Shown here piece after piece: positions 1-64,000 of a stretch of DNA of 64,000 nucleotides. The notes below the pieces were generated by a model. That model did not search any database, was not told where the DNA came from, and was given only the letters and a program-made list of their open reading frames with translations. The position numbers were made by a program, and so were the translations under genes. The stretch comes from Isoptericola variabilis 225. GTDB taxonomy: Bacteria > Actinomycetota > Actinomycetes > Actinomycetales > Cellulomonadaceae. Every line of letters starts with the position of its first letter. Positions within the stretch are counted from its first letter, which is position 1. Where the stretch lies: contig NC_015588.1 of NCBI RefSeq assembly GCF_000215105.1, positions 2,046,001 through 2,110,000 of the forward strand, given 5' to 3'.

Positions 1-320
1 CCGACCGGGTCACGGGGCTGGCACACGCGTCGGAGATCGCACGCACCATGCTCTCCTGGCGCTCCCTCGGCTTCGACCCGCTCATCGACCACTACCGGGT
101 GCACGCCGTGCCGGGTCACGGTGTCCCGTTCACCCCGAGCCCTGACAACCTGCTGGCGAAGACCGTCTACCCACGCCTGGTGCATCACGTCGACCCCCGC
201 GGCGAGACGTGGACCTACCAGGTCGTCGCCATCTCCGACGCCGGCGCCACCAGCAAGCCGAGCGACCCGCTCGTCGCGAGCTCCACGCCATCGGTCGTGG
301 CCACAGGCGCTACACCCTCA
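1..320 (+). pseudogene. 3' fragment of a fibronectin type III-like secreted/glycosidase protein
   Basis: Reading from base 3, a coherent peptide runs about 100 residues with a fibronectin-III-like pattern (DHYRVHAVPG, then TWTYQVVAISDAGATSKPSDP, then SVVATG). The gene starts before the window. After about base 310 this frame becomes arginine-rich nonsense, while the frame one base away reads RYTLNCDEPVSSAML, so a one-base deletion near 310-315 is plausible. I see no clean stop and no conserved C-terminus before the convergent LacI gene. Such domains usually sit at the C-terminus of extracellular carbohydrate-active enzymes. The parent enzyme cannot be identified from this fragment. Confidence 0.45.
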
Positions 321-463
321 ACTGCGATGAGCCGGTTTCGTCGGCCATGCTGCGCGCGGGCAACTGGCTCGAGCCTCCGTCGCCGGTCACGCTTATGCCG
401 TGCGAGGCGGCGCCCACGGTTCCGGCGACGACGTCGTCACTGCAGGGCGCGATCCCGGTCGGA

Positions 464-1474
464 TCAGCTACCGCCGACCGAGATGCTGGTCGCGCGTGGG
501 ATGAGTGTGGGCAATGCGCGTCGCACCGGGTGGCCGCCCTCGGGACGAAGCACGAGATCGAGCGCGTCGGCGGCGATCTGTTCGAACGGCACCCTCACGG
601 ACGTGAGCGGCACAGGCAGCCGAGCAGCCAGGGGTATGTCGTTGTACCCAACCAGCGCGAGGTCACGACCGACGACCCTTCCGGCGGTGTGTGCCGCTCG
701 CATCACCCCGATCGCCAGGTTGTCGTTGGCGGCGAAGACGGCAGTCGGGCGACCGCTAGTGAAAAGTTGCTCGCCGGCGGCGAGACCATCGTCGATGCCG
801 TAACCGGCGTAGCGCACACTGTCGCCCGGGATCGACACCCCGCGCTCTGCCAATGCCCGGCGGGCGCCGACGACCCGGTCGTTCGCGCTGGAGGTGAAGC
901 TCGGACCAGTCACGATGGCGATGTCCCGGTGCCCCAGATCGAGGAGGTGCCGCACGGCAAGGTAGCCACCGGTTTCGTCGTCACCCAGTGCGGACGGGCT
1001 CGCGCCATCCGTTCGGAGCACCAAAGCGTGCGGGACGCCTCGCTCCCGCAAAGAAGCGGGTAGCGCATCGTCGAGGCGCGCTGTCGCGAGAACGACACCC
1101 TCGACATTGCGGTCCAGGAGCGTTTCCGTCGAGCGACGCTCGTCCTCGGGATCGTCCCCACTGGTCGCCACGACCGCGAAATAGCCACGGCGCCTCGCCT
1201 GACGCTCGAGAGCCTCGTACATCATCGCCATCACGGTGTCCGTGAGTCGGGGGACGAGCACGCCAATCGTCCCGGTACCGCCCCGACGCAGGCTCGAGGC
1301 TACGACGTTGCGGCGGTACCCGAGCTCGTCGGCGACGCGCCGGACCCGCTCGGCCGTGGCAGACCGCGACCGGGGGGCGCGCTCGTCGAGCACGCGGCTC
1401 ACCGTCGATGTGCTCACCCCTGCCCTCTCCGCGACGTCGCGCAACGTCACCACCCGCCGTTCGATGCTGTCCAC
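464..1474 (-). CDS. LacI-family transcriptional regulator
   Basis: 336-residue repressor. An N-terminal LacI helix-turn-helix is visible at about residues 9-32 (TLRDVAERAGVSTSTVSRVL), followed by a periplasmic-binding-protein-like effector domain to the C-terminus (IGVLVPRLTD, DRNVEGVVLA, AIVTGP, AVFAANDNLAIGVMRA, ALVGYNDIP). It is transcribed divergently from the DapA-family lyase and Nramp-like genes. A perfect 26-bp palindrome lies in the gap between them, so it most likely represses that operon. The effector is unknown; by context it would be the substrate or product of the lyase. Family call is firm, target is inferred. Confidence 0.9.
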   Translation of the reverse strand: MDSIERRVVTLRDVAERAGVSTSTVSRVLDERAPRSRSATAERVRRVADELGYRRNVVASSLRRGGTGTIGVLVPRLTDTVMAMMYEALERQARRRGYFAVVATSGDDPEDERRSTETLLDRNVEGVVLATARLDDALPASLRERGVPHALVLRTDGASPSALGDDETGGYLAVRHLLDLGHRDIAIVTGPSFTSSANDRVVGARRALAERGVSIPGDSVRYAGYGIDDGLAAGEQLFTSGRPTAVFAANDNLAIGVMRAAHTAGRVVGRDLALVGYNDIPLAARLPVPLTSVRVPFEQIAADALDLVLRPEGGHPVRRALPTLIPRATSISVGGS

Positions 1475-1570
1475 CCGTCCTCCGATGTCTCACCGCCGTA
1501 CGCCGATCGCCTGCTCACGGCCGATCTTTCGCCAGACCCCTTGACGTGTCCACAGCGTACCTGTCATGGT

Positions 1571-1596
1571 TGCAATCGTTCCCGGGAACGATTGCA
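1571..1596. promoter_or_regulatory. 26-bp perfect palindromic operator for the divergent LacI regulator
   Basis: The half-site TGCAATCGTTCCC is followed immediately by its exact reverse complement. The site lies 40 bp upstream of the lyase start and about 100 bp upstream of the lacI start. Centre, length and the internal CG pattern fit a LacI-family operator. Binding by this particular repressor is inferred from position. Confidence 0.75.
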
Positions 1597-1635
1597 CTCC
1601 CGGCTTCCGACTCGACGAAGAGAGAAGAGAGGGCC

Positions 1636-2571
1636 ATGACGCTCGACCTCCGCGGACTCAGCCCGGCACCCGTCACCCCGTTCACCCGCGACGGCGACAT
1701 CGACTTCGACGCAATCGCACGCCTCGGCTCCTGGCTCGGTTCGATCGACGGCGTTAAGAGCCTCGTCGTCCTCGGCCACGCCGGCGAGGGCACGTTCCTG
1801 ACGATCGACGAGCAGCTCGACGTCATCCGCGCGTTCCGGGACTCGGTCGAGGGCCGCATCCCGATCGTGGCCGGCATCACCGGCGAGGGGAACAAGGTCG
1901 CCGCCCTGGAGGCCAAGCGTGCCGTCGAGGCTGGAGCCGAGGCTGGCCTGGTCTACCCGTCTCACGGCTGGCTGCGGTTCGGGTACCAAAAGGGCGCGCC
2001 CCAGACCCGCTACCGCGACATCTACGACGAGAGCGGACTTCCGCTCATCCTGTTTCAGTACCCGGACAACACCAAGGCGACCTACGACCTCGACACCCAG
2101 CTGGAGATCGCCGGCCAGGACGGCGTCTTCGCCACCAAGAACGGCGTGCGCAACATGCGGCGCTGGTACACCGAGATCCCGGCGCTGCGAGCCGCGTACC
2201 CAGAGCTGCAGATCCTGTCGTGCCACGACGAGTACCTGCTGCCGACCATGTTCGACGTTGACGGACTGCTCGTGGGCTACGGCAACATCGCCCCTGAGCT
2301 CCTCGTCGAGCTCATCCAGGCGGGCAAGGCCCAGGACTACGCGCGCGCCCACGCCATCCACGAGCGGCTCCTACCGGTGACCAAGAACGTCTACCACCGC
2401 GGGTCGCACATGGAGGGCACCGTGGCGCTCAAGTGGGGCCTTGTGCACCGCGGCATCCTCGAGCACGCCACCGTGCGCACGCCCCTGCTCCCGCTCCCCG
2501 ACGGCGCGGACTCCGAGATCGCGGCCGCATTCGCCTCCGCCGGACTCGGTCGGGTCACCGTCACGGCGTGA
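1636..2571 (+). CDS. DapA-family (dihydrodipicolinate synthase/N-acetylneuraminate lyase-like) aldolase
   Basis: 311 residues, the normal length of this class I aldolase family. ATG at 1636 is preceded by a GAGAAGAGAGGG purine-rich ribosome site; an in-frame extension further upstream would cross the operator. The Schiff-base lysine is visible as K168 in FATKNG and the general acid/base tyrosine as Y142 in FQYPDN. The GTTGE substrate loop of true dihydrodipicolinate synthase reads GHAGE (residues 47-51), so biosynthetic DapA is unlikely. A catabolic 2-keto acid or sugar-acid lyase/dehydratase is expected. It shares a LacI operator and is followed by an Nramp-like transporter 133 bp downstream, probably one operon. 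The substrate is not known. Confidence 0.85.
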   Translation: MTLDLRGLSPAPVTPFTRDGDIDFDAIARLGSWLGSIDGVKSLVVLGHAGEGTFLTIDEQLDVIRAFRDSVEGRIPIVAGITGEGNKVAALEAKRAVEAGAEAGLVYPSHGWLRFGYQKGAPQTRYRDIYDESGLPLILFQYPDNTKATYDLDTQLEIAGQDGVFATKNGVRNMRRWYTEIPALRAAYPELQILSCHDEYLLPTMFDVDGLLVGYGNIAPELLVELIQAGKAQDYARAHAIHERLLPVTKNVYHRGSHMEGTVALKWGLVHRGILEHATVRTPLLPLPDGADSEIAAAFASAGLGRVTVTA

Positions 2572-2704
2572 GCCCGCCCGACTGAACGGCCATCCGGGGC
2601 AGGGCTGCGCCCGCGGCCCTGCCCCGCCCAACAACTGCCACGAACCGCGACGCAGTCTTGGTCGATGACGACCACCTGGCGCGCTCCAACGAAGGAGGCC
2701 CGCA

Positions 2705-3997
2705 GTGAGCGAGCGCAGAATGTCCACCATCAGCACGCACGTACACGTCCCGACCGCGGGACCGGAGACCATGATCGAAGGCCACCGACGCCGCCGCACG
2801 CTCTGGCAGGGTCTCGCGCTCGCGGGCCCTGCGTTCGTGGCGGGCGCGTGGCAGTTCGGCCCCGGCAACCTCACGACCGCCGTCCAGGCGGGCAGCGGCT
2901 ACCAGTACACCCTCATCTGGGTGATCGCCGTCTCGACGATCCTCATGATCTTCCTGACCGACATGAGCGTGCGCTTGGGGATCAACACTCCGGTCTCGCT
3001 CATCAGCTCGATAAAGGATCATCTCGGCCCCGTCACCGGCATGGTCGCGGGCGTCGGAGTCTTCCTCATCACGCTCATGTTCTCCGTCGGCAACGCGACC
3101 GGCTCGGGTCTCGCCCTGTCCATGATGCTCGGCGGCCCGCCGGTGATGTGGACCGTCATCTGCTCGCTCGCCGTCGGCGCGATCCTCGTGCTGCGTAACG
3201 TCTACAGGGTGATCGAGCGGGTCCTGGTCGTGACGGTCGCACTCATGTCGATCTCGTTCGTCGCGAGCGCCTTCATCGCCGCACCCGACTGGTCCGCCGC
3301 CGCCGCGGGACTGATCCCCGAGGTCCCGGCCGACGCGGAGCTGCTCGTCGTCGCCCTCGTCGGGACGAACCTCTCCGTCAACGCGGCATTCTTCACCGCC
3401 TACGGCACCAAGGCGCGCAACCGCACTGCCGACGAGTACCGCGACACGACGCTCGCGGACACCATCCCCGGAATCGTCGCGCCCGGCATCATGACCGCGC
3501 TCGTCATCATGGTCGCAGCCAGCGTGCTCGGCCACACCGGTCAGGCCGCTGACAGCCTGCCCGCGCTCGCCGGGGTCTTCGAGCCGCTTGCCGGAACCGT
3601 GGGAGCCACCATCTTCGCCGTCGGTTTCTTCGGCGCGGCGTTCTCCTCGATGATCGCCAACGCCACCGCCGGCGGCACGATGCTCTCCGACGCCCTCGGC
3701 CGCGGCCCGTCCTCCGGGTCACCCACGGCCAAGGTCGTCAGCGGTTTCATCCTCGCCTTCGGCGTGACGATCGCGCTCATCTTCCAGGCCTCACCCGTGG
3801 GCCTCATCGTCATCGCGCAGGCGCTCACCGTCCTCGTCGCCCCCGTGCTCGCACTGCTCATCATCATCATGAGCAGCCGACGCGACCTCATGGGCAACCT
3901 CCGCAACCGGTGGTGGCAGAACATCTTCGGCACGCTCGCTCTCGTCGCCGTCCTGGCCCTCAGCGTGCGCCTCGTCATCACCCTCACCGCTGGCTGA
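2705..3997 (+). CDS. Nramp (SLC11)-like membrane transporter lacking canonical metal-site residues
   Basis: 430 residues with about 11 hydrophobic segments. GTG at 2705 has a strong GAAGGAGG site 7 bases upstream. The Nramp first-helix signature is recognisable (GPAFVAGAWQFGPGN, then AGS-YQYTLIWV). The metal-binding Asp of the DPGN motif is Gly (GPGN, residues 52-55), and the sixth-helix MPH motif is replaced by TNLSVN (221-226). Classical Mn/Fe transport is therefore doubtful. The partner gene is a DapA-family lyase under the same LacI operator, so import of that enzyme's organic substrate, or of an unusual cation, are both open. Fold assignment is strong; substrate is unknown. Confidence 0.8.
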   Translation: MSERRMSTISTHVHVPTAGPETMIEGHRRRRTLWQGLALAGPAFVAGAWQFGPGNLTTAVQAGSGYQYTLIWVIAVSTILMIFLTDMSVRLGINTPVSLISSIKDHLGPVTGMVAGVGVFLITLMFSVGNATGSGLALSMMLGGPPVMWTVICSLAVGAILVLRNVYRVIERVLVVTVALMSISFVASAFIAAPDWSAAAAGLIPEVPADAELLVVALVGTNLSVNAAFFTAYGTKARNRTADEYRDTTLADTIPGIVAPGIMTALVIMVAASVLGHTGQAADSLPALAGVFEPLAGTVGATIFAVGFFGAAFSSMIANATAGGTMLSDALGRGPSSGSPTAKVVSGFILAFGVTIALIFQASPVGLIVIAQALTVLVAPVLALLIIIMSSRRDLMGNLRNRWWQNIFGTLALVAVLALSVRLVITLTAG

Positions 3998-4019
3998 GCT
4001 AAGAATGCCGACGCGGGGC

Positions 4020-4073
4020 CGGCCCCAAAGCTGTCTCGCCCCGGGTTCAGTGGAGGCTCTGGTGTGTCCCGCG
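4020..4073. repeat. probable terminal remnant of an IS3-family element (left side)
   Basis: Just left of the IS256 end, the sequence containing CGCCCCGGGTTCAGTGGAGG resembles the end of actinobacterial IS3-family elements. It partly matches, in inverted orientation, the CCCCGGTTCTTGGACAC stretch near 5630-5650. Together with the OrfA fragment on the other side, this suggests that an older IS3 element was the insertion target. The match is short and judged by eye. Confidence 0.35.
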
Positions 4074-5453
4074 GGGTCTGTCCGATCAACGGTGGGCGGG
4101 GCTCGGCATCCTTCAGTTGCTCGAGGGGTTGATGCGCCCCTCGAAGGTGATCGCGAACGCGTTCAGCGCGGCCTTCCACCTGATGACCCATCGTGCCCGA
4201 CCGCGGCCGGTGGGGTCCAGGGAGCGGGTGACGAGGTAGAGGCACTTCAGTGCCGCGGCGTCGTTCGGGAAGTGGCCTCGGGCGCGCACCGCTCGCCGGT
4301 AGCGGGCGTTGAGGGACTCGATCGCGTTCGTGGTGCAGATGATCTTGCGGATCTCAACGTCGTAGTCCAGGAAGCCGATGAACTCCCCCCACGCGTTGCG
4401 CCACAGCCTGACCGCGGCCGGGTACTTGCCCGCCCATTTCGCGGCGAACTCGTCCATCCGCATCTCGGCCTGCTCGGCGTTCACGGCCGTGTAGATCGGC
4501 TTCAGGTCGCGGGCCATCGCGTCCCAGTCCTGGCGGGCCGCGTACCGGAAGGTGTTACGGATCAGATGGATCACGCACGTCTGGACCTGCGCCAGCTCCC
4601 ACGTGGTGGTGATCGCCTCCGGAAGGCCCCTGAGCCCGTCGCAGACCGCGATGCACACGTCGGCCACGCCCCGGTTCTTGATCTCGGTCAGCACGTTCAG
4701 CCAGAACTTCGCGCCCTCGCCGCCGTCGCCGGCCCAGATCCCCAGGATGTCGCGCTCCCCGCGGGTGGTGACCCCGATGACGACGTAGAACGGCTTGTTC
4801 GTGACCTGCCCGTCGCGGACCTTGACGACCAGAGCGTCGATGAAGATCACGGGGTAGACCTCGTCCAGCGGCCGGGTCTGCCACTCGGCCATCTCGGCCA
4901 CGACCCTTGTCCGTGATCCGGCTGACCGTGTCCTTGGAGACGCTCGCGCCGTAGACCTCGGCGAAGTGCGCGCTGATCTCCCCGGTCGTCAGCCCCCGCG
5001 CGGTCAGCGACAGCACCAGCTCGTCGACACCGGTCAGACGCCGCTGACGTTTGCGCACGATCGCCGGCTCGAAGCTGCCGTCCCGGTCGCGAGGCACGTC
5101 GATCTGCACCGGGCCGATCTCGGTCAGCACCGTCTTGGGCCGGGTTCCGTCGCGCTCGTTCGTCCCCGTCATGGCCTCCCGCTCGCCCGGCGGGTAACCC
5201 AGGTGCTCGGTCAGTTCCTCCTCCAGCGCCGTCTCCAACACCTGCTTCGTCAGCCCGGTCAGCAGACCGTCCGGCCCGACCAGGTCGATCCCCGCCGCCT
5301 TCGCCTGAGCGACCAACTGCTGTGCCAGCGCCTGCTTCTCGTCATCGTCGAGCGTCACGGGCTCGACGATCTCGGTCACTCTGCCTGCTTCCCGCCAGAC
5401 ACCACGTCCAGCGTGTCAGGCCGAGACCCACCCACCGTTAATCAGACAGACCC
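4074..5453 (-). mobile_element. IS256-family insertion sequence, about 1.38 kb
   Basis: Imperfect terminal inverted repeats are visible. The left end GGGTCTGTCCGATCAACGGT (from 4074) pairs with the right end, read inward on the minus strand from 5453, GGGTCTGTCTGATTAACGGT (18/20 identical). A transposase gene with one frameshift lies between them. The bases outside the two ends (TGTCCCGCG versus GTACACCTC) do not form the 8-9 bp target duplication expected for this family. The element has therefore recombined or suffered an adjacent deletion since insertion. Confidence 0.85.
4113..5379 (-). pseudogene. IS256-family transposase, single frameshift
   Basis: The N-terminal part reads from 5379 through KDTVSRITDK. 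The protein resumes one frame over at AEMAEWQTRPLDEVYPVIFIDAL and continues to 4113. Joining them requires removing one C from the CCC at 4904-4906. Family marks include the first catalytic Asp in VIFIDAL, the second in CIAVCDGLRGLPEAI, and the C-terminal Glu in TTNAIESLNARYRR. Joined length is about 420 residues, normal for IS256 (Mutator) transposases. This family has no established programmed frameshift, so the copy is probably dead, unless the extra base is a sequencing error. Confidence 0.85.
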
Positions 5454-5594
5454 GTACACCTCAAGCCAGCCGCGCAGCGTGCCGCGCACGATGCCCAGGT
5501 CCTCGGCGATCCCGCGGACCGTGGCCCCCGGGGTGGACTCGTACAAGTCGACGGCCTGACGACGGAACTCCTCGGAGTAGTTCTTCCTGGCCAT
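5442..5594 (-). pseudogene. IS3-family transposase OrfA, 5' fragment (50 aa)
   Basis: The start MARKNYSEEFRRQAVDLYES, followed by GIAEDLGIVRGTLRGWL, is the helix-turn-helix N-terminus of an IS3-family OrfA. It reads into the terminal repeat of the IS256 element and stops there (TGA at 5442-5444). The rest of OrfA and all of OrfB are missing. No continuation is found on the far side of the IS256 copy apart from a possible terminal remnant, so most of the IS3 element has been deleted. Confidence 0.75.
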
Positions 5595-5735
5595 GGTTAC
5601 TGAATCATCTCGCTTCCCCAGCAGATGCTGGAATCAGCGTGTCCAAGAACCGGGGTCAGGCCCCCAGGCGACCGTTCATTGCGACAAGCGCCTGGCACCA
5701 TGATCGTCGCCCGGGGAAGCCTCGCCGTCGTGAAC

Positions 5736-6494
5736 ATGTCCCAAGATGGCCCTCGCCGGTCGTCCGACGTCCGCGAGCTGTGGCGCGCCACGAGCCTCGC
5801 CGAGGTGTGGCTGCGCCCGGGGGACTGGTATCACCCGGCGGTCGACGCGTTGATCCAGGCGGTCGAGGACGACAGCTGCCCGATCGAAGCCGCGCAACGG
5901 CTCGGTGCCGCACGCGGCACCGCCGGCGTGGGCATCGGCGAGGCGCTCGACGACGTCACGTGCCTCTACCGCGCGACCGGCCGCTCGCTGTCGGTCGAGG
6001 TCGTCCGCGCGACGGCGATCGGCTGGGCCCAGGGACGCGAGGGCACCTCGATGCTGCCGGGCGTGCACGACCCGGCGACCGGCCTGCCGACCGGCGACTA
6101 CCTCGCCGAGCGCCTGCGCGAGACCTACGGCCGCGCCGCGCGCGAGGGGCTGGACGTCACGGAGACGCACTGCCTGCTCGTCGTCGACGTGGGGGTCGAC
6201 GAGCTCGACCGGTGGAAGCGCATGGCGCGCTCGGCGGCCGTGGGCCGCACGCTCGAGCAGATCTTCGGCGAGGGCCACCCGATGGCGACCATGGCCGACG
6301 GCATCTTCGCCGTGCTGTGCGAGCGCGGCGAGGCGATCACGCGCGTCGCACACTCGGTGCGCCGGATCGTCGAGCGCAACGCCGAGATTCTCGGGCTCAA
6401 CGAGGCGCTCCGCAGCCCGACCCGGGTGCAGGTCGAGCCGTTACCCGCCACGCACGACGCGGCGGTCGAGCTCCTGCGCCAGCTCATGCGTTGA
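5736..6494 (+). CDS. Degenerate GGDEF-like signalling/regulatory protein
   Basis: 252 residues from ATG 5736. GTG 5730 and ATG 5700 are in-frame alternatives, and the upstream sequence belongs to the IS remnant, so the native 5' region may be altered. The N-terminal half is helical (RATSLAEVWLRPGDWYHPAVDALIQAV). DPATGLPTGDYLAERLRETY near residue 115 matches the opening helix of diguanylate cyclase domains (D..TGL.N...L..RL). No GGDEF catalytic loop is visible at the expected place, only AMADGIFAVLCERG-type sequence, so cyclase activity is unlikely. A regulatory or nucleotide-sensing role is possible. I do not recognise a named homologue. Confidence 0.65.
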   Translation: MSQDGPRRSSDVRELWRATSLAEVWLRPGDWYHPAVDALIQAVEDDSCPIEAAQRLGAARGTAGVGIGEALDDVTCLYRATGRSLSVEVVRATAIGWAQGREGTSMLPGVHDPATGLPTGDYLAERLRETYGRAAREGLDVTETHCLLVVDVGVDELDRWKRMARSAAVGRTLEQIFGEGHPMATMADGIFAVLCERGEAITRVAHSVRRIVERNAEILGLNEALRSPTRVQVEPLPATHDAAVELLRQLMR

Positions 6495-6600
6495 CCGACA
6501 CGGAACTTCCGGCCGGAGCTCGCCGCATACCTCGTCCACCGTCTCGAGTCGCACGCGTACTCACGCAGGAGCCGAGAAGATTCGCCGGTGGCCACCAGCA

Positions 6601-6635
6601 CGAGTGGGGCAGAGCTTTGCACTCCGCCCCACTCG
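6601..6635. terminator. bidirectional hairpin between the GGDEF-like gene and the GH97 gene
   Basis: Arms CGAGTGGGGC (6601-6610) and GCCCCACTCG (6626-6635) enclose a 15-nt loop, and weaker pairing continues outward. It sits between two converging genes, so it can serve both strands. No T-tract is present, as is usual in high-GC actinobacteria. Confidence 0.6.
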
Positions 6636-6644
6636 GTGCTCGTC

Positions 6645-9600
6645 TCAGCCGCAGGTCGCTCGCGCGTCGGCCCAGTCGGCGTGGTCGAAGTTCTTGCCGT
6701 TGGTGGCTTCATGGGCGACGAGCCGCAGACGGTCAATCCCGGTGACGTCAACATTGAGCGGGAGGGCCGCCTCGTCGTTCGTGAGGACCGGTGTCTGGGC
6801 CAGCAGCCGGCCGTCGCCGTACACCTCGAACCTGACCGAGCCGATACCGCTCTCCCGCGGGGTCTCGAGGACCTCGTCGTCGATCCCGACGACGGCGCCG
6901 AACGTGGTGCACGTGCCACCGAGCCAAGCGGTGAGTGAGCCGGTGGCATGCATGCCGATGCCCTTGGCATACCTGACATCGTCGATCTCCAGGGGGCGCC
7001 CGTCGCCCGCTGCCGCCTGCCCGTTCGACATATCGCGCTCGATGGGGCCGTACCCGTTGGACTGCTCGAGCCACGGCACGTCTGAGAGATAGACCGTGCC
7101 CGTCAGCGGTGGCGGCGTCACCCACATCGTCGACTGGTTCGCCGCCACATGCTGGCTCCCGCCGTCACGGTAGGTCGCCCGGACGGGCAGCTCCACCGTT
7201 CCGCTCTCGGCGTCCTCAGGCACCGTGACACGCCAGGTGCCTTCGAGCACCTGGCCTGCGCCCAGCTGCTTGGCACGGACCGGGTCTCCGTCGAGCACCC
7301 ATCCGTCGGGCACGGCGGGCGACAGCGAGACCGTGCCTACCTCGCGGTCCGCGACGGAGAAGGTGGCACTCAGGTCCAGGGTGGTGCCGGGGGCAATGTC
7401 TGCACGTGCCGGCTCGACGTCGAGCTGCGCGGCAGGAACGGGTTCGACGGGGTCGAGACAGGAGTCGCGGTGGGGTGTGGCGAGGCACACGACCGCGGCG
7501 AAGCCACCGTTGGTCGCCGTGGGCACCGTGAGGGTTTCTTCGCTGGTGGCGCGAACTGTCTTGGCCACGGTCGCAGACCCGTTGCTGCCCTGGTCGGTGA
7601 GCAGGTCGACGATGAGCTTGCGGCCGCCGAACCGGTCGAGCGGCAGCTCGAGAGGCGCGCCGGTGCCGGCGCGCATGCCGCCGACGAACCATCGGTCGGC
7701 GGACTTGCGTGCGAGGACGAGGTCGGAGCCCGGGGTTCCGCTGATGAGTCGTGTCTCGTCCCAGCGGGCGGGGATGTTCTGCAGGAACGGCGCGGCGTTC
7801 GGCTCGGCGGCGTAGGCCTCGGGCTTGTCGGACATGTGCTGCCACCCGGACTCATAGACGATCGCCATGGCGACCTCGTGTGCCTTGGACGAGCTGCCGT
7901 TGCCGCGCGAGAAGGTCACGGGCGTCCAGTCCATCGAACCGACGACGTTGCGGGTGAACGGCACGGTGAGGCTGCGTTGCGGACTGATGCCGTTCTCCGC
8001 ACCGCGGACCGCCTCGTAGGTCATGATGTGCGGCCAGGTGCGCTGCATGCCGGTGGGCAGCGATGCGCCGTGGAAGTTGACCATGAGGCGGTGCTCAGCG
8101 GTGTCGGCGGCGATTTGGTCGTACCACTGGTGAATGGCCTGGCTGTCGGTGTCCATGAAGTCGACCTTGATCCCGCGCACGCCCCAGGACGCGAGGCGAG
8201 GCAGCCATTCGTCGCGCTGCTCCTGGGTGCGCAGGTCGCGGCTGTGGAACCAGACGATGACCTCGACGCCCTTGGTCTGGGCGTACCGCACGGTGCGGGG
8301 CACCCAGCTGGCGTCCCAGCCCTCGTCGAGCAGGACGTACTCCCAGCCCATCCGGGACGAGAGGTCGATGAAGTCGCGCTGGCGGTCCTCGCTGCGTGGG
8401 CTGTTCCAGTCCGTCAGCCAGCTCCAGCTGGAGGTGCCGGTGCGGATCCAGGACGTGTCGGTACCGGAGAGCTGGTTCGGGCTCGCCAGGTCGTCGACGA
8501 GCGTCGACGAGACGACGTCATCGAGCCCGCCGACGATCGCAACCCGCCAGGGCGTGGACAGGTCACCGGTCGCAGTGACGGGTCGGTTCTGGAACAGGTC
8601 GACGCCGTACGACAGCGAGCCGGTGCCGTGCGACAGGTGTGAGCCGGAGTAGTCCCCGTGCAGGTCGGCCTCGGTCAGCAGCACGTAGCGCTCACCCTGC
8701 TGGAACAGCGCGGGGTAGCCGACCGATCCGGTGCCGTTGCCGCCCGACGCGGTGGTCTGGGTCCACTCCGCCTCGTAGTTGACGGCGTAGGACTTCTGCA
8801 TCCAGGCCCGCCCGTCCGCCGGGAGCGTCCAGCGGCCGGACTCGTCGTCGACGCGGTGCTCGCCGTCGCCGTCGACGAGGTACCGGTAGGCGGCGCCGTC
8901 GGCGCCGAGGCGCACCTGGATCGAGAACCGCTTCCCGTCGCGGTTCTGGAACTCGAACAGGGACTCGGTGTGGGTGTACGCGCGCTCGGCCCGCTTGCCG
9001 GTGGTCATGGTGTACGAGTCGGCGACCACCGCGTCGGTGCGGCTGACGAACGACAGCCCCGAGCGGAAGTCGCCGTCGCTGCCGACCAGGCCGAGCCGGG
9101 TCGCCGACACCACGCTCTGCCCCGCAGCGCTGATGTCCAGGCCGACGCGGCCGGTGGAGTCGAGCGTGAGCTCCCCGCCAAGGTCCGAGCCTTCCGGTGC
9201 GCCGATGGCCCAGCGTTCGACGACCGCCGGGTCCTCGGGCGGCACGTCGGCGCACGCCAGCCTGGCATCGCCCCATGAAGCGTGGTCGAAGTTCTTGCCG
9301 TTGGTCGCCTCGTGGGCGACGAGTCGGAGCGTCTCGACGTCGGTGACGTCCGCCGTCAGTTCGTGCGAACCATCGTTTCCGGTCAGCACAGGGGTCTCGG
9401 CGAGCAGCCGGCCATCGCCGAACACCTGGAACCGGGTCGTGCCCACGCCACTGGTCACCTCGTCGTCGAGGCCCACGAACGCCGAGAAGCTGGTGCAGTT
9501 CGCGGCGAGGTCGACGGACAGGGCGCCGGTTGCGTGCATCCCGATGCCCTTGTCGTACTGCGTGCCCCCGATCGTGATGGTCCGCCCGTCCCCGGCCGCG

Positions 9601-9803
9601 GCCTCGCCGTTGGACGTGTCGCGCTCGATCGGGCCCCACCCGTTGGACTGGTTGAGCCAGGGCAGGTCTGAGACATACACGTCTCCAGTAGGCGCGTCGG
9701 CATGTGCGACAGCCGCCCCTGCGACGGTGACCCCACCGGCCACCACGGACCCGGCGGCTGCCGCGGCGATGATTCCTCGCGATCTCAGTGTGCGTCGTTG
9801 CAC
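6645..9803 (-). CDS. Secreted GH97 glycoside hydrolase with two NPCBM domains
   Basis: 1052 residues. GTG 9803 is chosen because AAGGAG lies 8 bases upstream and a Tat/Sec-like signal follows (QRRTLRSRG, then an Ala/Val-rich core ending near AHA). Domains in order: NPCBM about 40-175 (YVSDLPWLNQSNGWGPIERD), GH97 N-terminal and catalytic domains about 185-780, NEW3-like domain about 800-890, second NPCBM 900-1052. In the barrel, LDEGW lies near 493, KVDFMDTDSQ near 545 and MTYEAVRG near 596. The Asp of KVDFMD and the Glu of YEAVRG match nucleophile and acid/base of retaining GH97 alpha-galactosidase-type members rather than inverting SusB-type enzymes; that distinction is from memory. It is the last gene of a damaged sugar-import operon. 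Confidence 0.88.
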   Translation of the reverse strand: MQRRTLRSRGIIAAAAAGSVVAGGVTVAGAAVAHADAPTGDVYVSDLPWLNQSNGWGPIERDTSNGEAAAGDGRTITIGGTQYDKGIGMHATGALSVDLAANCTSFSAFVGLDDEVTSGVGTTRFQVFGDGRLLAETPVLTGNDGSHELTADVTDVETLRLVAHEATNGKNFDHASWGDARLACADVPPEDPAVVERWAIGAPEGSDLGGELTLDSTGRVGLDISAAGQSVVSATRLGLVGSDGDFRSGLSFVSRTDAVVADSYTMTTGKRAERAYTHTESLFEFQNRDGKRFSIQVRLGADGAAYRYLVDGDGEHRVDDESGRWTLPADGRAWMQKSYAVNYEAEWTQTTASGGNGTGSVGYPALFQQGERYVLLTEADLHGDYSGSHLSHGTGSLSYGVDLFQNRPVTATGDLSTPWRVAIVGGLDDVVSSTLVDDLASPNQLSGTDTSWIRTGTSSWSWLTDWNSPRSEDRQRDFIDLSSRMGWEYVLLDEGWDASWVPRTVRYAQTKGVEVIVWFHSRDLRTQEQRDEWLPRLASWGVRGIKVDFMDTDSQAIHQWYDQIAADTAEHRLMVNFHGASLPTGMQRTWPHIMTYEAVRGAENGISPQRSLTVPFTRNVVGSMDWTPVTFSRGNGSSSKAHEVAMAIVYESGWQHMSDKPEAYAAEPNAAPFLQNIPARWDETRLISGTPGSDLVLARKSADRWFVGGMRAGTGAPLELPLDRFGGRKLIVDLLTDQGSNGSATVAKTVRATSEETLTVPTATNGGFAAVVCLATPHRDSCLDPVEPVPAAQLDVEPARADIAPGTTLDLSATFSVADREVGTVSLSPAVPDGWVLDGDPVRAKQLGAGQVLEGTWRVTVPEDAESGTVELPVRATYRDGGSQHVAANQSTMWVTPPPLTGTVYLSDVPWLEQSNGYGPIERDMSNGQAAAGDGRPLEIDDVRYAKGIGMHATGSLTAWLGGTCTTFGAVVGIDDEVLETPRESGIGSVRFEVYGDGRLLAQTPVLTNDEAALPLNVDVTGIDRLRLVAHEATNGKNFDHADWADARATCG

Positions 9804-9852
9804 TGCATTCTCCTTCGTGGATACCTGACGTCGAGCGTGCAATCGGTCGTGC

Positions 9853-10806
9853 TCAGCCCTTGAGGCCGGTGTGGGCGAGGCCCTGGACGAACTGCTTCTG
9901 TGCGACGAGGAAGACCGCCAGCACGGGCAGGACGGTGAGCGTGGTGGCGGCGAGCTGGACGTTCCACATGGGGCCCCCGTAGGCGTCGACGTACTGGGTA
10001 AGGGCCTGCGGGAGCGTGAACCTGTCCTTGCTCGACAGGTACACGATGGGTTCGAGGTAGAGGTTACAGGACTTGAGGAACGTGAAGATCGCGACGGCTC
10101 CGAGCGCCGAGCGCGACAACGGGACGGCGATGCGCCAGAAGATTCCCCACCGCCCGAGCCCGTCCACCCGTCCGGCCTCCTCGAGCTCGGTGGGCAGGCC
10201 GAGGAAGAACTGCCGCATGATGAACACGGCCAGGACGGCCGGTGCACCGAGGACCGGGATGACGATGAGCGGCCAGTGCGTGTTGATCAGCCCGAGGCTG
10301 TTGACGATGCGGAACAGCGGCACGATCGTCACCTCGGACGGCACCAGCAGGCCGACGAGGACGAGGACGAAGAGCGCGTTGGCGCCGGGGAACCGGATGC
10401 GTGCGAAGGCGTAGCCGGCCATTGCGGCCACCAGCATCGTCCCGATCGTGACGACGGCGGCGATGTAGAGGGAGTTCCAGTACTGCTGGGCGAACGGCTG
10501 GAGCGTGAAGACCTGGCCGTAGGCGTCGAACGACGGGTCCTGAGGCCACACCGTCGGCACGGCCCGGAGGATCTCGCTCATGGGCTTCAAGCTCGACGTG
10601 ACCATCCACCATGTCGGGAAGACGAAGGGCACGCTGAGCACGGCCAGCAGCGCCAAGAGTCCCCACCGGGTCCCGCGCCGGCCGGACCGCGAGGAGCGCG
10701 GTGCCGTGGGGTTCGCTGCACGGGCGATGTCGGCCGTGCCGGCCCCGGGCGCGGACACCTCGGCCGGCGGCTCCGTCGTGGTCGCGGGAATGACGTCAGA
10801 CCTCAT
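9853..10806 (-). CDS. ABC sugar transporter permease, MalG-like (CUT1)
   Basis: 317 residues with a long polar N-terminus and six predicted membrane segments. The EAA loop that docks the ATPase is seen as [23 protein letters not shown]. It follows the truncated MalF-like gene with an 11-bp overlap and precedes the GH97 gene by 49 bp, so it belonged to a binding protein-permease-permease-glycosidase operon. Its own frame is intact. Its permease partner and binding protein are destroyed by the ISL3 insertion, so it is probably non-functional unless a paralogous partner substitutes. Confidence 0.88.
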
Positions 10807-10916
10807 GGAAGACCCACCTCTTGCGCGATTGCCACTGCACGAGCGTCAGGACGAGGACGATGAGGAACAGCAGCACGGCGATCGCGCTGGCGTACCCGAA
10901 CTCGTTGAACCAAAGG
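10796..10916 (-). pseudogene. C-terminal remnant of a MalF-like sugar permease
   Basis: Only the last 40 or so residues remain ([20 protein letters not shown], then [15 protein letters not shown]). This is the last membrane helix and tail typical of the first CUT1 permease. The coding sequence starts abruptly at the ISL3 terminal repeat. The missing part, about 270 residues, is not found on the other side of the element. Confidence 0.85.
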
Positions 10917-12405
10917 GGCTCTTCGCAGATGAAGGGGGTGCCGCGATGACACGCCGAGCGGCGCGGTGACGCCCGGGTAGGGGTCGAGGCCCTCCAGGAT
11001 CGGTTGCGACCAAGCAAACCTGTCCGGAAGGCCTCGACTGTGTCCGAGCCTACGGCCTGCGTGCCGTGCTGCCCGTGTTCGACATCCGCCACTCCCGCGA
11101 CGTCGTACTGTGATCGCTGCGACCTGCTGGTGGGCCTGGCACCGTTGCGCGCGATCGACGTCGAGCGCCGCGACGACGGGGCGCTGGTGGTGACGGTCGA
11201 GTCGCCGCCGGGGCTGATGGGCTGCCCGGCCTGCGGGGTGGTGGCGGTGAGCAAGGGCCGGCGCATGGTCGAGCTGATCGACGCTCCGGCGTTCGGGGCC
11301 CCGGTCCGGTTGCGGTGGCGCAAGCGGCGCTGGCGGTGCCCGGATCCGGGGTGTGAGACCGGGTCGTTCACCGAGCAGCACGAGCAGGTCGCCGCCGCGC
11401 GCGCGGTCCTGACCACCCGGGCGATCGGGTGGGCCATCGCCCAGCTGCGCGCCGAGCACGCCTCGGTCGCCGGTCTGGCGCGTCAGCTCGACGTGTCGTG
11501 GTGGACCGTGTGGGACGCGATCGCCCCGCTGCTGACGGCCGCCGCGGCGGACGAGTCCCGGTTCGCCGGTGTCACCACCCTGGGCGTGGACGAGCACGTG
11601 TGGCACCACGTCGACGTGCGCCGGCGGGGGCCGAAGGAGCTGACCGGGATGGTCGACCTGTCCCGCGACGATGCCGGCCGGACCCGGGCCCGGCTGCTGG
11701 ACCTCGTGCCCGGTAGGTCGACCAAGGCGTACGCCGACTGGCTGCACCAGCGCGGCGAGACGTTCCGGGCGACGGTGAAGGTCGCGACACTGGACCCGTT
11801 CGCCGGCTACAAGAAGGCGATCGACGACCAGCTGGCCGACGCGGTCGCGGTGCTCGACGCCTTCCACATCGTCAAGCTCGCCACCACCGCCGTGGACGAG
11901 GTGCGCCGCCGGGTGCAGCAGCAGACCACCGGTCACCGCGGCCGCAAGGGCGACCCGCTCTACGGCATCCGCAACATCCTGCGCGCCGGCGCCGAACGCC
12001 TCACCGCCAAGCAACAGGCTCGCCTCACCCGGGCGATCGAGGCCGACGAACGACACCTCGAGGTGTTCGTCGCCTGGCAGGCCGCCCAACAGGTCCGCGC
12101 CGTGTTCCACCAGCCCAGCCCCGAGGCCGGCCGCCGGCTCGCCCGCCGGGTCCTGGACACCCTGCACCGGTGCCCGATCCGCGAGATCGCCCGCCTCGGC
12201 AAGACCCTGCGCCGCTGGTCCGCCGCGTTCCTGGCCTACTTCGACACCGCCCGCTCCTCCAACGGCGGCACCGAGGCGATCAACGGACTCATCGAGCTAC
12301 ACCGGCGCGTCGCCCGCGGCTTTCGCAACTACGACAACTACCGGCTCCGCATGCTCCTGATCGGTGGAGGACTCACCCCGTGACCCCCCTCATCTGCGAA
12401 GAGCC
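10917..12405 (+). mobile_element. ISL3-family insertion sequence, 1489 bp
   Basis: The left terminal repeat GGCTCTTCGCAGATGAAGGG (10917) is mirrored at the right end (12405 inward, GGCTCTTCGCAGATGAGGGG), with only one mismatch over about 23 bp. The GGCTCTTCGCAGA opening is typical of ISL3. The flanks ACCAAAGG (10909-10916) and GCAAAAGG (12406-12413) agree at 6 of 8 positions, so they are not a true 8-bp duplication. Left and right flanks are parts of two different genes, the mark of a deletion running out from the element. Confidence 0.9.
11040..12383 (+). CDS. ISL3-family transposase
   Basis: About 447 residues from GTG 11040; an in-frame TTG at 11004 would add 12. The N-terminal zinc-finger region has paired cysteines (CDRC, CPAC, CPDPGC), followed by a helix-turn-helix ([19 protein letters not shown]). 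The DDE catalytic domain shows the first Asp in LGVDEHVW, the second in VLDAFHIVK and the Glu in [15 protein letters not shown]. The frame is intact and both terminal repeats are present, so this element may still be active. Confidence 0.93.
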
Positions 12406-12825
12406 GCAAAAGGGCTGTTGGAGAAGGGATAGGCGTACAGTCCGTCGCCGTCCTCCCACAGGCTCAGCGCGCTGGGGACGAGGTCGTCGAAGTCGTATTC
12501 CTCATTGCCCTCCAACGCCGGTCGCAGGTCGACCAAGGCACCGCTCGAGACGAACTCTGGGGCGTAGCTCTCGAGGATCCACGCGAGGTCCGGGGCGTTG
12601 CCGCCCGCCAGCTGAGTCGTCAGCGAAGTGGTGTAGTCCTCGAAGGGAATGGTCTCGAACGTCACGCTCGAGACCAGCTCCGGGTTCTGCGCGACGTACT
12701 CGTCGGCGATCTCCTGGAACAGTGCGAGCTGCGACTCGTCGGCCGTCCACACGGTCATGCGCAGGTCGACCGGCTCCGACGGCGTGCCGGGCTCGTCCAC
12801 GGCGGCGGGCTCTCCGCCGCCGCCG
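12406..12825 (-). pseudogene. Sugar ABC transporter substrate-binding protein, internal fragment
   Basis: In minus-strand sense the frame reads EPVDLRMTVWTADESQLALF, then FETIPFEDYTTSLTTQLAGG, APDLAWILESYAPEFV and LYAYPFSNSPFA. This is the N-terminal lobe of a CUT1 solute-binding lipoprotein. It is cut at SPFA by the ISL3 terminal repeat, so the C-terminal two thirds are missing. The signal peptide and lipobox are also missing: upstream of about 12825 the reading becomes antisense to an unrelated gene tail. The fragment is therefore broken at both ends. Confidence 0.85.
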
Positions 12826-12923
12826 CGGCGGACGAGGTCGCCGAGCTGGACGCGCTCACCAAAGTGATGCCCGTCCAGGGCAACCGGTACAACGACGCTG
12901 GGATGCGTATGGTCGGCCTGTAG
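12801..12923 (+). pseudogene. C-terminal tail of an unidentified protein
   Basis: On the plus strand, the frame ending with TAG at 12921-12923 reads LSAAAAADEVAELDALTKVM and then PVQGNRYNDAGMRMVGL. It has the composition of genuine protein, whereas the opposite strand, nominally extending the binding-protein fragment, does not. I take it as the end of a plus-strand gene whose body was removed when this region was rearranged. I do not recognise the family. Confidence 0.35.
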
Positions 12924-13141
12924 ACCGACATAGGCGAAAGACAAGCGCCGTGAGTCAACTGTGAGCCTCGGGTGGCCGTCTGGGGCTGGCTGGTCCGGAT
13001 GGCGCTCGGAAGAGGGAGATGCGCGTGCACCCTTCCCCCGCGAGGGCCTGGCGGAGAAAGTGGCACTGCGGGGCTCCGGGGGCCGGAGGCGTGTCCGAGG
13101 CGCGGACTACGGCGCGCAGGCCAGCAGCCTGGAACGAGAGG
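12924..13141. other. intergenic, no gene seen
   Basis: About 220 bp between the unidentified gene tail and tRNA-Val. No frame here has protein-like composition or a supported start. It lies on the 3' side of the tRNA, where an integrase attachment remnant could be expected, but I see no repeat of the tRNA 3' end in this stretch. Confidence 0.4.
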
Positions 13142-13218
13142 TGGTGGGCCCGGAGGGACTCGAACCCCCGACATCCACGGTGTAAGCGTGGCGCTCTAAC
13201 CAGCTGAGCTACAGGCCC
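13142..13218 (-). tRNA. tRNA-Val (anticodon TAC)
   Basis: Minus-strand cloverleaf: acceptor GGGCCTG pairs with CGGGCCC (one G-T pair). The D arm contains AGCTCAGCTGGTTAGAGC. The anticodon stem CCACG/CGTGG encloses the loop CTTACAC, giving TAC. The T arm contains GGGGGTTCGAGTCCC. The discriminator A is followed by an encoded CCA at 13144-13142. The 3' end faces the IS-rich accessory region. Confidence 0.95.
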
Positions 13219-13273
13219 TGGCAGCGCAGCAAGGATACCGGCCGTCCGCCGCCTGGATCCGCGACGGCGCGCG

Positions 13274-13762
13274 TCAGACCTCGGCGAGCGCCTCGCGGTA
13301 CGCGTCGAGGTCGCGACGCCGGCCGCGGGGGCTCACGAGCGACCAGCGCACGATGCCGTCGGCGTCGACGAGGAACGACCCCCGCAGCGGGTGCCCGGAC
13401 TCCTCGTCGAAGACGCCGTACGCGCGGGACGCCTCCCCGTGCGGCCAGAAGTCGCTCAGCAGGTCGAACCCGAAGCCCTCGGCCGCCTGCCACGCCTTGA
13501 GGCTGAAGACGGGGTCGGTGGAGACGGCGAGGAGCCGGACCCCGGCCGTCTCGAAGTCCTCGATGTTGTCGCGCAGCTCGCACAGCTCGCTCGTGCAGAT
13601 GCCGGAGAACGCGAACGGGTAGAACACGACGAGCACGGTCTCGCCGCGCAGGTCGGCCAGGTGCACGGGCGTGCCGTGCGTGTCCGGCAGCGTGAAGTCC
13701 GGCGCCGGGTCGCCGGGCCGCAGAGCGGGCTCCGGCGCGGTCCGCAGGTCCTGGGCGGCCAC
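13274..13762 (-). CDS. AhpE-like (1-Cys type) peroxiredoxin
   Basis: 162 residues from GTG 13762, one base after the TGA of the preceding DUF3052 gene, so translation is coupled. It has a thioredoxin fold with PGDPAPDFTLPDTHG and the peroxidatic cysteine in VVFYPFAFSGICTSELCELRD. The second cysteine in that stretch is only four residues on. A resolving-type Cys further downstream is not seen, consistent with AhpE/1-Cys enzymes that use mycothiol or mycoredoxin in actinobacteria. It reduces organic and hydrogen peroxides in the cytosol. The order peroxiredoxin-DUF3052-aceE recurs in actinobacteria. Confidence 0.9.
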   Translation of the reverse strand: MAAQDLRTAPEPALRPGDPAPDFTLPDTHGTPVHLADLRGETVLVVFYPFAFSGICTSELCELRDNIEDFETAGVRLLAVSTDPVFSLKAWQAAEGFGFDLLSDFWPHGEASRAYGVFDEESGHPLRGSFLVDADGIVRWSLVSPRGRRRDLDAYREALAEV

Positions 13763-13763
13763 G

Positions 13764-14174
13764 TCAGCGCCCGCGACCCCGGTTGGCCAGCTTCGTCGCC
13801 GACCAGTCGCGCGCGACGGCGAACGTGCTCGTCGCATGGAGACCCGCCGTCGTCGCGGCCTCCTGGATCTCGTCGTGGCCCACGTGCCCGTCACGGCCCG
13901 GCTTGAGCGTGAGCAGCCAGATGAGCCCGCCGTCGTCGAGCACGGTCTGCGCGTCGACGAGCATGTCCGTGAGGTCGCCGTCCTCCTCGCGCCACCAGAT
14001 GATCACGCCGTCGGTGACGTCGTCGTAGTCCTCGTCGACGAGCTCGCTCCCGACGACGGCCTCCAGATCGGCGCGCAGGTCGTCGTCGACGTCATCGCCC
14101 CATCCGAACTCCTGCACCACCTGTCCGGGCTTGAACCCGAGGCGTGCGGCCAGGGAATCCGCCTGCTGTCCCAC
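13764..14174 (-). CDS. DUF3052 family protein
   Basis: 136 residues from GTG 14174 (VGQQADSLAARLGFKPGQVVQEFGWGDD). It is an acidic single-domain protein with WWREEDGDLTDMLVDAQTVL and IWLLTLKPGRDGHVGHDEIQEAA, features of actinobacterial DUF3052. Biochemical function is unknown. Conserved divergent placement next to aceE, in an apparent operon with a peroxiredoxin, suggests a link to central metabolism or redox, but that is association only. Confidence 0.88.
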   Translation of the reverse strand: MGQQADSLAARLGFKPGQVVQEFGWGDDVDDDLRADLEAVVGSELVDEDYDDVTDGVIIWWREEDGDLTDMLVDAQTVLDDGGLIWLLTLKPGRDGHVGHDEIQEAATTAGLHATSTFAVARDWSATKLANRGRGR

Positions 14175-14512
14175 GTGGTCCTTCGTTCCTCTCGTTGTCC
14201 GACGACGACCGCCGGGCCCGGTCGTGCGCCCTGCGTGCGCCCAACGTAGTCCACCCGAGGCACCGACGCCTCGGCAAGGCCTCCCGCAGCCCGGCTGCGT
14301 CCACCAGGTGGGAAGCATGACGCATATCACGCATCCTTGACTGCTCGATGGTGTGCCCGGGGAGGATCTGGGGACACAATGAGTGATGACCACCTGTACG
14401 TGGAGTGCGCCGTCGCCACCGTGACGGCGCGGTACCCACGCGACGGGGACGCCCTGAAGGGGCTCGCGCGACGACCACGTCGCCGCCTGCCCGCAGAAGA
14501 GAGAGGTTGCTG
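14175..14512. promoter_or_regulatory. divergent intergenic region DUF3052 / aceE
   Basis: 338 bp carrying the promoters of both directions. A TTGACT at 14336-14341 could be a -35 for aceE, but no convincing -10 lies at the right spacing. A short inverted repeat CGCCGT/ACGGCG flanks about 14410-14431 and could be a regulator site. AGAAGAGAGAGG at about 14495-14507 is the aceE ribosome-binding region. I find no supportable gene here. Confidence 0.4.
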
Positions 14513-17263
14513 GTGGCTTCGTACGACGAGACCGGACCGCTGATCAATGGTCTGCTCAGCGCTGTGCCGGACATCGACCCCGCCGAGACGGCGGAGTGGG
14601 TCGAGTCCTTCGACGGCCTGATCGACGACAAGGGCGGCCCCCGCGCCCGGTACGTGATGCTCAACCTGCTGCGTCGCGCCCGCGAGCGGAACATCCAGAT
14701 CCCGGTGCCGATGGCGACCCCCTACGTCAACACGATCGGGGTGCACGAGGAGCCGTACTTCCCCGGCGACGAGGCGATCGAGCGCCGCTACCGCTCGTGG
14801 ATCCGCTGGAACGCCGCCGTCATGGTCACCCGTGCGCAGCGGCCGGGCCTGTCCGTGGGCGGCCACATCTCCTCCTACGCCTCGTCGGCGACGCTGTACG
14901 AGGTGGGCCTCAACCACTTCTTCCGCGGCAAGGACCACCCGGGCGGCGGCGACCAGGTCTACTTCCAGGGCCATTCCTCCCCCGGCCTCTACGCGCGCGC
15001 CTACCTCGAGGGCCGCATCAGCGAGCAGCAGCTCGACGGCTTCCGTCAGGAGAAGTCGCACCCGGGCGGCGGCCTGCCGTCGTACCCGCACCCGCGCCTC
15101 ATGCCCGACTTCTGGGAGTTCCCGACCGTCTCCATGGGTCTCGGCCCGGCGTCGGCGATCTACCAGGCGTGGACCAACAAGTACCTGCACAACCGCGGCA
15201 TCAAGGACACGAGCCAGCAGGACGTCTGGGCGTTCCTCGGCGACGGCGAGATGGACGAGCCTGAGTCGCGCGGCATGATCCAGCACGCGGCGCACCAGGG
15301 CCTCGACAACCTGACGTTCGTCGTCAACTGCAACCTGCAGCGCCTCGACGGCCCGGTCCGCGGCAACGGCAAGATCATCCAGGAGCTCGAGGCGCAGTTC
15401 CGCGGCGCCGGCTGGAACGTCATCAAGGTCATCTGGGGCCGCGAGTGGGACGCCCTGCTCAACGCCGACAAGGACCGCGCGCTCGTCAACCTGATGAACG
15501 CGACGCCGGACGGCGACTTCCAGACGTACCGCGCCGAGTCGGGCGCGTTCATCCGCGAGCACTTCTTCGGCCGCGACCCCCGCACCAAGGCCCTCGTCGA
15601 GAACATGACCGACGAGGACATCTGGAACATGAAGCGCGGCGGTCACGACTACCGCAAGATCTACGCCGCGTACGCGGCGGCGCGCGCCCACACCGGCCAG
15701 CCGACCGTGATCCTCGCCCAGACGGTCAAGGGCTACGGCCTCGGGTCGGGCTTCGCGGGCCGCAACGCCACGCACCAGATGAAGAAGCTCAAGGGCGACG
15801 AGCTCAAGGCGCTGCGCGACTCTCTGCACATCCCGATCACGGACGAGCAGATCGACGCCGACCCGTACCTGCCGCCGTACTACCACCCGGGCCCGGACGA
15901 CGAGGCGATCCAGTACATGCTGGACCGGCGCCGTCACCTCGGCGGGTTCCTGCCCGAGCGGCGGACCAAGGCCGAGCCGCTGAAGCTGCCCGAGCCGAAG
16001 ACGTACGAGCTGCTGAAGAAGGGGTCGGGCAACCAGGAGGTCGCCTCGACGATGGCCTTCGTGCGGCTCCTCAAGGACCTCATGAAGGACAAGGAGTTCG
16101 GCAAGCGGATCGTGCCGATCATCCCCGACGAGGCCCGCACCTTCGGCCTGGACTCGATCTTCCCGAGCGCGAAGATCTTCAACACCCAGGGCCAGAACTA
16201 CCTCGCCGTGGACCGCGAGCTCATGCTGAGCTACAAGGAGTCCGAGGCCGGGCAGATCATGCACACCGGCATCAACGAGGCCGGCTCGGCCGCCGCGTTC
16301 CAGGCCGTGGGCACGTCGTACGCGACGCACGGTCAGCACATGGTGCCGGTCTACATCTTCTACTCGATGTTCGGCTTCCAGCGCACCGGCGACCAGTTCT
16401 GGGCCGCGGGCGACCAGCTCACGCGCGGCTTCGTCATCGGCGCGACGGCTGGGCGCACCACCCTGACGGGTGAGGGCCTCCAGCACGCCGACGGCCACTC
16501 GCCGCTGCTCGCCGCCACGAACACCGCGTTCGTCCAGTACGACCCTGCGTACGGCTACGAGATCCGCCACATCGTGCGCGACGGCATCGAGCGCATGTAC
16601 GGCGACGGGTCCGACGGCCGCGACCAGAACGTCATGTACTACCTCACGGTGTACAACGAGCCGATGGTCCAGCCGGCCGAGCCGGAGGACGTCGACGTCG
16701 AGGGCATCGTGCGCGGCATCCACCGCATCGCGACGTCCGACGTCGAGGGCCCGAAGGTCCAGCTCCTCGCGTCGGGCGTCGGCGTGCCGTGGGCTCTCGA
16801 GGCGCAGCAGCTGCTCGCCGAGGACTGGGGCGTGTCGGCCGACGTCTGGTCGGTCACGAGCTGGAACGAGCTGCGCCGCGACGCGCTGGCCGCCGAGCAC
16901 GACGCGCTCGTCGCCCCGTCGTCCGAGCCCCGCGTCCCGTACGTGACGCAGAAGCTGTCGGACGCGCAGGGTCAGGTCTTCGTCGCGACGAGCGACTACG
17001 ACCACCTGGTCCCCGACCAGATCCGCGCCTGGGTGCCGGGCGACTACGCGGTGCTCGGCGCCGACGGTTTCGGGTTCTCCGACACCCGCGCCGCCGCCCG
17101 CCGGCACTTCCTCATCGACGGCCCGTCGATGGTGGTCAAGACGCTGCAGCAGCTCGCCCGCCGCGGCGACGTGCCGAGCGACGTCGTCGCCAAGGCCGTC
17201 GAGAAGTACAACCTGCTCGACGTCACCGCCGGCACGTCCGGCAGCGCCGGCGGCGAGTCCTGA
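14513..17263 (+). CDS. aceE: Pyruvate dehydrogenase E1 component, homodimeric type
   Basis: 916 residues, the usual AceE length; GTG 14513 follows a purine-rich AGAGAGG. It decarboxylates pyruvate with thiamine diphosphate and passes acetyl groups to E2 lipoyl domains. The ThDP-binding motif is [10 protein letters not shown] (near residue 243) with NCNLQRLDG further on. Substrate-site histidines are in [17 protein letters not shown] and [14 protein letters not shown]. The central pyrimidine domain contains [20 protein letters not shown]. The gene is intact and monocistronic-looking, ending just before a repeat array with a strong palindromic terminator. Confidence 0.97.
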
Positions 17264-17273
17264 CCTTCTCGCC

Positions 17274-17410
17274 GAGGTAGCGCGCGGCGCGACGAGGTAG
17301 CGCGGGGCCCCGGACCGATCGGTCCGGGGCCCCGTTCGTTGCGCTACCTCGTCGCCTCGCGCGCTACCTCGGCGGATGGTGCGCTACCTCGGCGGGTGGT
17401 GCGCTACTTC
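17274..17410. repeat. 20-bp-periodic inverted repeat array, copy A (core GAGGTAGCGC)
   Basis: GAGGTAGCGC occurs at 17274 and 17294, and its reverse complement GCGCTACCTC at 17341, 17361, 17381 and (one change, GCGCTACTTC) 17401. Spacing within each half is exactly 20 bp, while the 10-bp spacers differ. The halves face each other across a 30-bp perfect palindrome. The last inverted unit supplies the TAG stop of the minus-strand gene. The same core and spacing recur at 54661-54880. Confidence 0.9.
17304..17333. terminator. 30-bp perfect palindrome, bidirectional terminator of aceE and the convergent gene
   Basis: GGGGCCCCGGACCGA and its exact reverse complement form a 15-bp stem without a real loop in DNA, about 13 bp in RNA. 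It lies midway between the converging aceE and TPR-like genes and in the centre of repeat array A. Confidence 0.75.
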
Positions 17411-18087
17411 GGGGAGGCCTGCTCGGCGTCGGCGATGGCCCGCTCGAGCTCGGCGCGCACGGGCGCGACGGCGGCCTGGTCAGGGTGCAGCGACAGGGAC
17501 TCGAGGTGCTGGCGCGCCTCGAAGGCGCGGTCGGCCTCGAGCGCGGCGAGCACGAGCTGCCGCCCCACTTCCGGGGTGTGCTCGCGGGCCCGCCAGTGCC
17601 CCACGCCCAGGCCGAGGGCCTCGACCGGCATCCCGGCGTCGCGCAGGATCGTCAGGCCCTCGGCGAGCGCCCGTCCCTCGGGGTCGCGCTCGGCCGCGGT
17701 GGCGAGCCGGCGCACCGCGCCCTCCGGGTCGTCGCCGAGCGAGAGCCGGCCGAGCTCCAGCAGCGGCCGCCACCCGCGCGGGTGCGCGGCGAGCTCCTCG
17801 GCGAGCGACCACACCGCCAGGTCCGCGGCGCGCTGCTTCTCGATCTCGTCGCTCGGCGCCGACAGCGGGTCCTCCGGGTTGGGCGACTCCTGGGCCCGCC
17901 GGCGCACGATCTCCGCGAGGGCGTGGAAGGCGCGCTCGTCGTTCGGGTCGTCGATGAGCATCGCGCGCAGCGCGTCCTCCTGCACCGTGTCGCCCCGGCG
18001 GCGACCCACCGTCGGGCGCCGTGCCCCCACGGTCGAGGCGGAGAACGGTCGACGGATGAGGGCGCGGAGGCGGGGCAGCAGAGCCAT
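17404..18087 (-). CDS. Hypothetical TPR-like helical protein
   Basis: 227 residues from ATG 18087 (MALLPRLRALIRRPF). The N-terminus is basic. The rest is Ala/Leu/Arg-rich and helical, with TPR-like repeats: ERAFHALAEIVRRRA, ADLAVWSLAEELAAHPRGWRPLLELGRLSLGDDPEGAVRRLATAAERDPE, ALAEGLTILRDAG. No catalytic motif or membrane segment is seen. It is convergent with aceE and divergent from fasR, and its TAG stop falls inside a unit of repeat array A. Function is unknown; a protein-interaction role would fit the repeats. Confidence 0.75.
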   Translation of the reverse strand: MALLPRLRALIRRPFSASTVGARRPTVGRRRGDTVQEDALRAMLIDDPNDERAFHALAEIVRRRAQESPNPEDPLSAPSDEIEKQRAADLAVWSLAEELAAHPRGWRPLLELGRLSLGDDPEGAVRRLATAAERDPEGRALAEGLTILRDAGMPVEALGLGVGHWRAREHTPEVGRQLVLAALEADRAFEARQHLESLSLHPDQAAVAPVRAELERAIADAEQASPK

Positions 18088-18175
18088 GCCCTCGACCCTA
18101 TCCAATGACGCCGACGCTCGACCGTGCAGCACGCCGTTTGTGCACTCCCCACAACTACCGCCGTATCCTCGGAGG

Positions 18176-19354
18176 ATGCCGAGCCCTGCACCGACCACCG
18201 TCTCCCGCGGCGAGAACATCCAGCGCGTCCGTGACGGGCTGGGGATGCTCACCGCCGCGGCGATGCGCCGCCTCGACGAGGAGGTCCCGTGGTACCGCCA
18301 GCTGCCGGCCGAGGACCGCTCCTACGTGGGCCTCGTCGCGCAGTCCGGCATCAACGCGTTCGTCTCCTGGTTCGCCGACCCGACGCAGACCCCGCACGGC
18401 GTCGGAGAGATGTTCGCGGCGGCCCCGCCCGAGCTCACGCGCTCGATCTCGCTGCAGCACACGCTGCAGCTCGTGCGCATCATGGTCGACGTCGTCGAGT
18501 CGCACTCCGACCAGATCGCGGCGCCCGGCTACGAGCGCGAGCTGCGCGAGGCGGTCCTGCGGTACTCGCGCGAGGTCGCGTTCTCGGCCGCCGAGGTCTA
18601 CGCGCGCGCCGCCGAGGTACGCGGCGCGTGGGACGCCCGGCTGGAGGCCCTGGTCGTCGACGCGCTGCTGCGCGGGGACGACGACGACTCGATCCGCTCG
18701 CGCGTGTCGGCGCTCGGGTGGAGCGGCCGCGGCCAGGCGCTCGTCGTGGTCGGCGAGGCCACGTCCAAGCTCGACGACGTGCGCACGGCCGAGCTGCGGC
18801 GCGTCGCGCGCCGGGCCGCCGGCGACGCGCTCGTCGGCATCCACGGCGACCGGCTCGTGCTCGTCCTCGGCGGCGAGGGCGACCTCGTGGCGGCGGCGAC
18901 GTCCCTGCTCGGGCGCTTCGGGCCCGGCCCCGTCGTCATCGGCGGCGTGGTGCCCGACGTGAGCGCGGCGGCACGGTCCGCGCGCGCCGCGCTCGCCGGC
19001 CTCGCGGCCGCTCCCGCGTGGCCGCAGGCCCCGCGCCCCGTGCTCGCCGACGACCTGCTGCCCGAGCGCGTCCTCATCGGCGACGCGACCGCGCGCCGCA
19101 CGCTCGTGACCCAGGCGTACCGACCGCTGCAGGAGGCGACGGGCTCCGTGCTCGAGACGCTCTCGGCCTACCTCGGCACGGGCCGGTCGCTCGAGGCCGC
19201 GGCCCGCCGCCTGTACGTGCACCCCAACACGGTGCGCTACCGGTTGCGCAAGGTCTCCGAGATCACCGGCTGGGACCCGCTCGACGCCCGGGAGTCGTTC
19301 GTGCTCCAGATGGCGCTCGCGCTCGGCCAGCTCGACCGGGCCGAGCGCCCCTGA
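18176..19354 (+). CDS. fasR: PucR-type regulator of fatty-acid synthesis (FasR-like)
   Basis: 392 residues. ATG 18176 follows TATCCT (18163-18168) by 7 bases, so the transcript is probably leaderless; the adjacent GGAGG is too close to act as a ribosome site. The C-terminal PucR-type helix-turn-helix is clear at about 335-370 (YLGTGRSLEAAARRLYVHPNTVRYRLRKVSEITG). The central part resembles the degenerate cyclase-like domain of this family. In Streptomyces the equivalent gene sits directly before fabD and activates the fab operon. The same order and orientation here support that role. Confidence 0.88.
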   Translation: MPSPAPTTVSRGENIQRVRDGLGMLTAAAMRRLDEEVPWYRQLPAEDRSYVGLVAQSGINAFVSWFADPTQTPHGVGEMFAAAPPELTRSISLQHTLQLVRIMVDVVESHSDQIAAPGYERELREAVLRYSREVAFSAAEVYARAAEVRGAWDARLEALVVDALLRGDDDDSIRSRVSALGWSGRGQALVVVGEATSKLDDVRTAELRRVARRAAGDALVGIHGDRLVLVLGGEGDLVAAATSLLGRFGPGPVVIGGVVPDVSAAARSARAALAGLAAAPAWPQAPRPVLADDLLPERVLIGDATARRTLVTQAYRPLQEATGSVLETLSAYLGTGRSLEAAARRLYVHPNTVRYRLRKVSEITGWDPLDARESFVLQMALALGQLDRAERP

Positions 19355-19447
19355 GCCGGCGCGTTTGAGGATTCCCACAATCGCCCCCCACCAGGTTGGT
19401 GCGGGTCACGACGCGTCGGGCACCCCGCGGGGTGGCACCGTGGGTCC

Positions 19448-20437
19448 GTGCTCGCCGTCGTCTGCCCTGGACAGGGCTCTCAGACCCCCGGGATGCTCGC
19501 GCCGTGGCTCGAGCTGCCCGGCACCGCCGACCTCCTCGACTCGTTCTCGGCCGCGGCCGGGACCGACCTCGTCACGCACGGGACGACGTCGGACGCCGAC
19601 ACGATCCGTGACACCGCCGTCGCCCAGCCGCTGATCGTCGCCTCCTCGCTCGTGTCGCTGCGCACGATCCTCGACGGGCGCGACGCGAGCGAGGTCGTCG
19701 ACGTCACGGCGGGCCACTCGGTCGGCGAGCTCTCCGCCGCGGCCGTCGCGGGCGTGCTCGACGACGCCGGCGCGGTCGGCCTGGTCTCGCACCGCGCCCG
19801 GGCCATGGCCGAGGCGGCCGCCGCGGCCGAGTCCGGGATGAGCGCCGTGGTCGGCGGCGACCCCGACGAGGTCCTCGCGTCGATCGAGGCCGCCGGCCTC
19901 TTCCCCGCCAACGTCAACGGCGGCGGCCAGGTCGTGGCCGCAGGCGGGCTCGCCGAGCTCAAGGCCCTCGCCGAGCAGCCGCCGGCGCGTGCCCGCGTCA
20001 TCCCGCTCCAGGTCGCCGGCGCGTTCCACACGCCGTACATGGAGTCGGCGCGCGCCGCCTTCGAGCAGGTCGCGCGCGGCTGGCTCGCGACCGACCCGCG
20101 CCTGCCGCTGCTGAGCGACGCCGACGGCGCCACGTACGACACGCTCGCGCCGGGCTCGCACGGCCACGGCACCGCGGCCGACGTGCTGAGCCGGCTCGCC
20201 GCCCAGGTCACGGCGCCCGTGCGGTGGGACCTGTGCCAGGCGACGCTCGCCGAGCGCGGCGTCACCGCGATCCTCGAGCTCGCCCCGGGCGGCGTCCTCG
20301 CCGGCCTCGCCAAGCGTTCCCTCAAGGGCGTCGAGCTCGTCGCCGTCAAGTCCCCCGACGACGTCGAGGCCGCGCGCGACCTCGTCGCCCGCCACTCCGT
20401 CGTCGGCGGCGCCGGCACGGCCGAGGTGACCGCATGA
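19448..20437 (+). CDS. fabD: Malonyl-CoA:ACP transacylase
   Basis: 329 residues from GTG 19448. It transfers malonyl groups from CoA to acyl carrier protein for type II fatty-acid synthesis. Visible marks are GQGSQ (residues 8-12), the nucleophile elbow GHSVGE (about 90) with the catalytic Ser, and the catalytic His in AGAFHTPYM (about 193). It begins the fabD-fabH-acpP-fabF operon 93 bp after fasR and overlaps fabH by 4 bp (ATGA), indicating coupled translation. Confidence 0.96.
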   Translation: MLAVVCPGQGSQTPGMLAPWLELPGTADLLDSFSAAAGTDLVTHGTTSDADTIRDTAVAQPLIVASSLVSLRTILDGRDASEVVDVTAGHSVGELSAAAVAGVLDDAGAVGLVSHRARAMAEAAAAAESGMSAVVGGDPDEVLASIEAAGLFPANVNGGGQVVAAGGLAELKALAEQPPARARVIPLQVAGAFHTPYMESARAAFEQVARGWLATDPRLPLLSDADGATYDTLAPGSHGHGTAADVLSRLAAQVTAPVRWDLCQATLAERGVTAILELAPGGVLAGLAKRSLKGVELVAVKSPDDVEAARDLVARHSVVGGAGTAEVTA

Positions 20438-21444
20438 CCGCGCGGCGCACGCTGCGCCAGGCGGAGCCCGTGCGGTACTCCCGCATCCTGTCGATCGCCG
20501 GCGAACGCGGCAGCGAGGTCGTCACGAACGACGACATCGCGGGCCCGATCGACTCCTCGGACGAGTGGATCCGCCAGCGCACCGGGATCGTGACGCGGCG
20601 CCGCGCGACCGCGGACGTCGACGTGCTCGACCTGTCCGAGGCCGCCGCCCGCAAGGCCCTCGACGCCGCGGGGCTCACCGGCTCCGACGTCGACGCGGTG
20701 ATCCTGTCGACCATCACGTACTTCCACCAGACGCCGTCGGGCGCCGCGATCCTCGCCGAGCGCCTGGGCGCGACGCCGGCCGCCGCGTACGACATCTCGG
20801 CGGCCTGCGCCGGCTACGCCTACGGCATCGGCCAGGCCGACGCGCTCGTGCGCTCGGGCGCCGCCCGGCACGTGCTCGTCATCGGCGCCGAGAAGCTCAG
20901 CGACATCATCGACCCGACGGACCGGTCGATCTCGTTCCTCCTCGGCGACGGCGCGGGCGCCGCCGTCGTCGGCCCCTCCGACACGCCGGGCATCGGCCCG
21001 ACCGTCTGGGGCTCCGACGGCGCCAAGGCGCAGGCGATCCGCCAGACGCACTCGCTGACCGAGCTCGCGCAGGACCCGTCGCTCGGCATGCCCACGCTGC
21101 GCCAGGACGGGCCGTCGGTGTTCAAGTGGGCGAGCTTCCAGATGGCCCCGGTCGCCGCGAAGGCGATGGCCGAGGCAGGCGTCGAGCCCGAGGACATCCA
21201 GGTCTTCGTCCCGCACCAGGCGAACATGCGGATCATCGACCAGATGGTCAAGCAGCTGCGCCTGCCCGAGGACGTCGCCGTGGCCCGCGACATCGCGGAC
21301 ACCGGCAACACGTCGGCCGCGTCGATCCCGCTGGCGACCGAGCGCCTGCTCGCGGAGGGCTCGGCGGCGTCGGGCGACCTCGCGCTGCAGATCGGGTTCG
21401 GCGCCGGGCTCGTCTACGCGGCCCAGGTGGTCGTGCTCCCGTAG
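20434..21444 (+). CDS. fabH: 3-oxoacyl-ACP synthase III (KAS III)
   Basis: 336 residues, starting in the 4-bp ATGA overlap with fabD. It condenses acyl-CoA primers with malonyl-ACP to start each fatty-acid chain; in this lineage branched primers are expected. The catalytic triad is visible: Cys in SAACAGY (about 122), His in VPHQANMR (about 260) and Asn in DTGNTSAAS (about 290). The N-terminus shows SDEWIRQRTGI, the CoA-site Arg/Trp region. Length and spacing are normal. Confidence 0.96.
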   Translation: MTARRTLRQAEPVRYSRILSIAGERGSEVVTNDDIAGPIDSSDEWIRQRTGIVTRRRATADVDVLDLSEAAARKALDAAGLTGSDVDAVILSTITYFHQTPSGAAILAERLGATPAAAYDISAACAGYAYGIGQADALVRSGAARHVLVIGAEKLSDIIDPTDRSISFLLGDGAGAAVVGPSDTPGIGPTVWGSDGAKAQAIRQTHSLTELAQDPSLGMPTLRQDGPSVFKWASFQMAPVAAKAMAEAGVEPEDIQVFVPHQANMRIIDQMVKQLRLPEDVAVARDIADTGNTSAASIPLATERLLAEGSAASGDLALQIGFGAGLVYAAQVVVLP

Positions 21445-21548
21445 CCCGCCACTAACCACCCGACGTCGCGGTGCGGGAGAATCGCACCGCAACACCCACC
21501 GACCCGGTGCCGGACGGCCGGTACCCCGTTCAAGGAGAAACCCACCCC

Positions 21549-21797
21549 ATGGCTTACACGTCCCAGGAGATCCTCGAGGGCCTCGCCGAGATCGTCGCCG
21601 AGGAGACCGGTCTTCCCACCGACGCCGTCGCCCCCGAGAAGTCCTTCACCGACGACCTCGACATCGACTCGCTGTCGATGATGACGATCGTCACGCACGC
21701 CGAGGACAAGTTCGACGTCCGCATCCCCGACGACGACGTCAAGAACCTCACGACCGTCGGCGACGCCGTCAAGTACATCGAGGGCGCCCAGAGCTGA
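21549..21797 (+). CDS. acpP: Acyl carrier protein
   Basis: 82 residues, highly acidic. The phosphopantetheine attachment serine is S41 in DIDSLSM. ATG 21549 is preceded by AAGGAGAAA. It carries growing acyl chains for the type II synthase encoded on both sides. A GACCTGACCTCAGGTCAG inverted repeat just after the stop (about 21796-21813) may form a small hairpin within the operon. Confidence 0.97.
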   Translation: MAYTSQEILEGLAEIVAEETGLPTDAVAPEKSFTDDLDIDSLSMMTIVTHAEDKFDVRIPDDDVKNLTTVGDAVKYIEGAQS

Positions 21798-21887
21798 CCT
21801 GACCTCAGGTCAGCAGCCGCCCCGGGCCGGGGCGGACCGGTGACCCCGGTCCGCCCCGACCGACCCCCACCCGACCAGGAGAGCACC

Positions 21888-23132
21888 ATGACCGCAGCAC
21901 GCGACGTCGTCGTCACCGGCCTCGGCGCGACCACGCCTCTCGGCGGCGACGCGCCGACCACCTGGGCTGCCGCCCTGGCGGGCGAGTCCGGAGCCCGGAC
22001 TCTCGAGAACGACTGGGCGGAGAAGTACGGGATCCCCGTGACCTTCGCGGCGACCATCAAGGTCAAGCCGGAGGAGGTGCTCCCCCGCCCCGAGCTCAAG
22101 CGCATGGACCCGTCCGCGCAGTACGCGATCATCGCGGCGCGCGAGGCGTGGCAGGACGCGGGCGCCCCCGAGGTCGACGGCGAGCGCCTGGGCGCGGTCG
22201 TGTCGTCGGGCATCGGCGGCATCTGGACCACGCTCGACGGCTGGGACCTCCTCAAGGAGCGCGGCGCGCGCCGCATGCTCCCCATGACGGTGCCGATGCT
22301 CATGCCGAACTCGGCCGTCGCGTACGTGTCGCTCGAGCTGGGGGCGCAGGCCGGCGCCCACGCGCTCGTGTCCGCGTGCGCCTCCGGCGCCGAGGCCATC
22401 GGCTACGCGATCGACATGATCCGCACCGGCCGGGCCGACGTCGTCGTCGCGGGCGGCACCGAGGCCACGATCCACCCCATGCCGATCGCGGCGTTCGCGG
22501 CGTCGCGCACCCTGTCGCTGCGCAACGACGACCCGCAGGGCGCCTCGCGCCCGTACGACGTCGACCGCGACGGCTTCGTCATCGGCGAGGGTGCGGCGGT
22601 GCTCGTGCTCGAGAGCGCGGAGCACGCCGCCGCGCGCGGCGCGAGCGTGTACGCGCGCATCGCCGGCGTCGGCCTCTCCGCCGACGCGTACCACATCACG
22701 TCCCCGGACCCGGACGGCAAGGGTCAGGTCGCGGCCATGCGCCGGGCGCTCGAGGACGCGGGCGTGACGGGTGCGGACGTCGTGCACGTCAACGCGCACG
22801 CGACGTCGACCAAGGTCGGCGACCTCACCGAGACCCGGTCCATCCGCGCGCTCCTCGGCGACGACGCGGACCACGTCCAGCTCTCGGCGACCAAGTCGAT
22901 GACGGGGCACCTGCTGGGTGGCGCGGGCGCGCTCGAGACGCTGTTCGCGGTCAAGGCCGTGTCCGAGCGGCTCGCCCCGCCGACGATCAACGTCGACAAC
23001 CCCGACCCGGAGCTGCAGGTGCCGCTCGTGCGGTCGGTGCCGGAGAAGCTGCCCGACGGCGACATCGTCGCCATCAACAACTCGTTCGGCTTCGGCGGCC
23101 ACAACGTCGCGCTGGTGGTCGCGAACGCCTGA
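21888..23132 (+). CDS. fabF: 3-oxoacyl-ACP synthase II (KAS II)
   Basis: 414 residues from ATG 21888, with AGGAGA upstream. It elongates acyl-ACP with malonyl-ACP. Catalytic Cys in VSACASGAEA (about 164), His in NAHATST (about 304) and His in SMTGHLLGG (about 340) are all present, followed by the C-terminal NNSFGFGGHN signature. It is the last gene of the fab operon; a 22-bp palindrome lies 140 bp downstream. Confidence 0.97.
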   Translation: MTAARDVVVTGLGATTPLGGDAPTTWAAALAGESGARTLENDWAEKYGIPVTFAATIKVKPEEVLPRPELKRMDPSAQYAIIAAREAWQDAGAPEVDGERLGAVVSSGIGGIWTTLDGWDLLKERGARRMLPMTVPMLMPNSAVAYVSLELGAQAGAHALVSACASGAEAIGYAIDMIRTGRADVVVAGGTEATIHPMPIAAFAASRTLSLRNDDPQGASRPYDVDRDGFVIGEGAAVLVLESAEHAAARGASVYARIAGVGLSADAYHITSPDPDGKGQVAAMRRALEDAGVTGADVVHVNAHATSTKVGDLTETRSIRALLGDDADHVQLSATKSMTGHLLGGAGALETLFAVKAVSERLAPPTINVDNPDPELQVPLVRSVPEKLPDGDIVAINNSFGFGGHNVALVVANA

Positions 23133-23275
23133 CGCCGAGCGAGGCACACCCCGGCGAGCAGGCCGGGACGGGATCCTTCCCGTCCCGACCCGTTCCGCGT
23201 TCCAGGGCTGCTCCGTCCCCCGGTTCTGACGCCGACCTCTGGCGCACTCGGCCGAGCCGACGTAGCGTGTGGAGC

Positions 23276-23297
23276 GGCCGCTCTCGTGAGAGCGGCC
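23276..23297 (+). terminator. hairpin ending the fab operon
   Basis: Perfect inverted repeat GGCCGCTCTC-GT-GAGAGCGGCC, 10-bp stem. It is followed by a C/G-rich stretch without a T-run. It lies between fabF and the surface-protein gene. Confidence 0.6.
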
Positions 23298-23586
23298 CGA
23301 CAGCAGACGAACCTTGGGGGCGGGGTTCGTGACGGCTCGGTGTCATCACGCGCGACGGTCGACGGTGCCGTCCGGCGCTTTCCGAGCCACCTCCTGCTCC
23401 CCCGACCCACGCACTCCGCGACGACCGTGACTGGTCTGTCCTTTTCGCGGGGAATCGTCACCAGAAATCACCCGCAAAGGTGCGTCATTTTCGGCTCGTT
23501 CGCATGGCGGAGCGTGATCAGGGCAACCTAGCGTCGAGCGCGAGGCCACCAAGGGGGTGGCTCCTCTGCTGCCAAGGGGGCAAACA
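23298..23586. promoter_or_regulatory. upstream region of the LPXTG surface-protein gene
   Basis: About 290 bp without a credible gene; base composition drops locally (CCTTTTCGCGGGGAATCGTC, AGAAATCACCC, CATTTTCGG), as expected for promoters in this genome. AAGGGGG (23574-23580) precedes GTG 23587 and is the ribosome site. No operator palindrome stands out. Confidence 0.4.
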
Positions 23587-26500
23587 GTGAGGACATGGCG
23601 TGGACACGCGCGTCACAGCGCAGCATCACCACCGGAGAGCCTGAAGAAGGCTCCGCGACACCGCCGCCGCTTCGACCGCAGGACGGTCAAGCGCACGATC
23701 GGGATCACCACCGCAGCCGGCGTCGTCGGCGCCGCGGCATTCGCCGGGGCGTCGGTCGCGACCGCCGAACCGACCGACCAGACCGAGGCGCTCGGCAAGT
23801 TCCTCGGCGGCAGCACGCTGTCGGTCAACCTTGACGACATCGCCGCGCTCGAGGGCGCGCACGCGGAGTACCCCTCCGGCGAGACGCTCGACACCAACCC
23901 GCTCGCCGCCGAGGTGCTCAACGCCGTCGCGGTCGATCTCGGAGACTCCCTCCAGCTCTTCGGGCCCAACGGTGTCATCGCGCTCGGGGCGGTCAACCAG
24001 TACGCCGAGGCCGACGCCGAGGGCGCGGCGGCCGCGTCCGGCGCGGTCAGCGACCAGGGCGCGATCTCGGTCGGAGGGTCGGCGGAGTTCCCGTCCGACG
24101 CCACCGTGTCGCTCACGCCGCTCCTGCCGGAGCTCGCCGACGGCGTGGTCTCGCAGCTCGACCTCGAGCTGGGGGCGCTGTCCGCGTCGGCTGCCTGGCC
24201 GGCCGGCGGCGAGCCCACCGGTGACTACGACATCGCCGGCGCCATGCTGCAGTTCGAGAGCCCGCTCGTCGGCGGTGTCTACACGGACCTGCAGGACGCG
24301 ATCGTGCCTGTGCAGGGCACGCTCGACGACCTGACCGCCGATCTGACCGACGCGCTCGACGGCCTCATCAACCTGAACCTCGTGGCCGCGCGGTCCACGG
24401 GGACCGTCGACGTCACGCTCCCCGATCTGACGACGGTCCTGCCGTCCGGATTCGTCGGGGACGGCGCGGTCCAGGTCAACCTGCAGACCGGCGAGGTCCT
24501 CGTCGATCTCGAGCAACTCCTTGCCGAGAACCCGGACCTGCCGGACCTCAACGACCTGCCGGCCAACTACGAGATCCTCAACGGCGACGTCATCGCGGCG
24601 ATCGGCGAGGCGACGACGAACACCATCACCTCGATCGTCGAGGACGTCGCTGCCGGCGTCCGGACCGCCGTCGAGAACACGGCGGTGTCCGTCGACATCA
24701 ACTTCGAGGTCCTGACCCCCGACCTTCCGCCCACGTGGACCACCGTCCTCGGGCTCTCCCTCGACGCGACTCTCGCCGAGATCGACAGCGGTGCGGCGGT
24801 CGTCGACATCACGACGGTCCCCGGAACCGAGGATCTGCTCGACACACTGCTCGAGCTGCTCGGCCTCGAATCCACCGACGAGCTCGAGTCCGAGGTGCTC
24901 AGCCTCCTCCTGGCTCCCATCGGCGACGTCTTCGACGCCGTCGACGGGTTGGACGGCGCGCTCAACAACCTCACGACGGGTCTTGCCACCGAGGTGGTGG
25001 ACCCGGTCCTCGACGTGGTGACGACCGTCGTGTCGCTCACCGGCAACGTCCAGGAGCAGCCTGGCGACCTGCCGGCTCACGACCCGACGGGTACCGAGTC
25101 GTTCACGCAGCGCGCGCTTCAGCTCACGCTGCTGCCGGGCGCCACGCCGCTCGCCCAGGTGAACCTCGCCTCGGCGACCGTGCGAGCCGTGGAAGCGGAG
25201 CTCGACCTCGCCGTGACGGTCACGCCGGACGTCGCGGCGCCGGGTGACACGGTGACGGTCGACGGCACCGGCTACACGCCGAGCTCGACGGTCACCGTCG
25301 AGATCCGCGACGGCGAGGGCACGGTCATCGCGACCGTCGAGGACGTCCCGACGGACGCGGAGGGTACCTTCACCACGCCCGTCACCATCCCCGGTGACAC
25401 CGAGCCCGGTGCGTACGTCGCGGTCGGCATCGACGACACGACAGGCCAGGAAGCCGAGGACGCGCTGACCATCGAGGTGGACGGCACCGAGGTGGACGGG
25501 ACCGAGGTCGACGGGACCGAGGTCGACGGCACCGAGGTCGACGGCACCGAGGTCGACGGCACCGAGGTCGACGGCACCGAGGTCGACGGCACCGAGGTCG
25601 ACGGCACCGAGGTCGACGGCACCGAGGTCGACGGCACCGAGGTCGACGGCACCGAGGTCGACGGCACCGAGGTCGACGGCACCGAGGTCGACGGCACCGA
25701 GGTCGACGGCACCGAGGTCGACGGCACCGAGGTCGACGGCACCGAGGTCGACGGCACCGAGGTCGACGGCACCGAGGTCGACGGCACCGAGGTCGACGGC
25801 ACCGAGGTCGACGGCACCGAGGTCGACGGCACCGAGGTCGACGGCACCGAGGTCGACGGCACCGAGGTCGACGGCACCGAGGTCGACGGCACCGAGGTCG
25901 ACGGCACCGAGGTCGACGGCACCGAGGTCGACGGCACCGAGGTCGACGGCACCGAGGTCGACGGCACCGAGGTCGACGGCACCGAGGTCGACGGCACCGA
26001 GGTCGACGGCACCGAGGTCGACGGCACCGAGCCTGACGACCCGACGATCACGGTCGAGCCCGACACCGTGTTCCCCGGTGACCAGGTGACGGTGACCGGT
26101 GAGGACTGGCCCGCCAGCTCCACGGTCACGGTCGACCTCGTCGACCCGGACGGGAACGTCGTGGCCACGGTCGAGGTCGAGACCGACGAGAACGGCAGCT
26201 TCACCACGCCGATCACGGTCCCCGAGGACGCCGTCCCCGGTGACTACACCGTCGAGGCGTGGGACGACGCCGGCAACTTCGCCGACGACGACCTCACGGT
26301 CCTGCCGGAGGACCGCGTCCTCAGCTCCGTGTTCGAGAAGCCGCGCGTCCAGCGCGGTGAGGAGCAGACGTTCGTCGCGTGGGGCTTCGAGCCCGGCGAG
26401 CAGGTCCAGGCCCGGATCAACTCCGAGCCGCTCACGCTCCCGGTCCGCACGGCCGACGCAGAGGGTCGGGTCAGCTGGACCTTCGTGGTCCCGGCCGACT

Positions 26501-26772
26501 TCGAGGTCGGTCCGCACACCGGCACGGCGACGAGCGTCGAGGTAGGCGACTCGACGACGGCGGCGTTCGCCGTCTACGCCGAGACGTCGTCGGGTGGCGG
26601 CACCGGCGGTACCGGTGGTGCCGGCGGCACGGGTAAGACCGGCGGTGGCGGCATGCTGCCGAAGACGGGCGCCGACTCGGCGGCCTACCTCGGCCTGGCC
26701 CTGCTCCTGATCGGGACGGGCACCGCGGCGGTGATCGGCGCGAAGCGCCGGACCCGCTCCGCGAAGGGCTGA
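23587..26772 (+). CDS. LPXTG-anchored choice-of-anchor-G-type surface protein with 36 TEVDG repeats
   Basis: 1061 residues from GTG 23587. The arginine-rich N-terminus and a signal segment ([20 protein letters not shown], cleavage near ATA-EP) precede a large globular region (about 55-545) typical of actinobacterial choice-of-anchor G proteins. Then come an Ig-like/PKD-like domain ([20 protein letters not shown]), an acidic linker of 36 TEVDG pentapeptides (about 630-813), a second Ig-like domain ([18 protein letters not shown]), a third module, a Gly/Thr linker and a sortase signal LPKTG (about 1024) with membrane helix and KRRTRSAKG tail. It should be covalently attached to peptidoglycan. 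The linker may serve as a stalk, metal-binding surface or modification target. DUF5819 and HTTM genes follow. Confidence 0.85.
25474..26025 (+). repeat. 15-bp tandem repeat (ACCGAGGTCGACGGC) x 36 plus a partial unit
   Basis: Starting with GAGGTGGACGGC at 25474, 36 full 15-bp units run from 25486 to 26025. All units from the fourth onward (25531 on) are identical, and the first few differ only at synonymous third positions (GTG/GTC, GGG/GGC). The unit keeps frame (TEVDG), so copy number can change without a frameshift. Near-identity at DNA level indicates recent expansion or ongoing homogenisation. Confidence 0.97.
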
Positions 26773-26799
26773 TCCGCCAGTACCCGGTAGTACGGTCGG

Positions 26800-26828
26800 C
26801 CCGGCGTGACCTTCCAGGCCACGCCGGG
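26800..26828 (+). terminator. hairpin after the LPXTG gene
   Basis: Arms CCCGGCGTG (26800-26808) and CACGCCGGG (26820-26828) with an 11-nt loop lie in the 92-bp gap before the DUF5819 gene. It may terminate or attenuate, so the downstream pair could have its own promoter or be expressed at a lower level. Confidence 0.55.
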
Positions 26829-26864
26829 TCGGCCGCTACAGGGCCACGTCACAGGAGATCACCA

Positions 26865-27602
26865 GTGCCTTCCACGACCACCTCGCGAGCCACCTGGGTC
26901 AAGCTGGTGGCAGCCGCGCTCGCGCTCGTCGTCACGGTGCACACGGCCGCGACGTTCCTGTGGATCGCACCGAGGAACGCGATCAGCACCGCGGCGGCGG
27001 AGCCGCTCGAGGCGTACATGGAACCGGTGTTCCAGCAGAACTGGTCACTCTTCGCCCCGACGCCGATCAACGTGGAGAACTCGCTCGAGGTCCGCGCCCT
27101 GGACGAGGACCTCAACCCGACGGCGTGGGTCGACGTGACGGACCTCGAGATCTCCGCCAACCTCACGCACCACGTGTTCCCCAACCGTGCGAGCCGGCCG
27201 ACGCGCATGCTCGCAGCCCGCGCCGGCGCGCAGTTCCGCAAGCTCTCCGACGCCGAGCTGCAGGTCCTCGGCGGTCACTATCACGAGAACGCCTGGCCCC
27301 GGCTCGCGGAAGCGCTCGAGGAGGCGGACGGCAGCTCGTCCGAGGCACGCCGGGACCTCGTTCTCGCCTACGACCGTGCCATGGCCGCGTACGCGACGGA
27401 GTTCGTCCGCGCGACGGTCACCGAGATCGAGCCCGCCTACGTCCAGTTCCGGGTCGTCCGTCAGCCCGCCGCACGGTTCTCGGCCCGTGACGGCGAACCG
27501 CCTGCGGCGACGACCTACACGTTCGGCAGGCGCCCGCTGTACGAGTTCCCGCGCCAGGACAGCGACGCGTTCCGGGCGGCGATCGAGAGGTTCCGGCCAT
27601 GA
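26865..27602 (+). CDS. DUF5819 family protein (membrane-anchored, extracytoplasmic)
   Basis: 245 residues from GTG 26865 with AGGAGA upstream. A single N-terminal membrane helix (about 12-32, LVAAALALVVTVHTAATFLW) is followed by NWSLFAPTPINVENSLEVRA, a hallmark of DUF5819, then a soluble domain probably outside the membrane. It overlaps the HTTM gene by 4 bp (ATGA). DUF5819 and HTTM genes are regularly paired in actinobacteria, suggesting one membrane complex. The biochemical role is unknown; an accessory or periplasmic partner of the HTTM enzyme is the simplest reading. Confidence 0.85.
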   Translation: MPSTTTSRATWVKLVAAALALVVTVHTAATFLWIAPRNAISTAAAEPLEAYMEPVFQQNWSLFAPTPINVENSLEVRALDEDLNPTAWVDVTDLEISANLTHHVFPNRASRPTRMLAARAGAQFRKLSDAELQVLGGHYHENAWPRLAEALEEADGSSSEARRDLVLAYDRAMAAYATEFVRATVTEIEPAYVQFRVVRQPAARFSARDGEPPAATTYTFGRRPLYEFPRQDSDAFRAAIERFRP

Positions 27603-28690
27603 CGACGACGATCGCCTCCGCACACCGGCAGGCGTCCGACCGGCTCGACGCCGCGCTGCGCTGGGTGTGCGACGACCGCAGGGCGACCTACGGCACGGCG
27701 CTGGTCCGCATGGCGTTCGGCGGCGGCGCCTTCGTCTTCCTGCTCACCCACCTGCAGAACCGCGAGTACCTGTGGGGCGAGGCGGCGCGCTGGGCCGCAC
27801 CGCTCGACTCCAACGGCGGTTTCGGCGCTCCGTTCACGCTCTTCGCGGGCGGGCTCGCGTCCGTTCCGCTCACGGTCGCCTACGTCGTGCTCCTCGTGCT
27901 CGCGGCGCTCGTGACGGTCGGCTGGCGGGCACGCTGGGTGACCCCCGTCTTCCTCGTGATGTGGGTCAGCCTGCTCGAGTCGAACCCCCTGACGGGCGAC
28001 CAGAGCGACAACATCTTCCGCATCCTGCTGCTCTACCTGTGCTTCGCCGACCTCGGCGGCCGCTGGTCGCTCGACGCCCGCCGCCGCGCCCGCGAGCTGG
28101 CGCGGTACGGGGTCCCCCGGCCGCTCGGCCGGTTCGGGTCCGCCCGGGCCAACGCGGCCGCCGTCCAGCTCGGCACGTTGCTGCACAACTTCGCCGTGAT
28201 CATGGCCGCGGCGCAGATCTGCCTCATCTACGTGGCGTCCGGGCTCTACAAGGCCCAGGGCGCGCGGTGGCAGGACGGCACGGCGATCTACTACCCGCTG
28301 CAGCTCTCCCACTACCGGCCCTGGCCGTGGCTCGCCGACCTGCTCGTCCAGAACCCGCTGATGGTCACCCTCGTGACCTACTTCTCGGTGTTCATCCAGC
28401 TGTTCTTCCCGCTCATGCTGCTGCAGCGCTGGACGCGCATCGTCGCGATCGCCGGTGTGCTGGCGATGCACACGGGCATCGCCGTCGCGATGGGCCTGCC
28501 GTTCTTCTCGCTGTTCATCATGGCCGGCGACTGCCTCTTCGTCCGGGACCGGACCTTCGCCGCGGTCGAGCGCCGGGTACGGACGTGGCTCGGCCGCGTC
28601 GTCCGTCACCTCCCCGGTCCGCGGGGGCACGACGGCGGCACTCGCGACGGTACGCCCGCTCGCGAACCCGAGCAGGTGCCGGTGCCCTGA
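27599..28690 (+). CDS. HTTM domain membrane protein (vitamin-K-dependent carboxylase-like)
   Basis: 363 residues, multi-spanning. The HTTM core shared with vitamin-K-dependent gamma-glutamyl carboxylase is recognisable: SNPLTGDQSDNIFRILLLYL, SGLYKAQGARWQDGTAIYYPL, then VLAMHTGIAVAMGLPFFSLFIM. Aligning SGLYKAQGARW with the human carboxylase AGVKKLDADW motif puts K218 here on the human catalytic-base lysine, which also happens to be numbered 218; this comparison is from memory. The C-terminal tail is short, so the lumenal propeptide-binding domain of the animal enzyme is absent; DUF5819 could replace it. The reaction is not known. A Glu-repeat surface protein precedes this operon. Confidence 0.85.
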   Translation: MTTTIASAHRQASDRLDAALRWVCDDRRATYGTALVRMAFGGGAFVFLLTHLQNREYLWGEAARWAAPLDSNGGFGAPFTLFAGGLASVPLTVAYVVLLVLAALVTVGWRARWVTPVFLVMWVSLLESNPLTGDQSDNIFRILLLYLCFADLGGRWSLDARRRARELARYGVPRPLGRFGSARANAAAVQLGTLLHNFAVIMAAAQICLIYVASGLYKAQGARWQDGTAIYYPLQLSHYRPWPWLADLLVQNPLMVTLVTYFSVFIQLFFPLMLLQRWTRIVAIAGVLAMHTGIAVAMGLPFFSLFIMAGDCLFVRDRTFAAVERRVRTWLGRVVRHLPGPRGHDGGTRDGTPAREPEQVPVP

Positions 28691-28710
28691 CGTCGAGCAA
28701 CCAGCAGGGA

Positions 28711-28752
28711 CGACGGAGCCCCGCCGGCCGTGCGGCCGGCGGGGCTCCGTCG
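28711..28752 (+). terminator. strong terminator after the HTTM gene
   Basis: Perfect 19-bp stem with the left arm CGACGGAGCCCCGCCGGCC, loop GTGC, and the exact complementary arm. It separates the plus-strand DUF5819-HTTM operon from the converging DUF3145 gene and can act in both directions. Confidence 0.8.
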
Positions 28753-28773
28753 CGGGAGGGACGGACGGAGGCG

Positions 28774-29274
28774 CTACCCGACGCGGTGCAGCCAGCGCAC
28801 GGGCGCGCCGGCACCCGCGTAGCGGAAGGGCTCGAGCTCGTCGTCCCAGGCGGTGCCGAGCGCGAGGTCGAGGGCGTCACGCATGGCGCGCGGGTCGTGG
28901 GCGAGGTCGAGGGCCGCACGGATGCGGTCCTCGGGCACGACGACGTTGCCGTGGACGTCCGTCATGGCGTGGAAGATGCCGAGGTCGGGGGTGTGCGACC
29001 ACCGCGCGCCGTCGGCGCCGTGGCTCGCCTCCTCCGTCACCTCGTAGCGCAGGTGGTCCCACCCGCGCAGGGCAGACGCCAGCCGGGCGCCCGTGCCCTG
29101 GGCGCCCTGCCACGAGTACTCCGCGCGGTAGAGGCCGCGGCCGGCCGGCTGGGGCGTCCAGTCGAACGACACGCGAGTACCGAGCACGTTGCCCGCCGCC
29201 CACTCGAGGTGGGGGCACAGTGCCCGGGGTGCAGAGTGCACGAAAAGCACACCGCGGGTGATGGCTCCGGCCAT
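28774..29274 (-). CDS. DUF3145 family protein
   Basis: 166 residues (MAGAITRGVLFVHSAPRALC). The SFDWTPQPA, RAEYSWQGAQGTGARLASALRGW and RYEVTEE blocks are typical of this actinobacteria-specific family, usually found near the fab genes. Function is unknown. It stands alone, converging on the HTTM operon. No membrane segment or known catalytic motif is seen. Confidence 0.88.
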   Translation of the reverse strand: MAGAITRGVLFVHSAPRALCPHLEWAAGNVLGTRVSFDWTPQPAGRGLYRAEYSWQGAQGTGARLASALRGWDHLRYEVTEEASHGADGARWSHTPDLGIFHAMTDVHGNVVVPEDRIRAALDLAHDPRAMRDALDLALGTAWDDELEPFRYAGAGAPVRWLHRVG

Positions 29275-29444
29275 GTTGTCCTCCCTGGTTCCGAGGTCCG
29301 TCTTCCCCTACGTCCTCGAAGCCGAGCGGAGGTGCTGGTCAGCGCCCACCGAGCGGTGTCAATCTGTCTTCTCGTCACATCGTGCCGGACGTTCGGCGCA
29401 GATGCGAGACGAATCACCCGCTGTCTGAGGCTTTCTCAGGAAGT

Positions 29445-29939
29445 TCAGAGCCTCTCGCGCAGCTCGCGCATGGCCTTCTTGCGCACGCTGCGCTCCAGGC
29501 GGTCGAGGTAGAGCTTGCCGTCGAGGTGGTCGCACTCGTGCTGCAGGCAGCGCGCCATGAGCCCCGTGCCCTCGACGACGATCTCCTCACCCTCGAGGTT
29601 GGTGCCCACCACGCGGGCGTACCAGGCGCGCGTCGTCGGGTACCAGAGGCCCGGGACCGACAGGCAGCCCTCGTCGCCGTCCTGGAGCTCCTCGGAGAGC
29701 TCGACGATCCGCGGGTTCAGCACGTAGCCGATCTCGTCGTCGACGTTCCACGAGAAGGCCCGGAGGTTCACGCCGATCTGGTTCGCGGCGAGGCCGGCGC
29801 GACCGTCGGCGTCGACCGTGTCGACCAGGTCCTCGACCAGCCCGCGCACGCGGTCGTCGATCGTGGTGATCTCCTCGCACGGGGTACGCAGCACGGGGTC
29901 GGGCAGCACCCGGATCTCTCGCATCGCCATGGTCCGCAT
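29445..29939 (-). CDS. def: Peptide deformylase
   Basis: 164 residues; ATG 29939 is used, but [15 protein letters not shown] starting 9 bases later is equally possible. It removes formyl groups from nascent N-terminal methionine. All three metal-site motifs are present: GLAANQIGV (about 50), EGCLSVPG (about 90, Cys ligand) and QHECDHLDG (about 133, two His ligands and catalytic Glu). Length is typical for a type I/III bacterial enzyme. Confidence 0.95.
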
Positions 29940-30010
29940 TGTTCCAGATCGGGCGCCACGTCACGCTCCCCCTGGGGAGCGCCCCTGCGCTCCGGTAGGC
30001 TCACCGCCGC

Positions 30011-30084
30011 GCCCCGTTAGCTCAGCTGGTCAGAGCAGGAGACTCATAATCTCTCGGTCGCGGGTTCAAGTCCTGCACGGGGCA
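30011..30084 (+). tRNA. tRNA-Met (anticodon CAT, elongator-type)
   Basis: The acceptor GCCCCGT pairs with ACGGGGC. The D arm is AGCTCAGCTGGTCAGAGC, the anticodon stem GGAGA/TCTCT encloses CTCATAA giving CAT, and the T arm includes GCGGGTTCAAGTCCTGC. CCA is not encoded. It lacks the CGCGGGG start and unpaired first base of initiator tRNA. A lysidine-modified tRNA-Ile2 cannot be excluded from sequence alone. Confidence 0.92.
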
Positions 30085-30092
30085 CGACGCTG

Positions 30093-30484
30093 CTACCTCA
30101 TCCCGTAGGCGAGCGCGGCGACGCCGACGAGCGCCAGCCCGCCGAGGGTGAGCGCGACGAACCCTCCGACGGCGCACGCCCCCCCCGGCTCCGCCGGTAG
30201 CCGGTGACGATCGCCTGCAGCAGCCAGGCGCCCGCCGCGACGACGACGGCGGTGACGGCGGTCGGGCGGCCCGCCGCCGTGACGCCGTCGTACGAGGCGG
30301 CCCAGCTCTCCCACATCGCCACCCACACCAGGTAGGCGGGGACGAGCACCTGACCGAACACGCACACCAGTCCTGTGGCGACGGCGAGCCCGACGTCGCG
30401 AGAGTCGGCGGACCGGTGGGCACGCCCATCGCGCTCGACGGACGCCTCGTCGCTCGGGTTCGGCACGGCCGGCGGTGACGTCAT
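30093..30484 (-). pseudogene. Small membrane protein interrupted at a poly-C/G tract (possible phase variation)
   Basis: From ATG 30484 the frame encodes MTSPPAVPNPSDEASVERDG and two membrane helices (VATGLVCVFGQVLVPAYLVW; AVTAVVVAAGAWLLQAIVTG), then degenerates after YRRSRGG. In another frame a third helix follows (AVGGFVALTLGGLALVGVAA, ending YGMR at TAG 30093). The frames meet at a run of eight C at 30179-30186 (eight G in sense); nine would join them into a protein of about 130 residues with three helices. This may be a slippage-prone switch, a decayed gene or a sequencing error. The protein family is not recognised. Confidence 0.65.
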
Positions 30485-30514
30485 GGCTCCATCCTGCCCC
30501 GCTACCGTGTTGCC

Positions 30515-31024
30515 ATGTGGTTCCGCCGCACCTCGCTGCCCGACGACGCCCGCCGCGCGCTCGACGTCCCCCGGGGCGAGAAGATCCTCGCCACCGCGGC
30601 GCTGGCCGACGGCAGCTGGGCGGTCGCGACGACGGCCGAGCTCGCCGTCGTGCAGGAGCGCCCCGGCCGCGTGGCGATGCGGCGGCCGTGGTGGGACGTC
30701 GACCGGGCGGCGTTCGACCCCGAGCGGTCGATCGTCACGGTCGAGTGGGTCGACGCCGAACCGGATCTGCGGCTCCCCCTGACCGACCCCGAGCGCACAC
30801 CGTTCCCCCAGGTGCTGCGCGAACGCGTGCAGTGGTCGGTCGTCATCGCGGAGGTCGTCGGGCTGCCCGGCGGACGTGAGGTCAAGGTCGCGGTACGGCG
30901 TACGACGTCGGGCGAGCTGTTCTCGCAGGCCGTGGCCGGAGCCGGCGTCGACCTCGAGGACCCCACCGTCGCGCACGTCGTGGACGCGGCGGAGGACCGG
31001 TTGCGGTCCGCCGCGGGCCTGTGA
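30515..31024 (+). CDS. Conserved hypothetical actinobacterial protein
   Basis: 169 residues (MWFRRTSLPDDARRALDVPRGEKILATAAL). The composition is that of a real cytosolic protein, with a beta-rich N-terminal half (SWAVATTAELAVVQERPGRVAMRRPWWDVDRAAFD) and a helical C-terminal end (VVDAAEDRLRSAAGL). It sits 30 bp from the divergent small membrane gene and 99 bp before tRNA-Asn. No catalytic motif is seen and function is unknown. Confidence 0.75.
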   Translation: MWFRRTSLPDDARRALDVPRGEKILATAALADGSWAVATTAELAVVQERPGRVAMRRPWWDVDRAAFDPERSIVTVEWVDAEPDLRLPLTDPERTPFPQVLRERVQWSVVIAEVVGLPGGREVKVAVRRTTSGELFSQAVAGAGVDLEDPTVAHVVDAAEDRLRSAAGL

Positions 31025-31123
31025 GGTGACCTCGACCACCGCGCGCCCAAACCGGTCCGAAGCACCCTCCGAGGGCTGGTAGAGTTCTACCCGGCCGATC
31101 GCCCGGAGGCGGTCGCGTCGCGA

Positions 31124-31199
<76 letters not shown>

Positions 31200-31202
31200 C
31201 GA

Positions 31203-31230
31203 GGCCCGGAACCTTCTTAGGTTCCGGGCC
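31203..31230 (+). terminator. terminator of tRNA-Asn
   Basis: Perfect 11-bp stem GGCCCGGAACC / GGTTCCGGGCC with a TTCTTA loop, followed by TTCT. It starts 3 bases after the tRNA CCA. Confidence 0.85.
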
Positions 31231-31461
31231 TTCTCCGTGTGCGCAGGTTCCGCTGCGGCCAGGGCGCGTAGGGTGCCGTGCAGAGCGTCCCCGCGCGCTC
31301 GATCCTCCTGACCGGTGGCCCGCACCCGTCGGCGTCGCGGAGGACGAAGGTGGTCACCATGCCGTCGCGGTGGACCGGTTCGGCAGCCTCGACGTACCTG
31401 GCGGTCGGCACGGTCGCGGTGCGGGGGCGAACGTGCCGCGAGACCGCCGGAAGGTTCCGAG
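31231..31461. other. intergenic, no supported gene
   Basis: About 230 bp between the tRNA terminator and the BtrH_N-like gene. Several frames are open by chance because of high GC; none has a ribosome site together with convincing composition. AGGTTCCGAG at 31452-31461 precedes the downstream ATG. Confidence 0.4.
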
Positions 31462-32562
31462 ATGACCAGCCACCGCGCTCTCAAGAGGCTCGTCCGCGCG
31501 CGCATGCAGCGCACCGGCGAGTCGTACACGACCGCCCACCGCCATGTCACGGCGCACCGGGTGGGCAACCGTGGGCCAGGTACCGGCCACCGCGAGTCGG
31601 CGCTCGTGCGCACGATGCTCGCCCGCGCAGGTCTCGACCTCACCGAGGCGACGGTGTGCGGCCTCGGCGGCGGCATCGGCTTCCTCTACGCCGTCTTCGA
31701 GTACGACGCCGTGCCCTACCCGCTCCTCACCGTGGTGACCCAGCACCACCCGACACCCTGGGTCGACGCCGTCGCCGACCACCTGGGCCTGGAGCTGTCG
31801 GCCGTCCGATCGGCCGCGACCGACGCGGCGATCCGCAAGCTCGCCCGCTCGCTCGACGAGGGCCTCGCCGCCTGGATCGTCGTCGCCCGGGGAGTTCTGC
31901 CCTGGCACGACGACGTGTCGCCACTGGAACAGGCCGACCCCTATCCCCTGGTGGTGACCGGCCTCGACGGCGACCGCTTCGTGGTGCTCGATCGCGAGGA
32001 GCACCTGCTGTCCCGTGACCGCCTCGCACCGGCGTGGGCAGGCCACCGGAAGGGCAGGTTCGCGATCTCCACAGTCCGCCCGGGCGGCGCCACCGACCTC
32101 ACCGCTGCCCGCCGCGCCGCGACCGCCACGACCTACCGCCACCTGACCGGGCCGGTCCTCGGCAACAGCTTCGACGTCAACTTCGGGCTCAGCGGGATGC
32201 GGCGCCTCCGCGACGACCTCGCCGACACCACGAGCAGACGAGGGTGGCGGCGCCGCTTCGGTGCGGAACCGGCGTACGCCGTCGGGCTGGAGCGGCTGGC
32301 CGACTGCCTGACCTGGGCGTACGGGTCGCCGGGCGCGACGCGGCCGGCGTACGCCGAGTTCCTCATGGAGGCGGGTCTCCCCGACGCGGCCGTCCTCGCC
32401 CGAGAGGCCGGGAGCCGCTGGGCCGCGATCGCCGACGCCGCGGCGCGGGCGACCGAGGTGGAGCCGGGAGCGATGTTCGCCGACCTCGCCGCGCGCGTCG
32501 ACGAGGTCGTGGCCGTGGAGGAGCGGCTGGCCGACGACCTCGGCCGGTCCGTCGCCGGCTGA
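31462..32562 (+). CDS. BtrH N-terminal / DUF4872-like protein
   Basis: 366 residues from ATG 31462. It starts with the helical ALKRLVRARMQRTGESYTTAHRHV segment often seen in actinobacterial proteins. It continues with a BtrH_N-like papain/C39-fold region: ALVRTMLARAGLDLTEATVCGLGGGIGFLYAVFEY, VDAVADHLGLELS, PYPLVVTGLDGDRFVVLDRE. A DUF4872-like helical C-terminal half follows. BtrH, the butirosin acyltransferase, moves an acyl group from a carrier protein using a nucleophilic Cys; the Cys in TVCGLGGG is near the expected place, but equivalence is not certain. It stands alone, with no biosynthetic cluster around it. Substrate is unknown. Confidence 0.65.
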   Translation: MTSHRALKRLVRARMQRTGESYTTAHRHVTAHRVGNRGPGTGHRESALVRTMLARAGLDLTEATVCGLGGGIGFLYAVFEYDAVPYPLLTVVTQHHPTPWVDAVADHLGLELSAVRSAATDAAIRKLARSLDEGLAAWIVVARGVLPWHDDVSPLEQADPYPLVVTGLDGDRFVVLDREEHLLSRDRLAPAWAGHRKGRFAISTVRPGGATDLTAARRAATATTYRHLTGPVLGNSFDVNFGLSGMRRLRDDLADTTSRRGWRRRFGAEPAYAVGLERLADCLTWAYGSPGATRPAYAEFLMEAGLPDAAVLAREAGSRWAAIADAAARATEVEPGAMFADLAARVDEVVAVEERLADDLGRSVAG

Positions 32563-32572
32563 CCCCGGGCGG

Positions 32573-33289
32573 TCAGCCGCCGAGTGCACCCCGCACGGCG
32601 CCGGCAGCGCGCGCGAGCCGCTCGGCGATCCGCTCGGGCGGCGAGTCGCTCGCGACGTACACGGCCGAGACGGCGGCGGGCGGTCGCCCGCGCAGCACGA
32701 GGGGCACGGCGACGGCGCGCAGTGTCGGGATGACCTCGTCGTGGCTGGTCGCGTACCCGCGGGCGGCGGCCTCGGCGACCTGCTCGCGCGTCGGGTCGGG
32801 GACGCCGGGCGGCCAGCGCCGCTCGTCGAGCGCCGAGAGGATCGCCTTGCCGGGCGCGCCGAGCGAGACCGGGTGCCGGCTCCCGGGGCGCTGCGCGACG
32901 GACGCGACCGCGTGCCGCGGCTCGACGCTCACGAGCGTGACGCACTCGTCGTGGTCGAGCACGGCCACGAAGCACGTCATGCCGAGCTCGTTGGCGGCGG
33001 TCGTGAGCTCGGGCAGCGCCTCGGCCTGGAGGTCGTGCGCGACCCCGGCCGCGAGCGCCGCCATGCGCGGCCCGAGGGCGAGCCGGCCGCCGGCGTCGCG
33101 CCCGACCAGCCCGTGGTGCTCGAGCGTGCGCACCAGGCGGTAGGCGATCGAGCGGTGCACGTCGAGCCGCCGGCCGACCTCGTCGACCGTGAGCGGCTCG
33201 CGCGCGTCGGCGAGGATCTCGAGGACTCGGATTCCGCGGCTGAGCGTCTGGGACGGCGGCGCCGCGGCCCCCGGTGCGTCGGAACCCAT
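32573..33289 (-). CDS. IclR-family transcriptional regulator
   Basis: 238 residues from ATG 33289, with AGAGAGG 6 bases upstream; GTG 33295 would overlap that site. An N-terminal winged helix (LSRGIRVLEILADAREPLTVDEVGRRLDVHRSIAYRLVRTLE) is followed by the IclR effector domain (HPVSLGAPGKAILSAL, GYATSHDEVIPTLRAVAVPL). It is divergent from the aromatic monooxygenase, with a palindrome between them. IclR proteins often control aromatic catabolism, so it likely responds to the hydroxylase's aromatic substrate. Confidence 0.92.
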   Translation of the reverse strand: MGSDAPGAAAPPSQTLSRGIRVLEILADAREPLTVDEVGRRLDVHRSIAYRLVRTLEHHGLVGRDAGGRLALGPRMAALAAGVAHDLQAEALPELTTAANELGMTCFVAVLDHDECVTLVSVEPRHAVASVAQRPGSRHPVSLGAPGKAILSALDERRWPPGVPDPTREQVAEAAARGYATSHDEVIPTLRAVAVPLVLRGRPPAAVSAVYVASDSPPERIAERLARAAGAVRGALGG

Positions 33290-33352
33290 GAACACCTCTC
33301 TTGCACCGTGTGGCGCGGGCCACTACTGTCCGTTGCGATAGTCGAGACTAGA

Positions 33353-33367
33353 GTTCGATTATCGAAC
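33353..33367. promoter_or_regulatory. palindromic operator between iclR-type gene and monooxygenase operon
   Basis: GTTCGAT-T-ATCGAAC, a perfect 7-1-7 palindrome 34 bp upstream of the monooxygenase ATG. It is one of the few AT-containing motifs in the gap and a good candidate IclR site. Confidence 0.65.
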
Positions 33368-33400
33368 GCGCAAGATCGACAGTGAGGTCGAGGAGAGACG

Positions 33401-35335
33401 ATGCAGTTCCACCACCACGGGTACGTCACGCACGACCCGCGCATCCAGCCTGCGGCCGGCGTGGGCATCGACCGGCCCGCGGAGCTGCCCGACGAGGTCG
33501 ACGTCCTCATCGTCGGCAGCGGCCCGGCCGGCATGATCGCCGCGGCGCAGCTCGCGCAGTTCCCCGACATCACGACGCGCGTCGTCGAGCGCCGCCCGGG
33601 CCGGCTCGAGATGGGCCAGGCCGACGGGATCCAGTCCCGCAGCGTCGAGACGTTCCAGGCGTTCGGCTTCGCCGAGCGCATCACGGCCGAGGCGTACCGG
33701 ATCGTCGAGACGTGCTTCTGGAAGCCGGACCCCGACGAGCCGCGGAACATCGTGCGCACGGCCCGGCCGGCCGACGACCCGACGGGCATCAGCGAGTTCC
33801 CGCACCTCATCGTCAACCAGGCGCGCGTCCTGGACTACTTCGCCGAGGTCGCGGCCAGCTCCCCCACACGCCTCACCCCGGACTACGGGCTCGAGGCCGT
33901 CGGCGTCGAGATCGCCGAGTCCGGCGACCACCCGGTGACCGTGACGCTGCGGCACACCGCCGGCCCGCGTGCCGGCGAGGAGCGCACCGTCCGCGCCCGC
34001 TACGTGATCGGGTGCGACGGCGCGCACAGCACCGTGCGGCAGGCCATCGGCTGCCACCCCGTGGGCGACAAGGCCAACCACGCGTGGGGCGTCATGGACG
34101 TCCTCGCGGTCACCGACTTCCCGGACGTGCGCACCAAGTGCGTCATCCAGTCGCACGACGGCGGCAGCATCCTGCTCATCCCCCGCGAGGGCGGGTTCCT
34201 CGCGCGCTGGTACGTCGACCTCGGCGTCGTCCCCCCGGACGACGGCGGCGCGATCCGCCGCACGCCGCTGTCGGAGATCATCGAGCGGGCGAACCAGATC
34301 ATCCACCCGTACACGCTCGACGTGCGCGACGTGCCGTGGCACAGCGTCTACGAGGTCGGGCACCGCGTCACGGATCGGTTCGACGACGTCCCGGTCGAGC
34401 TCGCCGGCACGCGCACGCCGCGCGTCTTCATCACGGGCGACGCGTGCCACACGCACAGCGCCAAGGCCGGCCAGGGCATGAACGTCTCGATGCAGGACGG
34501 CTGGAACATCGCCTGGAAGCTCGCGCACGTGCTCACCGGCCGCGCGCCCGAGTCGCTGCTCGCGACCTACTCGGCCGAGCGTCAGGTCGTCGCGCAGAAC
34601 CTCATCGACTTCGACCGGCAGTGGTCCTCGCTCATGGCCGCGAAGCCCGACGAGCTCGAGGACCCGTCGATCCTCGAGGACTTCTACGTCCGCTCGACCG
34701 AGTTCTACTTCGGCTTCATGACGCAGTATGCGCCGTCGATGATCGTCGGCGAGGCCACCCACCAGGACCTGGCCACGGGCTTCCCGGTCGGCAAGCGATT
34801 CAAGTCCGCGCCGGTCGAGCGCGTGGCCGACGGCAACCCCGTGCACCTCGGCCACCACGCGCGCGCCGACGGGCGGTGGCGCGTCTACGCGTTCGCCGAC
34901 GCCGCGCCCGCGGGCGAGGACTCGGCGCTCGCCGCCTGGGCGGAGTGGCTCGGCACGTCGCCCGAGTCGCCGCTGCTGCGGCACACGCCCGAGGGCGCCG
35001 ACCCGGACTCCGTCCTCGACGTCAAGGTGGTCTACCAGCAGGACCACACGGGCGTCGACATCGGGAAGGTGCCGCCGGTGTTCCTGCCCCGCGTCGGCCC
35101 GTTCGGCCTCGTCGACTACGAGAAGGTCTACGCGACCGACCCCCACGCCGACATCTTCGACCTGCGCGGCATCGACCGCGCGTCCGGCGCGGTCGTCGTC
35201 GTGCGGCCCGACCAGTACGTGGCGCACGTCCTGCCGCTCACCGCGACGGACGAGCTCACCGCGTTCTTCGCCCAGAACCACCTCCCCGCGTCGGCCGCGC
35301 AGGCCGCCCGCCAGCCGGTGAAGGAGCTCGCATGA
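33401..35335 (+). CDS. mobA: FAD-dependent aromatic hydroxylase, 3-hydroxybenzoate 4-monooxygenase/phenol 2-monooxygenase type
   Basis: 644 residues, matching MobA/phenol hydroxylase length. The FAD-binding dinucleotide motif is VDVLIVGSGPAGMIAAAQLA (about 31-50). The second FAD/NADPH motif is YVIGCDGAHSTVRQAIG, and the GD motif is RVFITGDACHTHSAKAGQGMNVSMQDGWNIAWKL. A C-terminal thioredoxin-like domain follows (PDSVLDVKVVYQQDHTGVDIGKV, then VVVVRPDQYVAHVLPL). It hydroxylates a phenolic ring ortho to an OH using NAD(P)H and O2. It overlaps the aldehyde dehydrogenase by 4 bp. 3-Hydroxybenzoate is the best guess at substrate; no ring-cleavage gene is nearby. Confidence 0.85.
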   Translation: MQFHHHGYVTHDPRIQPAAGVGIDRPAELPDEVDVLIVGSGPAGMIAAAQLAQFPDITTRVVERRPGRLEMGQADGIQSRSVETFQAFGFAERITAEAYRIVETCFWKPDPDEPRNIVRTARPADDPTGISEFPHLIVNQARVLDYFAEVAASSPTRLTPDYGLEAVGVEIAESGDHPVTVTLRHTAGPRAGEERTVRARYVIGCDGAHSTVRQAIGCHPVGDKANHAWGVMDVLAVTDFPDVRTKCVIQSHDGGSILLIPREGGFLARWYVDLGVVPPDDGGAIRRTPLSEIIERANQIIHPYTLDVRDVPWHSVYEVGHRVTDRFDDVPVELAGTRTPRVFITGDACHTHSAKAGQGMNVSMQDGWNIAWKLAHVLTGRAPESLLATYSAERQVVAQNLIDFDRQWSSLMAAKPDELEDPSILEDFYVRSTEFYFGFMTQYAPSMIVGEATHQDLATGFPVGKRFKSAPVERVADGNPVHLGHHARADGRWRVYAFADAAPAGEDSALAAWAEWLGTSPESPLLRHTPEGADPDSVLDVKVVYQQDHTGVDIGKVPPVFLPRVGPFGLVDYEKVYATDPHADIFDLRGIDRASGAVVVVRPDQYVAHVLPLTATDELTAFFAQNHLPASAAQAARQPVKELA

Positions 35336-36801
35336 CCGCCGACCGTGAGGCCCCGCTCCTCGCGTCCGTCCCCGACGGCCTGCTCGTCGGGGGCCGCTGG
35401 CGCCCGGCGTCCTCGGGCGCGACGCTCGACGTCCAGGACCCGGCGACCGGCCGCACCGTCGCCACGATCGCCGACGCCGAGCCCGACGACGGCGTGGCGG
35501 CGCTCGACGCCGCGGTCGCGGCCGCCGCCGCGTGGGCCGCGACGCCCGCGCGCGAGCGCGCCGAGATCCTGCGCCGCACCTTCGACCTGCTGCGCGAGCG
35601 TGCCGACGACGTCGCGCTGCTCATGACGGTCGAGATGGGCAAGCCGCTCGCCGAGGCGCGCGCCGAGGTGACGTACGGCGGCGAGTTCCTGCGCTGGTTC
35701 TCGGAGGAGGCCGTCCGGGTGCAGGGCCGCTACGGGCCCAACCCGGAGGGCACCGGCCGCATGATCGTCTCCCAGCACCCCGTGGGCCCGTGCTACCTCA
35801 TCACGCCGTGGAACTTTCCCCTCGCCATGGCCACCCGCAAGATCGCGCCCGCGCTCGCCGCCGGCTGCACGGTCGTCGTCAAGCCCGCCGCGCAGACCCC
35901 GCTGACGACCCTGCTGCTCGCCCGGCTCCTGCAGGAGGCGGGCCTGCCCGACGGCGTCGTCAACGTGGTCACGACCTCGCGCGCCTCGGCGGTGTCCGCC
36001 CCGATCATCGCCGACCCGCGCCTGCGCAAGCTGTCGTTCACCGGGTCCACGCCGGTCGGCCGGCGCCTGCTCGCCCAGGCCGGCGAGGGCGTCCTGCGCA
36101 CGTCGATGGAGCTCGGTGGCAACGCCCCGTTCGTGGTGTTCGAGGACGCCGACCTCGACGCGGCGGTCGACGGCGCCCTGACCGCGAAGTTCCGCAACAT
36201 CGGCCAGGCCTGCACGGCCGCCAACCGCTTCATCGTGCACCGCTCCGTGGCCGAGGAGTTCACGCGCCGGGTGACCGAGGCCGTGCGCGGCTTCGCCGTC
36301 GGGCGCGGCACCGAACCCGGCGTGCGGATCGGCCCGCTCATCGACACCAAGGCCGTCGAGAAGGTCGACGCGCTCGTGCAGGACGCCCTGGCGCGCGGCG
36401 CCCGCCTCACCACGGGCGGCAGCCGGCTCGAGCGGCCCGGCACGTTCTACGCCCCGACCGTGCTGGCCGACGTCGCGCCCGGATCGGAGCTGCTGCGCGA
36501 GGAGATCTTCGGGCCGGTCCTCGCGATCTCCGCCTTCGACACCGAGGACGACGCCGTGCGCCTCGCCAACGACACCGAGTACGGCCTGGTCTCCTACGTG
36601 TACACCCGCGACCTCGCGCGCGGGCAGCGCATGATCGAGCGGCTCGAGACCGGGATGATGGGCCTCAACACCGGCGTCGTGTCCAACGCCGCGGCACCGT
36701 TCGGCGGGTGGAAGCAGTCCGGGCTCGGGCGCGAGGGCGGTGCCGAGGGCATCGCCGAGTACCTGCAGACCAAGTACACGCTCACGCCGTCACCGTTCTG
36801 A
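35332..36801 (+). CDS. NAD(P)-dependent aldehyde dehydrogenase, succinate-semialdehyde-dehydrogenase-like
   Basis: 489 residues, ATGA-coupled to the monooxygenase. ALDH motifs are all present: TPWNFPLAM (oxyanion Asn), FTGSTPVGRRL (cofactor loop), ELGGNAPFVVF (catalytic Glu), GQACTAANRF (catalytic Cys), EEIFGPV and PFGGWKQSGLGREGG. It resembles GabD-type enzymes that oxidise succinate semialdehyde. In this operon it could instead oxidise an aromatic aldehyde feeding the hydroxylase. Confidence 0.9.
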   Translation: MTADREAPLLASVPDGLLVGGRWRPASSGATLDVQDPATGRTVATIADAEPDDGVAALDAAVAAAAAWAATPARERAEILRRTFDLLRERADDVALLMTVEMGKPLAEARAEVTYGGEFLRWFSEEAVRVQGRYGPNPEGTGRMIVSQHPVGPCYLITPWNFPLAMATRKIAPALAAGCTVVVKPAAQTPLTTLLLARLLQEAGLPDGVVNVVTTSRASAVSAPIIADPRLRKLSFTGSTPVGRRLLAQAGEGVLRTSMELGGNAPFVVFEDADLDAAVDGALTAKFRNIGQACTAANRFIVHRSVAEEFTRRVTEAVRGFAVGRGTEPGVRIGPLIDTKAVEKVDALVQDALARGARLTTGGSRLERPGTFYAPTVLADVAPGSELLREEIFGPVLAISAFDTEDDAVRLANDTEYGLVSYVYTRDLARGQRMIERLETGMMGLNTGVVSNAAAPFGGWKQSGLGREGGAEGIAEYLQTKYTLTPSPF

Positions 36802-36840
36802 GCCCCGGCGGGCGCGCGACGCCGTGCCTACGGTGGGCCC

Positions 36841-37053
36841 ATGACCGAGAACATCGACCCCACGCTCAAGGACCCCGAGGACCAGGGCCCGGGAGACCTG
36901 CCGGCCACGGGCGCGCAGCTCGGCCACCTGCAGCGGCTCGCGCACGAGGCGGGCCGCACGGTGCCCGAGGGCCTGAGCAAGGACCAGGCCGAGCGGCTCG
37001 TCGCCGAGCTCGAGGGAGGCGACGAACGCATCGCCGACCAGGACCAGCACTGA
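36841..37053 (+). CDS. DUF3072 family small protein
   Basis: 70 residues, acidic. QLGHLQRLAHEAGRTVPEGLSKDQAERLVAELE is the DUF3072 core, a short helix-turn-helix-like fold. Function is unknown. It starts 39 bp after the aldehyde dehydrogenase stop but may have its own promoter. Confidence 0.8.
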   Translation: MTENIDPTLKDPEDQGPGDLPATGAQLGHLQRLAHEAGRTVPEGLSKDQAERLVAELEGGDERIADQDQH

Positions 37054-37099
37054 CCCGGGTGGTGCGTCGGAACCCCGGCGCACCACCCGGGCCGGCCGG

Positions 37100-37657
37100 T
37101 CACGACGACGCGAGCATCTCGCGCATGCGGTCGATCTCGTCCTGCTGCGTCGCGATGATCTCCTCGGCCATCGCGACGGCGCCGTCGTGCGTGCCGTCGG
37201 ACACCTCGGTCTCGGCCATGGCGATCGCGCCCTCGTGGTGCTCGATCATCTGCTCGAGGAACAGCCGGCTCGCGTCGGCCCCGTCCGCGTCCGCGAGCGC
37301 GGTGAGGTCGTCCTGGCTCATCATCCCGTCCATGGCCCCGTGGTCGTGCCCGCCGTGCGGCTGCTCGGGCGCGTCCCACTCGTCGAGCCAGGAACGGAGC
37401 TGGTCGATCTCGGGCTGCTGCGCGGCCTTGATCTGCTCGGCGAGCTCGGCGACCTCGGGGTCGACGCCGTCGGCGGCGAGCACGACGTCGGACATCTCGA
37501 CCGCCTGCTCGTGGTGCGGGATCATCATCTGCGCGAACGTCACGTCCGCGGGGCCGGCGTCGGCCTGGGGCTCGGAACCCGTGGAGCAGCCGGCCACGGC
37601 GGCGGTGAGGGTGGCGGCCAGGGCCAGGGCGAGGCCGGGCAGGACAGGTCGGTTCAT
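37100..37657 (-). CDS. DUF305 lipoprotein
   Basis: 185 residues. Lipoprotein signal with lipobox VAGC near residue 23. Two DUF305 modules show the paired histidine motifs MMIPHHEQAVEMSDVVL and QMIEHHEGAIAMAE, separated by a His/Met-rich stretch (HGGHDHGAMDGMM). DUF305 proteins often accompany copper or silver handling, and the His/Met content suggests metal binding on the outer face of the membrane. It follows the DUF6153 gene on the same strand. Confidence 0.9.
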   Translation of the reverse strand: MNRPVLPGLALALAATLTAAVAGCSTGSEPQADAGPADVTFAQMMIPHHEQAVEMSDVVLAADGVDPEVAELAEQIKAAQQPEIDQLRSWLDEWDAPEQPHGGHDHGAMDGMMSQDDLTALADADGADASRLFLEQMIEHHEGAIAMAETEVSDGTHDGAVAMAEEIIATQQDEIDRMREMLASS

Positions 37658-37739
37658 CGGTGGGGCCTTTCGTACGAAGGGGAGGTGGGCGCGGGCCGGC
37701 GGCCCGCGCGCGGCGTCGGCGCACGACGGCGCCGCTCCC

Positions 37740-38189
37740 CTACGTGCGCAGGATCCCCAGGGCGTGCAGCGACGGGGGCGCTCCCGCCCAGGGCGCGGGG
37801 CGGACGAACCGCGCCGGCGCGTCCGCGCGGCGTGCCCCGGCGGAGGTTCCGGCCGACGTGCCGGGCGCGAGCAGCGGCGTGACGGCCGCGAGCACCATGA
37901 GGCATGCGGCGGCGGCGAGCCCCGCGGTGCAGGTGTCGTCGCACGCCTCGGTCGGTGCGGGCGCGTGCTCGCGGGGCCGCTCGACGGCGGGGAGGCGCCC
38001 GGCGTGGGCGTGGACGGCGGGCGCGCGCTCGCCCCCGGCGGCGGCGACCGGGCTGCCGTGGTGGCCGCCGGTACCGCTGGTCGCGTGCACCACGACGACG
38101 CCGAGGAGCAGCGCCGTGACCAGGGCGGCACCGCCCAGCCCCCGGCGGACGGCGGCGAGCAGGGCTCCCAGCGAGGTGGTGGTGCGCAT
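37740..38189 (-). CDS. DUF6153-like membrane protein
   Basis: 149 residues with two hydrophobic segments (ALVTALLLGVVVVHA; GLAAAACLMVLAAVTPLLA) separated by a His-containing loop (GTGGHHGSP, HAHAGRLP, and CDDTC). It is 82 bp upstream of the DUF305 gene and probably co-transcribed. DUF6153/DUF305 pairs are common in actinobacteria. The histidines and CxxxC hint at metal binding, but function is not established. Confidence 0.75.
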   Translation of the reverse strand: MRTTTSLGALLAAVRRGLGGAALVTALLLGVVVVHATSGTGGHHGSPVAAAGGERAPAVHAHAGRLPAVERPREHAPAPTEACDDTCTAGLAAAACLMVLAAVTPLLAPGTSAGTSAGARRADAPARFVRPAPWAGAPPSLHALGILRT

Positions 38190-38311
38190 GACGCGCTCAG
38201 CATACCCACCCGGGGTACCGCCGTCGGGGATCCTTGCCCGGGAATACGAACCGGTGGCACGGGGCTTGTCGTTGACGTGCCTTCCTGCCTGCTCACCCCG
38301 GTGACGACGCC

Positions 38312-39787
38312 GTGAACCGGGTCGACGTCGGCCTGCGCTCCGAGCGCGGCCCCATCCTGCTCTCGCTCATGCTCGCGACGGCGCTCGTCGCGCTCGACGC
38401 CACGATCATCGCGACGGCGTCCGCCGTCATCGCGCGCGACCTCGGCGGTTTCGAACAGGTGCCGTGGCTGTTCTCCACCTACCTGCTCGCGCAGGCGGTC
38501 AGCACGCCGCTGTACGGGAGGCTGGCCGACATCCTCGGCCGCAAGCGACTCATGCTCGTCGGCGTCGGGCTCTTCTTCGTGGGCTCGGTGCTGTGCGGCG
38601 CCGCGTGGTCGATGGGCGCGCTCATCGCGGGGCGCGTGCTGCAGGGTCTCGGCGCGGGCGCCGTCATGCCCGTGTCGATGACCATCACCTCGGACATCTA
38701 CACGATCGAGGAGCGCGCGCGGACCCAGGGCTACCTGGCGTCCGTGTGGGCGGTCTCGTCCGTCGTCGGCCCGACGCTCGGCGGCGTCTTCTCCGAGTTC
38801 CTGTCGTGGCGCTGGATCTTCTTCGTCAACGTGCCGCTGTGCGTGCTCGCGGCGTGGATGCTCGTGCGCAGCTATCACGAGTCGCCGCTCGACGGCGAGC
38901 GCGAGCCGATCGACTACCTCGGTGCGGCGCTCCTCGCGGGCGGCAGCACCCTGCTGCTGCTCGGGCTGCTCGAGGGCGGCTCGACGTGGGCGTGGGACTC
39001 CCCCGCCTCGCTCGGCATCTTCGGCGCGGCCGCGCTGCTGCTCGCCACGTTCCTCGCCCGCTCGCGGCGCACCTCCCACCCGCTCCTCGACGTGACGATC
39101 CTGCGGCGCCGCGTCGTCGGGGCGTCGACCGCCGTGTCGCTGCTCGTCGGCGTCATCGTCCTCGGCCTGTCGACCTACGTCCCCATCTACGCGCAGGGCG
39201 TGCTCGGGTGGGGGCCGCTCGTCGCGGGCTTCGCGCTCGCGGCGCTGACGCTCGGCTGGCCGCTGTCCGCCTCGAACGCCGGGCACCTGTACCTGCGGAT
39301 CGGGTTCCGCCTCACGGCGGTGATCGGGTCCGTGGTCGTGCTGACCGGCACGTCGCTCGCGCTGCTGCTCGACGCCGGCTCGCCCATCGGCGGCGTCGCG
39401 GCGCTGTGCTTCGTCGTCGGCGTCGGCATGGGCCTGACCGCCGTCCCGACGCTCATCGCGGCGCAGTCCTCGGCGCGGTTCACGGAGCGCGGGGCGGTCA
39501 CGGGCACCAACATGTTCGCCCGCTCGCTCGGCTCCGCGGTCGGGGTCGCGGTGTGCGGTGCGATCGTCAACGCGCACACCACGATCGCCGCCGACGGGAC
39601 GCCCGAGGGGCCGGGTCTCATGACGGCGATGCGGCTCGTCTTCCTCGTGCTCGCGGCGTGCGCGGCCGTGCTGCTCGTGTCCGCCGCGCTCATGCCGGCC
39701 GACCGGACGCAGGCCCGCGAGCGCCGCGCCGCCCTGGCGACCGAGCACGCCCGGCCGGCGGACGCGGCGGAGCCGCAGGAGGCGTGA
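38312..39787 (+). CDS. MFS drug exporter, DHA2 (14-TMS) family
   Basis: 491 residues with about 14 membrane helices; GTG 38312. The DHA motifs are visible: YLLAQAVSTPLYGRLADILGRKRLML (motif A), AGRVLQGLGAGAVMP (motif B) and SVVGPTLGGVFSEFLSWRWIFFVNVP (motif C), characteristic of EmrB/QacA proton antiporters. The substrate is not predictable. No regulator is adjacent. It ends 4 bp from the convergent dnaG stop. Confidence 0.9.
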   Translation: MNRVDVGLRSERGPILLSLMLATALVALDATIIATASAVIARDLGGFEQVPWLFSTYLLAQAVSTPLYGRLADILGRKRLMLVGVGLFFVGSVLCGAAWSMGALIAGRVLQGLGAGAVMPVSMTITSDIYTIEERARTQGYLASVWAVSSVVGPTLGGVFSEFLSWRWIFFVNVPLCVLAAWMLVRSYHESPLDGEREPIDYLGAALLAGGSTLLLLGLLEGGSTWAWDSPASLGIFGAAALLLATFLARSRRTSHPLLDVTILRRRVVGASTAVSLLVGVIVLGLSTYVPIYAQGVLGWGPLVAGFALAALTLGWPLSASNAGHLYLRIGFRLTAVIGSVVVLTGTSLALLLDAGSPIGGVAALCFVVGVGMGLTAVPTLIAAQSSARFTERGAVTGTNMFARSLGSAVGVAVCGAIVNAHTTIAADGTPEGPGLMTAMRLVFLVLAACAAVLLVSAALMPADRTQARERRAALATEHARPADAAEPQEA

Positions 39788-39791
39788 GCGG

Positions 39792-41762
39792 TCAGGCGCT
39801 CTCGCGCAGGCGCCGGCGCTCGGACTCGATCTGGAGCAGGTGCTCGAACGCGGCCCGGTAGGCGTCCGGGTCGGCGGCCGGGTCGAGCCGCTGGAGGCGG
39901 CTCTTGGCGTCGGCGATGCGGCGCGTGAGCCCCAGGTCGAGCAGCGCGCGCACGACGTCGGCCACGTACGCGCCGATGACCTCCTCGCGGTCCTCCGGCA
40001 CGGGGGCGACGGAGAGCTCGGTCACGAGCGGCGCGACCGCCTCGGCCGCCTGCTCGGTGACGGCCTCGACCCAGGCGCTCCCGCCCATCGTGCGGCCCGT
40101 CCCGGTGCCCCCGGCGGCGCGGACCGCGGCGTGCACGGCCTTCCACGCGGGCACGCCGAACGCGTCCTCGCCGAGCTCGTCGAAGGCGGGCGGGACGTGC
40201 TGCGGGTACTGGAGGGCCACGACGAGCGCCTGCCGCTCGACCCGCGCGACGGGGTCGCGCGGGTCGGGCATGGCCAGCACGGGCGCGCTCATGCCCGACG
40301 CCGGACCCTGCGGCGTGTTCGGCGCCTGCGGCCCGTGCCGGGTCGGCTGCTCGGACCGTCCGTCGGGCCGCCGTGCGGGTGCCGGGGCGGCCGCCGCCCT
40401 GCTCACCTCGCGGCGGACCTCCTCGGTGTCGAGGCCGATCCAGCGCGCGAGCGAGCGTGCGTAGCCGAGCTGCATCGACCGGTCGCGGATGCCCGCGACG
40501 AGCGGCGCCGCGGACCGCAGCGCCCCGACCCGTCCCTCCACGGTGTCGAGGTCGAACTGCTCGAGCGTGGTACGGATGACGAACTCGAACAGCGGCACGC
40601 GGGAGTCCACGAGCGCGCGCACCGCCTCGGGGCCGCGCGCCATGCGCAGGTCGCACGGGTCCATGCCCCCCGGCTCGACCGCGACGAAGGTCTGGGCGTG
40701 GAAGCGCTGGTCCTCGCCGAACGCGCGCACCGCCGCCTTCTGACCGGCGGCGTCGCCGTCGAACGTGAAGATGATCTCCCCGCCGAGCGAGGCGCCCGAG
40801 GCGAGCTGCAGGCCGCCGCCCGCCGTCGTGTCGCCGAGCAGGCGGCGCACGACCTTGGCGTGGTCCGCGCCGAACGCCGTGCCGCACGTGGCGACGGCCG
40901 TCTCGACGCCGGACAGGTGGGCGGCCATGACGTCGGTGTAGCCCTCGACGATGACGACCCGCTTCTGCTGGGCGATCGCGCGCTTGGCCAGGTCGATTCC
41001 GTAGAGGACCTGGGCCTTCTTGTAGAGGGTCGTCTCGGGGGTGTTGAGGTACTTGGGGCCCTGGTCCTCGTCGAAGAGGCGGCGGGCGCCGAAGCCGATG
41101 ACCGCCCCGGTGACGTCGCGGATGGGCCACACGAGCCGGCCGCGGAACCGGTCGTAGATGCCGCGCTGACCCTGGCTCACGAGCCCCGACGCGACGAGCT
41201 CGGCCTGCGTGAAGCCGCGGCCCTGCAGGTGGCGCATGAGCGCGTCCCACCCGGTGGGGGCGAACCCGACGCCGAAGCGCTCGGCGTCGGACCGGTCGAA
41301 GCTGCGCTCGGCGAGGAACGCGCGCGCCGCCTGGGCGCCGGGCCCGAACAGCTGCTCGGCGTAGAACTCGGCGGCGACCCTGTGCGCCTCGAGCAGCCGC
41401 TGGCGCCGGCCGGGCTCCTCGCGGGGACCGCGGCCGGCCGCGGCGCCGGTGCGCGAGTCCTCGTAGCGCAGCTGGACCCCGACGCGGTCGGCGAGGTACT
41501 CGACGGCCTCGGTGAAGCTCATCCCATCGATCTTCTGCACGAACGAGATGACGTCGCCGCCCTCGCCGCAGCCGAAGCAGTGCCAGCGCCCGACGCCGGG
41601 CCGCACGTGGAACGACGGCGTGCGCTCGTCGTGGAAGGGGCACAGGCCCTTGAGCGAGCCGACGCCGGCCGGCTTGAGCGTGACGTGCGCCGAGACGATC
41701 TCCTCGATCCGCGCGCGGTCGCGGACGGCGTCCACGTCCTCGCGCTTGATCAGGCCTGCCAC
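39792..41762 (-). CDS. dnaG: DNA primase
   Basis: 656 residues. The zinc-ribbon starts at CPFHDERTPSFHVRPGVGRWHCFGCGEGGD (about 42). The RNA-polymerase core includes RFRGRLVWPIRDVTGAVIGFGAR, the TOPRIM domain VVIVEGYTDVMAAHLSGVE and TFDGDAAGQKAA with the catalytic acidic residues. A C-terminal DnaB-interacting helical domain follows. It makes RNA primers at the replication fork. It lies 21 bp after dgt on the same strand, a common actinobacterial pairing. Confidence 0.96.
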   Translation of the reverse strand: MAGLIKREDVDAVRDRARIEEIVSAHVTLKPAGVGSLKGLCPFHDERTPSFHVRPGVGRWHCFGCGEGGDVISFVQKIDGMSFTEAVEYLADRVGVQLRYEDSRTGAAAGRGPREEPGRRQRLLEAHRVAAEFYAEQLFGPGAQAARAFLAERSFDRSDAERFGVGFAPTGWDALMRHLQGRGFTQAELVASGLVSQGQRGIYDRFRGRLVWPIRDVTGAVIGFGARRLFDEDQGPKYLNTPETTLYKKAQVLYGIDLAKRAIAQQKRVVIVEGYTDVMAAHLSGVETAVATCGTAFGADHAKVVRRLLGDTTAGGGLQLASGASLGGEIIFTFDGDAAGQKAAVRAFGEDQRFHAQTFVAVEPGGMDPCDLRMARGPEAVRALVDSRVPLFEFVIRTTLEQFDLDTVEGRVGALRSAAPLVAGIRDRSMQLGYARSLARWIGLDTEEVRREVSRAAAAPAPARRPDGRSEQPTRHGPQAPNTPQGPASGMSAPVLAMPDPRDPVARVERQALVVALQYPQHVPPAFDELGEDAFGVPAWKAVHAAVRAAGGTGTGRTMGGSAWVEAVTEQAAEAVAPLVTELSVAPVPEDREEVIGAYVADVVRALLDLGLTRRIADAKSRLQRLDPAADPDAYRAAFEHLLQIESERRRLRESA

Positions 41763-41783
41763 GGGTCGGAGTCTATGCCCGCT

Positions 41784-43118
41784 CTACGCGCGCCCCGGAC
41801 GCACCAGACGGGCGTGCAGCTGCACGGCGGAGACGTCGGTGAGCGACGCGACCTGGTCGACGACGACCCGCAGCCGCGCGGCGTCGTCGGGCGCCGTGTC
41901 CCAGTCCGCGGCGAACGGCGGCTCGAGCGCGACGGGTGCGCGGTCGGCGAGCACCTCGACGAGCTCCGCGATGATGTCGCGCTGCGCCTGGTAGACCGGC
42001 TCGGACTCGCGCGGCGCCATGACGTAGGTGACGGCGACGCCCTTGAGCGCGAGGATCTCGTCGGCCGTCTCGGGCGGGACCACGAGGCGCGCCGAGTACC
42101 GCGTCAGGGGCCCGTCGCCGTAGAGCTCGCGCGTGGCGTCCTGCGCCGCGCCGCTGAACCGCCCGATGAGCTGGCTCGTGGCGTCCTTGAGCCGGGCCAG
42201 CGCGCGGCGCGACCCGTCGAAGTCGGTCACGAGGTAGCCCGTCTCGCGCAGCCGCACGAGCGCGGCGTCGAGGGCGTCGGGGTCGTGCCACTCGCCGTAC
42301 CAGGCGCGCACGTGCTCGACGACGCGGGCGCGCTCCTCCGGGTCGTCGAGCACGGCGAGGTCGAGCCGGCCGCCGACGACGGCGTCCTCGACGTCGTGCA
42401 CCGAGTAGCTGATGTCGTCGGCGAGGTCCATGACCTGCGCCTCCATGCAGCGCACGCCGCGCGGCGCGCCCTGGCGCAGCCAGGCGAAGACCGGCGCGTC
42501 GTCGGCGTAGACGCCGAACTTGTGCGTGGGCCGCCCGTCGGGGCGCAGCGGGCCCTCGTCGAACGCCCACGGGTACTTGACCGACGCGTCGAGGCTCGCG
42601 CGCGTGAGGTTCAGGCCGCGTGGGGTGCCGTCGTCGGCGAAGATCTTGGGCTCGAGCCGGGTCAGGAGCCGCAGCGTCTGGGCGTTGCCCTCGAAGCCGC
42701 CGATGCCGCTCGCGAGCTCGGCGAGCGCACGCTCGCCGTTGTGGCCGAACGGCGGGTGGCCGAGGTCGTGCGTGAGGCACGCGGTGTCGACGAGGTCGGG
42801 GTCGCAGCCGAGCGCGCGGCCCATCTCGCGACCGACCTGCGCGACCTCGAGCGAGTGCGTCAGGCGCGTCCGGACGAAGTCGTCGCTGCCGGGCGTGAGG
42901 ACCTGCGTCTTGGCGCCGAGCCGGCGCAGGCCCGAGGAGTGGACGACGCGGGCCCGGTCCCGCTCGAACGGCGTGCGCGCCTTGGACTTGGGCGGCTCGG
43001 CGGCCCAGCGCTCGGTGTCGGCGTCGGTGTACGACGCCCAGCCCTCCTCGCCCGGGGCGGGACGCGGGACCGTCCCGATCACCGCCGGGTCGAAGGCGCC
43101 CTGCTCGAAGGTCTGCAC
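41784..43118 (-). CDS. dgt: Deoxyguanosinetriphosphate triphosphohydrolase (dGTPase)
   Basis: 444 residues from GTG 43118. The HD-domain metal ligands are clear: TRLTHSLEVAQVGREMG (first His) and LTHDLGHPPFGHNGE (HD pair), with DLADDISYSVHDVEDAVVGG downstream. It hydrolyses dNTPs to deoxynucleosides and triphosphate. TACGCT ends 5 bases before the GTG and no ribosome site is seen, so a leaderless start is likely. It precedes dnaG. Confidence 0.92.
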   Translation of the reverse strand: MQTFEQGAFDPAVIGTVPRPAPGEEGWASYTDADTERWAAEPPKSKARTPFERDRARVVHSSGLRRLGAKTQVLTPGSDDFVRTRLTHSLEVAQVGREMGRALGCDPDLVDTACLTHDLGHPPFGHNGERALAELASGIGGFEGNAQTLRLLTRLEPKIFADDGTPRGLNLTRASLDASVKYPWAFDEGPLRPDGRPTHKFGVYADDAPVFAWLRQGAPRGVRCMEAQVMDLADDISYSVHDVEDAVVGGRLDLAVLDDPEERARVVEHVRAWYGEWHDPDALDAALVRLRETGYLVTDFDGSRRALARLKDATSQLIGRFSGAAQDATRELYGDGPLTRYSARLVVPPETADEILALKGVAVTYVMAPRESEPVYQAQRDIIAELVEVLADRAPVALEPPFAADWDTAPDDAARLRVVVDQVASLTDVSAVQLHARLVRPGRA

Positions 43119-43182
43119 GGGCCCAGCGTAGTCAGCCCCGCCGACGCTCCCGTCCGGGTCCGCCGACACATCCCACCTCGTG

Positions 43183-43246
43183 CGCCGACGGCTACGGATC
43201 GTCACCGGATCCGGGCGGGAACGGTGACGATCCGTAGCCGTCGGCG
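43183..43246. terminator. 24-bp perfect-stem intergenic inverted repeat
   Basis: The left arm, starting CGCCGACGGCTACGGATC and ending at 43206, and an exactly complementary right arm (43223-43246) enclose a 16-nt loop containing CCGGGCGGGAA. It sits 5 bp after the DoxX stop, between two minus-strand genes, so it can terminate the DoxX transcript. The arms are longer than a simple terminator needs and look like a domesticated repeat. Confidence 0.75.
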
Positions 43247-43251
43247 GGGGG

Positions 43252-43695
43252 TCAGACCGTGGCGGGCTCGGCGGCGACGGCCCGGCGGCGACGGGCGATC
43301 GCGTGGTCGACGCTCCACCGCCCGGCTCCCGCGGCGACGAGCAGCACGACGCCCGCGGCGAGCGCGAGCACGAGCTCGTAGCCACCCTGGTCGACGAAGA
43401 TGCCCGCTCCCGCGTGGACGAAGGCGAACGCGCCGATCATGTCGACCACGAGCAGCGCTCCGACCACGGGCACGGCGACGCCGAGCACGAGCGCCGCGCC
43501 GCCGACCACCTCCACGAGCGCCACCAGCCAGGCAGCGGCCGCGGCGGCGGGCACGCCCACCTGCTCGAAGAACGCGGCCGTGCCGTCGATACCGTTCGTC
43601 ACGAGCTTCTGCCAGCCGTGGGCGAGGAAGATCGCGCCGAGCGCGACGCGGGCGAGCAGGACCGCGAGGTCACGGGCAGGGGCGGGGAGATTCAT
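43252..43695 (-). CDS. DoxX family membrane protein
   Basis: 147 residues with four membrane helices. DoxX pattern: LLARVALGAIFLAHGWQKL, FFEQVGVPAAAAAAWLVALVEVVGGAALVLG, GGYELVLALAAGVVLLV. These small proteins are linked to redox or quinone processes at the membrane. It lies 59 bp downstream of the F420/NADP-type oxidoreductase on the same strand and is probably under the same MarR control. Confidence 0.87.
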   Translation of the reverse strand: MNLPAPARDLAVLLARVALGAIFLAHGWQKLVTNGIDGTAAFFEQVGVPAAAAAAWLVALVEVVGGAALVLGVAVPVVGALLVVDMIGAFAFVHAGAGIFVDQGGYELVLALAAGVVLLVAAGAGRWSVDHAIARRRRAVAAEPATV

Positions 43696-43754
43696 GGGGT
43701 TCCTCTCGACGGGGTGTGCGTCACGGACGTGACTGACGGGGTGATGAGGGACGG

Positions 43755-44327
43755 TCAGGCGACGACGGCGAAGCCGCCGGTCCACGAGACCTTCTCGCTC
43801 GCGGCGAGCGTGATCTGCTGGAAGCCGAGCGCCTCGAGCTCGCGGGCGCGACGCAGCGGCCCGGCGTCGACCGCGCGGAGTCCGGCCGCGTCGACGACGT
43901 CCGACACGAGCCGCTTGGCGTCCTCGTCGTCGCCGGCGACGAGCACCGTCGTCGTGACGTCGCCCACGGTGCCGGCCGTCAGCGTGCCGGCGAACGTCGT
44001 GTTGAACGCCTTGACGACGCGCGAGTCGGGCAGCGCCGCCTGGATCTCGGCGGCGGCGGACGAGTCGGCCGGCACGACCAGGCCGTCGAACGTCTCGAAG
44101 TCGACCGGGTTGGTGATGTCGACGACGACCTTGCCGGCGAGCTCGGCGCCGCGCTGCTCGACGATCTCGGCGACCGCCCCGTACGGGACCGCGAGGACCA
44201 CGACGTCGCCCGTGACCGGCGTCGTGTCGCCGCGCCCGATCAGGTCGACGGTGCTGCCGCCCTTGCGCGCGACGTCCGCGATCGCCTGTGCCATGGTGCC
44301 GGTACCGATAATGCTGAGGTGTGCCAT
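43755..44327 (-). CDS. NADPH-dependent F420 reductase-like / NAD(P)-binding oxidoreductase
   Basis: 190 residues from ATG 44327. The Rossmann start MAHLSIIGTGTMAQAIADVA and VVVLAVPYGAVAEIV are typical of the coenzyme F420-dependent NADP oxidoreductase-like (NAD-binding 2) family, as are VVDITNPVDF and VVKAFNTTFAGTL. It is divergent from a MarR regulator with two matching operator-like sites between them, and upstream of doxX. The exact substrate is uncertain; many members of this family are not true F420 enzymes. Confidence 0.85.
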   Translation of the reverse strand: MAHLSIIGTGTMAQAIADVARKGGSTVDLIGRGDTTPVTGDVVVLAVPYGAVAEIVEQRGAELAGKVVVDITNPVDFETFDGLVVPADSSAAAEIQAALPDSRVVKAFNTTFAGTLTAGTVGDVTTTVLVAGDDEDAKRLVSDVVDAAGLRAVDAGPLRRARELEALGFQQITLAASEKVSWTGGFAVVA

Positions 44328-44346
44328 GTCGTGCTCCTGACGGTTG

Positions 44347-44393
44347 GTTGTAACGACAACTGACACTAGCCCTAAGACTCTTGTACCGACAAC
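44347..44393. promoter_or_regulatory. two MarR-type operator half-palindromes
   Basis: GTTGTAACGACAAC (44347-44360) and CTTGTACCGACAAC (44380-44393), centres 33 bp apart (about three helical turns), lie in the divergent gap between the oxidoreductase and marR. Near-identity of the two sites argues for cooperative autoregulation by the adjacent MarR protein. Confidence 0.7.
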
Positions 44394-44413
44394 TATTCCC
44401 GAGGACGTGACGC

Positions 44414-44932
44414 GTGACCGACGACGTGCCCTGGCTGGACCGCTCACAGCTGCGCGCCTGGGTGCGGCTGGTCGCCGTGCTCGAGCTGCTGCCGGGGGTG
44501 CTCGACGCCCAGCTGCGGCGCGACGCCGACGTCACCCACTTCGAGTACTACGTGCTCGCCGTCCTCTCGGAGTCGGACGACCGGACGCTGCGCATGAGCG
44601 AGCTCGCGCGCGTCACGAACGCCACGCCCCCGCGGCTGTCGCACGTCGTGCGCCGGCTCGAGGAACGCGGCCTCGTCGAGCGCTTCCCGTGCCCGACCGA
44701 CGCCCGCTCGACCAACGCGCGCCTCACGGAGGCCGGGTGGCAGAAGGTCGTGGAGGCGGCCCCGGGGCACGTGCGCACCGTGCGCCAGCACGTCATCGAC
44801 GCGCTCGACGACGAGCAGGTCGAGCAGCTCGCCGCGATCAGCGAGGCGATCCTCGGCCGGCTCGACCCGTCCGGCGCCATGGCGCCGACCTACCGCCGGT
44901 ACGACGACGACGCTCCGGACGCCGCTACCTGA
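44414..44932 (+). CDS. MarR-family transcriptional regulator
   Basis: 172 residues from GTG 44414. Winged helix-turn-helix: FEYYVLAVLSESDDRTLRMSELARVTNATPPRLSHVVRRLEERGLVERFPCPTDARSTNARLTEAG, the classic MarR recognition helix and wing. It is divergent from the oxidoreductase-doxX genes, which it presumably represses, with a redox or phenolic ligand. Its last 8 bases overlap the end of the converging GDSL gene. Confidence 0.92.
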   Translation: MTDDVPWLDRSQLRAWVRLVAVLELLPGVLDAQLRRDADVTHFEYYVLAVLSESDDRTLRMSELARVTNATPPRLSHVVRRLEERGLVERFPCPTDARSTNARLTEAGWQKVVEAAPGHVRTVRQHVIDALDDEQVEQLAAISEAILGRLDPSGAMAPTYRRYDDDAPDAAT

Positions 44933-45734
44933 TGCCGGCCCGCGCGACCGCCACCGTGACGGCCGTCGCGTAGGCCCGGTAGCCCTCGGCGTTCGGGTGG
45001 AACGCGCCCGGGTCGCCCGAAGGCAGGATCCACGGTTCCGGCGCGTTGACGCCGTGCCCCGCGAACCGCGCGGTGACGTCGACGAACCGGAAGCCGTGCT
45101 GGGCCGCGGCCTGCGCGATCACGGCGTTGAGCAGGTCCGCGCCGGCGTTGAGCCGCTCCTGCTTCTCGACCGAGGCGCCGCCGTACGCGCCGTGCTCGGG
45201 CGAGAAGAGGCGCGGGTAGCCGGTCACGATCACCTCGGCCCGCGGTGCGCGGGCGCGGACCTGCGTGTACGCCCGGTCGAGGAGGAGCGGCAGCGTCGTG
45301 GCGATCCGTCCCGTGACCGTGTCGAGCGCGGCCGTGCAGCTCGCGTCGTCGCGGACCAGGCACGCGGTGACCGCCTGCGACCACCCGGTGTCGTTGCCGC
45401 CGATGCTGAGCGTGACGAGCCGGGTCTCCTCGTCGAAGGCGTCGAGCTGGCCGCCGCCCACCATGGAGACGGTCGTGGCGCCCGCGCAGGCGGCGAGGTC
45501 GTCGAGGTCGATCCGCACCCTGCCGTCCACCTGGGCGGCGTACGCAGCCTCCGACCGGCCGCACGCGCCGTCGTACGGGGGGACGCCGTACCCGGAGGCG
45601 TAGGAGTCGCCCAGCGCGTCGTAGGTCAGGGGCCCGGGCGGCGCCGCCACGGCGGTCGGCCCGACCAGGGCGCCCGCGGCCGCGAGGACCACCGCGACCG
45701 GCACGCCCTCGTACCAGCGAGATGGGAGTCTCAT
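44925..45734 (-). CDS. Secreted SGNH/GDSL-family esterase-lipase
   Basis: 269 residues from ATG 45734. Signal peptide about 1-30 (VAVVLAAAGALVGPTAVAA). SGNH blocks: block I GDSYASGYGVPPYDGACGRS with the catalytic Ser, block III SIGGNDTGW with Gly/Asn of the oxyanion hole, block V DPGAFHPNAEGY with catalytic Asp/His. It belongs to the Streptomyces-scabies-esterase-like group of secreted lipases/esterases. Monocistronic. Confidence 0.9.
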   Translation of the reverse strand: MRLPSRWYEGVPVAVVLAAAGALVGPTAVAAPPGPLTYDALGDSYASGYGVPPYDGACGRSEAAYAAQVDGRVRIDLDDLAACAGATTVSMVGGGQLDAFDEETRLVTLSIGGNDTGWSQAVTACLVRDDASCTAALDTVTGRIATTLPLLLDRAYTQVRARAPRAEVIVTGYPRLFSPEHGAYGGASVEKQERLNAGADLLNAVIAQAAAQHGFRFVDVTARFAGHGVNAPEPWILPSGDPGAFHPNAEGYRAYATAVTVAVARAGIR

Positions 45735-45791
45735 GTGCCGGACCGTACCCGGGTCCGGCGCCACCCGCAGGACGTCCGCCGGGCCGACGCG

Positions 45792-47672
45792 TCAGGCGAG
45801 GCGGTGGATGCCGACCGCCGGCCCGTCCCCGGCGACGTCGAGGCCGCCGTCGGTCACCGTGAGCTCGAGGTCGCCGTAGAGGAGCTCGGGCCGGGCGCCG
45901 GGCGCGAGCAGGTGCCGCGGCAGCCGCGCGCCGGACCACGGCGCCCGCGCGAGGACGACGAGCAGGCGCTCGTCGGGCGTCTCGCGCAGGTACGCCACGG
46001 CGTCGTCCTCGACGACGGCCCACCGCAGCCCCCCGTCGCGCAGCGCGCGCGACGCCGCCCGGAGCCGCGACAGCGACCGGTACACCTCGAGCGTCGCGGC
46101 GTCCCAGCGCGGGCCGCCGCCGCGCGCACCCTGGTCCCACGCCATGGTGGTCCGCGCGTGTTCGCCGTTGAGGCCGGTCGCACCGACCTCGTCGCCCGCG
46201 AACACCACGGGCGTGCCGGGGTAGGTGAACAGCAGGGCCGCGGCGACCTCGACCATCTCGCGCGAGCCCACGATGGAGCGCAGCCGCGCCGTGTCGTGCG
46301 AGCCGAGCATGCTCCACTGCCGCACCGTGACCTGCCACGGCACGGTCGACGCGAACTCGCGCATCGTCTCGACCATGCGGGCCGCGGGCCGGCGGGGCAC
46401 GGCCGTGGGCAGCCCGAGGAACGGCACGCCGGAGTCCTCGGCCGCGAGCCAGGACCACGCGGGGCGCGTGAAGCCCGTGTAGTTCATGTTGGCGTGCCAG
46501 CCGTCGCCGAGCAGGTCGCCCGAGGCGTCGTGGAAGTGCTCGGCGACGAGCGCGCCGTCGGGCCGCTCGCGCGTGATCCGCTCGCGCAGGGCCCGCGCGA
46601 CGGCGTGGGTACGGTCCTCGCTTCCCCACCGGCCGGTCATGTTGGCGACGTCGACGCGCCAGCCGTCGATGCCGAACGGCTCGCGCAGCCAGCGCGCGAC
46701 GACCGCGTCGTCGCCCGTGACCATGCGGCGCCACGTCTCGTCCGAGCCCCAGTCGAGCTTGGGCAGCGAGCCGTGCCCGAGCCACGACGCGTACGCGAGG
46801 CCGTCGTCCTGGAGCGCGACGTCGGTCCCCGCCGTGCCCGGCGGGGCGTCCGCCCAGAGGTACATGCCGTGCTCGGGCGACGACGGGTCCGCGAGCGCCC
46901 TGGCGAACCACTCGTGCCCGTCGCCCGTGTGGTTGGTGGTGATGTCGCCCATGAGGCGCATGCCGCGCGCGTGCACGGCCCGGGCCAGCTCCGCGTAGGC
47001 CTCGTCGCCGCCGAGCAGGGGGTCGACGTGGTCGAACGTCGAGGCGTCGTAGCGGTGGTTGGACCGCCCGGGGAACACGGGCGTGAGGTACAGGGTGCGG
47101 ACGCCGAGCGTCTCGAGGTGGTCGAGGTGCTCGACGATCCCCGGCAGGTCGCCGCCGAACAGCTGCGTCCCGACGTGCGGGCCCGCGCCGAGCGGCTCGT
47201 CGTCCCACGCCGCGGGCACGGCCCAGTCGGGCAGGGGCCGCGCGTCGGCCGCCGCCGACCGCGCGAACCGGTCGGGGAAGACCTGGTAGACCAGCCCCTC
47301 CCCCAGCCACGACGGCGCCGGGGCGTGCGTGGTGAGGCGGAAGCTCCCGGCGTCGGGCACCTCGCGGTCGTGGACGCCGCGCCCGTCGAGCCACCGGTAG
47401 CCGCCCGGGACGTCGAGGAAGAAGCGGTAGGGCGTGACCGGGTTGTGCACGACGACGTCGGCGACGTACCAGTCCTCGCGCTCGTCGCCCCCGTCGCGGC
47501 GGGCCGGCGTGAGCCGCGGCTCGCCGTCGCGGACCGTGCGGAGCCACACGTCCCGCACGCCGGCCGTCCGCGGGACGCGGACGCGGACCGGCACCACGTC
47601 CCCGAGGGCGGGCGTGCCCTCGGGGACGTACGACGCCGAGCCGTCGTGGTGCGGCGCGTCGAGCAGGTGCAT
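45792..47672 (-). CDS. GH13 glycosidase, neopullulanase/cyclomaltodextrinase-like with CBM34-type N-domain
   Basis: 626 residues, no signal peptide, so cytosolic. An N-terminal beta domain (about 1-115) resembles CBM34. The TIM barrel shows LGVRTLYLTPVFPGRSNHRYDASTF, GMRLMGDITTNHTGDGH, GIDGWRVDVANMTG (nucleophile Asp), ALVAEHFHD (acid/base Glu) and MLGSHDTARL (third Asp). It should hydrolyse imported maltodextrins. It is the last gene of malEFG, 1 bp after malG. Confidence 0.9.
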   Translation of the reverse strand: MHLLDAPHHDGSASYVPEGTPALGDVVPVRVRVPRTAGVRDVWLRTVRDGEPRLTPARRDGGDEREDWYVADVVVHNPVTPYRFFLDVPGGYRWLDGRGVHDREVPDAGSFRLTTHAPAPSWLGEGLVYQVFPDRFARSAAADARPLPDWAVPAAWDDEPLGAGPHVGTQLFGGDLPGIVEHLDHLETLGVRTLYLTPVFPGRSNHRYDASTFDHVDPLLGGDEAYAELARAVHARGMRLMGDITTNHTGDGHEWFARALADPSSPEHGMYLWADAPPGTAGTDVALQDDGLAYASWLGHGSLPKLDWGSDETWRRMVTGDDAVVARWLREPFGIDGWRVDVANMTGRWGSEDRTHAVARALRERITRERPDGALVAEHFHDASGDLLGDGWHANMNYTGFTRPAWSWLAAEDSGVPFLGLPTAVPRRPAARMVETMREFASTVPWQVTVRQWSMLGSHDTARLRSIVGSREMVEVAAALLFTYPGTPVVFAGDEVGATGLNGEHARTTMAWDQGARGGGPRWDAATLEVYRSLSRLRAASRALRDGGLRWAVVEDDAVAYLRETPDERLLVVLARAPWSGARLPRHLLAPGARPELLYGDLELTVTDGGLDVAGDGPAVGIHRLA

Positions 47673-47673
47673 C

Positions 47674-48582
47674 TCAGCCCTTCACGGAGCCGGCGGTGAG
47701 CCCGCCGACGATGTACTTCTGCAGGAAGAGGAACAGCGCCAGCACCGGGATCGCCGAGATCACCGCGCCCGCCGCGAAGAGGCCCCAGTTGGCCTCGAGC
47801 AGCGACGAGACCCACCCGTAGAGGCCCACGGCCAGGGTCCAGTTGGCCTCCGACTGCAGCAGCACGCGCGCGATGATGAACTCGCCGAACGTGCTGATGA
47901 AGCTCAGCAGCGCCACGACGGCGAGGATCGGCGAGACGAGCCGCAGGATGATGCCCCAGTAGATCTGGGCGTGCGAGGCGCCGTCGATCTTCGCGGCCTC
48001 GTCGAGCTCGCGCGGGATCGTGTTGAAGAACCCGTACATGAGGAACGTGTTCACGCCCAGCGCGCCGCCCAGGTAGACCGCGACGAGCGCGAGCTTGGAG
48101 TTGAGCCCCAGGGCCGGCACGACCTCGCCGAGGGAGATGAGCAGCAGGAAGATCGCCACGAAGGCGAGCATCTGCGGGAACATCTGGATGATGAGCAGCG
48201 CCGTCAGCCCCACGCGGCGGCCCGTGAACCGGAACCGCGAGAACGCGTACGCCGCGGCTGCGCCCATGAGCACCGTGCCCACGGCCGTGACGACGCCGAT
48301 GACGAGCGTGTTGGCCATCCACGTCCAGAACCGCGTGTCGCCGAGCTCGGCGTAGTTGGCGCCGCTCGTCGAGCTGAACAGCGCGTTCGAGCCCGTGAGC
48401 GTGCCGCTCGGCGAGAGCGACGCCGACACGACGTACACGATCGGGAAGACGGCGAACAGCACGGCCAGCACGCCCACCAGGTGGCGCCACCCGAGCTCGC
48501 GCGCCCACCGGCCGGCGGGCATCCGCGTGCGCAGCTCCCCGGCGGGCGCGTGCTGCCGCGTGGTCGAGGTCGTCGTCGTCAT
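47674..48582 (-). CDS. malG: Maltose/maltodextrin ABC permease MalG
   Basis: 302 residues, six helices. The EAA motif is IPRELDEAAKIDGASHAQIYWGIILRLVSP. The C-terminal YIVGGLTAGSVKG matches the MalG tail that contacts the ATPase (MsmK/MalK type). It overlaps the malF stop by one base (TGATG). The ATP-binding subunit is not encoded in the window, as usual where one MsiK-type ATPase serves many importers. Confidence 0.93.
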   Translation of the reverse strand: MTTTTSTTRQHAPAGELRTRMPAGRWARELGWRHLVGVLAVLFAVFPIVYVVSASLSPSGTLTGSNALFSSTSGANYAELGDTRFWTWMANTLVIGVVTAVGTVLMGAAAAYAFSRFRFTGRRVGLTALLIIQMFPQMLAFVAIFLLLISLGEVVPALGLNSKLALVAVYLGGALGVNTFLMYGFFNTIPRELDEAAKIDGASHAQIYWGIILRLVSPILAVVALLSFISTFGEFIIARVLLQSEANWTLAVGLYGWVSSLLEANWGLFAAGAVISAIPVLALFLFLQKYIVGGLTAGSVKG

Positions 48583-50237
48583 CAGCTCAGCTCCTCGAGC
48601 TTGCGGGTCTGGCGGAACGCGATCGCGGAGATCGTGCCGACCACGAGGAAGATCACGATCGACAGGGCGCTCGCCAGGCCGTAGTTGCGCGGCGCGGTGC
48701 CGTCGAGGCCGGACACGTTGTAGACCATCGAGATGAGGATGTCGGTGTGCCCGAGGGGCACCGACGCGTCGGCGAACCGGGGCCCGCCGTCGGTCAGCAT
48801 CTTGATGAGCGTGAAGTTGTTGAAGTTGAACGCGAAGCTCGAGATGAGCAGCGGTGCCGTCGAGACGAGCAGCAGCGGCATCGTGATCGAGCGCCACGTG
48901 CGCCACCGGCCCGCGCCGTCGATCCGCGCCGCCTCGTACACGTCGCCCGGCAGCGACTGCAGCGCACCGGTGCAGATGAGGAACATGTACGGGAAGCCGA
49001 GCCACAGGTTGACGAGCAGCACCGACACCTTCGCGAGCCACGGGTCGGTGAGCCACGGGATGCTCGCCCCGCCCAGCAGCACCTGGTTGACGAACCCGTA
49101 GCCGCGGTTGAGCATGCCGGCCCACAGCAGCGCCGCGAGGAAGCCCGGCATCGCGTACGGCAGGATCATGAGCGTCCGGTAGATCCGGCGGCCGCGCAGG
49201 CGCGGGTCGTTGAACGCGATCGCCAGGAACATGCCGAGCAGGAACGTCGAGACCACGCTCAGGAGCGCGAACGCGAACGTCCATGCGAGGATCTTGACGA
49301 ACGGCTCGGAGTAGCGGGAGTCGCCGAACGCCGTCGCGAAGTTGTCGAACCCGACCGACACGCGCCAGCCGACCGCGAGCGTCGTGCCGTCCGGCGCCTC
49401 GAACTGCCCCTCGTCGTTGGGCGTGTACACGACGCCGGTCGACGTGTCCGTCATGGTGTCGGCCTCGGCGTCGTACTCCAGCACGGGCTGGAACACGTAC
49501 CCCGTGCGCGCGTCCTGCGTGCGGATCGACCCGTCCTCGGGGTCCTCCGAGACGGGCACGCGCAGCGTCGTGACCTCCTGCTGCCGCTCGAGGACCTGCG
49601 CCCGGTCGAGCACGGTCCAGCCCGGGACGTCGGTCGCGACGCCGTCGGACACCGTCGCGCCGGGGGCGGCCTCGAGCGGCTGCTCGGCCGACCCGACGCG
49701 CACGTCGCCCGACTCGTCGACGACGGCGAAGCCAAGCTCGCCGGCGTCGCTCTCGACGACGGTCAGCGGCGCCGCGGGCGAGCCCTCGACGCGGCGCTCG
49801 TTCTGTGCGAGCAGCGCCTCGACGGCCTGCTCCTTGGTCGAGTTGTGCCCGTCGCCGTAGTTGGTGAAGGCGACGTAGCCGGTGTAGCCGACGACGTAGA
49901 CCTGGAAGACGAGCAGGAACAGCAGGCCGGGGAGGATGTACTTCAGCGGCAGGCTGCGCCGGCTGAAGTAGACCCAGTTGGCCGCGACGAGCATCGCCAG
50001 CGTCGCGGCGAAGATGCCCCACGACTCCTCGGAGTACGCCGCCAGGAGCGCGAAGACCCCGAGCGCGTCGACCACGCCCATGAGCACGAGCTTGACGACG
50101 AACCCGACGCCGAAGCCCTCGCGGCTCGGGGCCAACCGGAGCCGGGGACGGGGCGTGCGCGTGGTGCCGGATGCGGCGCCGCCGCCATCGCTCGGGGCGA
50201 CGACGGCGGCGCTCACGTTCGAGTCCGCGGCGGACAT
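48582..50237 (-). CDS. malF: Maltose/maltodextrin ABC permease MalF (with large extracytoplasmic loop)
   Basis: 551 residues. After three N-terminal helices, a roughly 190-residue extracytoplasmic insertion (about 125-320) corresponds to the MalF P2 loop that contacts the binding protein; most CUT1 permeases lack it. EAA motif: LPGDVYEAARIDGAGRWRTWRSITMP. SFAFNFNNFTLIKMLTDGGP is diagnostic of MalF. It is coupled by single-base overlaps with malE and malG. Confidence 0.93.
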   Translation of the reverse strand: MSAADSNVSAAVVAPSDGGGAASGTTRTPRPRLRLAPSREGFGVGFVVKLVLMGVVDALGVFALLAAYSEESWGIFAATLAMLVAANWVYFSRRSLPLKYILPGLLFLLVFQVYVVGYTGYVAFTNYGDGHNSTKEQAVEALLAQNERRVEGSPAAPLTVVESDAGELGFAVVDESGDVRVGSAEQPLEAAPGATVSDGVATDVPGWTVLDRAQVLERQQEVTTLRVPVSEDPEDGSIRTQDARTGYVFQPVLEYDAEADTMTDTSTGVVYTPNDEGQFEAPDGTTLAVGWRVSVGFDNFATAFGDSRYSEPFVKILAWTFAFALLSVVSTFLLGMFLAIAFNDPRLRGRRIYRTLMILPYAMPGFLAALLWAGMLNRGYGFVNQVLLGGASIPWLTDPWLAKVSVLLVNLWLGFPYMFLICTGALQSLPGDVYEAARIDGAGRWRTWRSITMPLLLVSTAPLLISSFAFNFNNFTLIKMLTDGGPRFADASVPLGHTDILISMVYNVSGLDGTAPRNYGLASALSIVIFLVVGTISAIAFRQTRKLEELS

Positions 50238-51472
50238 CAGCCGAGCGCGCCCTCGATGTCGGACACCATCTTCTGCCAGGCCTCGGCCGGCTGGGCCTGG
50301 CCCGAGATGATGTTGGCCTCGGTCACGCCCCAGAAGGCCCAGACGGAGCCCATCTCGGGGATCGACGGCATCGGGACGGCCTCGGCGCCCACCTCGCGGA
50401 AGCCCGCTACGATCGGGTCGTCCGACACGGCGTCGGCGGCCGCGGTCAGCGCCGGCGGGCGGCCGCCGGCCTCGAACAGCGCGACCTGCGCCTCCTCGGT
50501 GGACAGGTAGTTGACGAGGAAGTCGTTGGCGAGCAGGGCGTTCTGGCTCTGCGCGCTGACGTAGAAGCCCTGGACGCCGACGAACGGCTGGGCGGGCTGG
50601 TCACCCGGCGCCGGGATCGGGTCGATCGCCAGCTCGAGGTCGGCGAACTGCTCGAGCATCCACGGGCCGCCGACGATGAACGGCGACTCGCCGTTCTTGA
50701 AGGACTCGACCGCGATGTCGTACGTGATGTCGGTGCTCAGCACGCCCGCGGAGCCCTGGTCGGCGAGCCACTGCGCGAACGCCTCGCCGTTCTCGCCGCC
50801 GAGCGTCAGCTCGGGACGGTACGAGCCGTCGTCGTTCTGCGCGAAGACCGGGGCGCCGAACGAGGTCTGGAACGGGTAGTACGTGTACGGGTCGCCCTCG
50901 GTGCCCGTCTGGATGAGGAACGGGTACTTGGTGCCCGCCTCCTGGCCGGCCGCGACCATCTCGTCGAACGTCGCCGGGGCGGTGTCCGCGAGCGCCGTGT
51001 TGCGGATGAGGGCGATGTTCTCGATCGCGTAGGGCAGGCCGTAGACCTGGCCGTCCTGCGTGAAGGCCTGGACCGCGACCTCCTCGAACTCGGCGGCCTT
51101 GTCGCCCAGCTCGATCGGGGCGACGACGCCGTTGGTCGTCAGCTCGCCGAGCCAGTCGTGGGCGCCGACGGTGATGTCGGGGCCCTCGCCCGTCGGGACC
51201 TGCGCGAGGAAGTCGGTGCGGATGTCCTCGAAGTTCTTCTGGACGAGCTCGACCGTGGTGCCGGTCTCCGCCTCGAAGTCCTCGGCGGCGGCCTGGACGG
51301 CGGCCTCGCGGGTCTCGTCGACCCAGACCGTGAGGGAGCCGCTCGCCGCGGGGGCGCTCGTCTCCTCGGCCGGCTCGGTGGTCTCGTCGCCGGCCGGCTC
51401 GGTGCCCCCGCCGCACGCGGCGAGCGCGAGGGTCGAGGTGAGCGCGGCGGCAAGAAGGATGCTCCGTCGCAT
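50237..51472 (-). CDS. malE: Maltose/maltodextrin-binding lipoprotein MalE
   Basis: 411 residues from ATG 51472. Lipoprotein signal with lipobox LAAC near residue 20. MalE-like landmarks: SGSLTVWVDETREAAVQAAAEDFEAETGTTVELV, GPDITVGAHDWLGELTTNGVVAPIEL, VYGLPYAIENIALIRNTAL and the C-terminal MPSIPEMGSVWAFWGVTEANIISGQ. It captures maltodextrins outside the membrane and delivers them to MalFG. First gene of the operon, directly downstream of two LacI operators. Confidence 0.95.
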   Translation of the reverse strand: MRRSILLAAALTSTLALAACGGGTEPAGDETTEPAEETSAPAASGSLTVWVDETREAAVQAAAEDFEAETGTTVELVQKNFEDIRTDFLAQVPTGEGPDITVGAHDWLGELTTNGVVAPIELGDKAAEFEEVAVQAFTQDGQVYGLPYAIENIALIRNTALADTAPATFDEMVAAGQEAGTKYPFLIQTGTEGDPYTYYPFQTSFGAPVFAQNDDGSYRPELTLGGENGEAFAQWLADQGSAGVLSTDITYDIAVESFKNGESPFIVGGPWMLEQFADLELAIDPIPAPGDQPAQPFVGVQGFYVSAQSQNALLANDFLVNYLSTEEAQVALFEAGGRPPALTAAADAVSDDPIVAGFREVGAEAVPMPSIPEMGSVWAFWGVTEANIISGQAQPAEAWQKMVSDIEGALG

Positions 51473-51583
51473 CGGTGTACTCCCAGCTTCGTCGAAGGTT
51501 GGCACTCGGGTGCCCCTGGTCGGGGCTGCGGGCCCGGCGTCGTGCCCTGTTGGGGAGAAACGTAGGGGTGTTGCAGACTGATT

Positions 51584-51613
51584 GCAAGATCTTGCGATAA
51601 CGTTGCGGCAACG
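51584..51613. promoter_or_regulatory. tandem LacI operators controlling malE and lacI
   Basis: Two perfect palindromes, GCAAGATCTTGC (51584-51595) and CGTTGC-G-GCAACG (51601-51613), lie 111-141 bp upstream of malE and about 90 bp upstream of the divergent regulator. The second shares its GTTGC-n-GCAAC heart with the site before the alpha-glucosidase gene. Confidence 0.8.
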
Positions 51614-51698
51614 GTTACAGCCGTGCCGGGCGACCGGGATCCCGCCCGACCGGCTCAGGGCGACGACATCCGCCGTCGGACCGGGACGAGGAGGTCCG

Positions 51699-52748
51699 AT
51701 GTCTCTTAGAATTCCGCGGGTGCGCACCCGTCTGAGCGACCTGGCCGAGCAGGCCGGCGTCTCCACCGCCACCGTCTCGCGCGTGCTGAACGGCAAGCCG
51801 GGCGTGGCGAGCGAGACGCGCCACGCCGTGCTCGCCGCGCTCGACGTGCTGGGCTACGAGCGGCCCCAGGCGCTGCGCGGCCGCTCGGCGGGGCTCGTGG
51901 GCCTGCTCGTGCCCGAGCTGATCAACCCCGTCTTCCCCGCGTTCGCGCAGGCCATCGAGTCGCTGCTCGCCGAGCGCGGGTACACCCCGCTGCTGTGCAC
52001 GCAGGAGCCGGGCGGCACGACCGAGGACGAGTACGTCGACACGCTCGTCGACCACTCGGTGGACGGCATCGTGTTCGTCTCGGGGCTGCACGCGGACACG
52101 CGCGCCGACCACTCGCGCTACGAGGTGCTGCGCAGCCGGGGCATCCCGATCGTCCTGGTCAACGGGTACGCCGAGGGCATCGACGCGCCGTTCGTCTCGC
52201 CCGACGACGCGGCGAGCGTCGACCTGGCCGTGCGGCACCTCGTGTCGCTCGGCCACGAGCGCATCGGCCTGGCGATCGGCCCCGAGCGGTACGTGCCCGC
52301 CCGTCGCAAGGTCGAGGCGTTCCTGCGCGCGCTCGTCGAGCACGGGCTCGCGACCGACGCCGAGGACGCGCGCACGCACGTCGTGAGCACGCTCTACACG
52401 CTCGAGGGCGGCCAGGCGGCCGCCGCCGAGCTCGTCGCGTCGGGGCACACCGCGGTCGTGTGCGGCTCGGACCTCATGGCGCTCGGCGCCGTGCGCGCCG
52501 CGCGCTCGCGCGGCCTGCGCGTGCCGCAGGACGTGTCCGTGGTCGGGTACGACGACGCGCCGCTCATCGCGTTCACCGACCCGCCGCTGACCACGGTCCG
52601 CCAGCCCGTGGAGGCCATGGCCCGCGCGGCGGTGAGCGCGCTGCTGTCCGAGATCGCCGGTGACCGCGCCCCGCGCACCGAGCTGCTGTTCGCCCCGGAG
52701 CTCGTGGTCCGGGGCTCGACCGGGCCCGCCCCGCGCGGCTCGCACTGA
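51699..52748 (+). CDS. LacI-family regulator of maltose/maltodextrin utilisation (MalR-like)
   Basis: 349 residues from ATG 51699, with GAGGAGG 5 bases upstream. HTH at about 10-32: RLSDLAEQAGVSTATVSRVLNGKPGVASETR. Effector domain: GLVGLLVPELINPVFPAFAQAIE, VDGIVFVSGLHAD, GHERIGLAIGPERYVPARRKVEAF, DVSVVGYDDAPLIAFTDPPLTTVRQPVEAMA. It lies between malEFG and a GH13 alpha-glucosidase and has operators on both sides, so it coordinates the regulon. Maltose or a derivative is the likely inducer. Confidence 0.93.
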   Translation: MSLRIPRVRTRLSDLAEQAGVSTATVSRVLNGKPGVASETRHAVLAALDVLGYERPQALRGRSAGLVGLLVPELINPVFPAFAQAIESLLAERGYTPLLCTQEPGGTTEDEYVDTLVDHSVDGIVFVSGLHADTRADHSRYEVLRSRGIPIVLVNGYAEGIDAPFVSPDDAASVDLAVRHLVSLGHERIGLAIGPERYVPARRKVEAFLRALVEHGLATDAEDARTHVVSTLYTLEGGQAAAAELVASGHTAVVCGSDLMALGAVRAARSRGLRVPQDVSVVGYDDAPLIAFTDPPLTTVRQPVEAMARAAVSALLSEIAGDRAPRTELLFAPELVVRGSTGPAPRGSH

Positions 52749-52818
52749 CCGCACCGGGGCCTTCCGCCCCGGCCCCGGGCGCCCGCCGGACCTCTCCGAC
52801 GGGCACCCTGGTGAAAAG

Positions 52819-52829
52819 GTTGCAGCAAC
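52819..52829. promoter_or_regulatory. LacI operator upstream of the alpha-glucosidase gene
   Basis: GTTGC-A-GCAAC, a perfect 5-1-5 palindrome 54 bp before the GH13 start. It is the same half-site as in the malE promoter, so one regulator can control both transcripts. Confidence 0.75.
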
Positions 52830-52882
52830 GCTTACACTCGTGCGCTGCACCGCCCGACGACCTGTGAGGAAGCACTTCCGCG

Positions 52883-54649
52883 ATGACGAGCACCCAGCCC
52901 ACCGCGCCCGCCGCCGAGACCCTGACCGCGGGCGCCGTCGTCCACGTGGGCAGCGACACCGCCCGCGAGTGGTGGCGCGAGGCGGTGATCTACCAGGTCT
53001 ACCCGCGCTCGTTCGCCGACAGCGACGGTGACGGCATCGGCGACATCCCGGGCGTCACCGCGCACCTCGACCACCTCGCGACGCTCGGCGTGGACGCCGT
53101 CTGGCTCTCGCCGTTCTACCGCTCGCCCCAGAAGGACGCGGGCTACGACGTTGCCGACTACCGCGACGTCGACCCGCTGTTCGGCACGCTCGAGGACTTC
53201 GACGAGATGCTCGCCCAGGCGCACGCGCGCGGGATCCGCGTGATCGTCGACCTCGTGCCGAACCACACGTCCGACCAGCACGCGTGGTTCCAGGCCGCGC
53301 TCGCCTCCGCGCCCGGCTCGCCCGAGCGTGCGCGGTACGTCTTCCGCGACGGCCGCGGCCCCGCCGGCGAGGAGCCCCCGAACAACTGGCAGTCGATCTT
53401 CGGCGGCCCGGCGTGGACGCGCCTCGAGCCCCGCGAGGACGACGGCCCGCTCGGCCCGCAGTGGTACCTGCACCTGTTCGACTCCTCGCAGCCCGACCTC
53501 GACTGGACGCACCCCGAGGTGCGGGCCGAGTTCGAGGACGTGCTGCGGTTCTGGCTCGACAAGGGCGTGGACGGCTTCCGCGTCGACGTCGCGCACGGCC
53601 TGGTCAAGGCCGACGGTCTGCCCGACTGGGACGGCAGCGTCGCGATGGTCGAGGGCACCGTCGAGGAGGAGGCCGTCGACCCGGGCGCGCCCGAGGACGG
53701 CTCGACCGGCGCCGGCAACCACGGCCCCATGTTCGACCAGGACGGCGTGCACGAGATCTACCGCGAGTGGCACCGCGTGCTGGCCGAGTACGACGGCGAC
53801 CGCTGCCTCGTCGCCGAGGCGTGGGTCGAGCCGCTGTCGCGCCTCGCCCGCTACGTGCGGCCGGACGAGATGCACCAGGCGTTCAACTTCTCGTTCCTCA
53901 CGACCGGCTGGGACGCGAGCGCGCTGCGCACCGTCATCGCGGCGTCGTACCGCGCGAACGACGAGGTCGGCGCGCCCACTACCTGGGTGCTGTCGAACCA
54001 CGACGTCGTCCGTCACGCGTCGCGCCTCGGCCTGGCCGACCCCGGCGCGCGGCCCAACGGCATCTTCGCCACGGACCCGCAGCCCGACGAGGAGCTCGGC
54101 CTGCGCCGCGCCCGCGCCGCCTCGCTGCTCATGCTTGGCCTGCCCGGCTCGGCCTACGTCTACCAGGGCGAGGAGCTCGGCCTGCCCGAGCACACGTCGC
54201 TGCCCGCCGAGGTGCGCCAGGACCCCGCGTTCTTCCGCACCCAGGGCGCCGAGGCCGGCCGTGACGGCTGCCGCGTGCCGCTCCCCTGGTCCGCCGACGC
54301 CCCGGGCTTCGGCTTCGGGCCGACCGGGAGGACGTGGCTGCCGCAGCCCGAGTCGTTCGCGCGCTACGCCGCCGACCTCCAGGTCGGCGTCGAGGGCTCG
54401 ACGTTCGAGATGTACCGCGCCGCCCTGGCGACGCGCCGCGCCGAGGGCATGGGTCACGGCGGCCTCGCGTGGCTCGACGCCTACGCCGACTCGCCGGACG
54501 TCATCGCGTTCCGCAACGCCGGCGTCGTCGTGCTCGCCAACCTCGGGCCGGAGCCGGTCGTGCTGCCCGAGGGCGTCGAGCTCCTCGTCGCCTCCGGCCC
54601 CGTCGACGGCGTCGTGCCGACCGACACGACGGTGTGGTTCCGCGCCTGA
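52883..54649 (+). CDS. GH13 alpha-glucosidase (oligo-1,6-/alpha-1,4-glucosidase type)
   Basis: 588 residues, cytosolic. GH13 signatures: [84 protein letters not shown] (nucleophile Asp), RCLVAEAWV (acid/base Glu), [15 protein letters not shown] (third Asp) and a C-terminal beta domain. The calcium-like loop DSDGDGIGD is typical of alpha-glucosidases. It splits imported maltodextrins to glucose. Transcribed away from lacI, with a copy of its operator in the promoter. Confidence 0.93.
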
Positions 54650-54660
54650 CCCACCCCTCC

Positions 54661-54880
54661 GCGAGGTAGCGCGTTCTCCCGCGAGGTAGCGCGTCCCACC
54701 GCGAGGTAGCGCGTTCTTCCGCGAGGTAGCGCGTTCTTCCGCGAGGTAGCGCGTTCTTCCGCGAGGTAGCGCGAAGTGCCCGACGCCGGTACCGGCGGGC
54801 GTGCGCTACCTCGACGGAGAACGCGCTACCTCGGCAGAGAACGCGCTACCTCGGCGGAGAACGCGCTACCTCGGCGTCAT
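54661..54880. repeat. 20-bp-periodic inverted repeat array, copy B (core GAGGTAGCGC)
   Basis: Six direct units of GCGAGGTAGCGCGTTCTTCC run without gaps from 54661 to 54780 (cores at 54663, 54683, 54703, 54723, 54743, 54763). A small palindrome CGCCGGTACCGGCG lies at about 54784-54797. Four inverted units follow (GCGCTACCTC at 54803, 54823, 54843, 54863). All ten cores are perfect and every step is exactly 20 bp. The array starts 11 bp after the alpha-glucosidase stop and ends 90 bp before the nucleotidase. Confidence 0.95.
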
Positions 54881-54970
54881 CGGAGGGTGTGGTCGCGTTC
54901 ACAGCGGACCCCTAGGGTGCTGCCCGGGCGAACTACCCGTGCGCCCGAGTCATCCTGCGAAGGGACCACC

Positions 54971-56746
54971 GTGAAGAACCGCGCCTCCGCGGCGGTGGCG
55001 GCCGCGCTGCTCGTCAGCCTCGCCGCCCCCGTCTCGCTCGCGACCGCCGCGCCCGCACCGGCGTCGTCGGACACGCTCGACCTCACCCTGCTCGCCACGA
55101 CCGACCTCCACGGACGCGTGGCGAACTGGGACTACTTCAGCAACGCGCCGTACTCCGACCGGGCCGGGGACAGCGTCGGCCTGGCGTCCGTCGCGTCGGT
55201 CGTGGACGACGTCCGCGCCGAGGTCGGCCCCGAGCAGCTGCTCGTCGTCGACAACGGCGACGCGATCCAGGGCACGCCGCTCAGCTACTACTACGCCGTC
55301 CAGGAGCCCGTGCACGAGACGGGCGAGGTGCACCCCATGGCCGCCGCGTACGACGCGATCGGCTACGACGCCCAGGTGGTCGGCAACCACGAGTTCAACT
55401 ACGGCCTCGACCTGCTCGACGCGTACGAGGACGACCTGGGCTTCCCGCTGCTGGGCGCCAACGTGCTCGACGCCGAGACGGGCGAGCCCGCGCTCGAGCC
55501 GTACACGCTCGTGCGCCGCCACGTGCCCGGCCACAAGCCCGTCACGGTCGGCATCCTCGGCCTGACGACGCCGGGCTCGGCGATCTGGGACAAGGGCAAC
55601 GTCGAGGGCCGCCTCGAGTTCCAGGACATGACCGAGGCCGCCGCCACGTGGGTGCCGCGCGTGCGGGCCGCGGGCGCCGACGTCGTCGTCGTGCTGTCCC
55701 ACGCGGGCACGGGCGCGTCGTCGTACGACGAGTCGGTCGCACCGCCCGAGAACCCCTCGGACGTCATCGCGCGCACGGTGCCCGGCATCGACGTCATGGT
55801 CGTGGGCCACACGCACCTCGACCGGCCGTCGCAGGTCGTGACCAACGAGGTCACGGGCGAGCCCGTGCTGCTCACGCAGCCGTACCGCTGGGGCTCGACC
55901 GTCTCGCGCGTGGACCTCTCGCTCGAGAAGGTGCGCGGCCAGTGGGACGTCGCCGCGGCGGAGGCGTCGGCCATCCGCACCAAGGACTACCCCGAGTCGC
56001 AGGAGATCCTCGACCTCGTGGCCGAGCAGCACGAGACGACGGTCGACTACGTCAACCAGGTCGTGGCCCAGTCGACCGAGGAGCTCTCGGCCGTGACGTC
56101 GCGCTACGAGGACACGCCCATCATCGACTTCATCCAGAAGGTGCAGACCGACACGGTCGACGCCGCGCTCGAGGGCACCGAGTACGCGGACCTGCCGGTG
56201 CTGTCGATCGCCGCGCCGTTCTCGCGGACGGCGGTGTTCCCGGCCGGTGACGTGAGCGTGCGCGACATCGCGGGCCTGTACGTGTACGACAACACGCTGC
56301 ACGCCGTGACGATGACGGGCGCGCAGGTCAAGGACTACCTCGAGTACTCCAACAAGTACTTCGCGACGGTCCCGGCCGGCGGCACGTTCGACCCGGCGCG
56401 CGACACGGGGGCGGGCAACACCCCGGACTACAACCTCGACATCCTCGCGGGCGTCGAGTACGAGGTCGACCTGTCGCAGCCCGTCGGGTCGCGCATCGAG
56501 AACCTCGTGCTCGCCGACGGCACCCCGCTCGCCGACGACGCGCAGGTGGTCGTCGCGGTGAACAACTACCGCCGCTCCGGTGGTGGCGGGTTCCCGCACA
56601 TCGCGTCGGCGCCGCTCGTGTACGACGAGCAGAAGGAGATCCGCCAGCTCCTCATCGACTGGGCGCAGGAGCGCGGCGTCATCGACGCCGCCGACTTCTG
56701 GGACGAGTCGTGGTGGCTGACGGTCGACGGCGTCCGGGTGCCCTGA
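54971..56746 (+). CDS. Secreted 5'-nucleotidase / 2',3'-cyclic-nucleotide phosphodiesterase family protein
   Basis: 591 residues from GTG 54971, with GAAGGGA upstream. Signal peptide about 1-27. The metallophosphatase domain shows LLATTDLHGRV (Asp-x-His), VDNGDAIQGTPL, VVGNHEFNYG (Asn-His), VVLSHAG and VVGHTHLDRPSQ. A C-terminal 5'-nucleotidase substrate domain follows: RTAVFPAGDVSVRDIAGLYVYDNTLHAVTMTGAQVKDYLEYS, and VAVNNYRRSGGGGFPHI. Overall it is YfkN/CpdB-like. It scavenges phosphate and nucleosides from nucleotides outside the cell. Monocistronic between two repeat arrays. Confidence 0.92.
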   Translation: MKNRASAAVAAALLVSLAAPVSLATAAPAPASSDTLDLTLLATTDLHGRVANWDYFSNAPYSDRAGDSVGLASVASVVDDVRAEVGPEQLLVVDNGDAIQGTPLSYYYAVQEPVHETGEVHPMAAAYDAIGYDAQVVGNHEFNYGLDLLDAYEDDLGFPLLGANVLDAETGEPALEPYTLVRRHVPGHKPVTVGILGLTTPGSAIWDKGNVEGRLEFQDMTEAAATWVPRVRAAGADVVVVLSHAGTGASSYDESVAPPENPSDVIARTVPGIDVMVVGHTHLDRPSQVVTNEVTGEPVLLTQPYRWGSTVSRVDLSLEKVRGQWDVAAAEASAIRTKDYPESQEILDLVAEQHETTVDYVNQVVAQSTEELSAVTSRYEDTPIIDFIQKVQTDTVDAALEGTEYADLPVLSIAAPFSRTAVFPAGDVSVRDIAGLYVYDNTLHAVTMTGAQVKDYLEYSNKYFATVPAGGTFDPARDTGAGNTPDYNLDILAGVEYEVDLSQPVGSRIENLVLADGTPLADDAQVVVAVNNYRRSGGGGFPHIASAPLVYDEQKEIRQLLIDWAQERGVIDAADFWDESWWLTVDGVRVP

Positions 56747-56774
56747 CGCCGGGCTGACGCCCCACTCCCCTGCC

Positions 56775-56859
56775 GAGCACAACGTGGGAGCCGTCATCCT
56801 CGCGGATGGCGGCGCCCACGTTGTGCTCGAGCCGGGTATCCGGCGGCCACGTTGTGCTC
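56775..56859. repeat. intergenic inverted repeat, core GAGCACAACGTGG (three copies)
   Basis: GAGCACAACGTGGG (56775-56788), CCCACGTTGTGCTC (56815-56828) and a second inverted CCACGTTGTGCTC (56847-56859). The first two, with adjoining GCCGTCATCC/GGATGGCGGC, form an almost perfect 25-bp stem that can terminate the nucleotidase transcript. The third copy ends 15 bp before the GNAT start, next to its apparent -10. Confidence 0.85.
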
Positions 56860-56874
56860 GTCTACCCTGGCGTC

Positions 56875-57357
56875 GTGCGCGTACGCCCCATGACCCCCGA
56901 CGACGCCCCCGCGGTGGCCGACGTCTGGTACCGCGCCTGGCGCGACGGGCACCTGGGCCACGTCCCCGACGAGCTGGTCGCCCTGCGCACGCCCGAGTCC
57001 TTCGGCCCGCGCGCCGCCGCGCGCGTGCCCGGCACGTGCGTGGCCGACGTCGACGGCCAGGTCGCGGGCTTCGCGACCGTCGTGGGCGACGAGCTCGAGG
57101 AGCTGTTCGTCGACGCCGGGCACCGCGGGTCGGGCGTCGCGGCGGCCCTGCTCGCCGACGCCGAGCACCGACTCGCCGCGGCCGGCGTCGAGACCGCCTG
57201 GCTCGCCGTCGTCGCGGGCAACGCGCGGGCCCGGCGGTTCTACGCCAAGCAGGGGTGGCGCGACGACGGACCGTTCGACTACGCCGCCGAGGGCCCGGAC
57301 GGCACGCGCATCCCCGTGCCGTGCCGCCGCTACGTCAAGGAGCTGCGCCAGGCCTGA
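56875..57357 (+). CDS. GNAT-family N-acetyltransferase
   Basis: 160 residues from GTG 56875. TACCCT (56862-56867) ends 7 bases before the GTG and there is no ribosome site, suggesting a leaderless mRNA; starting upstream would translate the repeat. GNAT fold: VRVRPMTPDDAPAVADVWYRAW, then ELEELFVDAGHRGSGVAAALLADAEHRL (acetyl-CoA pyrophosphate loop) and AWLAVVAGNARARRFYAKQGWRDDG. The acceptor is unknown. Confidence 0.87.
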   Translation: MRVRPMTPDDAPAVADVWYRAWRDGHLGHVPDELVALRTPESFGPRAAARVPGTCVADVDGQVAGFATVVGDELEELFVDAGHRGSGVAAALLADAEHRLAAAGVETAWLAVVAGNARARRFYAKQGWRDDGPFDYAAEGPDGTRIPVPCRRYVKELRQA

Positions 57358-57388
57358 CGCGCTCGGCGCGCACGTGCCGCAGGGTGCG

Positions 57389-58642
57389 TCAGCCGCCCGA
57401 GACGCTCAGCTCTGCCTCGCGCAGCCTCGTCTCGAACTCGGCGTCGAGCTCGCGCGAGTCGAGCCACCCGTACGGCAGGTGCGGCGTCTTGGGTGAGCCG
57501 GCGCGGCCGCGCTGCCCCTCCGCGTCGGGCCCCGGGTACGGCGTCGACAGGTCGAGCGAGCCCAGCAGCTCGCGCAGCTCCGCGAGCGACGACACCATCG
57601 CCAGCGCGCGACGGACGTCGCCCCCGACCGGGTAGCCCTTGAGGTACCACGCCATGTGCTTGCGCAGGTCGCGGACGCCCTTGTGCTCGTCGCCGTCGAA
57701 GTAGTCGATCATGAGCTCGCCGTGGCGGTAGATGGTCTCGGCGACCTCGCGCAGGCCCGGCCGGACGCGGTGGTCGGAGCCGTGGAACGCGGCAGCGAGG
57801 TCGGCGAAGAGCCACGGCCGGCCCTGGCACCCGCGCCCGACGACGACGCCGTCGGCCCCGGTCTCGCGGACCATGCGGACGGCGTCCTCGGCGGACCAGA
57901 TGTCGCCGTTGCCCAGCACCGGGATCGTGCGCACGGTCTCCTTGAGCCGAGCGATGGCGGACCAGTCGGCCGTCCCGGAGTAGTAGTCGGCGGCCGTGCG
58001 CGCGTGGAGCGCGACGGCGGCGACGCCGAGCGACTCGGCGATCTGGCCCGCCTCGAGGTATGTGAGGTGGTCGTCGTCGATACCCTTGCGCATCTTGACG
58101 GTGACGGGGACGCCGTGCGGCTCGGCGGCCTCGACCGCGGCACGAACGATGTCGGTGAAGAGCTGCTTCTTCCACGGCAGCGCCGAGCCGCCGCCCTTGC
58201 GCGTCACCTTGGGCACGGGGCACCCGAAGTTGAGGTCGACGTGGTCGGCACGGTCCTCGCCGGCGATGATCTTCACCGCGGCGCCGACGGTCGCCGGGTC
58301 GACGCCGTAGACCTGCGCCGAGCGCGGCGTCTCGTCCTCGCCGAACGTGACGATCCGCAGCGACTCCACGTTGCGCTCGACGAGCGCGCGGCTCGTGACC
58401 ATCTCGGCCACGTACAGGCCCGGGTCGAAGCCTTGGGACGCGCCCGCCTCGCGGCACAGGGTGCGGAAGGCGCGGTTGGTCACGCCCGCCATCGGGGCGA
58501 GCACCACGGGCGTGTCCACCGTGATCGGCCCGATCTGCAGCGGCGGCAGCACGCGGGTGCCCGACGACGGCACACCGGTCGCGGGGGCGGGCTGCGGCGT
58601 CGTCGTGCTGACGGTGTCGATGGTCGAGGTCACGCCCCCCAT
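57389..58642 (-). CDS. dusB: tRNA-dihydrouridine synthase
   Basis: 417 residues; ATG 58642 is used, and the GTG 9 bases later with GGGGGG before it is an alternative. It reduces uridine in tRNA with FMN and NAD(P)H. Dus marks: VVLAPMAGVTNRAFRTLCREAG (FMN site), HVDLNFGCPVPKVTRKGGGSAL with the catalytic Cys, VTVKMRKGI, ALHARTAADYYSG, VLGNGDIWS and GADGVVVGRGCQGRPW. It converges on the GNAT gene; a CTGACGC/GCGTCAG pairing across the 31-bp gap may help termination. Confidence 0.94.
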   Translation of the reverse strand: MGGVTSTIDTVSTTTPQPAPATGVPSSGTRVLPPLQIGPITVDTPVVLAPMAGVTNRAFRTLCREAGASQGFDPGLYVAEMVTSRALVERNVESLRIVTFGEDETPRSAQVYGVDPATVGAAVKIIAGEDRADHVDLNFGCPVPKVTRKGGGSALPWKKQLFTDIVRAAVEAAEPHGVPVTVKMRKGIDDDHLTYLEAGQIAESLGVAAVALHARTAADYYSGTADWSAIARLKETVRTIPVLGNGDIWSAEDAVRMVRETGADGVVVGRGCQGRPWLFADLAAAFHGSDHRVRPGLREVAETIYRHGELMIDYFDGDEHKGVRDLRKHMAWYLKGYPVGGDVRRALAMVSSLAELRELLGSLDLSTPYPGPDAEGQRGRAGSPKTPHLPYGWLDSRELDAEFETRLREAELSVSGG

Positions 58643-58673
58643 TGTGACAAACGGCCGCGCCCGCCCCGCGGCG

Positions 58674-60131
58674 TCAGGTGCGCACCGCGGGCGCGACCCC
58701 GGTCACGCTGTGCTCGTCCTCCCAGCACTCGACGCCGTCGACGTCGGGCAGCTGGGCCCGCGTGAACACCGGGTCGCGGCCGGCGGCCTTCTGCGCGCGG
58801 TAGTCGGCCAGCAGGCGCCAGACCAGGCCCGAGAGCAGGGCGATCGCGACGAGGTTGACCAGCGCCATGACGCCCATGATCCCGTCCGCGGTGTTCCACA
58901 CGATGTCGGACGAGAGCACCGAGCCGGCGAGGATCGCGAGCACGACGAGCACCCGGTACCCCTGCAGCACGCGGCGCGAGCGCGTGATGAACTCCACGTT
59001 CGCCTCGCCGTAGTAGTAGTTGCCGAGGATCGAGCTGAACGCGAGCAGGAAGATCACGACCGTGAGCAGCAGGTTGGACCACGACCCGAGGCTGCTCACG
59101 AGCGCCTCCTGCGTGAGCGTGATGCCGGGTGCGGCGTTCGCGAGGTCGGGCGCGGTCACGAGGATGATGAACGCCGTGACCGAGCAGACGACGAAGGTGT
59201 CGAAGTAGACGCCGAGGGACTGCACGAGACCCTGCTTGACGGGGTGCGTCACGGCGGCGGTCGCGCCCGCGTTGGGCGCCGAGCCGAGGCCCGCCTCGTT
59301 GGAGAACATGCCGCGCTTGACGCCCTGCATGATGACGGTGCCGAGCGTCGCGCCGAGGACCTCGTTGAAGCCGAACGCGTCGGTGAAGATCGCGGCGATC
59401 ACCTCGGGGACGCGCTCGACGTTGAGCGCCACGACGACGAGACCCGTGAGCAGGTACAGCAGCGCCATGGCCGGCACCACGGCCTGCGTCACGTGGGCGA
59501 TGCGCCGCACGCCGCCGAAGATGACCAGGCCCGTGAGGACCGCCAGCACGATGCCGACGCCCCACGCGAGCCCGCCGCCCGACTCGGTGCCCGCCGTCGA
59601 GGCGACCGTGGCGCTGATCGTGTTGGCCTGGAGCGACGAGAACGCGAACGGGAAGCAGCAGATGAGGATGACGGCGAACAGGACGCCCATCCAGCGGGCC
59701 TTGAGGCCGTGCTGCATGTAGTACGCCGGGCCTCCGCGGAAGCCGTCGGCGTCGCGCACCTTGAACAGCTGGCCGAGCGTCGACTCGACGAACGACGACG
59801 CACCGCCGACGAACGCCATGAGCCACATCCAGAACACCGCGCCCGCGCCGCCCACGGCGATCGCCGTCCCGACGCCCGCGATGTTCCCGACGCCGACGCG
59901 CGACGCCGCCGAGATGGTGAACGCGCCGAAGGACGAGACCGACTGCGGCCGGCCCTCGGCGTCCTTGGGCGTCGCGTTCGTCAGGGTCCGGAACATCTCC
60001 GGCAGCATCTGCAGCTGCACCACGCCCGAGCGCAGCGTGAAGTACACGCCGAGCACCGCGAGCACGGGCAGCACGACCCACGTCCACAGGCCGTCGCCCG
60101 CGGCGAGGATCCAGTCGTTGAGCATGTTCAT
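58674..60131 (-). CDS. Sodium:alanine symporter (AGCS) family amino-acid transporter
   Basis: 485 residues, about 11 membrane helices. AGCS signatures: ASRVGVGNIAGVGTAIAVGGAGAVFWMW, GGPAYYMQHG, KRGMFSNEAGLGSAPNAGATA and GNYYYGEANVEF. Sodium-driven uptake of small neutral amino acids is usual. It is separated from the downstream-facing catabolic genes by a strong palindrome, but its place beside them suggests it may import their substrate, for example an amino acid of lysine/pipecolate metabolism. Confidence 0.93.
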   Translation of the reverse strand: MNMLNDWILAAGDGLWTWVVLPVLAVLGVYFTLRSGVVQLQMLPEMFRTLTNATPKDAEGRPQSVSSFGAFTISAASRVGVGNIAGVGTAIAVGGAGAVFWMWLMAFVGGASSFVESTLGQLFKVRDADGFRGGPAYYMQHGLKARWMGVLFAVILICCFPFAFSSLQANTISATVASTAGTESGGGLAWGVGIVLAVLTGLVIFGGVRRIAHVTQAVVPAMALLYLLTGLVVVALNVERVPEVIAAIFTDAFGFNEVLGATLGTVIMQGVKRGMFSNEAGLGSAPNAGATAAVTHPVKQGLVQSLGVYFDTFVVCSVTAFIILVTAPDLANAAPGITLTQEALVSSLGSWSNLLLTVVIFLLAFSSILGNYYYGEANVEFITRSRRVLQGYRVLVVLAILAGSVLSSDIVWNTADGIMGVMALVNLVAIALLSGLVWRLLADYRAQKAAGRDPVFTRAQLPDVDGVECWEDEHSVTGVAPAVRT

Positions 60132-60170
60132 CCGGACAGTGTGCAGGACCGGTCCCCCAGGAGCACGATC

Positions 60171-60202
60171 GGGGCCGGTGCCCGACGTCGGGCACCGGCC
60201 CC
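60171..60202. terminator. 32-bp perfect palindrome after the AmaB-like gene
   Basis: GGGGCCGGTGCCCGAC and its exact reverse complement form a 16-bp stem. It lies 10 bp beyond the dehydrogenase stop on the minus strand, upstream of the AGCS gene, and ends the amaB-hglS-oxidase transcript. Confidence 0.8.
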
Positions 60203-60212
60203 GCGCACCGGC

Positions 60213-61760
60213 TCAGCCGAAGTTGACTCCCTGCGCGAGCGGCAGCTCGGTCGAGTAGTTGACCGTGTTGGTCGCGCGGCGCATGTACTGCTTCCACGCG
60301 TCGGAGCCGGACTCGCGCCCGCCGCCGGTCGACTTCTCGCCGCCGAACGCGCCGCCGATCTCGGCGCCCGACGTGCCGATGTTCACGTTGACGATGCCGC
60401 AGTCGGAGCCGGCCTCGGAGAGGAACGTCTCGGCCTCGCGGGCGTCGAGCGTGAAGATCGAGCTCGACAGGCCCTGCGGGACGTCGTTGTGCATCGCGAT
60501 CGCCTCGTCGAGCGTCTCGTACGTCATGACGTAGAGGATCGGGGCGAAGGTCTCGCGGCGCACGACGTCGGTCTGGCGCGGCATGCGCACGATCGCCGGG
60601 TGCACGTACGCCGCGCCGGGCGCGCCGTCGACCTCGACCCGGTCGCCGCCCACGACGACGGTACCGCCGTCGGCCACGGCCTCCTCGAGCGAGGCGCGCA
60701 TCTTCTCGGCCGAGCCGGTGTCGATCAGCGGGCCGACGAGCGTGCCCTCGGCGCGCGGGTCGCCCACGGGCAGGCCCTCGTAGGCGCGCACGAGCCGCGC
60801 GACGACGTCGTCGACGATCGACGAGTGCACGATGAGCCGGCGCATGGTGGTGCAGCGCTGGCCCGCGGTGCCCGCGGCGGCGAACACGATGCCGCGCACC
60901 GCGAGGTCGAGGTCGGCCGACGGCGCGACGACCGCCGCGTTGTTGCCGCCGAGCTCGAGCAGGTACCGCCCGCCGCGCGCGGCGACGACGGGCGCGACCT
61001 GCTGGCCCATGCGCTCCGAGCCCGTCGCCGACAGCAGCGCGACCCGCCGGTCGGCCACGAGCGCCTCGCCGGCCGCGCGCCCGCCCACGACGACGGTGCT
61101 CACCTCGGCGGGGAAGCCCGCCTCGGTGAGCGCGCGGCGCAGCAGCGCGTTCGACGCGAGCGCGGACAGCGGCGTCGCCTCCGACGGCTTCCACACGACC
61201 GTGTCCCCGCACACGAGCGCGACGGCCGTGTTCCACGACCACACCGCGACGGGGAAGTTGAAGGCGCTGATGACGCCGACGACGCCCAGCGGGTGCCACT
61301 GCTCCATGAGGCGGTGACCGGGCCGCTCGGACGGCATGGTGCGCCCGCCGAGCGAGCGCGACAGCCCGACCGCGAGGTCGCAGACGTCGATCATCTCCTG
61401 GACCTCGCCGAGCGCCTCGGACGTGATCTTGCCGGCCTCGATCGTGACGAGCCCGGCGAGGTCGGCCTTGTGCTCGGTGAGGAGCTCGCCGAGGCGCTTG
61501 ACCACCCGGCCGCGCACGGGCGCGGGCACCGAGCGCCACGTGAGGAACGCCTCGTGCGCGCGGGCGACGGCGGCCTCGACGTCGGCCGCGGTGGCCTCGG
61601 GCAGCGTGACCATCGGCTCGCCCGACAGCGGCGAGGAGACGGTGAGCCCGCCCTCGGCGGGCGCCTCGGGCAGCTCGGCGCCGATCCGCCCGAGCGCGGC
61701 GGTGGCGGCGTCGCGCAGCTCGGCCGTGAGGGCGCTGGACTGGCTGGTCGTGGTGGTCAT
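60213..61760 (-). CDS. amaB: ALDH7-type aldehyde dehydrogenase (L-aminoadipate-semialdehyde / piperideine-6-carboxylate dehydrogenase)
   Basis: 515 residues from ATG 61760. ALDH7A1/AmaB-type features: the long N-terminus, EWHPLGV-like EQWHPLGVVGVISAFNFPVAVWSWN, LLSATGSERMGQQVAP, YLLELGGNNAAVV (Glu), AAAGTAGQRCTTMRRLIVH (Cys), GCGIVNVNIGTSGAEIGGAFGGEKSTGGGRESGSDAWKQYMRR-like C-terminus. It oxidises aminoadipate semialdehyde to 2-aminoadipate in lysine and pipecolate degradation. It overlaps the HglS-like gene by 4 bp. Confidence 0.9.
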   Translation of the reverse strand: MTTTTSQSSALTAELRDAATAALGRIGAELPEAPAEGGLTVSSPLSGEPMVTLPEATAADVEAAVARAHEAFLTWRSVPAPVRGRVVKRLGELLTEHKADLAGLVTIEAGKITSEALGEVQEMIDVCDLAVGLSRSLGGRTMPSERPGHRLMEQWHPLGVVGVISAFNFPVAVWSWNTAVALVCGDTVVWKPSEATPLSALASNALLRRALTEAGFPAEVSTVVVGGRAAGEALVADRRVALLSATGSERMGQQVAPVVAARGGRYLLELGGNNAAVVAPSADLDLAVRGIVFAAAGTAGQRCTTMRRLIVHSSIVDDVVARLVRAYEGLPVGDPRAEGTLVGPLIDTGSAEKMRASLEEAVADGGTVVVGGDRVEVDGAPGAAYVHPAIVRMPRQTDVVRRETFAPILYVMTYETLDEAIAMHNDVPQGLSSSIFTLDAREAETFLSEAGSDCGIVNVNIGTSGAEIGGAFGGEKSTGGGRESGSDAWKQYMRRATNTVNYSTELPLAQGVNFG

Positions 61761-63196
61761 CGGGAGGCTCCCTGCGTCGTGGTGGGCGTCGTGGTGGGCG
61801 CGCCGGCGGGGCGCGACGCCAGGGTCTCCGGCGCCATCCCCAGGCGTGCGGCGGCGGCCTCGAGCGAGGCATGGACCTGCCGCGCGTACAGCTCGAACGG
61901 GTCGTGGAGGTCGCGGCCGATCGCGCCCGACATCCAGTCGGCGTCGCGCTCCTCCGCGGCCTGCGAGGCGTCCTTGGACCCCTCGTCGGTGAGGTTGGAC
62001 TGGAAGATCCCGGCCGCGGAGCGCGGCAGGAAGTCCTCGTAGACGATCGGCTCGCGCGTGAGCGCGCCGTCGTCGGACACCTCGTAGGTGAAGTAGCCGA
62101 GCCCGGCCTCGACGAGCCCGGCCTCGGTGGCCGGGAACGTCGCGCGCCAGACCTCGCGCGCGATCTCCTGCCGCAGCTCCTCGCGGCGTGCCCCGGTGTG
62201 CTCCTCGCCCAGCTCGGCGGCGCGGCGGTCGGCCTCGACGACGGCCGCGTCGTAGCGGGCGCGACCCTCGCGCGTGAGCGCGATGCCGCGCGCCTCGACC
62301 TCGCCGAACCGCACGCGCAGCGAGTCCTGGACGATCTCGCCCGACGGCGTGCGGAACGTGCGCGGCTCGGCGAGCGCCCGGAACGACGTCTGGCGCAGCA
62401 GTACGTCGGGCCCCTCCCACAACGGCGGACCCTGGATCGCGTCGATCATCGTGATGCCGCGGTCGGTCATGCGCCGGTACAGCTCGTCGATGTCGAGCAC
62501 GCGCGGCGTGAGGTGGTTGATGTGCGTCGAGGCGACGCCGCCGATGTCCGCGGCGACGGCCGACACGGCCTCGAGCTCGCGGTACCAGGCCTGGTCGACC
62601 GGCTCGCGGGACAGCTCGAACGCCGCCGTGGCCAGGCGCAGGAACGCGCTCGCGTCGTCGGCGGGCAGGCCGCCGTCGGCCTCGGCCTTGTCGGCGAGCG
62701 CCAGCAGCTCGGGCCCGAACAGCGACCGCCGCTGCAGGAAGCGCTCGAGGCGCGCCTGCAGGTCGGCGCTGAAGAACCGCCGGTCGCTCGGGACGAGCAT
62801 CGAGGTGAACACGCGGAACGGGTTGCGGGCCAGCTCGTCGCGCTCGATCGGCCGGAACGCGGTCGAGATGACCGGCACCGACGAGCTCGACGCGTCGCGC
62901 AGGTCGTAGAAGCCCACCGGGTGCATGCCCATCGCGCCGAAGACGCGCGCGACCTGGTTCATCTCGGCGGGCGTCCCGACCCGGATCGCGCCGTGCCGCT
63001 CCGCCGTGACGCGGTCGATCGACCCGAGGCGCTCGGCGTCGGCGCCCTGGGCGGCCACGACGTCGCGGTTGACCTCGTGGGACACCTCGAGCAGCGTCGT
63101 GTAGGCGGGGACCTCGCGGCCGTACATGTCGGACAGCGACCGTGCGAACGCGGCGCGGAGCTGCCACGGCTCCACGAAGGCCTGCTCGAACGTCAC
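61757..63196 (-). CDS. hglS: 2-oxoadipate dioxygenase/decarboxylase (DUF1338, HglS-like)
   Basis: 479 residues from GTG 63196, with AAGGAG 5 bases upstream. DUF1338 pattern: WQLRAAFARSLSDMYGREVPAYTTLLEVSHEVN (first metal His), HPVGFYDLRDA, RVFTSMLVPSDRRFF, HINHLTPRVLDID (His ligand), GPPLWEGPDVLLRQTSFRALAEPRTF and GIALTREGRARYD. This Fe(II) enzyme converts 2-oxoadipate to D-2-hydroxyglutarate in bacterial lysine catabolism. ATGA overlap with amaB and an FAD oxidase upstream support the pathway. Confidence 0.9.
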   Translation of the reverse strand: MTFEQAFVEPWQLRAAFARSLSDMYGREVPAYTTLLEVSHEVNRDVVAAQGADAERLGSIDRVTAERHGAIRVGTPAEMNQVARVFGAMGMHPVGFYDLRDASSSSVPVISTAFRPIERDELARNPFRVFTSMLVPSDRRFFSADLQARLERFLQRRSLFGPELLALADKAEADGGLPADDASAFLRLATAAFELSREPVDQAWYRELEAVSAVAADIGGVASTHINHLTPRVLDIDELYRRMTDRGITMIDAIQGPPLWEGPDVLLRQTSFRALAEPRTFRTPSGEIVQDSLRVRFGEVEARGIALTREGRARYDAAVVEADRRAAELGEEHTGARREELRQEIAREVWRATFPATEAGLVEAGLGYFTYEVSDDGALTREPIVYEDFLPRSAAGIFQSNLTDEGSKDASQAAEERDADWMSGAIGRDLHDPFELYARQVHASLEAAAARLGMAPETLASRPAGAPTTTPTTTQGASR

Positions 63197-63261
63197 CTCT
63201 GCTCCTTCCTGGCCCGGCGTCGTCGCCGGTGCCGACCTGCGGGCCTCGTGGGCCCGCCTTC

Positions 63262-64000
63262 TCAGATGATGTTGGCCTCGGTGCGCCGGACGTGGGCGGC
63301 GAACCGCCCGGCGTCGAACGCGGCCACGTCGACGCCGCGCGCGGCGGGGGTGCCCGCTCGCCCGGCGTACAGGTCGGCGACGGCCTCCCCCACCGCGGGC
63401 GCCTGGAGGAACCCGTGGCCCGAGAAGCCGCACGCGTAGAGCACCCGCCCGCCGTCGGACGCCGTCTCGCCGACGAGCGCGTCGTGGTCGGGCGTCATCT
63501 CGTACAGGCCGGCCCAGCCGCCCACGAGCGGCGCGTCCGCGAGCGCGGGCGTGGCGCGGCGCGCGACGTCGCGCAGGAACGGCTCCCACGCCGGGTCGTA
63601 GGTCGTGTCGAACGCGACGGGCGTGGCCGGGTCGGCGACGCCGAGCAGCAGGGTGCCGGGCTCGTCGGCGTTGTGGACGTAGAACGTGGTGCCGAAGTCG
63701 ATCGTGAACGGGAGGCGCGGGGGCGCCGGGTCGAGCGGGGCGGTGAAGGCGATCTGCCGCTTGACCGGGTCGACGGGCAGGTCCACGCCGACCATGCCTC
63801 CGAGCCGGCGCGACCAGGCTCCGGCGCAGACGACGAGCGCGTCCGCCACGGTGCGCCCGCGCGTCGTGACGACGTCGAACCGGCCGGCCGACCGTCCGAC
63901 GCCCGTCACCGCGGCGTGCGTGCGCACGCGCGCGCCGAGCCGCTCGGCCGCGGCGACGTAGCCCTCGACGACGGCGGCGGGCCGCGCCCAGCCGTCGCGC
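63262..64000 (-). CDS. FAD-dependent amine oxidoreductase, DAO family (L-pipecolate-oxidase-like), 5' end outside window
   Basis: The last 246 or so residues are present; the N-terminal FAD-binding motif lies beyond 64000. DAO-family features: RDGWARPAAVVEGYVAAAERLGARV, ALVVCAGAWSRRLGGMVGVDLPVDPVKRQ, GLYEMTPDHDALVGE and VLYACGFSGHGFLQAPAVGEAVADLYAG (C-terminal FAD contact). Related enzymes oxidise glycine, sarcosine or pipecolate. With AmaB- and HglS-like genes following, L-pipecolate or another lysine-derived amine is the likeliest substrate. Confidence 0.87.
   Translation of the reverse strand, partial: RDGWARPAAVVEGYVAAAERLGARVRTHAAVTGVGRSAGRFDVVTTRGRTVADALVVCAGAWSRRLGGMVGVDLPVDPVKRQIAFTAPLDPAPPRLPFTIDFGTTFYVHNADEPGTLLLGVADPATPVAFDTTYDPAWEPFLRDVARRATPALADAPLVGGWAGLYEMTPDHDALVGETASDGGRVLYACGFSGHGFLQAPAVGEAVADLYAGRAGTPAARGVDVAAFDAGRFAAHVRRTEANII

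Follow-up and report, generated by a model that had tools for sequence, protein, structure and literature searches.

The closest described systems to the locus reported here are the sdpABC cannibalism toxin operon and GGCX, the vitamin K-dependent gamma-glutamyl carboxylase. In the first, SdpA and SdpB (PF17418 and TIGR04033) make up a pair of an HTTM protein and a one-helix partner, and both are reported to be necessary for toxin maturation (PMC13343845). In GGCX, His160 is described as the residue that coordinates the substrate Glu, with His160 and Asn159 in the Glu-binding pocket (PMC12589487). The locus described in this work lies in a 64,000-nucleotide stretch of the Isoptericola variabilis 225 genome (the window) and resembles sdp in that an HTTM protein and a one-helix partner, here a DUF5819 protein, are encoded directly downstream of an exported precursor, and in that the partners carry similar motifs (QxWxFF in SdpA, QNWSLF in DUF5819). 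It differs in its precursor, which belongs to the choice-of-anchor G family and is sortase-anchored through an LPXTG signal instead of being an SdpC-type peptide toxin, and in a hairpin-containing gap before the pair; in eight sdp clusters, judged by ORF ends, precursor and pair are contiguous or nearly so. We propose that the three genes probably form a wall-protein production unit similar to the sdp operon, in which an exported precursor is followed by a dedicated membrane maturation pair. In the open-licence literature, searched by titles and the beginnings of abstracts, no publication linking DUF5819 or choice-of-anchor G with HTTM was found among the matches listed.

Table 1. Features of the wall protein-DUF5819-HTTM locus (positions within the window)
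Feature	Position	Strand	Remarks
Choice-of-anchor G family wall-anchored protein, 1071 aa	23557..26772	+	Putative start; 23587 in the first-pass annotation
Choice-of-anchor G domain, aa 74-340	23776..24576	+	NF033766, E 3e-71
TEVDG units, 36 consecutive, aa 644-823	25486..26025	+	
LPKTG sorting signal with hydrophobic stretch and basic tail	26656..26751	+	TIGR01167
Hairpin in the wall protein/DUF5819 gap, terminator- or attenuator-like	26783..26843	+	No U tract
SdpA-like DUF5819 protein, 245 aa, with a membrane helix at the N-terminus and a domain taken as exported	26865..27602	+	PF19136, E 4.8e-30
FQQNWSLFAPTP motif of DUF5819, aa 56-67	27030..27065	+	Resembles SdpA PQGWxFFTKxP
HTTM membrane protein, 363 aa, GGCX/SdpB superfamily	27599..28690	+	PF05090, E 4.5e-10
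Lys218 codon of HTTM	28250..28252	+	Aligned with GGCX Lys218
His291 codon of HTTM	28469..28471	+	Aligned with GGCX His287

The wall protein gives a full-length domain match to NF033766 (240.7 bits against a curated cut-off of 45) and also matches MG2 (PF01835, E 2.9e-12). The LPXTG model TIGR01167 scores 14.7 bits when the protein is searched alone, below the cut-off of 15.9, and 21.4 bits, above it, in a genome search. The LPKTG signal and the hydrophobic, basic-ended tail agree with the first-pass annotation of this DNA, which had placed a wall-anchored protein directly upstream of the pair and had counted 36 consecutive TEVDG units in it; all 36 are exact. At the DNA level the array comprises 37.3 copies of 15 bp with a 99% match (score 1090, far above chance), and such near-identical copies are the pattern expected from slippage.

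The HTTM protein has the HTTM-type fold and is homologous to GGCX across the membrane domain, so that its assignment to the GGCX superfamily in that annotation holds. The lysine that had been placed at the position of the catalytic base aligns residue for residue with GGCX Lys218, and the later His segment, also thought to be similar, brings His291 onto GGCX His287. Trp223 and Phe299 of the GGCX quinone pocket are kept as well. These residues, together with a VKOR homologue encoded in the source genome, would suit the original reading of the pair as a bacterial gamma-glutamyl carboxylase that converts the TEVDG glutamates to Gla and thereby produces a calcium-binding stalk. However, although Lys218 is a lysine in 90 of 90 HTTM relatives, it is also present in 8/8 SdpB proteins and is therefore a mark of the superfamily and not of carboxylation. 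Furthermore, the residue that contacts the substrate in GGCX is missing: none of the 90 relatives has a histidine at the His160 position (HTTM position 136; S in 38, G in 38, T in 12 and A in 2), the Asn159 position (135) is Q in 73/90, and Asn158 and Asn159 are mostly replaced by Asp and Gln, respectively. In the window protein, moreover, GGCX Lys217 corresponds to Tyr and Asn290 to Ile. Structural alignment places residues 12-332 of the HTTM model on GGCX 41-329, leaving only ∼30 residues, and the match is confined to the membrane domain; the luminal propeptide-binding domain, that is, the substrate-binding part fused to GGCX, is absent from the 363-aa chain. The lack of a PDB match for DUF5819 and the slippage-like DNA array likewise speak against a carboxylase.

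SdpB is the best family match of the HTTM protein. The SdpB model TIGR04033 matches it with E 2.1e-15 and 57.1 bits, below the curated cut-off of 178.4, and profile comparison with hhalign gave 99.2% (E 1.4e-19) over 255 columns, with Lys, His, Trp, Gln, and Tyr positions invariant in both families. SdpA/SdpB clusters are found in the same bacterial order (PF17418 in 8/8, SdpB above its cut-off in 5/8), and their genes are arranged as precursor, A, B, the exported precursor being read as SdpC-like by eye. This shared gene order, the SdpB match, and the reported need for SdpA and SdpB in toxin maturation could also mean that the pair acts like SdpAB in processing or folding, with no covalent quinone chemistry, and aids export, cleavage or membrane release before sortase acts. 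We regard this as rather unlikely, as the catalytic lysine and several GGCX pocket residues are invariant here and a mere chaperone would have no use for them.

The presence of a DUF5819 partner, also claimed at the outset, is clear from PF19136 (105.8 bits against a curated cut-off of 27.1). The protein consists of one N-terminal membrane helix, the QNWSLFAP motif and a mixed domain; the motif region (FQQNWSLFAPTP) has 7 of 12 positions invariant among 40 DUF5819 sequences. The predicted model has an overall pLDDT of 85.4, with low confidence at QNWSLFAP (blocks of pLDDT 47 and 64), and a search for PDB matches to it found none. When the DUF5819 and SdpA profiles were compared with hhalign, they aligned in the same register over the helix, the motif, and the following part (48%, score 35.7), against scores of at most 18.2 in 40 column shuffles and 12.3 for the reversed profile. 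The score fell to 19.1 with the motif masked, so the similarity appears to depend largely on this one motif. None of the eight SdpA members matched DUF5819 in Pfam and none of the 40 DUF5819 members matched SdpA in NCBIfam, and a DUF5819 profile built here matched one of the eight SdpA proteins (E 4.2e-6, in a search within its own small locus). Judged by these profiles, DUF5819 is likely kin to SdpA.

The DUF5819 and HTTM genes overlap at their ends (27599 vs. 27602), and a gap of 92 bp separates the wall-protein gene from DUF5819. This gap holds the hairpin noted in the first-pass annotation at 26800-26828, which is indeed present and extends further than was thought, to ∼26783-26843, with a stem of 26 pairs (z −4.4). 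Stems of at least 14 pairs were found in 38/38 gaps between wall protein and DUF5819 (median 22), in 21/26 regions 3′ of wall-protein genes that have no adjoining DUF5819-HTTM pair, and in 44/87 regions 3′ of HTTM genes. The hairpin is best read as a terminator or attenuator of the wall-protein gene. Between it and the GTG start of DUF5819 lie 21 nt, which include an AGGAG (26853-26857), so read-through would be the simplest route to expression of the pair, and the hairpin would probably allow the wall protein to be made in excess over DUF5819 and HTTM.

Relatives of the HTTM protein were found at 22 named loci, which, together with another 60 stretches, were surveyed for gene order by tblastn and iterated profile searches. 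The same-strand order wall protein-DUF5819-HTTM recurs in Isoptericola, Oerskovia, Jiangella, Haloactinopolyspora, Phytoactinopolyspora, and several further families, so that the pairing with a wall protein is kept far beyond the source genome; in Cellulosimicrobium the wall protein is represented on the contig by its C-terminal part alone. Three of the genomes (G154, G172, and G218) are given as belonging to the same genus as the source genome (3.3 Mb). After removal of identical sequences and of fragments shorter than 120 aa, 88 DUF5819 genes remained, and for 48 of them the gene directly upstream encodes an LPXTG protein, in 36 of which the choice-of-anchor G domain was found. The rest are second genes of a tandem (12), Streptomyces-like loci (9), loci of one genus, f53 (8), pairs of family f88 (5), and six others, of which two are at contig ends (L006 and L016), one lies beside a stretch of N (L015), and three lack the LPXTG protein (L022, L125, and L145). 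No LPXTG protein is directly upstream at any of the nine Streptomyces-like loci or of the eight f53 loci, and in the f53 genomes the wall protein is encoded elsewhere. A clpB-like gene lies near the f53 pair in five of the eight loci, those with a readable region.

At the genome level, when 198 genomes were sampled evenly across the order, DUF5819 was above cut-off in 29, choice-of-anchor G in 39, and both in 28 (Fisher p 5e-24); counted by hand per genus, the proportions were 9/10 vs. 5/62 (p 2e-7). Both p-values overstate the association because the genomes are related. Across 296 genomes of the class, choice-of-anchor G was present in 24 of 55 DUF5819 genomes, and those without it were all 27 large genomes of f5, called Streptomyces-like here on account of their size, 3/4 of f88, and 1/20 of f81. 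In the three f88 cases an adjacent protein of the same cluster carries an LPXTG or LPXTG-like signal but no recognizable choice-of-anchor G domain. One genome (G232) encodes the pair and, far apart, a wall protein without LPXTG, and in another (G316) the pair is not accompanied by any wall protein. It could be argued that the genes are neighbors by clade history and independent in function, with the hairpin as a plain terminator, as its presence in every gap and after most wall-protein genes without an adjoining pair, the separate location of the pair in f53, and the Streptomyces-like genomes without wall protein would allow. But order and strand are kept across several families and the co-occurrence extends to genomes where the genes are apart, and we find this explanation unlikely. 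The 27/27 Streptomyces-like genomes that carry DUF5819-HTTM without the wall-protein family nevertheless count against an sdp-like unit as well, as do the f53 loci, G232, G316, and the three f88 genomes.

That the TEVDG glutamates are the target of the pair, as originally proposed, was not supported as a conserved trait. Members of the choice-of-anchor G family (NF033766) in pair-bearing genomes mostly have a long low-complexity stalk before LPXTG, whereas pair-less members mostly lack it, yet the stalk units vary widely (TEVDG, VEVDG, DADA, VNTADNT, TGTDP, and DANAS). Glu/Asp arrays, which would favor a carboxylase, occur in the source genome and in Jiangella, but in wall proteins of pair-bearing genomes the Glu share of the low-complexity segment varies between 0 and 34%, with several at only 0-3%. 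With acidic stalks also present in other LPXTG proteins of pair-bearing genomes (see below), we rejected the Glu array as the conserved target, and with His160 absent as well, a gamma-glutamyl carboxylase acting on TEVDG seems very improbable.

A second possibility is that the pair modifies stalk Asp, or Asp and Glu, in a menaquinol-driven reaction such as beta-carboxylation or hydroxylation. In most wall proteins from genomes with the pair, Asp accounts for 11-45% of the low-complexity segment that follows the domain, against 0-10% in those of 13 pair-less genomes, and the segments are longer when the pair is present (39 vs. 13 genomes, p 2e-4, the genomes not being independent). In this comparison G203 was counted as pair-less, its PF19136 match being below cut-off, and G330, in which the contig end cuts the wall protein, was excluded together with some duplicate loci. 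In addition, the f75 wall proteins (LPXTG in 4/5; three genomes) lack both an Asp stalk and the pair. However, Asp is low despite the pair in G232 (5%), one G487 protein (4%), and one G441 protein (8%), and a 216-aa frame of the pair-bearing G305, possibly not a gene, has 0%; G341, conversely, has 657 low-complexity residues with 10% Asp and no pair. Control LPXTG proteins from nine pair-bearing genomes reach a similar density (maximum Asp per 60 residues, median 0.20, range 0.05-0.37), which suggests that acidic stalks are common among wall proteins there. These controls were the 30 of 95 matches with loci given, and include L311, itself a linked wall protein. Five other LPXTG proteins of the source genome, recognized in 11 stretches out of 20 matches at E ≤ 10, had less Asp (0.12-0.18 vs. 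0.22). The Asp-rich stalk as a specific mark of linked wall proteins, strong at first, was thus weakened, and we consider Asp modification doubtful. Within the choice-of-anchor G domain, 64 members from pair loci and 16 from pair-less genomes showed no acidic or catalytic-looking difference, the only clearly differing position being Leu205 vs. Val/Ile, and this also counts against a maturation unit. Stalks and linkage together therefore point to the wall protein as the partner, but single out no residue.

We thus return to a production unit resembling sdp. As the wall-protein gene is followed in many actinobacteria by the pair, one member of which is GGCX-like, the pair probably finishes or modifies the wall protein. 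HTTM, like SdpB and GGCX, would be the membrane enzyme, and, since the lysine base of GGCX and several residues of its quinone pocket are retained, it would probably use reduced menaquinone. DUF5819 would probably dock on HTTM through the QNWSLFAP motif and present the substrate, probably the sortase-anchored product of the upstream gene, on which the pair would act on the outer side of the membrane while Sec exports it or afterwards.

On this reading, choice-of-anchor G, DUF5819, and HTTM, all of them scarcely described families, would belong to one unit, and a bacterial protein of the GGCX fold would gain a likely substrate encoded next door. A broader idea, to which we give little credence, is that pairs of the SdpAB type represent a bacterial offshoot, in split form, of the vitamin K carboxylase superfamily that carries out menaquinol-driven Asp/Glu modification of exported proteins, here sortase-anchored ones. 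If this were true, the wall proteins would carry Gla-like residues and the chemistry of SdpA/SdpB would be the same reaction. Wall-anchored proteins should suit mass spectrometry better than a membrane-active toxin does, and a Lys218-dependent mass shift, if it exists, would explain much of the superfamily, whereas its absence would mean that the conserved lysine serves otherwise.

In family f88 (loci L256-L260), a single LPXTG or LPXTG-like protein is flanked by two DUF5819-HTTM pairs, and in three of the four f88 genomes no choice-of-anchor G domain could be recognised in the N-terminal part of this protein. At L260 a further pair lies downstream of a different LPXTG protein. In the Streptomyces-like genomes (L147-L149 and L282-L287) DUF5819-HTTM is present and a directly upstream LPXTG protein is absent. 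Clusters in an sdpC-sdpA-sdpB-like arrangement (L150-L157) were found in the same order of bacteria as Isoptericola variabilis 225, SdpB being above the cut-off in five of the eight.

The genes directly upstream of the wall-protein unit are acyltransferase-, ketoacyl-synthase- and carrier-protein-like genes of fatty-acid synthesis, all names but ketoacyl synthase being assigned from ORF reading, and those downstream of HTTM lie on the opposite strand (see table). Elsewhere in the window, the units of three period-20 arrays, 37 kb apart and on both strands, have the core GCGCTACCTCG in common.

Features in the window and elsewhere in the genome (G000)
Feature	Location	Strand	Basis
Tandem arrays, period 20	window 17341-17412, 54658-54773, 54803-54876	both	tandem-repeat search
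Fatty-acid synthesis genes	window 19448-23132		
Ketoacyl synthase	window 21840-23132		domain match
DUF3145 protein	window 28774-29274	-	domain match
Peptide deformylase	window 29445-29939	-	domain match
Second HTTM protein (L318)	G000:C1:99368-99985	-	HTTM match, E 8.1e-18
VKOR homologue (L321)	G000:C1:2165446-2165841	-	E 9.5e-35

Finally, the second HTTM protein retains the lysine and, when aligned by eye, presents SSH at the position of GGCX Asn158-Asn159-His160. This protein may be the closer carboxylase analogue within the Isoptericola variabilis 225 genome, and the VKOR homologue is a possible partner recycling oxidised menaquinone.
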